Shown here: piece by piece, positions 1-32,093 of the stretch
How the letters are laid out: every line of letters starts with the position of its first letter
Position numbering within the stretch: the first letter of the stretch is position 1
Notes under the pieces: model-generated
What the model saw: the letters and a program-made list of their open reading frames with translations, nothing else
Databases searched by the model: none
What the model was told of the DNA's origin: nothing
Position numbers and translations under genes: made by a program
Assembly (NCBI RefSeq): GCF_010548245.1
Contig: NZ_JAAGLR010000491.1
Location: 1 to 32,093 of the forward strand
Direction: 5' to 3'
DNA length: 32,093 nt
From: Streptomyces sp. SID11385
Lineage (GTDB): Bacteria; Actinomycetota; Actinomycetes; Streptomycetales; Streptomycetaceae

Positions 1-2
1 CC

Positions 3-845
3 GCCCTCGCCCATGCCCTCGCGGCCCGCGGCCTCGCCGTGGCCCTGCTCGGCAGGGAACTGGAGACGCTGGAGGCCGTCGCCCGCGAACTGCCCGTGCC
101 GACCTGCTCGCTGGAGGTCGACGTCACCGACGAGCCCGCCCTGCGCGGCGCCGCCGACTGCGTACGGCAACGCCTCGGGCCCGCCTCCGTCGTCGTCGCC
201 AACGCGGGCATCGCCGCGGCGGGCCCCTTCGCGCACACCGCCGCCGCGCTGTGGAACCGCGTCATCGCCGTCAACCTCACGGGCAGCGCCGCCACGGCCC
301 GCGTCTTCCTCCCGCACCTCCTCGCCACGCGCGGCCACTTCCTCCAGATCGCCTCCACGGCCTCCTTCGGCTCCGCGCCCATGATGAGCGCCTACTGCGC
401 CTCGAAGGCGGGCGCGGAGTCCTTCGCGCAGGCGCTGCGCAACGAAGTCGCTCCCGCGGGCGTCACGGTCGGCATCGCCTACCTGCACTGGACCGGCACC
501 GGCATGATCGAGGACATCGACGGGAACCCGGTCCTGCGCGCGCTGCGCGCCCACCAGCCGGCCTTCGCGGGCCGCGTCCACCCGCCCGAGCAGGTCGCCG
601 CCTGGCTCACCCGGAGCATCGTCCGCCGCGCGCCCACCGCCTACGCGCCGCCGTGGCTGCGCTTCCTCCAGCCCCTGCGGCCCGTCTTCCCCCACGCCGT
701 CTCCTACGTGTCGCGCCGCGCCCTCGCCCGCCTGGCACCCGCCGACCTGGTCCGCGAGGCTGGCGTCCTCGGGCCGGGCGGGCGCGCCGACTGGGGCGCC
801 GAGGACCGCAGCCCGGCACCCCCCGTGACGCCCCCGCACACCTGA
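3..845 (+). CDS. Short-chain dehydrogenase/reductase, 5' end cut off by the window
   Basis: The reading frame is open from the first complete codon (position 3), so the start and the usual N-terminal TGxxxGIG nucleotide-binding loop lie outside the window. The visible part begins in the helix after that loop (ALAHALAARGLAVALLGR). It continues with the classical SDR marks: an NAG motif (VVVANAGIAAAG), a Ser-rich strand before the active site (IASTASFGS), and the catalytic pair YxxxK, with Tyr at 393-395 and Lys at 405-407. Classical SDRs oxidise or reduce hydroxyl/keto groups with NAD(P)(H) in the cytoplasm. The substrate cannot be read from sequence. The C-terminal extension rich in Arg and Pro (WLRFLQPLRPVFP onward) is like that of SDRs acting on lipid-like substrates, but that is only a suggestion. 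It ends five bases before the convergent hydrolase gene, leaving no room for a separate terminator. Confidence 0.9.
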   Translation, partial: ALAHALAARGLAVALLGRELETLEAVARELPVPTCSLEVDVTDEPALRGAADCVRQRLGPASVVVANAGIAAAGPFAHTAAALWNRVIAVNLTGSAATARVFLPHLLATRGHFLQIASTASFGSAPMMSAYCASKAGAESFAQALRNEVAPAGVTVGIAYLHWTGTGMIEDIDGNPVLRALRAHQPAFAGRVHPPEQVAAWLTRSIVRRAPTAYAPPWLRFLQPLRPVFPHAVSYVSRRALARLAPADLVREAGVLGPGGRADWGAEDRSPAPPVTPPHT

Positions 846-849
846 CACC

Positions 850-1614
850 TCACGCCCCGGCGTGCTCCCTGGCCCGCGCGACGGCCTCGCCGATGTCGCC
901 CCGGTGAACGGGCCCGTGCCCGGCGAGCAGCGTCCCGGCGCTCACCGTTTCGAGAGCGGCGAGCGAGGCGAGGGTACGGGCCCGGTCGGCGTGGAACATC
1001 CCGGGCAGCAACTGCGGGCCCGACCGTCGCGAGGTGGGGTGGCCGGTCACGAGCGCGTCACCGCTGACGAGCACGCCGTGCTCCGGCAAGTGGTAGGCGC
1101 AGTGTCCGCGCGTGTGCCCCGGCGTGTGCACGGGCACGGGCCGCCCCGGCAGGTCGAGCGCCCCGGCGACGGGGAAGGCCCGCGGCCCGGCGACCGGCAC
1201 CGCGCCCAGCCCTCCCGAGCGCACCGCGCCCACCGCCCAGGGCAGCACCCCGGGCCGCCAGGCCCGCGCGAGGATCTTCCCGAGCGTCACCTGATGCAGG
1301 AACTCCCTGCGCGCGTGCGGCACTTCCTCCTCGTGCATGAGGATGTCGGTCCCGTACGCGGTGCGCAGGTGCTCGGCCGCCCCGATGTGGTCGCCGTGCG
1401 CGTGCGTGATCAGGACCGCGCGTACGGCCTCCGGCGCGACGCCGAGCCTCGCGAGCGAGGCGAGCACGGCGTCCCGGTCGCCGGGATACCCCGAGTCGAT
1501 GAGCGTCGCCGCGTCCCCGTCCTTGACGATCACCCAGTTCGTATCGCTGCCGTGGACCAGGTGGACCCCCGCCGCGACCTCGATGACGTCCTCGTCCCGC
1601 AACCCTGCCGTCAT
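850..1614 (-). CDS. MBL-fold (metallo-beta-lactamase superfamily) hydrolase
   Basis: This 254-residue protein has all the metal ligands of the glyoxalase-II-like metallo-beta-lactamase fold. They are HxHxDH (H71, H73, D75, H76 in LITHAHGDHIG), H167 in HTPGHTRGH, D186 in VSGDAL and H233 in AGHGP. Such enzymes bind two metal ions (usually zinc) and hydrolyse thioesters, lactones, phosphoesters or similar bonds. Which one applies here cannot be told. There is no signal peptide, so it is probably cytoplasmic. I chose the ATG at 1614 because an AGGAAAAGAG stretch precedes it and the family N-terminus begins near there; an in-frame ATG at 1641 would add nine residues. The open frame upstream of that is antisense to the lipoprotein gene and is not real. 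It is divergent from the lipoprotein gene and convergent with the SDR. Confidence 0.9.
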   Translation of the reverse strand: MTAGLRDEDVIEVAAGVHLVHGSDTNWVIVKDGDAATLIDSGYPGDRDAVLASLARLGVAPEAVRAVLITHAHGDHIGAAEHLRTAYGTDILMHEEEVPHARREFLHQVTLGKILARAWRPGVLPWAVGAVRSGGLGAVPVAGPRAFPVAGALDLPGRPVPVHTPGHTRGHCAYHLPEHGVLVSGDALVTGHPTSRRSGPQLLPGMFHADRARTLASLAALETVSAGTLLAGHGPVHRGDIGEAVARAREHAGA

Positions 1615-1746
1615 TGCACGCTCTTTTCCTGTCGATGACATCCGCTCAACGGAACGGCGTCGTCCCCGTGGCGACCTCGCGCCCCGCCGCGTTCCTTCCT
1701 GCGGCATACTGCCCGCCGAGACGATCACAGGGGAAGCGGGGGAGTC

Positions 1747-3069
1747 GTGGGGCGCACGAGGGCGGGACTGACGGCGGTGGCGCTGTGCGGTGGCCTCCTG
1801 CTCACGGGGTGCGGCGGTGACGCGAAGCCGGCGGGCCCGATACCCCTCGCCACCGGTCATCCGCACCGCCCCGCAAACCCCGCCGACCTCAACGGCGACG
1901 GGTACGCCGACGCGTTCCTCGGGGACGGGGAGCACAAGGGCGTCGTGCTGTGGGGCGCGAAGGACGGACTCGACGCGGGGCGTACGAGCCGCCTCGCGGT
2001 CTCGGGGGAACCGGTGCGCGCCGACCTGGACGCCGACGGTTACACCGACCTCGTCGCGGCGACCCCGCGCGGCACCACGGTGCTCCTGCGCGGCGGACCG
2101 CGCGGCCTCGCCGCGCCGCGCACCCTGCGCACCCCCGCGGGCTTCCTGCCCCGCGCGGCGGGGGACTTCGACGGCGACGGCACCACCGACCTCTTCGACG
2201 GCGGCCAGGGCGGTACGGGGGACACGGACTCCCTGCCCGAGGACCCGCAGCGGCCCGCCCGCGTCCTCCAGGGCCCCTTCACCGAGGACGGTGCCCCCGC
2301 CCGTACCCGTACGCTCGACGCCGGCCAGCACGGCTACAGCAGCCCGGCCACCGTGGCCGCCGCCGACTTCGACGGCGACGGCGCGAGCGACCTCGTCCTC
2401 GGCTACGCGTACGACGCCGAGGACGACGACAATGCGCCCCAGGACCTCGCCCCCGTCGCGTACTACAAGGGCAGCCCCGAAGGCCCGCGCCGCGACCGCA
2501 CGCGCGAGAAGGCCCTGCTCGCCGCCGCGGGCCCCGGGGCGGGCGGCTTCGCCTCGCTCCCGGGCGACACGGACGGCGACGCCGCCGCCGACCTCCTCGT
2601 CCCCGGCTCCGCGCCCGGGGGCCACGGCCGCGTCACCGTCCTCCGCGGGGGCCCCGGCGGCCCGGGCACGGGTGGCGAGCCGGACGTGTACGAGGGCGAG
2701 CAGGGTTCCTTCGGCTCCTCGGTCCTCACCGGCCGCATCGACGGCGACGCACGGGGCGATCTCGTCGTCGGCGCGGCCGGCGCCTACCGCCACGACGACT
2801 GGATCACCGTCCACGCCACCCGCGCCGGCACCCAGCGGCTCACCGCTCTCGACGACGGCATGCCGGGCCGCCCCAACGGCGCCCACTGGAACGAGTTCGT
2901 CCCCCTCGCCCTGCTCGACGCGGACGGCGACCACCACGCCGACCTCCTCGCCCACGCGCCCCGCCACGACGGCGGCAAGGGCGTCTACGTCCTCCTGCGT
3001 GGCACGGACAAGGGTCTCTCCTTCCGCGGCGTACGCTCCCTCGCCCCCGCGAGCCTCGGACTGGGCTGA
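1747..3069 (+). CDS. Lipoprotein with seven FG-GAP/VCBS-like repeats (beta-propeller)
   Basis: The 440-residue product starts with a GTG after a purine-rich stretch and has a lipoprotein signal ending in the lipobox LTGC, so Cys22 would be lipidated and the protein anchored outside the membrane. The rest carries seven calcium-loop repeats of the form D-x-D/N-x-D-G-x-x-D-hydrophobic. They begin near residues 47 (DLNGDGYAD), 93 (DLDADGYTD), 140 (DFDGDGTTD), 207 (DFDGDGASD), 274 (DTDGDAAAD), 331 (IDGDARGD) and 390 (LDADGDHHAD). Seven such repeats fit a seven-bladed integrin-alpha-like propeller. This class is common on Streptomyces surfaces and mostly uncharacterised; binding to a ligand or carbohydrate is the usual guess. 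No catalytic residues are evident. The fifth and sixth loops are degenerate (DGDAAAD, DGDARGD). Confidence 0.88.
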   Translation: MGRTRAGLTAVALCGGLLLTGCGGDAKPAGPIPLATGHPHRPANPADLNGDGYADAFLGDGEHKGVVLWGAKDGLDAGRTSRLAVSGEPVRADLDADGYTDLVAATPRGTTVLLRGGPRGLAAPRTLRTPAGFLPRAAGDFDGDGTTDLFDGGQGGTGDTDSLPEDPQRPARVLQGPFTEDGAPARTRTLDAGQHGYSSPATVAAADFDGDGASDLVLGYAYDAEDDDNAPQDLAPVAYYKGSPEGPRRDRTREKALLAAAGPGAGGFASLPGDTDGDAAADLLVPGSAPGGHGRVTVLRGGPGGPGTGGEPDVYEGEQGSFGSSVLTGRIDGDARGDLVVGAAGAYRHDDWITVHATRAGTQRLTALDDGMPGRPNGAHWNEFVPLALLDADGDHHADLLAHAPRHDGGKGVYVLLRGTDKGLSFRGVRSLAPASLGLG

Positions 3070-3115
3070 CCCCGGACCGGGCCGAGAACCGCTCGACTGT
3101 GTCCTGCCGAGGCGG

Positions 3116-3142
3116 TTTACAGCGCTCTTCCAACGATGTAAA
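3116..3142 (+). promoter_or_regulatory. Inverted hexamers with AGCGCT core upstream of the GH2 gene
   Basis: TTTACA (3116-3121) and TGTAAA (3137-3142) form a perfect inverted pair 15 bases apart. An AGCGCT palindrome at 3121-3126 resembles the core of the GAGAGCGCTCTC site found before the GH76 gene in this window. The segment is unusually AT-rich for this DNA and lies about 155 bases before the GH2 start. It could be a promoter (TTTACA as a -35-like box) or an operator; the sequence does not decide. Confidence 0.35.
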
Positions 3143-3172
3143 AAGTCAAGGGAGCCTCAAGTCGCGTTGTTT

Positions 3173-3193
3173 TCCCGCCGGTTGCCCGGCGGG
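3173..3193. terminator. Hairpin between the lipoprotein and GH2 genes
   Basis: CCCGCCGGG (3173-3181) pairs perfectly with CCCGGCGGG (3185-3193) around a three-base TTG loop. It lies 104 bases after the lipoprotein stop and 103 before the GH2 start, so it may end upstream transcription or be a structure in the GH2 leader. No T-run follows on the + strand; TTTT precedes it. Confidence 0.4.
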
Positions 3194-3295
3194 TCGCGAG
3201 GAGAGGCCCGCCTCGCACCGTGCTCCAGCTTGTCATGTACGTGATAAACGCTTGGCCGGCGGACCCCCGCCCGGCGTACCCGAAGGAGCCGCACC

Positions 3296-5662
3296 ATGCC
3301 CCCCGCCCGGACCTCCGCACCCCCGCCCCGCACCCGCAGACCCTCCCCGCGCGCCCTGATCGGCGCCCTGCTCGCCGTCCTCGCCCTGTGCGCGGGCGCC
3401 CTCACCGCCGCCGCCCCCGCCCAGGCCGCCGCGAGCGCCTGGGCCCCCAAGCCCTCACCCCTCACCACGCCGTGGACCAACCAGGTCCCCACCGACAAAC
3501 CGCTCCCCGAGTACCCCCGCCCCCAGCTCACCCGCCCCGACTGGTCGAACCTCAACGGCATCTGGGACTTCGCCGTGACCTCCGCGAACGCGGGCCAGCC
3601 CGCGCAGTGGAGCGAGCAGATCCGGGTGCCCTTCGTCGCCGAGTCCGCGCTCTCCGGCATCAAGCGCAAGGTCACCGCCGACGACAAGCTCTGGTACCGC
3701 CGCACCTTCACCGTCCCCGCGGGCTGGGACGGCAGGAACGTCGTCCTCAACTTCGGCGCGAGCGACTGGCGCACCACCGTGTGGGTCAACGGGCAGCAGG
3801 CGGGAGCCGTGCACAGCGGCGGCTACGACGCCTTCTCGTACGACATCACCGCGCTCCTGAACCGGGGCGGCAGCAACACCGTCGTCGTCTCCGTCGTCGA
3901 CCCGACCCAGTCCGGCGGCCAGGCGATCGGCAAGCAGCGCTCGGGCGACGTCGAGCCGCACTCGGGCGGCGGCATCTTCTACACCTCCGCCTCGGGCATC
4001 TGGCAGACCGTCTGGCTCGAACCCGTCGCCCCCGCCCACATCACCCGCCTCGACATGACCCCCGACCTCAACAGCAGCACGCTGAAGACCACGGTCCGCG
4101 CCGCCGGGGCGAACGGCCGCCAGGTCCGCGTCACCGTCTCCACGGGCGGACGCACCGTCGGCACCGCCACCGGGACCGTCGGCACCGCGCTCAGCGTGCC
4201 CGTACCCTCGCCGCACCTGTGGACCCCCGAGGACCCCTTCCTCTACGACGTCCGCGCCGAACTCCTCGACGGCACCGCCGTCACCGACACGGCCGGCAGC
4301 TACACCGGGATGCGCAGCATCGGCCTCGCCCGCGTCGACGGCGTCCAGCGCCCCGTCCTCAACGGGAAGTTCGTCTTCCAGACCGGCACCCTCGACCAGG
4401 GCTACTGGCCCGACGGCATCTACACCGCGCCCACCGACGACGCCCTCAAGTACGACCTCCAGAAGCACAAGGACCTCGGCTTCAACATGGTCCGCAAGCA
4501 CATCAAGGTCGAGCCCCAGCGCTGGTTCTACTGGGCCGACAAGCTCGGCCTCCTCGTGTGGCAGGACATGCCCGCGATGGACCTGCGCACCCCCGACAGC
4601 GCCGCCCGCACGCAGTGGGAGGCCGAGTACCACGAGATCATCGACGAGCACCGCAGCTCGCCGTCGGTCGTCATGTGGGTCGACGAGAACGAGGGCTGGG
4701 GGCAGTACGACCAGGCCCGCATCGCGAACGACGTCAAGGCGTACGACCCGAGCCGCCTCGTGGACAACATGAGCGGCATCAATTGCTGCGGCGCCGTCGA
4801 CGGCGGCAACGGCGACGTCATCGACCACCACAACTACGTCGGCCCGGGCGACACGAAACCGAGCGCGAGCCGCGCCGCCGTCCTCGGCGAGTTCGGCGGC
4901 CTCGGACTGCGCGTCGCGGGCCACGAGTGGTTCCCCGGCGGCGGCTTCAGCTACGAGGACCAGGGCGACGCCGCCCACCTGAACAACCGCTTCATCGGCC
5001 TCATCGACGCCCTGCGCCTCCAGCAGATGCCCGCCGGCCTCTCGGCCTCCGTCTACACCGAGATCACCGACGTCGAGAACGAGGCGAACGGCCTGCTCAC
5101 CTACGACCGCCAGGTCGTCAAGGTGGACGAGAACCGCGTCCGCGCCGCCAACCAGGCCCTCATCGCCGCCTCGCGCGGCACCCCGCCGCGCGCCACCCTC
5201 CCGACCGGCGGCTACAAGTCCCTGCGCGTCACGACGCCCGGCTTCACCGACCGCTACCTGCGCCACTACGACGGGCTCGCCAACACCGAGCCCGTCACCG
5301 CGGCCAGCCCCGCGGTCCTGAAGGCGGACGCCACCTGGAAGATCGTCCCCGGCCTCTCCGACTCCGCGTGCTACTCCTTCGAGTCCCGCAACTACCCCGG
5401 CGAGTACCTGCGTCACCGCGAGTTCCGCGTCCACCGCGAGGCGGGCGACGGCTCCGCGCTCTTCAAGGCCGACGCCACGTGGTGCGCGGTCCCCGGCGAG
5501 GGCGGCGTCCGCCTCATGGCGTCGAACTTCCCCGGCCAGTACCTGCGCCACTTCAACTCCGAGGTGTGGCTCGCCACGCCGGGCGGCACCCACGCCTACG
5601 ACACACCGGACCGCTTCACCGAGGACACCACGTGGGCGGTGGAGAACCCGTGGACCCCGTGA
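3296..5662 (+). CDS. Secreted GH2 family glycosidase with C-terminal AbfB (CBM42-like) domain
   Basis: This 788-residue exported enzyme has an Arg-rich N-terminus, a hydrophobic core (residues 20-40) and a likely signal cleavage near AQA at 42-44. The sugar-binding jelly roll (LTRPDWSNLNGIWDF, then WYRRTFTVP and DWRTTVWVNG) is followed by an Ig-like domain and a TIM barrel, as in GH2 beta-galactosidase/glucuronidase-type enzymes. The acid/base is the Glu of the NE pair (E466 in WVDENEGWG) and the nucleophile is probably E532 in LGEFGG. Residues about 639-788 form an arabinofuranose-binding AbfB beta-trefoil, with repeated signatures YLRHYDGL, EYLRHREFRVH and YLRHFNSEVW. This suggests action on arabinose-decorated plant polysaccharide, with the exact linkage unknown. 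The ATG at 3296 follows a GAAGGAGC ribosome site. It is probably monocistronic, ended by a strong hairpin. Confidence 0.92.
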   Translation: MPPARTSAPPPRTRRPSPRALIGALLAVLALCAGALTAAAPAQAAASAWAPKPSPLTTPWTNQVPTDKPLPEYPRPQLTRPDWSNLNGIWDFAVTSANAGQPAQWSEQIRVPFVAESALSGIKRKVTADDKLWYRRTFTVPAGWDGRNVVLNFGASDWRTTVWVNGQQAGAVHSGGYDAFSYDITALLNRGGSNTVVVSVVDPTQSGGQAIGKQRSGDVEPHSGGGIFYTSASGIWQTVWLEPVAPAHITRLDMTPDLNSSTLKTTVRAAGANGRQVRVTVSTGGRTVGTATGTVGTALSVPVPSPHLWTPEDPFLYDVRAELLDGTAVTDTAGSYTGMRSIGLARVDGVQRPVLNGKFVFQTGTLDQGYWPDGIYTAPTDDALKYDLQKHKDLGFNMVRKHIKVEPQRWFYWADKLGLLVWQDMPAMDLRTPDSAARTQWEAEYHEIIDEHRSSPSVVMWVDENEGWGQYDQARIANDVKAYDPSRLVDNMSGINCCGAVDGGNGDVIDHHNYVGPGDTKPSASRAAVLGEFGGLGLRVAGHEWFPGGGFSYEDQGDAAHLNNRFIGLIDALRLQQMPAGLSASVYTEITDVENEANGLLTYDRQVVKVDENRVRAANQALIAASRGTPPRATLPTGGYKSLRVTTPGFTDRYLRHYDGLANTEPVTAASPAVLKADATWKIVPGLSDSACYSFESRNYPGEYLRHREFRVHREAGDGSALFKADATWCAVPGEGGVRLMASNFPGQYLRHFNSEVWLATPGGTHAYDTPDRFTEDTTWAVENPWTP

Positions 5663-5711
5663 CCGGGGCCCGCTGACACCCGCAGTCCGTGACCCGGGCC
5701 GCTGACACCCG
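5659..5711. repeat. Direct duplication spanning the GH2 stop codon
   Basis: A segment beginning GTGACCGGGGCC at 5659 recurs in nearly the same form, GTGACCCGGGCC, at 5689. Both run on into GCTGACACCCG. The period is 30 bases, with one substitution and one missing base. The first copy contains the GH2 stop codon (5660-5662). It looks like a local slippage duplication. Confidence 0.7.
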
Positions 5712-5738
5712 TGGGGCGCGCCGCCGCGCGCCCCACGG
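5709..5738. terminator. Bidirectional hairpin terminator after GH2
   Basis: CCGTGGGGCGCGC (5709-5721) pairs perfectly over 13 bases with GCGCGCCCCACGG (5726-5738) around a four-base loop (CGCC). It lies between two convergent genes (stops at 5662 and 5765), the expected place for a shared factor-independent terminator. There is no long T-run, as is usual in Streptomyces. Confidence 0.75.
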
Positions 5739-5764
5739 AGCGGCCCGCCCGACCGTGGCCCGTC

Positions 5765-6031
5765 TCAGCCGGGCCACGTCCCTGTCAGCCGCTTCGCCGC
5801 CGTCGCCCCGCCCCGCTCCACGGCCGCCCGCACCGTCGAGAAGACGGCGCCCTGGAGGGCCGCCGCCACCAGGATCTCCCCCCACCGGCGGTCCTCGTCA
5901 CCGGCCGCCGGAGCCTCGCTCTCGTGCCCGAGCCTCTTCCACGCCTGCCGGAACAGCGCACCGGCCACCATCCCCGCGCCCATGCCGAGCGCCAGCCCCA
6001 CCGGTTTGTACGCGGCCTTGTCGACCTTCAC
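5765..6031 (-). CDS. Small DUF4235-type membrane protein
   Basis: With a GTG start at 6031 the product has 88 residues (MKVDKAAYKPVGLALG onward). That start sits behind GGAAGAGGTGAG and matches where DUF4235 proteins begin. The family pattern is clear: YKPVG, a hydrophobic segment with small residues (GLALGMGAGMVAGALF), then QAWKRLGHE, a charged loop, WGEILVAAALQGAVF as a second hydrophobic segment, and the ending RLTGTWPG. DUF4235 proteins are short, widespread in actinobacteria and of unknown function, probably membrane-embedded through the two hydrophobic helices. The gene is divergent from the phosphatase gene, but the sequence gives no direct functional tie. Confidence 0.85.
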   Translation of the reverse strand: MKVDKAAYKPVGLALGMGAGMVAGALFRQAWKRLGHESEAPAAGDEDRRWGEILVAAALQGAVFSTVRAAVERGGATAAKRLTGTWPG

Positions 6032-6218
6032 GTCCCGCTCACCTCTTCCCTGTGTTCCTGGCCATCGCGGCACCTGGCCGTGCCGTCCGTCCGCGCGTAC
6101 CCCCCGGGGCTCCGGTCAGGCGCGACTCCGCGCGCGGCGCTCCGGCCGGGCACGGCTCCCGCACGAGCGGCCCGTGCCCGTCCCGATTGCAGGGGGCGGG
6201 GACGGGAGGGATTCTGGG

Positions 6219-8246
6219 GTGGTGAGCGAAGAGCCGGAGGCGGGCGGCGAGGGAACCGGGGGCCTCCCGGTGCTGCGCCACGTCCTGACCGGCATCGCGC
6301 TGGTCGAGGGCGACACGTACACCCTCACGGACGCGAACGCCTCGTTCGCCGAGCGCGCGGGCCCACGCGTCGCGCCACCCGGCGGCCCCGTCCCCCCGGG
6401 AGCCCTGCGCACGGCACTGGACCGCGCCCGCCGCACCGGCCGCACGGAGCGGGTCCGGCTGCCGGCCACCACACGCGACGAGGGGGACCCGCACGCCCCC
6501 GTCGTCCTCCTGTGCCTGCCCCTGCGCCCCGCGCAGGGCCCGCCGCCGCTCCTCCTGCTCGCCGAAGCACTCCCGGAGACCGGGGAGACGGACGCCGACG
6601 AGACCGGAGGGCGCCCGCTGGACGACGACTCGCTCGTCCTGCGCTACCAGGCACTGCTCTCCGCCGTCCCCCAAGTCGTCTGGACACGCGGCCCGGACGG
6701 CCGCGTCACCCGGCTCTCCGGCACCGGGGACGCCGGACGGCTCGCCTTGCCACTGCCCGAGGACGGAGAGGACTGGCTGGACGCCGTCCACCCGAAGGAC
6801 CGCGAGCACTTCACCCGCGAGTGGCACGAGGCCACCGCCGCGGCCACCCACGTCACCTGCGTCGTCCGCGTCCGCGTCGGCGAGGACGCGCGGGCCTACC
6901 GGCACCTGCGGCTCACCGCCGTGCCCGTCGCCCGCGCGGACGGGCGGCAGGAATGGGTCGGCACCGTCGCGGACGCCGAGGGCGAGTGGTACGCCAGTAC
7001 GCGCGAACGCCTCCTCGCCCGGATGGCCGAGGTCTCCACGGCCCGCGACCTCTCCGAGGCCTTCAGGACGACCGCCACCGTCGTCGTGCCCGCACTCGCC
7101 GACTCGATCGCCGTCTTCGAGGTCCAGGGGGCCGCGGCACCCTCCGCGCTCACCGCGCGCCCCGCCGCGCGCGTCGCCTTCGCCCCCGGCCTGCCCCCGC
7201 TTCCGCCCCTCGGCGAGGACTTCACCCTCGGGCACATGGCCGACGAGGTCCTGCGCGACCGCGAGCCGCGCCTCGTCACCTTCCCGGCCGGAGCACCGCC
7301 CGCGGACAAGATCTCGCCCGTGTCGCTGGCCTGGCTGCGCGAGGCCGGGGCGACGAGCCTCGCGCTGCTCCCCGTCGTCGTGGACGGCCGGATCGTCGCC
7401 CTCGCCAGCGCCGCCAACTGCCGGGGCAACCCGCCGCCGGGCGAACCCGAACTGCGCCTGCTCCAGGACGTCCTGCAAGGACTCGGACGTCCCCTGCGCC
7501 GCACCCTGGAACTGCAACGCGCCCGGGAGACGGCCCTCGTCCTGCAACGCTCCTTCCTCCCCACCGTGCCCGACCTCGCGGGCGCCGAGATCAGGGCCCG
7601 CTACGTCCCCGCCAACGCCGCGGCCGAGGTCGGCGGCGACTGGTACGACGCGACCCGGCTGCCCGGGGGAGCCGTCGCCCTCACGATCGGCGACGTCGCC
7701 GGGCACGACCTCGACGCGGCGACCGCGATGGGCAGCGTCAACAGCATGCTGCGCGGCCTCGCCTGGGACGCGGGACCGCGCGCCGACCCCGCCCGCACCC
7801 TGGACCGCCTCGACGGCATGGTCCAGGGCCTCGGCACCGCGTCGCTCATCACCACCGTCCACGCGCTCCTGTGCCCCGACCCCGGGCGCGGCTGGCACAT
7901 CACGCTCGCCAACGCGGGCCACCCCCCGCCCCTGCTGCTCCGCGCCGCCGGACCCGTCGACTGCCTCGGCGAGGAACCCGACCCCCCGCTGTGCGCGCCG
8001 ACCCGGGAGGCCCGGAGCAGCACGAAACTCTTCCTCGCGAAGGGCGACACGCTGTTCCTCTACACGGACGGGCTCGTGGAGATCCCGGAGGCGAGGATCA
8101 CCGACCGCATCGCGCACCTGCGCGCACGCGTCGAGTCGCTCCACCGCGACGGCCGGCCCCTGGAAGCCCTCGTCCGGGACGTCGTCGCGCACGTCCGCGC
8201 GGGCAAGGACGACATCGCGGTCATCGCCTTCCGGGCGACGGGCTGA
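6219..8246 (+). CDS. PAS-GAF-PP2C (SpoIIE/RsbU-type) protein phosphatase
   Basis: The 675-residue product is a sensor-linked serine/threonine phosphatase. After an N-terminal, possibly degenerate PAS-like part, a PAS domain spans about 138-255 (LRYQALLSAVPQVVW ... VHPKDREHF) and a GAF domain about 265-430. The SpoIIE/PP2C phosphatase domain runs from about 437 to the end. Metal-binding acids are visible: D474 in VGGDWYD, D492 in IGDVAGHD, and D664-D665 in KDDIAV. Such proteins usually dephosphorylate anti-anti-sigma factors and so adjust sigma-factor activity; the cue sensed here is unknown. No HATPase kinase domain is fused, unlike many Streptomyces relatives. Adjacent GTGs at 6219 and 6222 both follow GGGAGGG; I chose the first for spacing. 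No anti-sigma partner gene is nearby. Confidence 0.9.
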   Translation: MVSEEPEAGGEGTGGLPVLRHVLTGIALVEGDTYTLTDANASFAERAGPRVAPPGGPVPPGALRTALDRARRTGRTERVRLPATTRDEGDPHAPVVLLCLPLRPAQGPPPLLLLAEALPETGETDADETGGRPLDDDSLVLRYQALLSAVPQVVWTRGPDGRVTRLSGTGDAGRLALPLPEDGEDWLDAVHPKDREHFTREWHEATAAATHVTCVVRVRVGEDARAYRHLRLTAVPVARADGRQEWVGTVADAEGEWYASTRERLLARMAEVSTARDLSEAFRTTATVVVPALADSIAVFEVQGAAAPSALTARPAARVAFAPGLPPLPPLGEDFTLGHMADEVLRDREPRLVTFPAGAPPADKISPVSLAWLREAGATSLALLPVVVDGRIVALASAANCRGNPPPGEPELRLLQDVLQGLGRPLRRTLELQRARETALVLQRSFLPTVPDLAGAEIRARYVPANAAAEVGGDWYDATRLPGGAVALTIGDVAGHDLDAATAMGSVNSMLRGLAWDAGPRADPARTLDRLDGMVQGLGTASLITTVHALLCPDPGRGWHITLANAGHPPPLLLRAAGPVDCLGEEPDPPLCAPTREARSSTKLFLAKGDTLFLYTDGLVEIPEARITDRIAHLRARVESLHRDGRPLEALVRDVVAHVRAGKDDIAVIAFRATG

Positions 8247-8276
8247 CGGGGCGCCTGCCGCCCGGCCTGGACGGCA

Positions 8277-8294
8277 CCGGGCCCGTACGCCCGG
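8277..8294. terminator. Short hairpin between convergent genes
   Basis: CCGGGC (8277-8282) and GCCCGG (8289-8294) form a six-base stem with a six-base loop in the 66-base gap between the convergent phosphatase and dioxygenase genes. It is weak, but placed where a terminator is expected. Confidence 0.35.
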
Positions 8295-8312
8295 CCCCGC
8301 CCGCCCTCGCAC

Positions 8313-9209
8313 TCAGCCGCTCACCGGCCCCACCGGCCCCACCGGCACATCGCCCCGGAGCGTGATGCGGTGCATGACGCGGTGCTGGTCCCCGTAGTCG
8401 CGGTTGGCGTAGTGGGACGTGGCGCGGTTGTCCCACAGCGCCACGTCGCCGGGCTGCCAGCGGTGCCTGATCGTGTGCTCCGGCTTGGTGAGGTGCGCGT
8501 ACAGGATGTCGAGGATGCCCCGGCTCTCGTACTCCGAGACCCCCGTGATGTGCGAGGTGAACCCCGGGTTGACGAAGAGGCCCCGGCGGCCCGACTCCGG
8601 GTGCACCCGCACCACCGGATGCTCGACGGGCGAGAGATCCGTGAACACCTCGCCCTCCCACACGTTGCCACGCCCCCGCCGTCGCCGCGCAAGGTAGTAG
8701 CCGAACTCCCTGCTCCCGTCGTGCACGGCGGTGAGCGGGTCGACGAGCGCCCGCAGCCCCGGCGTCAGCGACTCGTACGCCGCCTGGCTGTCCGCCCACG
8801 ACGTGTCACCCCCGGTCGGCGGCAGCACCACGGCGCGCAGCACCGAGATCGCGGGCGGCCTCGCCACGAACGTCACGTCCGTGTGCCACACGTCGGCGAA
8901 GCCGTTGTCCTGGCTGTCCAGCGCGTACACCTCCTCCGGCACGCCGCCCGAGTCGTGCACGGGGTGACCGGCCGTCACCTCGCCGAGCCGCCGCCCGAAC
9001 GCGATCTGCGCCGCGTCGTCGATGTCCTGGCCGCGCACGAAGAGCACCTTGTGCGCCACGAGTGCCGCGCGCACGGCGGCGACCTGCTCCTGGTCCGGCC
9101 GGGCGAGATCGATGCCGTGCACCTCGGCGCCGAACCGGGGCCCGAGCGGAGTCAGGCGCAGCCCCGCTTCCGGAGCGGCGCTCCCCACACGGTCGTTGAC
9201 GATGGTCAT
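8313..9209 (-). CDS. TauD/TfdA-family Fe(II)/2-oxoglutarate dioxygenase
   Basis: The 298-residue cytoplasmic enzyme matches the taurine dioxygenase family along its length. Iron ligands are H109 and D111 (DVWHTDVTF) and the distal H266 in WDNRATSHYA. The 2-oxoglutarate-binding arginines are in HRVMHRITLRGD (R277, R281). It would hydroxylate its substrate with O2 and 2-oxoglutarate; in TauD-type enzymes this releases sulfite from sulfonates. Whether taurine, an alkyl sulfate or another compound is used here is open, because no sulfonate transporter lies beside it. The ATG at 9209 has a near-perfect ribosome site (AAGGAGGAAGC). The C-terminus ends in a small Gly-Pro-Val repeat (VGPVGPV) encoded by a nine-base repeat, a likely slippage product. 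Confidence 0.9.
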   Translation of the reverse strand: MTIVNDRVGSAAPEAGLRLTPLGPRFGAEVHGIDLARPDQEQVAAVRAALVAHKVLFVRGQDIDDAAQIAFGRRLGEVTAGHPVHDSGGVPEEVYALDSQDNGFADVWHTDVTFVARPPAISVLRAVVLPPTGGDTSWADSQAAYESLTPGLRALVDPLTAVHDGSREFGYYLARRRRGRGNVWEGEVFTDLSPVEHPVVRVHPESGRRGLFVNPGFTSHITGVSEYESRGILDILYAHLTKPEHTIRHRWQPGDVALWDNRATSHYANRDYGDQHRVMHRITLRGDVPVGPVGPVSG

Positions 9210-9229
9210 CGTGCTTCCTCCTTGTACGG

Positions 9230-9250
9230 GCGGTGCCGGGCCCGCACCGC
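9230..9250 (-). promoter_or_regulatory. Leader hairpin before the dioxygenase gene
   Basis: GCGGTGC (9230-9236) and GCACCGC (9244-9250) form a perfect seven-base stem with a CGGGCCC loop, immediately upstream of the dioxygenase ribosome site (about 9213-9222). It may affect translation or mark an operator; no riboswitch class is recognised. Confidence 0.35.
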
Positions 9251-9818
9251 GTGAGCGGCGCCCCCGACGGCAACGGGACGGGACGGTGCGGGACGGCGCG
9301 CCCGGGCGGGGGAGGGGGCGGGGCGCGTCACGGCGCGACGACCGGCGACGCCTCGATCGGCGGCGTACGGCAAAGGCGCGCGAGGAGCGGGGCGCCGCGC
9401 GCGGACGTCAGGCGGCGGCCAGGACGGGGGAGATCAGCGACAACGACACGAGGCCGTGCGGGGGCGCGGTTCGAGGACCGGGCGGCACACCGACGCTTCG
9501 TGGGTCACGGGGAAGTTGTACCGCACGCGGCCGCGCCCGCACCAGGACGTGTCCAGGCTCCGGGACGGCACGGCGAAGGCACCGCGCCCCTGCGAACGCC
9601 CGCCCCGCCCGGCCTTGAGGCCCCGCCCGCACGAGACGAGACGCTCTCAACCGGCGCGCGACGCGCAGTACCGAGCGTCACCTGCTGTCGTGCTGTGAGA
9701 ACAACACGTAAGGATTCTGTGAGAGCGACCCGCCGCGCGCCGCGCTCGTGCGACATTCCCCGGGACCTGACGGAGCGCCACGCCGCCCACGAGGCGGCGC
9801 CCAGCGAGAGGGCCCCGC
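9251..9818. other. Intergenic region without a supported gene (about 570 bases)
   Basis: This stretch lies between the divergent dioxygenase and endonuclease genes. Open frames here lack good ribosome sites and show arginine/proline/alanine-rich products typical of antisense noise in GC-rich DNA. The last 130 bases are less GC-rich and contain a repeated TGCTGT (near 9685-9700) followed by ACACGTAAGGATTC. That could hold the endonuclease promoter, but no convincing -35/-10 pair was found. Confidence 0.5.
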
Positions 9819-10649
9819 ATGACCACCACCCCCCGCCCCGCCCACCCCGTCCGCAGAACCGCCCTCGCCCTCGCGGCGGCGGCCGGGCTCCTGCTCACCG
9901 CCCAGAGCCTGCCCGCGGCGGCCGACGCCCCCCGCGCCGTCCCCGCGGGCGAGGCCACCGCGGTGGCCGCCGACTACTACGCGAGCGTCGAGGGCAAGAC
10001 GGGCACCGCCCTCAAGAGCGCCCTGCACACCCTCATCAGCGACCAGGACACCGTCACCTACAGCCAGGTGTGGGACGCCTTGAAGAAGACCGACGAGGAC
10101 CCCGCGAACCCGGACAACGTCATCGAGCTGTACACGGGCAAGTCCATAGCCAAGTCCCGTCAGGGCGGCGCCCAGGGCGACTGGAACCGCGAACACGTCT
10201 GGGCCAAGAGCCACGGCGACTTCGGCACCGCCACGGGCCCCGGCACCGACCTCCACCACCTGCGCCCCGAGGACGTCGCCGTCAACGGCGCCCGTGGCAA
10301 CAAGGACTTCGACGACGGCGGCGGCGCGGTCAGCGGCGCCCCGGGCAACTACACCGACAGCGACAGCTTCGAACCGCGCGACGCCGTCAAGGGCGACGTC
10401 GCCCGCATGATCCTCTACATGGCCGTCCGCTACGACGGCGGCGACGGCTTCCCCGACCTCGAACCCAACGACAAGGCGGGCAACGGCTCCGCGCCCGCGA
10501 TCGGCCGCCTCTCGGTCCTCAAGGAGTGGAACGAACTCGACCCGCCCAGCTCCTTCGAAGAACACCGCAACGACGTGATCTTCGAGAGCTACCAGCACAA
10601 CCGCAACCCGTTCATCGACCACCCCGAGTGGGTCGAGTCGATCTGGTGA
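9819..10649 (+). CDS. Secreted endonuclease I (EndA/NucM-type, beta-beta-alpha metal nuclease)
   Basis: The 276-residue product has a signal peptide (RR then a long Ala/Leu core, residues 12-36, with cleavage near AADA) and the endonuclease I fold. Motifs are NREHVWAKS (residues 123-131, with E125 and H126 as metal/general-base residues by analogy with Vibrio Vvn), SHGDFG, DLHHLRP (144-150), ARMILYMAVRYDG and WNELDPPSSFEEHRND. Family members are extracellular or periplasmic nucleases that cut DNA and sometimes RNA without sequence specificity, using magnesium. In a soil mycelial organism it would serve nucleic-acid scavenging or mycelial turnover. The start follows CGAGAGGG. A strong hairpin follows the gene. 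Confidence 0.9.
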   Translation: MTTTPRPAHPVRRTALALAAAAGLLLTAQSLPAAADAPRAVPAGEATAVAADYYASVEGKTGTALKSALHTLISDQDTVTYSQVWDALKKTDEDPANPDNVIELYTGKSIAKSRQGGAQGDWNREHVWAKSHGDFGTATGPGTDLHHLRPEDVAVNGARGNKDFDDGGGAVSGAPGNYTDSDSFEPRDAVKGDVARMILYMAVRYDGGDGFPDLEPNDKAGNGSAPAIGRLSVLKEWNELDPPSSFEEHRNDVIFESYQHNRNPFIDHPEWVESIW

Positions 10650-10679
10650 CCCCACGCCGGCCCTGAGCCGGCTTCTGCT

Positions 10680-10713
10680 CCGCCCGCCGGGGAAACGGTT
10701 CCCCGGCGGGCGG
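10680..10713. terminator. Strong hairpin after endonuclease I, overlapping the next promoter
   Basis: CCGCCCGCCGGGGAA (10680-10694) pairs perfectly with TTCCCCGGCGGGCGG (10699-10713) around ACGG. It is 30 bases after the endonuclease stop, as expected for a terminator. It also ends exactly where the -10 box of the next gene begins, so its dyad could instead, or as well, be an operator covering the -35 region. Confidence 0.7.
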
Positions 10714-10726
10714 TAGCCTCCGCGCA
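10714..10726 (+). promoter_or_regulatory. -10 box for a leaderless transcript of the P1 peptidase gene
   Basis: TAGCCT (10714-10719) fits the Streptomyces TANNNT -10 pattern. With the last T at -7, transcription would begin at 10726, the A of the ATG. No ribosome-binding site is present before that ATG, which supports a leaderless mRNA. The -35 region lies within the large hairpin dyad. Confidence 0.55.
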
Positions 10727-11751
10727 TGACCGCCACCACCACTCCCCGGGCGAGAGACCTCGGACTCGGCGCGGGCACTGTGCCGACCGGGCGCCACAAC
10801 GCGCTCACCGATGTCCCCGGCATCCGCGTCGGCCATGCCACCGTGACGGAGCCGCCGCGCGTGCACAGCGGCGTCACCGCGATCCTCCCCGAAGGCGTTG
10901 GCCCGCACGCCCCCTTGCCCGCCGGGTTCTTCGCGGGCAACGGCTACGGAAAGCTCATCGGCACGACCCAGCTCGCCGAACTCGGCGAGCTGGAGACACC
11001 CCTCCTGCTCACCTCCACCCTCTCCGCGTTCCGCGTCGCCGACGCCCTCGTGGGCTGGGTGCTCGAACAGCCCGGCGCGGAAGACGTCCGCAGCCTCAAC
11101 CCGGTCGTCGGCGAGTGCAACGACGGCCTCCTCTCCGACATCCGCAGCCGCCCGGTCGGCGAGGAACACGTCCGCGCCGCCCTCGCGTCGGCGAGCGCGG
11201 GCCCCGTCGCGGAGGGCTGCGTCGGCGCCGGTACGGGCATGAGCGCGCTCGGCTTCAAAGCGGGCATCGGCACCAGCTCACGCGTCCTTCCGCTCGCCGG
11301 GCGCGACGTCACGCTCGGCGCCCTCGTCCAGGCCAACTTCGGCGGCACCCTGCGCCTCGGCTCCCGTACCGTCACCCCCGCCGATCTCGGCCTGCCCGTT
11401 CCCCCGCCGCTCCCCGACACGGGCTCCTGCGTCGTCGTCCTCGCGACGGACGCCCCGCTCGACGCCCGCCGCCTGACCCGCCTCGCCCGCCGCGCCGTCT
11501 TCGCCCTGGCCCGGACCGGCGCCTCCTACAGCCACGGCTCCGGCGACTACGGACTCGCCCTCACCACCACCCGCGCCGCGGTCCCCCTCGTCCCCGACGC
11601 GGACCTCGACCCGCTCTTCACCGCCGCGCTCGACGCGGTCGAGGAAGCGGTCCTCAACTCCCTGCTCGCCGCGACCACCACGACAGGCCCCCGCGGCGAC
11701 GTCCGCCACGGCCTCCCCGCCGAACGGCTCCTGAGCTTCCTGAACTCCTGA
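10726..11751 (+). CDS. P1 family (DmpA/BapA-type, S58) aminopeptidase
   Basis: The 341-residue product belongs to the self-cleaving N-terminal-nucleophile peptidases related to L-aminopeptidase D-Ala-esterase/amidase DmpA. Landmarks are LTDVPGIRVGHAT near the start, then GYGKLIGTTQLAELGELETPLLLT in two parts, NPVVGECNDG, VGAGTGMSALGFKAGIGTSSR, GALVQANFGG, and GSCVVVLATDAPLDARRLTRLARRA. By family precedent the precursor cleaves itself at the Gly-Ser bond in TGSCVVV, making S234 the new N-terminus and nucleophile. Enzymes of this group remove N-terminal residues from small peptides, and some act on beta-peptides or D-amino-acid amides. No signal peptide is seen, so it is cytoplasmic. It appears to be transcribed alone from a leaderless promoter and ends at a hairpin. 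Confidence 0.9.
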   Translation: MTATTTPRARDLGLGAGTVPTGRHNALTDVPGIRVGHATVTEPPRVHSGVTAILPEGVGPHAPLPAGFFAGNGYGKLIGTTQLAELGELETPLLLTSTLSAFRVADALVGWVLEQPGAEDVRSLNPVVGECNDGLLSDIRSRPVGEEHVRAALASASAGPVAEGCVGAGTGMSALGFKAGIGTSSRVLPLAGRDVTLGALVQANFGGTLRLGSRTVTPADLGLPVPPPLPDTGSCVVVLATDAPLDARRLTRLARRAVFALARTGASYSHGSGDYGLALTTTRAAVPLVPDADLDPLFTAALDAVEEAVLNSLLAATTTTGPRGDVRHGLPAERLLSFLNS

Positions 11752-11793
11752 ACCCCTGGGCCGCCGGGGCCGCCGTGCCTGTCGCTCGGCCGA

Positions 11794-11815
11794 CCCCGGC
11801 CTCGGCGAGCCGGGG
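11794..11815. terminator. Hairpin between the P1 peptidase and TetR genes
   Basis: CCCCGGC (11794-11800) pairs with GCCGGGG (11809-11815) around an eight-base loop, between the convergent stops at 11751 and 11824. It is a plausible bidirectional terminator. Confidence 0.55.
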
Positions 11816-11823
11816 CTCGGGGG

Positions 11824-12411
11824 TCAGTCGTGGGCGAGCGCGTCCCCCAGCGTGTCGAGCCCCTCGCGGAGCAGCGCGGTGAGCGGGACCTCTTCCGCCG
11901 ACGCCTCCTCGGGCCGCTCGTCACCGACCCAGACGGTGAAGGCGGTCTTGAAGACGCCGGCGCCCGCCTCGGCGAGGAGGCTCGCGCGCGGCTCCTCCAC
12001 CCCGCGCAGGCGCAGGGCCCCGGCGAGCACGCGGGTCAGCGAGGCGAGCTTGATCAGCTCGCGCTCCTGGAGTTCCTGCTGCGCGGCGACGACTGCCTGG
12101 CGCCTGCGGGCGTGTGCGCGCGCCCCCTCGAAGGCGGCGCCCAGCGCGTCGAGCCCCGCCGCCAGCGCGGCACGGGGCGAGGCGTCCGCGGGGGCCGCGG
12201 CCACCGCCTCGCCCAGCGCCGTCTCCAGGCTGTGCGAGCCGTCGAAGAGGACTTCCCGCTTGTCGGGGAAGTGCCGGAAGTACGTGCGCTCGGTGAGCCC
12301 GGCACGGGCGGCGATCTGGGCGACCGTGGTCCGCTCGTACCCGTGCTCGCCGTACAGCTCCAGGGCCGCGCGTGCCAGCCGTTCCTTCGTGTGGGGCTCC
12401 CATCTCGCCAT
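11824..12411 (-). CDS. TetR-family repressor of the divergent epimerase gene
   Basis: From the ATG at 12411 the product has 195 residues. The N-terminal helix-turn-helix is typical of TetR proteins (LARAALELYGEHGYERTTVAQIAARAGLTERTYFRHFPDKREVL in overlapping parts), and the all-helical ligand domain follows. I chose this start because a -10-like TAGAAT ends seven bases before it, giving a nearly leaderless mRNA. The longer in-frame extension runs through the operator region. It is divergent from an NAD(P)-epimerase gene, the usual arrangement in which the repressor controls both. Two copies of a 17-base dyad lie in the gap, one over its own -35 region. The ligand is unknown; electrophiles or aromatic compounds are common inducers in this group (inference). 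Confidence 0.9.
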   Translation of the reverse strand: MARWEPHTKERLARAALELYGEHGYERTTVAQIAARAGLTERTYFRHFPDKREVLFDGSHSLETALGEAVAAAPADASPRAALAAGLDALGAAFEGARAHARRRQAVVAAQQELQERELIKLASLTRVLAGALRLRGVEEPRASLLAEAGAGVFKTAFTVWVGDERPEEASAEEVPLTALLREGLDTLGDALAHD

Positions 12412-12418
12412 GAGCCCG

Positions 12419-12495
12419 ATTCTATGCGGTCCCCGTGTCTTGATGTCAGTGACTGCCGTCATGGTGCTAGCATCGATGATGACAGTCACTGACAT
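12419..12495. promoter_or_regulatory. Divergent promoters with two TetR-type operators
   Basis: Two sites fit the dyad ATGnCAGTnACTGnCAT. O2 (12479-12495) fits at every fixed position. O1 (12443-12459) has one mismatch. Because the sites are in opposite orientation, they form a perfect 14-base inverted repeat (12442-12455 against 12483-12496) with a 27-base spacer. TAGAAT (12424 down to 12419) is the repressor -10. TAGCAT (12468-12473) is a possible -10 for the epimerase gene, predicting a start near 12480. O1 then covers both -35 regions and O2 covers the epimerase transcription start. Confidence 0.75.
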
Positions 12496-12524
12496 CGACC
12501 GTGATCATGTTGAGGAGTACCGCC

Positions 12525-13430
12525 ATGCGCGTTTTCGTCACCGGGGCCTCCGGCTGGATCGGTTCCGCCCTCGTCCCCGAACTGCTCGCCGCTGGGCACC
12601 ACGTTCTCGGGCTCGCCCGCTCGCAGGCATCCGCCGAGGCTTTGGAGAAGGCCGGCGCCGAGCCCGTCCTCGGGTCGCTCGCCGACCTCGGCCTCCTCGG
12701 GGAGACGGCCCGCGCCAGCGACGCCGTGGCCCACCTCGCCTTCCGCCACGACATCGCCTTCACCGGCGACTTCGCGGGCGCCGCCACGTCCGACCGCGCC
12801 GCCGTGGACGCCTTCGGCGAGGCCCTGGCCGGGACGGACAAGCCGTTCACGATCGCCTCCGGCCTCCTCGGCGTCGCCCCCGGCCGGGTGGCCACCGAGT
12901 CCACCTGGCCCGACGGCGGCGAGAACCCCGGGTCGGTGCGCGCCGCCACCGCCCGCGCCACCGTCGCCCTCGCGGACAAGGGCATCCGCTCCTCGGTCGT
13001 CCGCCTGGCACCCACCGTCCACGGAGAGGGCGACGGCGGTTTCGTGCCCGGGCTCATCGCCATCGCCCGCGAGCAGGGCGTCGCCGGCTACATCGGCGAC
13101 GGCAGCCAGCGCTGGCCCGCCGTCCACCGCCTGGACGCGGCCCGCCTCTTCCTGCTCGCCCTGGAGAAGGCCCCAGCGGGAGCGGTCCTGCACGCGGCGG
13201 CGGAAGAGGGCGTCTCGCAGCGCGACATCGCCGGTGTGATCGGCGAACACCTGCGTCTCCCGGTCACCTCCATCGCCCCCGCCGACGCGCCCGCGCACTT
13301 CGGCTGGCTCGCCGGCAACACGGCCCTGGACTCCCCGTCCTCCGCCGCCCGTACGAAGAGCCTCCTCGACTGGCACCCCACCGGGCCCGGCCTCCTCGCC
13401 GACATGGCGGCCCACTACTTCACGGCCTGA
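12525..13430 (+). CDS. NAD(P)-dependent epimerase/dehydratase-like extended SDR
   Basis: The 301-residue protein opens with a Rossmann nucleotide-binding loop, TGxxGxxG (T6-G13 in VFVTGASGWIGS), and then follows extended/atypical SDR architecture (DAVAHLAFRHD, IASGLLGVAPG, VVRLAPTVHGEGDGGFVPGL). The canonical YxxxK catalytic pair is not evident; the usual region reads RAATARATVALADKG. It may therefore be an atypical reductase or a redox sensor-like member. The ATG at 12525 has TGAGGAG upstream at the right distance, while the ATG-like codons further upstream lie in the promoter. Its position divergent from a TetR repressor with shared operators says it is inducible, and probably involved in detoxification or conversion of a small carbonyl compound (inference). 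Confidence 0.88.
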   Translation: MRVFVTGASGWIGSALVPELLAAGHHVLGLARSQASAEALEKAGAEPVLGSLADLGLLGETARASDAVAHLAFRHDIAFTGDFAGAATSDRAAVDAFGEALAGTDKPFTIASGLLGVAPGRVATESTWPDGGENPGSVRAATARATVALADKGIRSSVVRLAPTVHGEGDGGFVPGLIAIAREQGVAGYIGDGSQRWPAVHRLDAARLFLLALEKAPAGAVLHAAAEEGVSQRDIAGVIGEHLRLPVTSIAPADAPAHFGWLAGNTALDSPSSAARTKSLLDWHPTGPGLLADMAAHYFTA

Positions 13431-13437
13431 CGCCCGC

Positions 13438-13462
13438 GCGCCGGGGGGCCCACCTCCGGCGC
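13438..13462. terminator. Hairpin terminator after the epimerase gene
   Basis: GCGCCGG (13438-13444) pairs with CCGGCGC (13456-13462), extended by a G-T pair and two G-C pairs, with a five-base loop. It begins eight bases after the stop codon. Confidence 0.6.
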
Positions 13463-13466
13463 TCGC

Positions 13467-13496
13467 ACACGCGAGCGATCCCCGCCCTTCGCGTGT
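13467..13496. promoter_or_regulatory. Inverted repeat upstream of the cupin gene
   Basis: ACACGCGA (13467-13474) and TCGCGTGT (13489-13496) form a perfect eight-base inverted repeat with a 14-base spacer, right after the epimerase terminator. It may be an operator for the cupin gene or a second terminator. Confidence 0.35.
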
Positions 13497-13564
13497 CACA
13501 CGTATTGAGTAACCCTGCAAGCAGGTGACGCGCGGAGTGGGTGTGTGCCTCTACGGTACGGAAA

Positions 13565-13576
13565 GGGCACGTGCCC
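13565..13576. promoter_or_regulatory. Perfect 12-base palindrome before the cupin ribosome site
   Basis: GGGCACGTGCCC is a perfect palindrome about 22 bases before the cupin start. It follows a possible -10 box TACGGT (13552-13557), placing the palindrome at the expected transcription start, a typical repressor position. Confidence 0.35.
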
Positions 13577-13598
13577 CGCGCGAACAAGGGACGCTCTC

Positions 13599-14000
13599 AT
13601 GCTGGATCGCAGAACCCTTCTGATCGGTACGGGCGCCGCGGTGGCCACCCTCGGAGCCGCCGCGACCCCGGCCGCCGCCGAGGACGTGACACGTGTGCTG
13701 CTCCAGGAACACCCCTCGCCGGCCCCCGGCTGGGACACCGCGCAAACCCTCGTGGAAATCCCGCGCGGCGAGGCCTCGGGCCGCCACAGCCACCCGGGAG
13801 TGGAGGTCGGCTACCTCGTACGCGGCGAGGTCCGTATGGAGTTCGACGACCACCGCCCGCCCCTGCACCTGCGCACGGGCGACCCGTTCTTCATTCCGAC
13901 CGGAGTCATCCACAACGCGGTCAACACGGGAGAGGAGACGACGATGATGCTCTCGACCTATGTCGTGGAGAAGGGGAAGCCGCTGGTGACCACCTACTGA
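13599..14000 (+). CDS. Tat-exported small cupin-domain protein
   Basis: With the ATG at 13599 (preceded by AAGGGACG) the product has 133 residues. It starts with a twin-arginine signal (LDRRTLLIG followed by an Ala-rich hydrophobic stretch ending near AAAED), so it is probably folded with its metal and exported by Tat. The mature part is one cupin barrel. Motif 1 is SGRHSHPGVEVGYLVRGEV, with two histidines and a glutamate as metal ligands. Motif 2 is GDPFFIPTGVIHNAVN, with the last histidine ligand. Single cupins bind small molecules or act as dioxygenases or isomerases; no substrate can be assigned. It is a monocistronic gene ended by a clear hairpin. Confidence 0.88.
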   Translation: MLDRRTLLIGTGAAVATLGAAATPAAAEDVTRVLLQEHPSPAPGWDTAQTLVEIPRGEASGRHSHPGVEVGYLVRGEVRMEFDDHRPPLHLRTGDPFFIPTGVIHNAVNTGEETTMMLSTYVVEKGKPLVTTY

Positions 14001-14031
14001 GCCGGGCGGAGCGACCGGGGGAGATGAGTGT

Positions 14032-14071
14032 GGCGGGCTCGGCCGCTCCTGAGGGAGGGGGCGAGCCCGCC
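14032..14071. terminator. Hairpin terminator after the cupin gene
   Basis: GGCGGGCTCG (14032-14041) pairs perfectly with CGAGCCCGCC (14062-14071). An inner CTCC/GGAG stem (14046-14049, 14054-14057) can form within the 20-base loop. It starts 32 bases after the stop codon. Confidence 0.7.
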
Positions 14072-14127
14072 GTCGTCGTCTGCCTGACGGTGTGTGAGGG
14101 GCGTGTGGCGCCCACGTGATGCGAAAA

Positions 14128-14177
14128 GCGCATGGAGCATAGTCCAAGCGAATGCCTCATGTGCGGCGTGCTAACGT
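14128..14177 (+). promoter_or_regulatory. Candidate promoter and repeat pair for the Tap-like operon
   Basis: TAACGT (14172-14177) is a TANNNT -10 box whose last base is seven before the GTG at 14184, predicting a leaderless transcript. Upstream, GCGCATGGAGCAT (14128-14140) and GCGAATGCCTCAT (14148-14160) share GCG-ATG---CAT and are 20 bases apart, about two helical turns. That is a plausible pair of binding sites for the small Xre-type regulator encoded first in the operon. Confidence 0.45.
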
Positions 14178-14183
14178 GTGGGG

Positions 14184-14441
14184 GTGATGAGTTCGCTGAG
14201 TGATCGCCTGCGAGCGGCCGTCGTGGCGGTCATGTTCCAGACCGGGGAGTCGCAACGAGACCTCGCGACGGTCCTGGGGATCTCGCAGGGACAAGTGAGC
14301 CGACGTCAGTCCGGCAGCGCAGCATGGTCGCTGGACCAGTGCGACGTCCTCGCCGCGCACTGGGGCGTCGACGCCCTCGATCTCCTCGCGGGCCCCACGC
14401 GCGCCTGCGAGGCGCTGCCCGAACGGAACGCGGTCCGGTGA
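14184..14441 (+). CDS. Small Xre-type helix-turn-helix regulator
   Basis: The product has 85 residues from the GTG at 14184, or 84 from the ATG at 14187. It contains a helix-turn-helix of the Xre/Cro kind: SQRDLATVLGISQGQVSRRQ, followed by WSLDQCDVLAAHWGVDALDLL. This matches the small regulators found on Streptomyces plasmids and next to replication genes. No ribosome site is visible, but a -10 box is placed for a leaderless mRNA starting exactly at 14184. The stop codon overlaps the next gene's start (GTGA at 14438-14441), so the two are translationally coupled. It probably represses the operon and thereby sets the amount of the downstream telomere-like proteins (inference from position and fold). 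Confidence 0.75.
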   Translation: MMSSLSDRLRAAVVAVMFQTGESQRDLATVLGISQGQVSRRQSGSAAWSLDQCDVLAAHWGVDALDLLAGPTRACEALPERNAVR

Positions 14442-16066
14442 ACGACGGCTTCGACGCGATCGACGACCTCCTCGCCTCCGTCGGCCGGGAGCGCCCCCTC
14501 CCTCCTGCGGCCGAGCGCCGCCGCCTGCGCGAGGAACTCGCGCTCTCCCGCGCCCAGCTCGCCGCCGTGCTCGGTGTGAGCGCCTCGACGATCGCGGGCT
14601 GGGAACGCGGCAGCGACCCCTCCGGCGAAGTACGGGAGAAATACGCGTACTTCCTCGACAGCGCCCGCACCAAGCTCACCCCCGCCCCTCCCGCCGAGGG
14701 ACCGGCCGATACCGCAGCCCCCGCCGCTTCCGCGGCGAGCGCCCCCGTCCCGGAGGCCGAGGACGCAGGCGCGGACGAGGCGGATGACATGGGCGACACG
14801 GACGAGGCGGGCGACGCCGACGACGTGGACGTCCTCGCGGTCGCCGAACCTTGCGTCCTGTGCGGGGAGCCCGCCCGTCACAGGGTCGCGGGGTTCGCCC
14901 AGCACCTCGACCCCGCCGAGTGCCACCCCCTGCCCGTCCCCGAGACCCCGGCGCCCGAGCCCCCGCGTCCCTCGCCCCGCCCGGCACCCCCGCACACCCG
15001 GACCGCGCCTCCCCCGCCCCGCCAGGCCCGACGTGACACCCCCCGCACCGCCCGGCCTGACACACCCCGCACCGTACGGGTGGCGGCGGCCGGTCGCCGC
15101 GCGCGGACCGAGGACGAGCCCGGCTTCATCGCCGCCCGCGTCGCCGCGGCGGTCGCCGCGCACGACGGGGACATCGACGCCGCGACGGCCGCGCTCGTGA
15201 AACGAGCCATCCCGGACGCGATGGAACTCCTCGACCGCACCCGCCTGGGCGGCCGCTACGACGTCGTCGCACACCCCGCGATGCCGGACGTCCTCCACAA
15301 ACAATCCGCGCGCGGCCCCGACCAGATCTGGGAAGCCCGCCCGAAGTGGACCCGCCCCACCCTTCCCGAAGGGCGGCACGAGGTCACGGCGCTCGACATC
15401 AACGGCGCCTACCTCTCCGCCCTCAAGACCCACCTCCCGCTTGGCCAGCTCGAACACTCCACCGGCTTCGCGCACGACCGCCGCCGCGCCGGGGTCCACC
15501 TGATCACCCCGCCCGCCTGGCACCACGAGGCCGAGCTGCCCAACCCCCTCGGAGCGCGCGACGAGCCCGGCCCCCTGTGGGTGACCGAGCCGACCCTGCG
15601 CCTCCTCCAGCGCCTCGCGGGACCGAAGTACGGGCTGTGCGAGGCCCCCGAGATCCACGAGTCCTACACCTCCGGCTCCACGGAGAACCTCCTGGAGAAA
15701 TTCCGCACCGAGCTGAAGGACGCCCGCGACCGCGCCCTCGCCGAGGACGACGACGTGACGCTGGAGTACGTCAAGGCGATGTACTCGAAGTTCGTCTCGA
15801 CGATGGGCACGTCGAACTACAACCGCGAGCTGTACCGTCCGGACTGGATGCACCTCATCCGCGCCCAGGCGTTCTCGAACCTGTGGATGAAAGCCTTCAA
15901 GGCGTACGAGAACGGCGTGACCGTGGTCCGGGCGATGGGCACGGACGAACTCCACGTCATCGGTGACTGGCGCGCCGTCTTCCCCGAGGGCCGCGCGGTC
16001 ACCGAGGTCAAGGTCAAGGACGTCTACACCGTCGGCACCGACGAGCAGGAGGACCCCGATGCCTGA
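14438..16066 (+). CDS. Tap-like telomere-associated protein with family-B polymerase-like motifs
   Basis: The 542-residue product starts at a GTG within the GTGA overlap. Residues 5-75 closely resemble, from memory, the N-terminus of Streptomyces Tap: FDAIDDLLAS, then PLPPAAERRRLREELALS, and a helix-turn-helix ending ASTIAGWERG. A Pro/Ala/Asp-rich linker (80-215) holds a CVLC...H...CH cluster (C139, C142, H156, C162, H163) that could bind zinc. The rest, about 225-542, carries protein-primed family-B polymerase-like motifs: A (D320 in ALDINGAYLSAL), B-like (YSKFVSTMG at 449-457) and a degenerate C (GTDELHVIG at 501-509, where phi29 has DTDS). Tap binds the single-stranded telomere end and recruits terminal protein, and has been reported to have primase activity. 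Here the role is inferred by homology and gene order. The downstream gene overlaps by eight bases. Confidence 0.7.
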   Translation: MNDGFDAIDDLLASVGRERPLPPAAERRRLREELALSRAQLAAVLGVSASTIAGWERGSDPSGEVREKYAYFLDSARTKLTPAPPAEGPADTAAPAASAASAPVPEAEDAGADEADDMGDTDEAGDADDVDVLAVAEPCVLCGEPARHRVAGFAQHLDPAECHPLPVPETPAPEPPRPSPRPAPPHTRTAPPPPRQARRDTPRTARPDTPRTVRVAAAGRRARTEDEPGFIAARVAAAVAAHDGDIDAATAALVKRAIPDAMELLDRTRLGGRYDVVAHPAMPDVLHKQSARGPDQIWEARPKWTRPTLPEGRHEVTALDINGAYLSALKTHLPLGQLEHSTGFAHDRRRAGVHLITPPAWHHEAELPNPLGARDEPGPLWVTEPTLRLLQRLAGPKYGLCEAPEIHESYTSGSTENLLEKFRTELKDARDRALAEDDDVTLEYVKAMYSKFVSTMGTSNYNRELYRPDWMHLIRAQAFSNLWMKAFKAYENGVTVVRAMGTDELHVIGDWRAVFPEGRAVTEVKVKDVYTVGTDEQEDPDA

Positions 16067-16634
16067 GCGCACCATCGAGTTCGGCGTGTACGGCGCCCAG
16101 GGCGTCAAGGGGCACGAACTGGTCGCCCGCCGCCTGGACGGCCTCGCGGGTTTCATCGTCTCCCCCGTCACCACTCGCCGCGGCCTGCTCGCCCGGCTGC
16201 GCTACCTCACGAGCAGCCGCCGCCAGCTCACCGCCGCCCGCGAGGCGGGCCTCACCCTCAGCACCCGCACGATCAAGGCCCAGCTCGCCGGTACCCGCCG
16301 CCCCTCGGCCCGCACCCTCCGCCAGATCGAGACCGCCTACCGGACGGTCCGCCGCCGGAACGTCGCCCGCCACCTCCTGGCCCGCCTGAACCGGGAAGGC
16401 CGGGGCACCCGCGTCGAGTTCCACCCGGTCAACCAGTCCGCTGTGGACCGCCCCCGGCAGCGCGTCGTCGAATACCGCACGCTGAACGTCCGCAAATGGG
16501 ACCACATCATCGCCGCCTGGCAGGCCGGCGACGACACAGCCCTGGACAACACCTGGATCGACGAGGTCGTGATCGACCTCGGCTCCCAGTGGGGCCAGTA
16601 CGAGTACGTCACCAACATCGGCTTCGCGGCCTGA
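16059..16634 (+). CDS. Candidate terminal protein (Tpg-position, helix-turn-helix protein)
   Basis: The 191-residue product starts at the ATG at 16059, inside the end of the Tap-like gene, behind a strong AGGAGG site. Its size is close to that of Tpg (about 184 residues) and its gene follows the Tap-like gene, as tpg follows tap. The layout is also similar: a basic region with a helix-turn-helix (RYLTSSRRQLTAAREAG, then LSTRTIKAQLAG), RRPSARTLRQIETAY, a run of arginines (RTVRRRN), then a compact domain ending WIDEVVIDLGSQWG and YEYVTNIGF. In Tpg the protein primes DNA synthesis at the chromosome end and stays covalently bound. I cannot align the C-terminal half reliably to Tpg, so this is an inference from context, length and fold order. 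A regulator or plasmid DNA-binding protein is the alternative. Confidence 0.6.
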   Translation: MPERTIEFGVYGAQGVKGHELVARRLDGLAGFIVSPVTTRRGLLARLRYLTSSRRQLTAAREAGLTLSTRTIKAQLAGTRRPSARTLRQIETAYRTVRRRNVARHLLARLNREGRGTRVEFHPVNQSAVDRPRQRVVEYRTLNVRKWDHIIAAWQAGDDTALDNTWIDEVVIDLGSQWGQYEYVTNIGFAA

Positions 16635-16679
16635 ACCGACAGCCGCACCGCGGCCTCCGCCCGGCCGCCCTTGCCCGTA

Positions 16680-16721
16680 CCGCCGGACCGGCGCCGCTCA
16701 GTGGCGACGCCGGTCCGGCGG
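16680..16721. terminator. Strong bidirectional hairpin after the Tap-like operon
   Basis: CCGCCGGACCGGCG (16680-16693) pairs perfectly over 14 bases with CGCCGGTCCGGCGG (16708-16721), with a 14-base loop. It lies between the convergent stops at 16634 and 16750. Confidence 0.75.
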
Positions 16722-16749
16722 GCGTGGGGGCGGCAGGGGGTCCTGCGCC

Positions 16750-19347
16750 TCAGGCGGGAAGGGTCCACTGCTGCGCCGCGGTGGCGTTGCAGTCGAAGAT
16801 CTGGAGCTGGGTGCCGTCCTGGGCACTGGATTCGGGGATGTCCAGGCAGCGGCCGGACTGGGGATTCACGAGTGCCTTGGTGGAGGCGTTGTAGGTCCAC
16901 TTCTGGTCGCCGCCGCCGTCGCAGGTCCAGAGGGTCGCCAGGCTGTGGATGCCGGTGCCGTCGAGTTGCACGCATTTGCCGATGCCCCGCAGCGTGCCTT
17001 CGGGCGTCAGGGCGAACTCCTGCGCGGCGGAGCCGTTGCAGGACCACGACTGGACCCTCGTCCCGTCGGCCGTGGAACCGTGGTCGACGTCCACGCACTT
17101 CCCGGCGATGCCCGACCGTACCGGGCCGGTGGGCACCGGCGCAGGGCCCGGGGGCTTGGAGCCGCCGTTGCCGCCGTACGACGGGGGCGCGGAGGAGGCA
17201 GCGGTGGCCCAGCCGGTGTTCGCCGAGGTGCCGAGGTCGAGTGTGAGGGTGCCGCCGTCGGTGACGAACGACGGGGGCAGGTAGGCGTTGTTCCAGTTCG
17301 CGCCGTTGAGCGTGGCGCTCTGGACGTAGGGGGCGTCCGTCGCGGCCTTGGGGGCGTTGACGACCATCTTCTTGCCGTTGCCGAGCGTGACCGTGACGTT
17401 GGTGAACAGCGGGCTGCCGAGCGCCATGTCCGCCGTGCCCGGGGTCTGCGGGTACATGCCCATCGCCGACCAGACGTACCAGGCGCTCATGGTGCCCAGG
17501 TCGTCGTTGCCCACGCCCCAGTGGGCGGGGTCGTTGGGCCACAGCTCGTTCTGCACCTGGCGGACGACGCGCTGAGTCTTCCAGGGCTGCCCGATGTAGT
17601 CGTACTCCCAGGGGAGTTCGATGGAGGGCTCGTTGCGCAGGTCCGCGTGGGAGCCGCCGGCCCCGCGGATGTCGGACAGGACGCTGTCCAGGTACGCGGC
17701 CAGCTTCGCGTCGCCGCCCATGGCGGTGGCCAGCCCGCGGACGTTGTGCGGCACCGCGCCCGTGTACTGCCAGGACGTGCCCTCGACGAACTGGTCGCTG
17801 CTCGTGGGATCGAAACCGGTGCGCCAGGAGCCGTTCGCGAGCTTCGGCCGCATGAAACCGGTGCCGGGATCGAAGACATTGCGCCAGTCCTGCGCCCGGT
17901 TGGCGAACTGGTCCCGCGTGGTGGTGTCCCCGAGGGCGGCCGCGAACGCGGATGTCGCGAAGTCCTGGGCGCTGTACTCCAGCAGCGTCGCCACCGAACC
18001 GTAGAAGTCGCGGGGGTAGGTGCCGTCCGAGGGCAGGTACCCGTACTTCGTCTGGAGGTCCAGGCCCATCCTGATGGGGTTGGACGTGGTGCCCTGCGCG
18101 ACCATCGCCTTCTTCGCCGCCCCGGTGTCGAAGCTCCGCGCGCCGAAGGCGTAGTAGTCCGCGATGATTGCCGGGCCCGGATCGCCGTTCATCACCTGGG
18201 TCTCGGCCGAGTTCAGCGACCACTTGGGCAGGAAGCCGCCCTGCGCGTAGTCGTTCACCAGGGACTGCGCGCTGTCGCTCGCCTGCTGGGGCGCGACCAG
18301 CGCGTGGAGCTGCGCCTGGCTCCGGTAGATGTCCCAGCCGGAATAGGTGCCGTACTGGGCCTTCTGGCCGCCGCCGACGGTGTGGACCTTCCTGTCGAAG
18401 CCCACGTACTTCCCGTCGGTGTCGCTGAGCACGTTGGGGTGGAGCAGCGAGTGGTAGAGGGCCGTGTAGAAGACCTTCTGCTGGTCGCCGGTCCCTCCCG
18501 TGACGGCGACCTTGCCGAGGAGGTCGTTCCAGGAGGCGTGGGTGGCGTTCCGGGTGGCGTCGAAGTCCCAGCCCGGATTCTCGGCCGCCCGGTTGGCGCG
18601 GGCCCCGTCGACCGACACGTAGGACAGGCCGACCTTCGCCTGGACCACGCGGTTGCCCGTGGTGTCGAAGGTGACCGAACTCCCGCCGTCGAAGGTGCCG
18701 TTGCCGCTCATCGGCCGGTCGAAGACCATGTCGAAGTGGACGGTGTAGGTCGGGCTGGACGCGCAGAAGAAGCCGTTGGTGAGCGAGCCGCTGACCTCGG
18801 TGCTGCTCACGCGGTCGAAGTGGATGTCGCTGCCCTTGCCGGAGCCCGTCTTGAAGATCAGGTTGGCCTGGGCCGTCGCGGGGAACGTGAAGCGCGCCAT
18901 CCCGGAGCGCTGCGTGGCCGTCAGCTCGGTATTGACGCCGTTGTCGAGCTTGACGGCGTACGCGCCCGCGCTCGCGGACTCGTTGCCGTGCGAGAAACCG
19001 GCCGTCGCCTTGCCGTCGACGGCACCCGTGGTCGGCAGGACGGGGATGTCCCCGAGGGCACCGCAGCCCGGGCCGGAGAGGTGGTTGAGGCTGAAGCCTG
19101 TGACAACGTTGTCGGAGTAGGCGTAGAAGCCTCCCGGCGGGCGGGACGGGGTGTCGGGACTCCACTGCACCCTCCCGAACGGCGCGTCGGCGCCGGGGAA
19201 GGTGTTGCCCTCGTTCGAGGTGCCGAGGAGAGGGTTGACGAGCGAGGCGGGATCGGACAGGGGCGCCGCCGCGTGGGCGGCGGAGACCGGTGCGCTGAGC
19301 CCCAAGAGCATGAGGCAGAACGTGAGGGGGATGCGCCATCGTTTCAC
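16750..19347 (-). CDS. Secreted GH92 alpha-mannosidase with ricin-type lectin domain
   Basis: From the GTG at 19347 (behind CTGGAG) the precursor has 865 residues with a signal peptide (KRWRIPLTFCLMLLGLSAP, cleavage near AHAA). The GH92 module shows VNPLLGTSNEGNTFPGADAPFG at its start, in pieces PLLGT and GNTFPGA, then FSLNHLSGPGCGALGDIPVLP. Late markers are ELPWEYDYIGQPW and GNDDLGTMSAWYVWSAMG, in which the acids D615 and D616 serve as general-base residues in this calcium-dependent family. GH92 enzymes are exo-mannosidases acting on alpha-1,2/1,3/1,4/1,6 bonds. The last about 135 residues are a ricin-type beta-trefoil (CBM13) with three repeats ending QEF, QKW and QQW. A longer in-frame start exists but crosses the promoter. 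Paired divergently with a GH76 mannanase, it fits breakdown of fungal or yeast mannan. Confidence 0.93.
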   Translation of the reverse strand: MKRWRIPLTFCLMLLGLSAPVSAAHAAAPLSDPASLVNPLLGTSNEGNTFPGADAPFGRVQWSPDTPSRPPGGFYAYSDNVVTGFSLNHLSGPGCGALGDIPVLPTTGAVDGKATAGFSHGNESASAGAYAVKLDNGVNTELTATQRSGMARFTFPATAQANLIFKTGSGKGSDIHFDRVSSTEVSGSLTNGFFCASSPTYTVHFDMVFDRPMSGNGTFDGGSSVTFDTTGNRVVQAKVGLSYVSVDGARANRAAENPGWDFDATRNATHASWNDLLGKVAVTGGTGDQQKVFYTALYHSLLHPNVLSDTDGKYVGFDRKVHTVGGGQKAQYGTYSGWDIYRSQAQLHALVAPQQASDSAQSLVNDYAQGGFLPKWSLNSAETQVMNGDPGPAIIADYYAFGARSFDTGAAKKAMVAQGTTSNPIRMGLDLQTKYGYLPSDGTYPRDFYGSVATLLEYSAQDFATSAFAAALGDTTTRDQFANRAQDWRNVFDPGTGFMRPKLANGSWRTGFDPTSSDQFVEGTSWQYTGAVPHNVRGLATAMGGDAKLAAYLDSVLSDIRGAGGSHADLRNEPSIELPWEYDYIGQPWKTQRVVRQVQNELWPNDPAHWGVGNDDLGTMSAWYVWSAMGMYPQTPGTADMALGSPLFTNVTVTLGNGKKMVVNAPKAATDAPYVQSATLNGANWNNAYLPPSFVTDGGTLTLDLGTSANTGWATAASSAPPSYGGNGGSKPPGPAPVPTGPVRSGIAGKCVDVDHGSTADGTRVQSWSCNGSAAQEFALTPEGTLRGIGKCVQLDGTGIHSLATLWTCDGGGDQKWTYNASTKALVNPQSGRCLDIPESSAQDGTQLQIFDCNATAAQQWTLPA

Positions 19348-19494
19348 GGGTGCGGCTCCAGGGGTCACGAGGCAGGCGGCGTACGGCCACGGGCGGACGA
19401 ACGGTGGGCGGACACGGCAGGCGCGGAGCGCCCGATCCCCGCCCACGCGCACCCAACCGACGTACGAGAGGGGGGATTTCACGGAAGCAAGCAC

Positions 19495-19523
19495 ATAAGA
19501 CCGCCGTCGCGGGAGCGTGTCAA
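19495..19523 (-). promoter_or_regulatory. Promoter for the GH92 gene
   Basis: On the minus strand a perfect -35 box TTGACA (19523 to 19518) is followed after 17 bases by TCTTAT (19500 to 19495). Transcription would start near 19488 and give a leader of about 140 bases before the GTG at 19347. Confidence 0.65.
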
Positions 19524-19556
19524 CAAGCGCGACAGCGGCACGCACCGCTCGACTCA

Positions 19557-19599
19557 TTGACGTGCCCATGGCGCGCCGTTAATTTCAGAGAGCGCTCTC
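19557..19599 (+). promoter_or_regulatory. GH76 promoter with LacI-type operator on the transcription start
   Basis: TTGACG (19557-19562), 17 bases and TAATTT (19580-19585) form a good promoter with a start near 19592. The perfect palindrome GAGAGCGCTCTC (19588-19599) sits exactly there. This sequence has the GAGCGCTC core of known Streptomyces LacI-family sites (for example CebR), so sugar-responsive repression of the mannanase gene is likely. The regulator gene is not in the window. Confidence 0.75.
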
Positions 19600-19648
19600 C
19601 CGAAACGGTGGGGCGCCCTCCGCCGCGCCGGACACAAGGGGAGCCTCC

Positions 19649-21106
19649 GTGAAGAGATCCGCCAGATCCGTATCGGCCACCCTCAGCGGTGCCCTGACCT
19701 TGGTGAGTGCCCTGCTCCTCGGCACGCTCCCGGCGGCCACCGCCACCGCCGCGCCGGCGGCCGCCGTGTGCAACAAGTACTGCGACGCCCGCGACCCGTC
19801 ACTCAGCCCCCAGGACCGCGTCCCTGTCACCGCCTCGGTCTCCTCCCGCTCCATCGCCTTGCACTTCGACGACACCGACGCGATGGGCTGGGCCTCGCTC
19901 GACAACGGCGCGGCAGGCGACCGGGTGTGGCTGGACCGTTCCCTGGACGGCGGGCGCACGTGGGCCTCGGGCAGCCGCCTCGGCGACACCGAGGTGCCCT
20001 CCGGAGGACGAGGCTGGCGCACGCAGATGTACAACGTCGACGACTGGGGCGGCCAGGGCGTCGGCGCCCTGCGCGCCTGCGGGCAGGCCGCCGGCGGCGC
20101 CATCGCCTGCACGCCCTGGGCGCGCACCACCTGGAACGCGGGCAGCCGGAGCACGGCCGCCGCCACCGCGCTGATGATGTCGTACGACCGGAACACCAAG
20201 CTCTTCGGCGGCAACGGCTGGTGGACCGGCGCCAACGCGCTGACCGCGATCATCGACAACATCCGGATCAGCGGCATGGGCAGCTACACCTACGCCATCG
20301 CCGACACCTACGAGAAGAACATCAACGCGCAGGGCGGCCAGTTCCGCAACGAATACCTCGACGACACCGGTTGGTGGGGCCTGGCCTGGATCGCCGCCTA
20401 CGACCTGACGGGCGACAGCCGGTACCTGGACACCGCCCGGGCCGACGCGGACCACATGTTCGCCAACTGGAACACCACCTGCGGCGGCGGGGTCCGGTGG
20501 AGCACGAACGGCAACTACAAGAACGCCATCACCAACGAACTCTTCCTCCAGCTCACCTCCGCCCTGCACAACCGCATCCCGGGGGACACCGCCTACCTGG
20601 AGCGGGCGAAGAACGAGTGGAACTGGTTCCGCGGCAGCGGCATGATCAACGGCGACCGCATGATCAACGACGGCCTCGGCGACAACTGCGCCAACAACGG
20701 GCAGCCGACCTGGACCTACAACCAGGGCGTGATCCTCGGCGCGTTGACGGAGTACGCACAGGCGACCGGTGACACCGGGGCCCTGACGACGGCGCGCGGC
20801 CTGGCCGACGCGTCCACCGTCAAGCTCCAGACGAACGGGGTCCTGCGGGAGCCCGGCGAGGGCGACAGCTGCACGGGCGACGGCCCGAGCTTCAAGGGCG
20901 CCTACGTACGCGGCCTCGGCGTCCTCAACCGCCGGCTGTCCGACCATCCCTACGCCCCGGCCCTCACCCGCTGGGCGAACAGCGCCTACGACCACGACCG
21001 CAACCCGCTCGACCAGTACGGCCCCCACTGGAGCGGCGGCAACGGGACCACTGATTACGGCTGCCAGCAGAGCGCGCTCGACCTCCTCAACGCGGCCGGC
21101 GGCTGA
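19649..21106 (+). CDS. Secreted GH76 endo-alpha-1,6-mannanase
   Basis: The 485-residue precursor starts at a GTG behind AAGGGGAG and has a signal peptide (KRSARSVSATLSGALTLVSA then an Ala-rich stretch to about residue 35). The (alpha/alpha)6 GH76 domain occupies most of the rest. It shows WWTGANALTAIIDN, then the catalytic Asp pair D238-D239 in YLDDTGWWGLAW, NAITNELFLQLTSALHN, TWTYNQGVILGALTEYAQATGD, and a closing FKGAYVRGL and TDYGCQQSALDLLNA. About 130 residues precede the core, rich in aromatic and charged residues. GH76 enzymes cut the alpha-1,6-mannan backbone of fungal cell walls. With the divergent GH92 exo-mannosidase, which trims side chains, this makes a compact mannan-use locus. 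Expression is probably controlled by the operator at the transcription start. Confidence 0.93.
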   Translation: MKRSARSVSATLSGALTLVSALLLGTLPAATATAAPAAAVCNKYCDARDPSLSPQDRVPVTASVSSRSIALHFDDTDAMGWASLDNGAAGDRVWLDRSLDGGRTWASGSRLGDTEVPSGGRGWRTQMYNVDDWGGQGVGALRACGQAAGGAIACTPWARTTWNAGSRSTAAATALMMSYDRNTKLFGGNGWWTGANALTAIIDNIRISGMGSYTYAIADTYEKNINAQGGQFRNEYLDDTGWWGLAWIAAYDLTGDSRYLDTARADADHMFANWNTTCGGGVRWSTNGNYKNAITNELFLQLTSALHNRIPGDTAYLERAKNEWNWFRGSGMINGDRMINDGLGDNCANNGQPTWTYNQGVILGALTEYAQATGDTGALTTARGLADASTVKLQTNGVLREPGEGDSCTGDGPSFKGAYVRGLGVLNRRLSDHPYAPALTRWANSAYDHDRNPLDQYGPHWSGGNGTTDYGCQQSALDLLNAAGG

Positions 21107-21203
21107 GGGGGAGGGGGCTGAAGGCCGGAGGTTGAGGGGCCCCAGGAGGCGGCAAGGGAGCGGGAGGCGGCGGGGGAGCGGGGCCTCCGCCGCCGGAACG
21201 GCT

Positions 21204-21220
21204 GTACCGGCATCCGGTAC
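21204..21220. terminator. Possible GH76 terminator hairpin
   Basis: GTACCGG (21204-21210) pairs with CCGGTAC (21214-21220) around a CAT loop, about 100 bases after the GH76 stop. The stem is short and no T-run follows. Confidence 0.4.
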
Positions 21221-21271
21221 CGTGCCCGCGCGCCCGCCCCCGCCGCCACTCGACGGCCCCGCCCCCGCTTC

Positions 21272-21361
21272 GTCGAGTCCGGCCCGTAAGTCGAGTCCGG
21301 CCCGTAGTCGAGTCCGGTCCATAGTCGAGTCCGGTCCGTAAGTCGAGTCCGGTCCGTAAAA
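21272..21361. repeat. Five-copy 17-18 base tandem repeat
   Basis: Five adjacent units of the form GTCGAGTCCGGYCCRTA(A) begin at 21272, 21290, 21307, 21324 and 21342. The first two carry GGCCCG. The last three carry GGTCC, and the third reads ATA instead of GTA. The array ends directly at the terminator of the minus-strand gene. It is noncoding and probably arose by slippage; copy number may vary between strains. Confidence 0.9.
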
Positions 21362-21389
21362 GGCCCGCCCGCGCTCACGCGGGCGGGCC
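21356..21389 (-). terminator. Rho-independent terminator of the winged-helix gene
   Basis: GGCCCGCCCGCG (21362-21373) pairs perfectly with CGCGGGCGGGCC (21378-21389) around CTCA. On the minus strand the stem is followed by TTTT, giving a classical terminator seven bases after the stop of the gene at 21396. Confidence 0.85.
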
Positions 21390-21395
21390 GCGGGG

Positions 21396-21953
21396 TCAGG
21401 CGGTGCCGGTCTCCGCGGCGTGCGGGGCGTTCTCGCGCAGGGTGTACATCACCGCGCGCTGCTGCTTGTGACGGCGGATGCGGCCCTTGGCGACCAGGGA
21501 CTCCAGCGTGTTGCGTACGACCTGCGGGGTGGGCTCCCGGTCCGGGTGCTTCACCAGCAACTCGTCGCGCAGCTCCTTGGCCGGCTGGGGCTCGTCGTGC
21601 CCGGCGAGCAGTTCCATCAGCAGGTCTCCGAGGAGGGGCCGCTGCGACTTCCCCTTCGCGGCGGATTTCGGGGCGCCGGTGCGCGAGGAGCGGGCCGGCG
21701 CGGACTTCCCGCGGGACCGCGTCCGGGTCGCGACCGGCGGCTCGCCCTGTGCCTGTTCGGGCAGCGGGGAGTCGTCCGCGTCGTCCTCGAAGCGGTCGGC
21801 GAGGGCCAGGATGTCGACGAGCAGGGCCTCTTCCTGCTGGAGCAGTTTCAACCGCTCGGCGAGCTCTTCCTGCCTGCGGCGGTTCTCCTCCAGATCCGAC
21901 GCGGCCTGCACGACGTACCGCGAGCGGAGTGTGGCGGCTGATTGGCTGGTCAC
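21396..21953 (-). CDS. Coiled-coil plus winged-helix regulatory protein (function unknown)
   Basis: The 185-residue product starts at a GTG behind TAGGGAGT. Residues about 10-55 are a charged amphipathic helix likely to form a coiled coil (AASDLEENRRRQEELAERLK, LLQQEEALLVDILALADRF). A basic, Pro/Ser/Thr-rich linker follows (about 70-105: TRTRSRGKSAPARSSRTGAP). The C-terminal part (about 106-175) reads like a winged helix-turn-helix (LLGDLLMELLAGHDEPQPAKELRDELL in parts, then TPQVVRNTLESLVAKGRIRRHK and AVMYTL). The shape suggests a dimeric DNA-binding protein. I do not recognise a named family, though similar proteins seem common in Streptomyces. It is transcribed alone with its own strong terminator. 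Confidence 0.75.
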   Translation of the reverse strand: MTSQSAATLRSRYVVQAASDLEENRRRQEELAERLKLLQQEEALLVDILALADRFEDDADDSPLPEQAQGEPPVATRTRSRGKSAPARSSRTGAPKSAAKGKSQRPLLGDLLMELLAGHDEPQPAKELRDELLVKHPDREPTPQVVRNTLESLVAKGRIRRHKQQRAVMYTLRENAPHAAETGTA

Positions 21954-22245
21954 GGCCGTTTACTCCCTAGTGATGGATGCTGCTGCGCATGGTACCTACG
22001 TCGGGCCCTGCTACAGAACCAGTGTGAACAATTCGGGTGATCCGGCGGCGTACGTTGCTGAGACCGATCCGGCTTCCCGAAGCGTTCGCCGGATCACACC
22101 TGCCCAGGAAGTGTGCGGGTGAACCGTCCCGGCGCTCATCCTGGCACAGGCCACCCGATCAGGAGCGATACACGGGCGTGCTTTCTTCCGCTCCGGTACC
22201 GGCCGCAGCCCGGGAGACAGGCTCCGGACGGGTGGCGACGGCACA
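21954..22245. other. Promoter-bearing gap between divergent genes, no gene seen
   Basis: This stretch, with the site described next, separates the divergent winged-helix and sigma-factor genes. No open frame with a ribosome site and sensible composition was found. The base composition is less GC-rich than the genes, as expected for control regions. Promoters for both genes must lie here, but no clear -35/-10 pair could be assigned. Confidence 0.5.
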
Positions 22246-22272
22246 CACATGTTGGTGCACACATCACATGTG
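22246..22272. promoter_or_regulatory. Twin CACATGT sites upstream of the ECF sigma gene
   Basis: ACATGT palindromes occur at 22247-22252 and 22266-22271, 19 bases apart. The second is within the perfect palindrome CACATGTG (22265-22272). The spacing near two helical turns suggests a dimer-of-dimers binding site about 90 bases before the sigma-factor start. Confidence 0.4.
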
Positions 22273-22363
22273 AGGTAGAACGAACACGCGAAACGATCCC
22301 CAGGTGTGACCCGCCGCATGGAAACATGTCTTTCCCGCGGGCCCGGCGCCGGTGAACCCACAC

Positions 22364-22906
22364 ATGGACAGAATGAGCACGAAGACCATGATGACGACCC
22401 CCGCGGTCACCGATTCGTCGGAACTGCTCGATGTACTCGTGCGGGAGTACCGCGACGCGCTCGTCGCCTACGCGGAGAAGATGCTGGGCGATCGCGGGCT
22501 CGCGGAGGACGTCGTCCAGGAGACGACCCTCCGCGCCTGGCACCACATCGACCGGCTCCACGGGATGCGGGGGTCCGTGCGCGGCTGGCTGTTCACGGTC
22601 ACGCGCCACCTGGTGGTGGACTCGGTACGCAAGCCGCACGCGCGCCGCGAGCTCGTCGGTGCCGCCTACGCCGAACCGCCGTCCGTGGCCGACGGCACCG
22701 CGGCGGTCAACGACACCATCGTCGTCGCAGGGCTCCTGCGCCGGCTGCCGGTGGAGCACCGCGCCGTGCTCGTGCACCTGTACCTGTACGACCGCTCCAT
22801 CAACGAGACGGCCGGGATTCTCGGGGTACCGCCGGGCACGGTCAAATCCCGCCACCACAACGCCTTGCGCAAACTGCGCGGCGCGCTCGGCACCGACGCC
22901 GCTTGA
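22364..22906 (+). CDS. ECF (sigma-70 family, group 4) RNA polymerase sigma factor
   Basis: From the ATG at 22364 (GGTGA upstream) the product has 180 residues. Region 2 is typical: LVREYRDALVAYAEKMLGDRGLAEDVVQETTLRAWHHID in parts, then RGWLFTVTRHLVVDSVRK. Region 4 shows LLRRLPVEHRAVLVHLYLYD, INETAGILGVPPGTVKSRHHNALRKLR, the promoter -35 binding helix. It would direct RNA polymerase to stress or envelope promoters. No anti-sigma gene (zinc-binding ZAS type) follows. Instead a molybdopterin oxidoreductase and cytochrome b gene lie downstream, about 190 bases away. An in-frame GTG at 22352 is a possible alternative start. The stop lies in a 16-base tandem repeat. Confidence 0.88.
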   Translation: MDRMSTKTMMTTPAVTDSSELLDVLVREYRDALVAYAEKMLGDRGLAEDVVQETTLRAWHHIDRLHGMRGSVRGWLFTVTRHLVVDSVRKPHARRELVGAAYAEPPSVADGTAAVNDTIVVAGLLRRLPVEHRAVLVHLYLYDRSINETAGILGVPPGTVKSRHHNALRKLRGALGTDAA

Positions 22907-22941
22907 GCCGGACGTCCCCTGAGCCGGACGTCCCCTGAGCC
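22904..22941. repeat. 16-base tandem repeat carrying the sigma-gene stop codon
   Basis: TGAGCCGGACGTCCCC occurs at 22904-22919 and 22920-22935, with a partial third copy from 22936. Each unit starts with TGA. Because 16 is not a multiple of three, the three TGAs fall in all three reading frames, the first being the sigma-factor stop. Confidence 0.85.
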
Positions 22942-23013
22942 GCACACGACGCGCGCGTCACACCCCTCCGGCGGAACGGACTTGACGGTGCGCTAGACAC
23001 CTGCCAGCATGCG

Positions 23014-23036
23014 AATAACCGGTCTGAACGGTTATT
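23014..23036. promoter_or_regulatory. Palindromic operator candidate upstream of the oxidoreductase gene
   Basis: AATAACCG (23014-23021) and CGGTTATT (23029-23036) are a perfect eight-base inverted repeat with a seven-base spacer, in an AT-rich pocket 64 bases before the oxidoreductase start. The centre-to-centre distance of the arms (15 bases) fits a dimeric repressor or activator. Confidence 0.5.
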
Positions 23037-23099
23037 TGGAATCCGAGATGCCACCCACACGGAAACGTATGTGTGAGACAAGCCGAAAGGACGCGCGGC

Positions 23100-23825
23100 A
23101 TGACGCATGACGACGAGGGGCGGTCGCCCGACGGTCCCCCGGTGGGCCGCAGAGCGCTGTTCGGCATGCTCGCCGCCGGTGCGGCGGGCCTCGCCGCCGC
23201 ACCTTGGCTGCAACGCGGCTGGGAAGGAGTCCTCGGCGCCGCCTCGCAGGCCGATCCGACAGGGCTGAGCGGGCTGCTGCCCAACCCGGGCGGCTTCCGC
23301 TACTACAGCGTCGTCGGTTCGGTGCCGGCCAAGGACGCGAGCGACTACACCCTGCGCGTCGGCGGCCTGGTCGAGCGCCCGCGTACCTGGACGCTGCCCG
23401 AACTCGCCGCGCTGCCCCAGACCCGCCTCGTGCGCGACGTGCTGTGCACCGACGGCTGGCGGGTGAAGAGCACCCCCTTCGAGGGTGTCCTGCTCTCCGA
23501 CCTGCTGGACGCGGCGGGAGTGCGCGCCAAGGGCAAGGCCCTCGCCTTCACCTGCTTCGACGGGGCCTACAGCGAGAACCTCACCCTGGAGCAGGCGCGA
23601 CGGCCCGACATGCTCATCGCGCTGCGCATGCAGGACCGCCCGATCAGCCATCAGCACGGCGGCCCGGTCCGGCTCTACGCCGCTCCCATGTACTTCTACA
23701 AGTCGGCGAAGTGGCTCTCCCGGATCTCGGTCACGCCCGAGGTGATCCCGGGCTACTGGGAGCAGCGCGGATACGACATCGACGGCTGGCTCGACCCGGA
23801 GGACCGCCGTGACCGGGCGGCCTGA
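23100..23825 (+). CDS. Tat-exported sulfite-oxidase-family molybdopterin oxidoreductase
   Basis: The 241-residue product starts at an ATG behind GAAAGGA. It has a twin-arginine signal (VGRRALFGMLAAGAAGLAAA) and the sulfite oxidase/MsrP molybdopterin fold: YYSVVGSVPAKDASDYTLRVGGLVERP, then RDVLCTDGWRVKSTPFEGVLLSDLL in parts, with C116 as the probable molybdenum ligand. A late signature is HGGPVRLYAAPMYFYKSAKW. It would be folded in the cytoplasm with its cofactor, exported by Tat, and take or give electrons through the membrane cytochrome b encoded next, whose gene overlaps by 17 bases. In MsrP/MsrQ such a pair repairs oxidised methionine in exported proteins. Here the substrate is unproven, and sulfite-oxidase-like activity on another compound is equally possible. 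Confidence 0.88.
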   Translation: MTHDDEGRSPDGPPVGRRALFGMLAAGAAGLAAAPWLQRGWEGVLGAASQADPTGLSGLLPNPGGFRYYSVVGSVPAKDASDYTLRVGGLVERPRTWTLPELAALPQTRLVRDVLCTDGWRVKSTPFEGVLLSDLLDAAGVRAKGKALAFTCFDGAYSENLTLEQARRPDMLIALRMQDRPISHQHGGPVRLYAAPMYFYKSAKWLSRISVTPEVIPGYWEQRGYDIDGWLDPEDRRDRAA

Positions 23826-24477
23826 ACAGGGGGAGCGGGTCCTCCGCTTCGCCCCTCCGGTCCGCCTGGTGCACCGCGCCGTCGGCGTCCTGATGCTGCT
23901 CTGCGTCTGCACCGCCGCGTGCCTCTACCTCGCCCCGCTCGCCCAGCTCGTCGGACGGCGCCGGCTGATGGTCACCGTCCACGAGTGGTCGGGGCTGCTC
24001 CTGCCGGCGCCGGTGCTGCTGGGGCTGTTCTCCCGGGAGTTCCGCGCCGAGCTGCGCCGCCTCAACCGCTTCGCGGCGTACGACCGGAGCTGGCTGCGGG
24101 CCGTACGCGCACGCCGCCGCGATCCGCGGGCGCGCCCGGCCGGCAAGTTCAACGCCGGGCAGAAGCTCTACGCGGGCTGGATCGCGGGCGCGGTCCTGGT
24201 GATGCTCGGCACGGGGCTGCTCATGTGGTGCACCGGGCTGCTCCCCTTCGTCTCCCGGACCAGCGCGATCTTCGTGCACGACTTCCTCGCCTGGGCCATC
24301 GCCCTGGTCCTCGCGGGCCACGTGCGCCAGGCGTACGCGGACCCGGAGGCGCGGCTCGGGATGCGTACGGGGTACGTCGACCGCGCCTGGGCCGAACTCC
24401 ACCACTCCCGGTGGCTGACACGTAAGCCACGTGACGAGGACGGCAAGAAACCCGCCCCGGAACCGACCGTCAACTGA
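23809..24477 (+). CDS. Cytochrome b561/formate-dehydrogenase-gamma-type membrane subunit
   Basis: The 222-residue product starts at a GTG inside the end of the oxidoreductase gene (17-base overlap), so the two are translationally coupled. It has four hydrophobic segments, about residues 19-45, 56-75, 118-145 and 152-173. Histidines that could ligate two b hemes are H22 in RLVHRAVG, H58 in VHEWSGLL, H157 in FVHDFLAW and H171 in LAGHV. The GKFNAGQKLYAGW motif before the third helix is typical of the formate dehydrogenase gamma/cytochrome b561 group. It should anchor or wire the exported molybdopterin enzyme to the quinone pool. A charged tail follows. Confidence 0.88.
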   Translation: MTGRPEQGERVLRFAPPVRLVHRAVGVLMLLCVCTAACLYLAPLAQLVGRRRLMVTVHEWSGLLLPAPVLLGLFSREFRAELRRLNRFAAYDRSWLRAVRARRRDPRARPAGKFNAGQKLYAGWIAGAVLVMLGTGLLMWCTGLLPFVSRTSAIFVHDFLAWAIALVLAGHVRQAYADPEARLGMRTGYVDRAWAELHHSRWLTRKPRDEDGKKPAPEPTVN

Positions 24478-24590
24478 CTGAGGCCCCCGGGCGAACCATG
24501 ACGAAAGGTGGAACACATCACGCCGGGCGCTTCGCCCGTGACACCCCCTCACCTCCCGAACCTTCTCCGAACCCCATGAATGGATCACTG

Positions 24591-26237
24591 ATGAGACGCC
24601 TTCTGACCGTCCTCGCGGCCTCCACCCCGCTCGTGGCGGCGGTGTACCTGCCGACCGCGTCGGCGAGCACCGGGAGCACCGCCTCCACCCCGTCCGCCTC
24701 CCCTCGCTCCGCCTCCACCTGCTCCGCCCCCCACGTGAAGGCCCCGGCCGGTACGAAGGTGGAGGATGTGACCGCCGTGGCCCACGCCGCCGGTCCCGTC
24801 GACGTCCCCGCGATCCCCCCGGTGGGTCCCGTCCACGTCCCCGACGTTCCGGCCTTCTGCGACGTGACCGTCACGCTGACCCATCCCGGGCAGGGCGACC
24901 ACGCCAAGGTGCGGGTCTGGCTTCCGGCGCAGCAGTGGAACGGGCGCCTCCAGACGCTCGGCGGGAGCGCCTACGCCGCCGGGGACTACGGCGCGGGCCT
25001 GGCCGGCGCGGTGAAGAACGGCTACGCCGCGGCCACCACCGACGCGGGTGTGCGCACGTACGTCGACAGCTCCTGGGCGCTGGACGCCCGGGGCAAGGTG
25101 AACCAGACGCTCCTGAAGAACTTCGCCTCGCGCTCCGAGCACGAGACGGCGGTCGTCGCCAAGGAGGTCGTCGCCGACCAGTACCACCGCGCCGCGTCCT
25201 ACGCGTACTTCAACGGCTGTTCGACCGGTGGCCGGCAGGGCTACGCGGAGGCCCAGGACCACCCGGCGGACTACGACGGCATCCTGGCCAACGCCCCGGG
25301 GATCAACTGGGACGAGTTCGAGGTCGCCACGCTCTGGCCGCAGGTCGTCATGAACGTCGAGAAGACGTTCCCGACCGACTGCGAACTGAACGCCTTCACC
25401 GCCGCCGCCGTCAAAGCCTGCGATCCCCTCGACGGCGCCGAGGACGGGCTCGTGAACGACCCCGACGCCTGCGACTTCGACCCGCGCACGCTCATCGGCA
25501 CGAAGGTCGACTGCCAAGGGCAGCAGCTCACCCTCACGGCCGCCGACGCCAAGGTGGTCCGCGAGATCTGGGACGGCCCGCGCACCGCGAACGGAAAGCA
25601 GCTGTGGGCCGGTGTCCCGGTCACCGCCTCTCTTCCCGGTCTGGCCGGCACCAAGGCCAACGACGACGGCACCCGGTCCGGCGCCCCGTTCGAGGTCCCG
25701 GCCCAGTGGGTGAGCGACTGGGTGGCGAAGAACCCCTCGCTCGACATCACGACGATCACCTATGACCAGCTCGCCAGGCTGTTCAAGCAGTCCGAGGCCG
25801 AGTACGACAAGGCCATCGGCACCGACGACCCCGACCTCTCCGCGTTCCGCGCCGCCGGCGGCAAGCTGCTGACCTGGCAGGGCACGGACGACCAGTACAT
25901 CCCCGCGGCCGGGACGAAGCAGTACCACGCCCGCGTCGTGAAGGAACTCGGCAGCACCAAGAAGACGGACGACTTCTACCGCTTCTTCCTCGCCCCCGGC
26001 ACCCCGCACTGCGGCTTCGCCAACGGCATCGGCAGCACGGACGACCTCGGCGCCCTGCGCACCTGGGTCGAGCACGGCAAGGCGCCGCAGACCCTCCCCG
26101 CGACGCTGATCACCTCCACCGGCCGGCCGGTCACGCGTGACCTGTGCGTCTACCCGCAGACGCTGGTCTACAAGGGCCGCGGCGACGTCGCCGACGCGAG
26201 CAGCTTCCGCTGCGCCGCCCCCCACGGCCGCCACTGA
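24591..26237 (+). CDS. Secreted tannase/feruloyl esterase family hydrolase
   Basis: From the ATG at 24591 the precursor has 548 residues with a signal peptide (RRLLTVLAASTPLVAAVYLP, cleavage near SASA), then a Ser/Thr-rich stretch. The tannase/FaeB fold is clear: VRVWLPAQQWNGRLQTLGG, AATTDAGV, and the nucleophile S211 in NGCSTGGRQGY. ILANAPGINW follows, then D434 in WQGTDDQYIP and H473 in PHCGF complete the triad. Paired cysteines around the active site (for example in GCSTGG and late SSFRCAAP) are usual for this family. It would cleave ester bonds in plant phenolics (tannins, feruloyl esters), matching the plant-polymer role of the GH2 enzyme. In-frame starts at 24576 and 24498 exist; 24591 gives the cleanest signal peptide. 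Confidence 0.9.
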   Translation: MRRLLTVLAASTPLVAAVYLPTASASTGSTASTPSASPRSASTCSAPHVKAPAGTKVEDVTAVAHAAGPVDVPAIPPVGPVHVPDVPAFCDVTVTLTHPGQGDHAKVRVWLPAQQWNGRLQTLGGSAYAAGDYGAGLAGAVKNGYAAATTDAGVRTYVDSSWALDARGKVNQTLLKNFASRSEHETAVVAKEVVADQYHRAASYAYFNGCSTGGRQGYAEAQDHPADYDGILANAPGINWDEFEVATLWPQVVMNVEKTFPTDCELNAFTAAAVKACDPLDGAEDGLVNDPDACDFDPRTLIGTKVDCQGQQLTLTAADAKVVREIWDGPRTANGKQLWAGVPVTASLPGLAGTKANDDGTRSGAPFEVPAQWVSDWVAKNPSLDITTITYDQLARLFKQSEAEYDKAIGTDDPDLSAFRAAGGKLLTWQGTDDQYIPAAGTKQYHARVVKELGSTKKTDDFYRFFLAPGTPHCGFANGIGSTDDLGALRTWVEHGKAPQTLPATLITSTGRPVTRDLCVYPQTLVYKGRGDVADASSFRCAAPHGRH

Positions 26238-26284
26238 CGGTCCCCGCACCACGGCGCGGAACGCGAGAAACCGCACGCTGTGCA

Positions 26285-26328
26285 AACAGCCCTTCCCCCC
26301 GGCAGACCCGCCGGGGGGAAGGGCTGTT
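26285..26328. terminator. Very strong bidirectional hairpin terminator
   Basis: Positions 26285-26303 (AACAGCCCTTCCCCCCGGC) pair perfectly over 19 bases with 26310-26328 around a six-base loop. It lies between the convergent tannase and SsgA-like genes. Confidence 0.85.
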
Positions 26329-26351
26329 CCGCGTACGGTCCCGCACCGCGC

Positions 26352-26813
26352 TCAGTCGGACGGCACCTCCGGCGTCGCGGACAGCCATGCCGCGAGCGCG
26401 TCCCAGTCCATCGGCTCCAGCTCGGTCCCGGCGGGCACCACCTGGTACGTGACCTCCAGCCACTCCACCAGCGGATGCACCGGCAGCTCGAACAGGGCCG
26501 CAGCCTCCGCGCCGCCCAGCCGCAGCCACGCCGTGGCCGGCGCGTCCAGGCACGACGGCCACACCTGCACGTCGCCCAGACCGCTGAGCGCGCGCATCCC
26601 GTGGTGGAGCAGGTCGCGCCCGATGTGCCACACCACCCCGGGGCAGCCCTCGGGGGCGAGCCGCACCGTCACCACCAGCGGCGACACGGGGTCGTACCGG
26701 AACTCCGCCTCCACGGACCGCTGGAGGCACACGTCCAGCACCTGCTGGATGTCCACCGTGAGGGCACCGCACGAAACCGGCCTGTGGGGGGTGCGGGGGT
26801 GGTCGCCGCTCAT
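26352..26813 (-). CDS. SsgA-like protein (SALP)
   Basis: With the ATG at 26813 (GGAAGGATC upstream) the product has 153 residues and matches the SsgA/SsgB family: EAEFRYDPVSPLVVTVRL, VVWHIGRDLLHHGM, GDVQVWPS, AALFELPVHPLVEWLE, VVPAGTELEPMDWDALAAWL. SALPs occur only in sporulating actinobacteria and control septum site selection, cell-wall remodelling and spore maturation, with SsgB recruiting FtsZ. This copy is orphan-like, not next to cell-division genes, and has a Pro/His-rich N-terminal extension (MSGDHPRTPHRP) absent from SsgB. Its precise step in development cannot be told. A longer frame upstream lacks a ribosome site. It ends in front of the shared strong terminator. Confidence 0.88.
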   Translation of the reverse strand: MSGDHPRTPHRPVSCGALTVDIQQVLDVCLQRSVEAEFRYDPVSPLVVTVRLAPEGCPGVVWHIGRDLLHHGMRALSGLGDVQVWPSCLDAPATAWLRLGGAEAAALFELPVHPLVEWLEVTYQVVPAGTELEPMDWDALAAWLSATPEVPSD

Positions 26814-27077
26814 GACAGTGATCCTTCCGGGACGTCTGCTGATACCCGTACTCTCGCCCGTCGCCCACCTGCGGACATCCGTCAGTTGACGGCGAAAACG
26901 ACACACGTGTGCCGTGCGGGTCCGCGGACCGCGCGGAGCGGTCGAGGGTTTCCCAACTTCGGCGGATTAAGCCATTCGACTGAGTCCGCGCCGGCTCCGC
27001 CGGACGATCCTGGACCGGTCGCCCGCATGCCGGTGCAGGTCGTCAACGTGCTCGGAATCATGCTCGGAGGTCTCCCC

Positions 27078-27857
27078 GTGACCCGTACTCCCGTCGTCTT
27101 CATCCATGGCGCGTGGCTGCACGCGCGGTCCTGGGAGTCGTGGGCGGATCGCTTCGCGGGCCGGGGCTGGCCCACGCACACGCCCGGCTGGCCGGGGGAG
27201 CCCCCCACCGCCGCGGAAGCCAGGGAGGGCGCGGAATTGCTGCCCGATCTGGGCCTGGCGGAACTGACCGAGCACTACGCCCGCCTCGTCCGCTCCCTCG
27301 ACGTCCCCCCGGTCCTCGTCGGCCACTCGGTCGGCGGTCTGGTCGCCCAGCACCTGCTGGGTACCGGCGTGGGCGAAGCGGCGGTGGCCCTCGCGGCGGC
27401 CCCGGTCAACGACGTGTCCCTGCCGGCGGCGCGGTCCACGGGGGACGACACCGGCCGCGGCCCCGTCCTGCTCAGCCCGGCGCGGTTCCGGGAGACCTTC
27501 GCCAACACGGTGGCCGACGAGGAGGCGCGGCGGCTCTACGAGCGGTACGCGATCCCCGCCCCCCGCCGCCTCCTCGCCGACCTCGGCTGCGGAGGCGCCC
27601 CCCGCCACCCGCTCACGGCGGCGGACACGACGAACCCCGGGCGTGGCCCGCTGCTGCTCGTCTCGGGCCAGGAGGACCTGATCGTCCCCGACGGGGTCAC
27701 ACGCGCCGTCTACAAGCAGTACGGCGACTCCACCGCCCTCACCGACCTCAAGCAGTTCGCCGATCGCGGGCACACCCTGGTCGTGGACGGCGGCTGGCGC
27801 CTCGTCGCCGACCACGTCCTCGGGTGGCTCGACGAACACGTCGTCGGAGGCCGGTAG
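27078..27857 (+). CDS. Alpha/beta hydrolase
   Basis: The 259-residue product starts at a GTG seven bases after a CGGAGGT ribosome site. It has the oxyanion-side HG motif (VVFIHGAWLHARSW), the nucleophile elbow GHSVGG with S84, an Asp in SGQEDLIVP and a final His in FADRGHTLVVDGGW, the full Ser-Asp-His triad of the fold. No signal peptide is present. Substrates of such small hydrolases range from esters and lactones to epoxides; nothing here tells which. It is convergent with the large LuxR gene. Confidence 0.9.
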   Translation: MTRTPVVFIHGAWLHARSWESWADRFAGRGWPTHTPGWPGEPPTAAEAREGAELLPDLGLAELTEHYARLVRSLDVPPVLVGHSVGGLVAQHLLGTGVGEAAVALAAAPVNDVSLPAARSTGDDTGRGPVLLSPARFRETFANTVADEEARRLYERYAIPAPRRLLADLGCGGAPRHPLTAADTTNPGRGPLLLVSGQEDLIVPDGVTRAVYKQYGDSTALTDLKQFADRGHTLVVDGGWRLVADHVLGWLDEHVVGGR

Positions 27858-27912
27858 AGCCCGTACGGGTGCGCGGCGTCCCGGGTCCCGTCCCTCGACC
27901 GGGTTCCCGCGC

Positions 27913-30693
27913 TCAAGGAGTCGGGCCCTCCCCGGTGACCGTGCCCAGCGCGTCGCGCAGCGCGGCGCGGGAGGTGATGCCGAGCTTCGGGAACACCCGG
28001 TACAGGTGTGAGCTGACGGTGCGTGGCGACAGGTGCATCCGCTCGCCGATCTCCTTGTTGGTCAGCCCGCTCGCGGCGAGCCCCGCGATCCGCTGCTCCT
28101 GCCAGGTGAGCTGCGCCAGGTGCGCGGAGCCGGGCCGCCCCGCCCTGCCGGAGGCGCGCAGTTCGGCGCGGGCACGGTGCGCCCAGGACGCGGCGCCGAG
28201 CCGCTCGAAGGACTCCGCGGCCCGGGTGAGCGCCGCGCGGGCCGCGGTGGGACCTTGCGCGTGGCGCAGCCGGATGCCGTGGGCGAGGCGTATCCGCGCC
28301 AGCTCGAAGGGGAAACCGGCCGCGCCGGGCACCCCCTCCGCCCGCGCGCACATGGCGGCGGCCTCCTCGTCGTCCTCGGCGGTCATCGCGAGGGCCCCGT
28401 ACGTCAGCAGCGCGAGACGTGGCGAGACCCCCGGCAGATCCGCGTCCCGGGCGGCCAGGGCGTGGGCGCGGGCCTCGGCGCCGCGCCCGGTGTGGACGGC
28501 CGCCTCCACGAGGTCGAGCAGCGTACGGGGCGCCTGGTGGGCGCAGGCCTCGAGCGTGCCGGGGGAGGTGATGCCGATCGCGTAGAGGTAGGCCGCCTCG
28601 TAGTCCCCTTCACTGAGCGCGGCCGTGGTGCCCACGGCGTCCGCGATCTGCGTGAGGAAGCCGATGCCGCGCGGGCGGGCCCAGGACTCGACGGCGGACT
28701 GGAGCTCGCGGGCCCGGTCGAGCTGTCCGCGCAGCGCGGCGAGCAGCGCCAGGTAGGCGCGGCTGTGATGGGCGAAGAGCGCGTGGTCGTGCGCGAGCGC
28801 GAGGCCGAGGCCGCGTTCGCCGGTGCGCTCGGCCTCGTCCCACTCGCCGACCGCGATCTGGTCCAGCATGATCAGGTGCAGCATGGTCATGCCGATGGCG
28901 GTCGCGCCGGTCTCCACCTCGCGGTCGACCGTGCGGCGCAGGTGCGGGCGGTACTGGCCCAGCGTGTCCAGGTGGTAGGCGCTGACGCCGAGGCGGGCCA
29001 CGTCCCAGGGCTCCAGGTGCGGCAGGCCGGCGAACTCCTTCTCCAGGCGCTCGCGGGCGTCCCCGCCGTGCCGGACCACGTCGCTCCAGGTGTCGCGGTA
29101 GAGCAGCGAGCGGGCCGGTACGGGTCCGGCCGGGGCGCCGAGCGCGCCGACGAGGGCCCGGGTGTGCTCCCAGGAGGCGGCGTCGCCCGCGTACTGACTG
29201 ATCGCCAGGAGCAGGTTGACGAGGCGTTCGAGCACCTCCTCCTCGGCCGGTCCGTGGATGCCGCCGGTGCGCAGCGCGTCGATCGCCGCGGCCACCTGGC
29301 GGCGTGAGGAACGCACGTCGCCGTCCTGGTACAGCGCCAGGTACGCGGCGGCGACCACGGCGGCGGGGGAGTCCCCGCGGCCCGGCACCGCTTCGGAACG
29401 CACGAGTTGCTGCGCCTGGTCGAAGAGCGCGGCGTGCCCGGCGATGAACGCGGCGTCCCCGAGCCGGCGCGCGCGCTCCTCGCGCTCCTCGCTCAGCTCG
29501 GCGGCCCGGGTCAGCCAGCCCATCGCGGCGAGCGCGCCGCCGCGCCGGGTCGCCGACTCGGCGGCCGCCTCCAGTTCGGTGGCGACCCGCTCGTCCGGGT
29601 CCACGGTGGCGGCGGCGAGGTGGGTGGCGCGGCGCTCCACGTCGTCCTGGTGGACGCGGGCCAGCGCCGCGTGCGCGGAGCGCCGCTCGTTGGGCGTGGC
29701 CATGTGCACGACGGTGGACCGCACCAGGGGGTGCCGGAAGACGAAGTCGCCGCTGACCGGGTCGCTCTCGACCAGGCCCGCGTGGGCGGCCTCGTCCGCG
29801 TCGGTCATGCGGTAGCGCGCTCCCCGGCCGCGCGCGGGCGCCGCCCCCGAGACGACGCCGTCCAGGGCGCCGCGCAGCAGTTCCGCGCGTGCCTCCTGGC
29901 TCAGGGCGCTGATGCGGGTGCCGTAGACGTGTTGCAGCCGGCGGGGGAGCGGCACGCCTTGGTGGCCGAGCAGTTCCTCGATGCCGCGCTCGGCGCGGGA
30001 GACGAGGAAGGGCGGCAGCTCCAGCAGGGCCAGCGGGTTGCCGCGGGCCTCGTCGAGGACGATCCCCCGCAAGCGCGGGTCGAGCCCGGGGTGGTGCCGG
30101 TCCAGGAGTTCCTCGGAGGCGGCGGACGAGAGGGTGGTGACCGGCAATTCCGGGAGCGCGGCCGTGTCGAAGCGGGAGGCGATGTCCGCGCGCACCCCGA
30201 CGAGGAGCTTGACGGCCCCTCCGGCGAGCCGTCGTCCCGCGAAACCGCACACCTCCACGCTCCCGGTGTCGAGCCACTGCCCGTCGTCCAGGGCCAGCAG
30301 CAGCGGCTTCTGCGAGGAGGCCACCGCGAGCAGGTCCAGTACGGCGATGGAGAGGGCCATCACCGACGGCGGGGTCGGCCCGCCACGGCCGAAGACCACC
30401 TCGAAGACCTCGCGGTGCGCCGGGTCGAGCCGGTCGATGTGCGGCAGCAGCGGGTGGAGGAACTGGTGCAGTCCGGCGAACGGCAGGTCCGACTCGGCCT
30501 CGACGCCGATGGCCCTGATCACCCGGTGGCCCTCGCGGGCGGCGAGGTCCGCGGTGTGGTCGAGCAGCGCGCTCTTGCCGATGCCCGTGTCGCCCCGCAG
30601 GACGAGGGCCTGTCCGCTGGGCGCGGAGACGAACGAACCCAGTTCCTCCTGTTCGCTCGCGCGCCCGATCAACGTCTTGCCGTACGGCTCCAT
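27913..30693 (-). CDS. LuxR-family ATP-binding regulator (LAL type)
   Basis: The 926-residue product starts at the ATG at 30693 (GGGAACGGGGG upstream). The N-terminal AAA/STAND ATPase part has a Walker A (G34-S41 in RGDTGIGKSALL) and Walker B (LLLALDDGQW, D136-D137). A long helical, TPR-like middle region follows. The last 66 residues form a LuxR helix-turn-helix (LTWQEQRIAGLAASGLTNKE, IGERMHLSPRTVSSHLYRVF). LAL regulators bind ATP and effectors and activate transcription, often of secondary metabolism or sugar-use genes. No biosynthetic cluster is visible in the window, so the target is unknown. A second, related LAL gene lies 1 kb upstream. A 12-base inverted repeat sits in its leader. Confidence 0.92.
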   Translation of the reverse strand: MEPYGKTLIGRASEQEELGSFVSAPSGQALVLRGDTGIGKSALLDHTADLAAREGHRVIRAIGVEAESDLPFAGLHQFLHPLLPHIDRLDPAHREVFEVVFGRGGPTPPSVMALSIAVLDLLAVASSQKPLLLALDDGQWLDTGSVEVCGFAGRRLAGGAVKLLVGVRADIASRFDTAALPELPVTTLSSAASEELLDRHHPGLDPRLRGIVLDEARGNPLALLELPPFLVSRAERGIEELLGHQGVPLPRRLQHVYGTRISALSQEARAELLRGALDGVVSGAAPARGRGARYRMTDADEAAHAGLVESDPVSGDFVFRHPLVRSTVVHMATPNERRSAHAALARVHQDDVERRATHLAAATVDPDERVATELEAAAESATRRGGALAAMGWLTRAAELSEEREERARRLGDAAFIAGHAALFDQAQQLVRSEAVPGRGDSPAAVVAAAYLALYQDGDVRSSRRQVAAAIDALRTGGIHGPAEEEVLERLVNLLLAISQYAGDAASWEHTRALVGALGAPAGPVPARSLLYRDTWSDVVRHGGDARERLEKEFAGLPHLEPWDVARLGVSAYHLDTLGQYRPHLRRTVDREVETGATAIGMTMLHLIMLDQIAVGEWDEAERTGERGLGLALAHDHALFAHHSRAYLALLAALRGQLDRARELQSAVESWARPRGIGFLTQIADAVGTTAALSEGDYEAAYLYAIGITSPGTLEACAHQAPRTLLDLVEAAVHTGRGAEARAHALAARDADLPGVSPRLALLTYGALAMTAEDDEEAAAMCARAEGVPGAAGFPFELARIRLAHGIRLRHAQGPTAARAALTRAAESFERLGAASWAHRARAELRASGRAGRPGSAHLAQLTWQEQRIAGLAASGLTNKEIGERMHLSPRTVSSHLYRVFPKLGITSRAALRDALGTVTGEGPTP

Positions 30694-30737
30694 GCGGCCC
30701 CCGTTCCCTTCGCCGGTTGTGCGGTCCTCGGCCCGTG

Positions 30738-30778
30738 CCGTCCCGGAGGGACGCGAGGGGAGCGTTCCTCCGGGACGG
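30738..30778 (-). promoter_or_regulatory. 12-base inverted repeat upstream of the LAL regulator
   Basis: CCGTCCCGGAGG (30738-30749) and CCTCCGGGACGG (30767-30778) form a perfect inverted repeat with a 17-base spacer, 45 bases before the regulator start. It may be an autoregulatory operator or a leader hairpin. In the rest of the 310-base gap (30694-31003) no gene is seen; a GACAC-AG-GTGTC near-palindrome lies at 30976-30987. Confidence 0.45.
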
Positions 30779-31003
30779 GTCGCGCGACGCTGCGCGGGTG
30801 CGGCCGTCCACCAGGTGTGACCACCGACCCCGTCGAGGTGTGAGGTCGGCCGGTCCACGACGAGCAGCGTAGAGCGACATGTGTCCACTCGTCACGGCTG
30901 GGTGGCCTCCAGGTGGTGTCGCGGGTCCACGAAGGCCGGGTCCGGGAATGTGCGCACGTATCGCGGACCGCGGGGGACACAGGTGTCATGGTCACTGGCC
31001 CGC

Positions 31004-31519
31004 TCAGAGCGGGAAGGGCTCGTGTGGCGCGGAGTTTCCCGGCGCGGCCTCGTCCGGCGGCGGCTCCGCCTCCAGAGTGCGTCTGAGCCGGGCCAGCCAC
31101 AGGGCGTTGAGGCGGCCGGCACCGGCGGGCCCGGCCCCGGCGGGACCCCGGACGACGCTCTCGCTCACCACATGGGTCGCACCGTCCTCGCGCGGGCGCA
31201 GCAACCACGCCTGGTAGAGCAGGGTCCGGGCGCCGATCCCTGACCAGCCGAGCCTGCTGTGCGGCACCTGCTCCCCGACGATCACCTCGAACCGGTCCTC
31301 CCCGAGCCACAGTTCGAACGTGTTCTGCGGGGCGCCGAAGCGTACCCGCTCGACCCCGGGCACCCACAGCGGCCAGCTCCCCACGTCGAGGAGGCGCGCG
31401 AAGACACGGGACGCGGGCGCGCGCACGACCGTGTGCGCGTGGCAGAAGCCGTGCGCGAGGCCGGGGGCGAAGCCGGAGGGCCAGTGGATGTCCGGGTCGC
31501 CGTCCTGGACGTCGTGCAT
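31004..31519 (-). CDS. SRPBCC-fold (START/polyketide-cyclase-like) protein
   Basis: From the ATG at 31519 (AGGGAAAC upstream) the product has 171 residues. The SRPBCC pattern is visible: a starting strand with HTVVRAPASRVFARLLDVGSWPLWVPGVERV in parts, then FELWLGEDRFEVIVGEQVPHSRLGW, a strand TLLYQAWLLRPREDGATHVV, and the long C-terminal helix RLNALWLARLRRTLEAE. This fold holds a hydrophobic pocket; members bind lipids or act as cyclases. No catalytic residue is certain. The late stretch is a Gly/Pro/Ala-rich loop (GPAGAGPAGAG), probably slippage-prone. It lies between two LAL regulator genes on the same strand and may share their regulation. Confidence 0.8.
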   Translation of the reverse strand: MHDVQDGDPDIHWPSGFAPGLAHGFCHAHTVVRAPASRVFARLLDVGSWPLWVPGVERVRFGAPQNTFELWLGEDRFEVIVGEQVPHSRLGWSGIGARTLLYQAWLLRPREDGATHVVSESVVRGPAGAGPAGAGRLNALWLARLRRTLEAEPPPDEAAPGNSAPHEPFPL

Positions 31520-31661
31520 CCCGTGTTTCCCTCTCGCGCCGGGCCGCCGGGGCCGGACCCCGTTGAAACGTGTCCCGCCACTGTCGCCGAGGAGCCGGGC
31601 CGGGCGGAATACGTCAAACGGCTTGCCGCGTGACGGCATTTCCCGGCGGACCCGGGCCAGG

Positions 31662-31719
31662 CCCGTACGTCATCTCCCGTTCCCGGCGCGCCGGGCGCCC
31701 CCGTACGTCACATCTCCCG
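31662..31719. repeat. Direct repeat flanking a perfect palindrome
   Basis: CCCGTACGTCATCTCCCG (31662-31679) recurs as CCCGTACGTCACATCTCCCG (31700-31719), with two extra bases. Between them is the perfect 14-base palindrome CCCGGCGCGCCGGG (31682-31695). It lies between the stop of the partial LAL gene and the SRPBCC start, so it may combine terminator and operator roles. Confidence 0.6.
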
Positions 31720-31736
31720 CCCCCGGCCGGACCGGC

Positions 31737-32093
31737 TCAGTCCGCGGGGTGCGCGCCCGGGGCGTCGAGGGCGTTCAGGGCGTCGCGCAGGGCCGCGCGG
31801 GAGGAGATCCCGAGCTTGCGATAGATCTGGTACAGGTGGGTGCCGACGGTGCGGTGGGAGAGGAAGAGGCGTTCGGCGATCTGCTTGTTGGTCAGGCCGG
31901 AGGCGGCGAGCTGGGCGATCGGCCGCTCCCGGGCGGTGAGGACCGTCGTCGCGTCCGTGGCGCCGGGCACGGCCTGTCCGGCGGCGCGCAGTTCCGAGGC
32001 GGCGCGCGCGGCCCAGGGCGCGGCACCGAGGTGCTCGAAGGCGGCCAGGGCACGGGTCAGCTCGTCGCGGGCCCCGGTCCCGGCCCGCAGCCG
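31737..32093 (-). CDS. LAL-type LuxR regulator, N-terminal part outside the window
   Basis: The frame is open to the window end; 118 codons before the stop are visible. They cover the end of the helical region (RALAAFEHLGAAPWAARAAS, ELRAAGQAVPG) and a complete LuxR helix-turn-helix (LTARERPIAQLAASGLTNKQ, IAERLFLSHRTVGTHLYQIY, KLGISSRAALRDAL). This is close in sequence and order to the C-terminus of the LAL protein encoded at 27913-30693, so the two are paralogs. The ATPase half would lie beyond the right edge. A short frame with its own GTG at 31970 is part of this gene and not a separate one. Confidence 0.85.
   Translation of the reverse strand, partial: RLRAGTGARDELTRALAAFEHLGAAPWAARAASELRAAGQAVPGATDATTVLTARERPIAQLAASGLTNKQIAERLFLSHRTVGTHLYQIYRKLGISSRAALRDALNALDAPGAHPAD

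Follow-up and report, generated by a model that had tools for sequence, protein, structure and literature searches.

Our analysis implies that three packed genes of Streptomyces sp. SID11385 very probably encode a system for protein-primed end patching of Streptomyces telomeres of the non-archetypal Sg2247 class. According to the accessible part of PMC8743542, S. rimosus ATCC 10970 and S. albidoflavus J1074 have chromosomes capped by telomeres of this type, and in 2021 the proteins that patch them were elusive. The operon is a specific, testable candidate for this task and, in our judgement, the strongest one so far for the apparatus by which one class of chromosome and plasmid ends is replicated in Streptomyces.

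ORF calling on the window (the whole stretch of 32,093 nucleotides that was analysed) placed three plus-strand reading frames at the positions of the original prediction and confirmed that they are packed with a GTGA overlap (4 bp, 14438-14441, genes 1 and 2) and an eight-base overlap (genes 2 and 3). All three proteins contain HTH domains (Table 1). An alternative GTG start of gene 1 at 14178 would give a protein of 87 aa.

Table 1. Features of the operon, with positions in the window.
Feature	Position	Strand	Description
Gene 1	14187..14441	+	ATG 14187 to stop 14441, 84 aa; small Xre/HTH protein
Gene 2	14438..16066	+	GTG 14438 to stop 16066, 542 aa; Tap-like telomere polymerase candidate
Gene 2, Tap-type HTH domain	14438..14698	+	Residues 1-87; hhalign to canonical Tap, NF047542
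Gene 2, possible zinc site (inference)	14843..14923	+	Residues 136-162: C139-x2-C142 ... H156 ... C162
Gene 2, phi29-type (family B) polymerase fold domain (predicted)	15113..16042	+	Residues 226-535; predicted model, Foldseek and VIA
Gene 2, motif A	15386..15451	+	Residues 317-338, TALDINGAYLSALKTHLPLGQL
Gene 2, motif B region	15767..15808	+	Residues 444-457, YVKAMYSKFVSTMG
Gene 2, motif C	15938..15955	+	Residues 501-506, GTDELH, at beta-hairpin turn
Gene 3	16059..16634	+	ATG 16059 to stop 16634, 191 aa; terminal-protein candidate

The middle protein had been expected to start like Tap and to continue with a helix-turn-helix, and this holds: residues 1-87 align with the HTH of canonical Tap over 84 columns with 37% identity (hhalign, P 1e-21), and residues 5-169 match the NCBIfam model NF047542 (telomere_Tap) with E 2e-18. 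Similarity to Tap outside the HTH, the absence of which had been set as a refuting condition, is only weakly indicated: residues 278-498 align with Tap 387-643 over 213 columns with P 1.7e-4 and a probability of 49.8% (reversed control, P 0.06). The operon shares with archetypal Tap-Tpg the two-gene order, the Tap-type N-terminal HTH and the small second protein with an HTH, and there is a weak, tentative profile similarity in the C-terminal half of Tap. In contrast, gene 2 scores only 66.4 bits, far below the curated full-Tap cut-off of 600 bits, and does not meet the criterion of a full-length Tap, gene 3 resembles Tpg in the HTH part only, and the module has an extra Xre gene and goes with another telomere class. 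The columns of C139, C142, H156 and C162 are nearly invariant in the A2 alignment of gene 2 homologues (77 sequences), and residues 136-162 form strands in the predicted model; a possible zinc site is inferred here.

The C-terminal part of gene 2 (about 300 aa) has no significant match in Pfam, NCBIfam or PHROGs. Searches for this domain in PHROGs with E up to 10 and with the A2 profile among the sequences of solved structures returned chiefly HTH proteins and nothing significant, tblastn against phage records (E <= 10) gave zero matches, and none of the 12 pattern matches in the viral_contigs search was confirmed. The indication of a polymerase comes from the AlphaFold model, whose best structural match is the phi29 DNA polymerase. 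Foldseek matched the model to 1xhx with E 3.3e-8, VIA-align superposed residues 249-534 on 2ex3_A with Z 16.4 (rmsd 3.9, 256 aligned residues; the next-ranked entry has Z 9.7), and many protein-primed polymerases are among the viral-library matches. The Foldseek TM-scores of the whole model against the phi29 polymerase are only 0.33-0.39. At the level of sequence profiles, the similarity of the gene 2 family to phi29-type polymerases falls short of significance (P 0.06; 0.19 for the reversed control); that alignment has motifs A and C in register.

Several residues of the motifs are strictly conserved in the A2 alignment. In motif A, the phi29 counterpart of which was matched by eye (FDVNSLYPAQMYSRLLPYGEP), D320, N322, A324, Y325 and L326 are kept in 77/77 sequences, and D320 is a candidate metal ligand. 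The same is true for Y444, K446, M448, Y449, K451, T455 and G457 of the motif B region, which overlaps helix 439-456 of the model. Strands 495-500 and 504-508 flank the turn of motif C, where T502, D503, E504, L505 and H506 are kept in all 77 sequences and the phi29 counterpart is YCDTDSIHLTG. Gene 2 has GTDE rather than DTDS, thus the DTD criterion of family-B polymerases is not met: the first Asp is replaced by Gly in 74 of the 77 sequences, and the second, D503, is present in every one. We speak of a predicted family-B polymerase fold, with catalysis only inferred. The suggestion that the module is a repurposed regulator finds no support in a protein whose C-terminal domain is predicted to fold in this way. 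Phi29 polymerase with its terminal protein is similar to the pair in fold, in the positions of motifs A and C and in having a partner terminal-protein gene. The differences, besides motif C and the lack of a significant sequence-profile match, are that the alignment spans phi29 176-493 and leaves unmatched the N-terminal part, which we take to be the exonuclease, whereas gene 2 has its HTH region there.

As far as PMC4513846 was accessible, it reports that no family-B DNA polymerase is encoded in Streptomyces genomes and that polymerase motifs are missing from Tap and Tac, which are nevertheless shown to attach deoxynucleotides to terminal proteins. This activity would be explained if a Tap-like protein had a phi29-like fold, which would also link the maintenance of bacterial telomeres to the protein-primed replication of phages. 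One could extend the argument to all Tap-class proteins, canonical Tap included, and regard them as phi29-like protein-primed polymerases whose exonuclease region was swapped for interchangeable DNA-handling modules, be it the Tap HTH, a DnaB-like helicase or a fused Xre. On this view, the polymerase that patches the ends of Streptomyces linear replicons would have been captured from a virus or mobile element, and its telomere reader would be exchangeable. Our opinion on this extension is evenly divided, and one result counts against it: no similarity to phi29-type polymerases was seen for the canonical Tap profile (P 0.57). We found a distant group in which DnaB_C is joined to the same polymerase region as in gene 2; it may be compared with pRL2, for which the accessible part of PMC8743542 reports one candidate telomere protein similar to Tap and a helicase.

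The third protein was predicted to be Tpg-like in size, position and HTH. Tpg has about 185 aa and is encoded downstream of the telomere-associated gene, which fits the 191 aa and the 8-bp overlap of gene 3, and residues 23-96 (the HTH part) align with Tpg with P 2.9e-4, the rest of the protein being unaligned. Pfam and NCBIfam contain no family for gene 3 (the sole Pfam row is at chance level, E 0.15), the comparison of its model with the PDB gave a best Z of 5.4 and no listed match outside the HTH region, and no counterpart of the Tpg nucleotidylation site T114 could be assigned in alignments of homologues. Gene 3 remains a candidate terminal protein, the covalent attachment of which to DNA ends is not shown. 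Hydroxyl residues are well conserved: positions 35, 49, 53, 94, 176 and 181 carry one in 61/61 homologues and in at least 44/45 of a second sequence set, the T117 column is Thr in 61/61 but Arg in one fused protein, and the S127 column is Ser or Thr in 55/61. To name S/T176 as the nucleotide acceptor is a guess without a test. A terminal-protein-like gene adjoins the polymerase gene in 85 of 103 loci and is absent next door in 18 (at least two contigs of this set, L135/L191 and L146/L242, were counted twice). A split arrangement in several strains, in which sibling plasmids would carry the polymerase and the terminal-protein gene separately, was withdrawn after checking two of them, NBC_00053 and NBC_00376. 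Both have a terminal-protein-sized gene directly 3' of the polymerase on the polymerase plasmid, therefore the gene on the sibling is an additional lone copy.

We surveyed 392 Streptomyces genomes, one per species, and found the C-terminal 310 residues of gene 2 in 164 of them at E <= 1e-3 and in 140 at E <= 1e-60. Together with the terminal-protein-like neighbour in 85/103 loci, this indicates that the observation is not due to chance. Only the 140 were counted as module genomes, and the 24 with weaker matches were left out of the counts. Among 394 genomes sampled across the class, 19 matched the domain: 17 are Streptomyces (15 at E <= 1e-56 and two near 1e-16), and the two outside this genus match only marginally (E about 5e-4). 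The other refuting condition that had been set, conservation in organisms with only circular replicons, thus does not refute the telomere interpretation. Plasmid records with the domain come from Streptomyces, Kitasatospora, Streptantibioticus and Embleya.

The module co-occurs with telomeres in a type-specific manner. The type-A telomere query was pSCAT, listed as Sg2247-type in the accessible part of PMC8743542 (genome matches at E <= 1e-7), the type-B query was pSGZL, and module proteins were assigned to groups A and B by best hit, with the 78%-identical fragment of genome G332 placed in group A. The pSCAT telomere was found in 36 genomes, 33 of which carry the module, compared with 140/392 overall (p 3e-13). 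Type-A telomeres go with group A (28/36, p 4e-14) and not with group B (4/36, p 0.6), and type-B telomeres with group B (13/13, p 5e-14) and never with group A (0/13). The module at E <= 1e-60 is absent from three telomere-positive genomes (G240, G370, G382), 107 of the 140 module genomes have no type-A match at E <= 1e-7, and pSCAT matches between 1e-7 and 1e-5 show no association (4/13 with the module, p 0.78). Among the matches listed, a polymerase or terminal-protein gene is carried by at least 32/44 type-A-telomere plasmid records (at least 27/32 where the telomere hit is within 300 bp of the record end), a group-B polymerase by at least 23/35 type-B records, and module genes by 0/25 archetypal-telomere records. 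The telomere plasmids pPZG101, NBC_01520, S. anulatus NBC_01080 and pSHJG1, searched whole, are without the module, and in NBC_01483, also searched whole, the match is merely partial (40%). Canonical Tap and the module (E <= 1e-60) are anti-correlated (p 4e-25): both occur in 53 of the 392 genomes, the module only in 87, Tap only in 222 and neither in 30. All these p values overstate independence, because the genomes are related by descent and some of the plasmid records are nearly identical. Many module copies are located in terminal regions of replicons; at one chromosome end (genome G065) the terminal-protein gene lies at 600-1187 and the polymerase at 1191-2546, and the match is repeated at the opposite end. 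The co-occurrence with Sg2247-type telomeres supports the proposal that the genes are a non-archetypal telomere-maintenance pair.

How the proteins might act can only be inferred. The 3' overhang from bidirectional replication can form GGA-loop and GTA-loop hairpins, which the HTH part of gene 2 and the small Xre protein may bind. The phi29-like domain of gene 2 would hold the 191-aa protein, link the first nucleotide to one of its hydroxyl groups (Ser, Thr or Tyr) and next extend this into a short DNA primer. The terminal protein would remain on the 5' end as a cap.

One would argue that the module is merely cargo near the ends of linear replicons, a regulator or a toxin-antitoxin-like unit, and that its telomere association is linkage. 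The HTH domains of all three proteins agree with that, and so does the location of many copies in terminal regions, in which linked genes move as a unit. However, each of the two telomere subtypes goes with its own protein subgroup and shows no association with the other, the module is anti-correlated with canonical Tap and a polymerase fold is predicted with conserved motif residues, thus we hold the cargo explanation to be very improbable. It is also very improbable that the pair is an accessory Tap-Tpg-like system, which assists another end-patching system of the host without replacing it. Canonical Tap is indeed present in 53/140 module genomes, and no telomere was identified in the host, a draft of 1,202 contigs, but 87/140 module genomes have no canonical Tap at E <= 1e-60 and neither has the host above the cut-off.

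It is more difficult to decide whether the module is the named GtpB-GtpA pair of S. griseus IFO 13350 or its family, a non-archetypal chromosomal terminal-protein pair (PMC7205883, accessible part) with which no sequence comparison was made. According to the same part of that paper, strains with the GtpB-GtpA operon only have GGA-loop chromosomal telomeres; the module-associated telomeres also read as GGA loops on the 3' strand, and a group-B module is present in S. griseus NCTC13033 (L186). Contrastingly, S. griseus 13350 belongs to a different telomere class in what was accessible of PMC8743542, and a group-A pair lies on pRLB1-9.2, whereas its sister plasmid pRLB1-9.1 is reported to have no Tap or Tpg homologue (PMC7205883, accessible part). 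None of these points bears on sequence identity. We consider this identity a real possibility, but a somewhat doubtful one; if true, only the Sg2247-type telomere link and the polymerase fold would be new. Tac-Tpc of SCP1, also not compared by sequence, is similar in that Tac deoxynucleotidylates Tpc without added polymerase (PMC4513846, accessible part), but serves another telomere class.

Action of the end-patching system on the host's own ends is likewise inferred; neither telomere type was identified in the draft. The pSGZL telomere had no match in it, and the pSCAT telomere had four of 25-41 bp, three of them internal and the fourth (37 bp) 33 bases from the end of contig C721 but not on the expected strand. 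The pattern GACGC-N6/7-CTACG occurs at 98 host sites, compared with 82 for the reversed pattern, but not within the window, and none of the 41 sites inspected is palindromic with a stem of 5. The host has a single copy of the terminal-protein gene.

Gene 1 matches HTH families, and its homologue is a separate upstream gene in 43/103 loci and is fused to the polymerase in 9/103, in one of these at merely 44 bits. The proposed role of the Xre gene in copy-level control was rejected because of these fusions. The separate gene is seen in many group-A loci, and the fusion to the N-terminus of the polymerase occurs in a group-B sub-lineage.

The unit in the window encodes, in order, an 84-aa Xre-like protein (gene 1, xre), a 542-aa Tap-like polymerase candidate (gene 2) and a 191-aa terminal-protein candidate (gene 3), and the close packing claimed for it in the original prediction is borne out, with overlaps of 4 bases (GTGA) between genes 1 and 2 and of 8 bases between genes 2 and 3. 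Genes 2 and 3 are called the module, or the pair, below. The window is a complete contig of 32,093 bases from a 7.5-Mb draft in 1,202 contigs, in which the polymerase domain and the terminal-protein gene have a single match each. It had also been proposed to look for a canonical Tap in the host: none was found above the cut-off among three matches to the Tap family NF047542, the best of which is the window locus itself. The convergent 939-aa ORF next to the operon gives the impression, without a family search, of a secreted glycoside hydrolase with a ricin-type lectin end.

The likeness of the two proteins to Tap and Tpg is only partial. Residues 1-87 of the gene-2 product align with 23 canonical Tap proteins in hhalign (P 1e-21), so the predicted Tap-like N-terminus stands, but the match to the N-terminal part of NF047542 (telomere_Tap; E 2e-18) reaches 66 bits against a cut-off of 600. 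Similarity to Tap outside the helix-turn-helix (HTH), on which the prediction could have failed, was detected as a weak match at residues 278-498 (P 1.7e-4, reversed control 0.06). The third protein has the size and gene order of Tpg, and it aligns with 23 canonical Tpg sequences only at residues 23-96 (P 2.9e-4, reversed 0.67); family-profile searches assign it to no known family. Its structure model is confident (pLDDT 92), and the structures listed as matching it are mostly HTH folds, over residues 31-102. The Tpg nucleotidylation site T114, as given in the available part of PMC3572947, is invariant in 23/23 Tpg sequences and has no clear counterpart in the terminal-protein candidate.

The model of the gene-2 product indicates a family-B polymerase fold. 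It was built from an alignment of 77 homologues, all from the window and named genome contigs, and has a mean pLDDT of 78.7. Confidence is low in the linkers (about 90-130 and 165-230) and reduced near 271-300 and 451-470. All 7 Foldseek matches in the PDB at E <= 0.001 are phi29 DNA polymerase (E 3.3e-8 to 2.2e-6; TM-score 0.33-0.39, computed on the whole model), and other family-B polymerases rank next. VIA-align superposes model residues 249-534 on residues 176-493 of 2ex3_A, the phi29 polymerase bound to its terminal protein (Z 16.4, rmsd 3.9, 256 aligned residues), and the best entry outside phi29 reaches Z 9.7. Many of the best-matching viral models are protein-primed polymerases, among them those of GA-1, a Bifidobacterium phage, the Streptomyces tectivirus WheeHeim and His1. 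D320 and D503 are each conserved in 77/77 homologues. By eye, MGTDELHVIG can be aligned with YCDTDSIHLTG of phi29, and ALDINGAYLSALKTHLPLGQL with FDVNSLYPAQMYSRLLPYGEP; gene 2 differs from the phi29 polymerase in having Gly in place of the first Asp of motif C. Compared by profile with eleven phage polymerases, the family shows no significant similarity (P 0.06, reversed 0.19), although the alignment brings motifs A and C into register; the canonical Tap profile showed no similarity to the phage polymerases (P 0.57).

The C-terminal 310 residues of the 542-aa protein match 164/392 Streptomyces genomes at E <= 1e-3 and 140/392 at E <= 1e-60; the latter are counted as module genomes and were split by best hit into group A (85 genomes, identity mostly 68-82%), group B (43, mostly 56-67%) and a remainder of 12. 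The domain is also carried by 129 plasmid records at E <= 1e-20 (Streptomyces 119, Kitasatospora 6, Streptantibioticus 2, Embleya 2). A class-wide sample gave matches in 19/394 genomes and 3 of 137 genera: 17 belong to the genus of the window (15 with E <= 1e-56), and the remaining two, from outside that genus, have E near 5e-4. There were zero matches in the phage records searched and none was confirmed in the viral contigs searched. On many complete replicons the domain lies near an end, several having copies at both ends (e.g. G109, G151, G354, G065, G259, G308, G199), and in G065 600 bases separate the chromosome end from the terminal-protein gene.

The module follows particular telomeres. 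The list of Sg2247-type telomeres in PMC8743542, in its available part, takes in pSCAT and pSGZL, which carry a group-A and a group-B pair, respectively; their ends (types A and B) and the archetypal telomere served as probes. Type A matched 36/392 genomes at E <= 1e-7, several internally to contigs, and group A is present in 28/36 of these (p 4e-14) and group B in 4/36 (p 0.6). Type B matched 13/392 at E <= 1e-6, with group B in 13/13 (p 5e-14) and group A in 0/13. Among plasmids, type A gave 44 records at E <= 0.01, 32 within 300 bp of the record end and the others 0.7-20 kb away from it; at least 32/44, and at least 27/32 of those located at ends, carry a polymerase or terminal-protein gene. 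A group-B polymerase is present on at least 23/35 type-B records, and all 23 proteins share 72% identity or more with that of pSGZL. The archetypal probe gave 25 records, with the module on 0/25 among the matches listed, a zero that is not exhaustive; one of them, NBC_01483, also has a type-A telomere match and matches the domain in part, at 40%. These plasmid counts are lower bounds, since they rest on 106 of some 131 records with the polymerase and on 40 of the 153 with the terminal-protein gene. In several drafts the telomere is on the same contig as the module (e.g. G147:C96, G161:C32 and G168:C16 with the pSCAT probe, G113:C59 and G349:C69 with the pSGZL probe). Species share ancestry and some plasmids are near-duplicates, so the p values are indicative.

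Comparison of fetched ends defined a telomere box, in which GACGC is followed after a short spacer by a stem of 5 or more pairs with a TAC loop. It is present on 13/55 fetched contig starts of module genomes and on 0/25 others. The contigs were selected after the pSCAT genome search, and 2/55 (G147:C96, G161:C32) were chosen for a known telomere match. The other 1.27 Mb of fetched sequence holds 7 boxes, of which four belong to ends fetched a second time and the remaining three are no more than 40 bases from a contig end (L197, L211, L234). Many fetched ends have no recognisable telomere, which was probably lost in assembly. In locus L085 (G259:C1), about 1.8 kb into the contig, the telomere is present in both orientations; this resembles an assembly artefact in which the contig folds back beyond a hairpin end.

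Canonical Tap and the module tend not to occur together. Tap is present in 275/392 genomes at E <= 1e-60, together with the module in 53; 87 have the module without Tap, 222 Tap without the module and 30 neither (p 4e-25), and these 30 may be circular or use further systems. Canonical Tap occurs in 10/36 type-A and 4/13 type-B genomes. The telomere-module association has exceptions (G240, G370, G382), and of five telomere plasmids searched whole the module is absent from the record in four; such plasmids could in principle be served in trans by a module on another replicon. As to novelty, the literature covered, which includes the available parts of PMC11260486, PMC11097637 and PMC13152386 and leaves out preprints and most subscription papers, neither ties the pair to Sg2247-type telomeres nor reports a family-B fold in Tap. 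For S. albidoflavus J1074, the available part of PMC3937824 describes XNR_5804, a protein with a Tap domain encoded next to a DNA-binding pseudogene, and assumes that the strain has a pair yet to be identified. Our main doubt about novelty is that the module could be the family of S. griseus GtpB-GtpA.

The architecture of 103 loci was classified, at least two contigs being counted twice; all 9 fusions come from 20 selected group-B-like loci. In a distant set (31% identity) a DnaB-like domain is joined to the polymerase region, with a terminal-protein-like gene downstream.

Coordinates of features and architectures of the classified loci
Feature	Coordinates	Strand	Loci	Basis
Three-gene unit, overlapping ORFs	14187-16634	+		ORF calls
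939-aa ORF, convergent with operon	16750-19569	-		
Tap-type HTH + terminal protein			41/103	
Tap-type HTH + terminal protein + separate xre gene			31/103	
xre, without adjoining terminal protein			12/103	
xre fused to polymerase + terminal protein			9/103	
Tap-type HTH alone			6/103	
Terminal protein, N-terminal domain unrecognised			4/103	
Distant polymerase locus	L298:796-3361 and 3357-3933			
dnaB gene upstream of the pair, pRLB1-9.2	L006:3442-4848			
Telomere sequence in both orientations	L085, near 1670-1931			
Lone terminal-protein gene	NZ_CP108263 167087-167662			
Lone terminal-protein gene	NZ_CP107962 286012-286587			

Loci L298, L299 and L300 encode proteins of about 860 aa with a distant polymerase domain, joined in L298, the only one run against Pfam, to Phd/YefM-like and DnaB_C domains; in L298 and L300 a gene for a terminal-protein-like product of 192 aa follows downstream. 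These fusions are possibly another telomere class, pRL2-like by description. On the linear plasmid pRLB1-9.2 a full dnaB helicase gene immediately precedes the pair. Two sibling plasmids carry lone terminal-protein genes, which resemble the lone tpg genes in the available part of PMC3572947, and their strains have the full pair on another plasmid.
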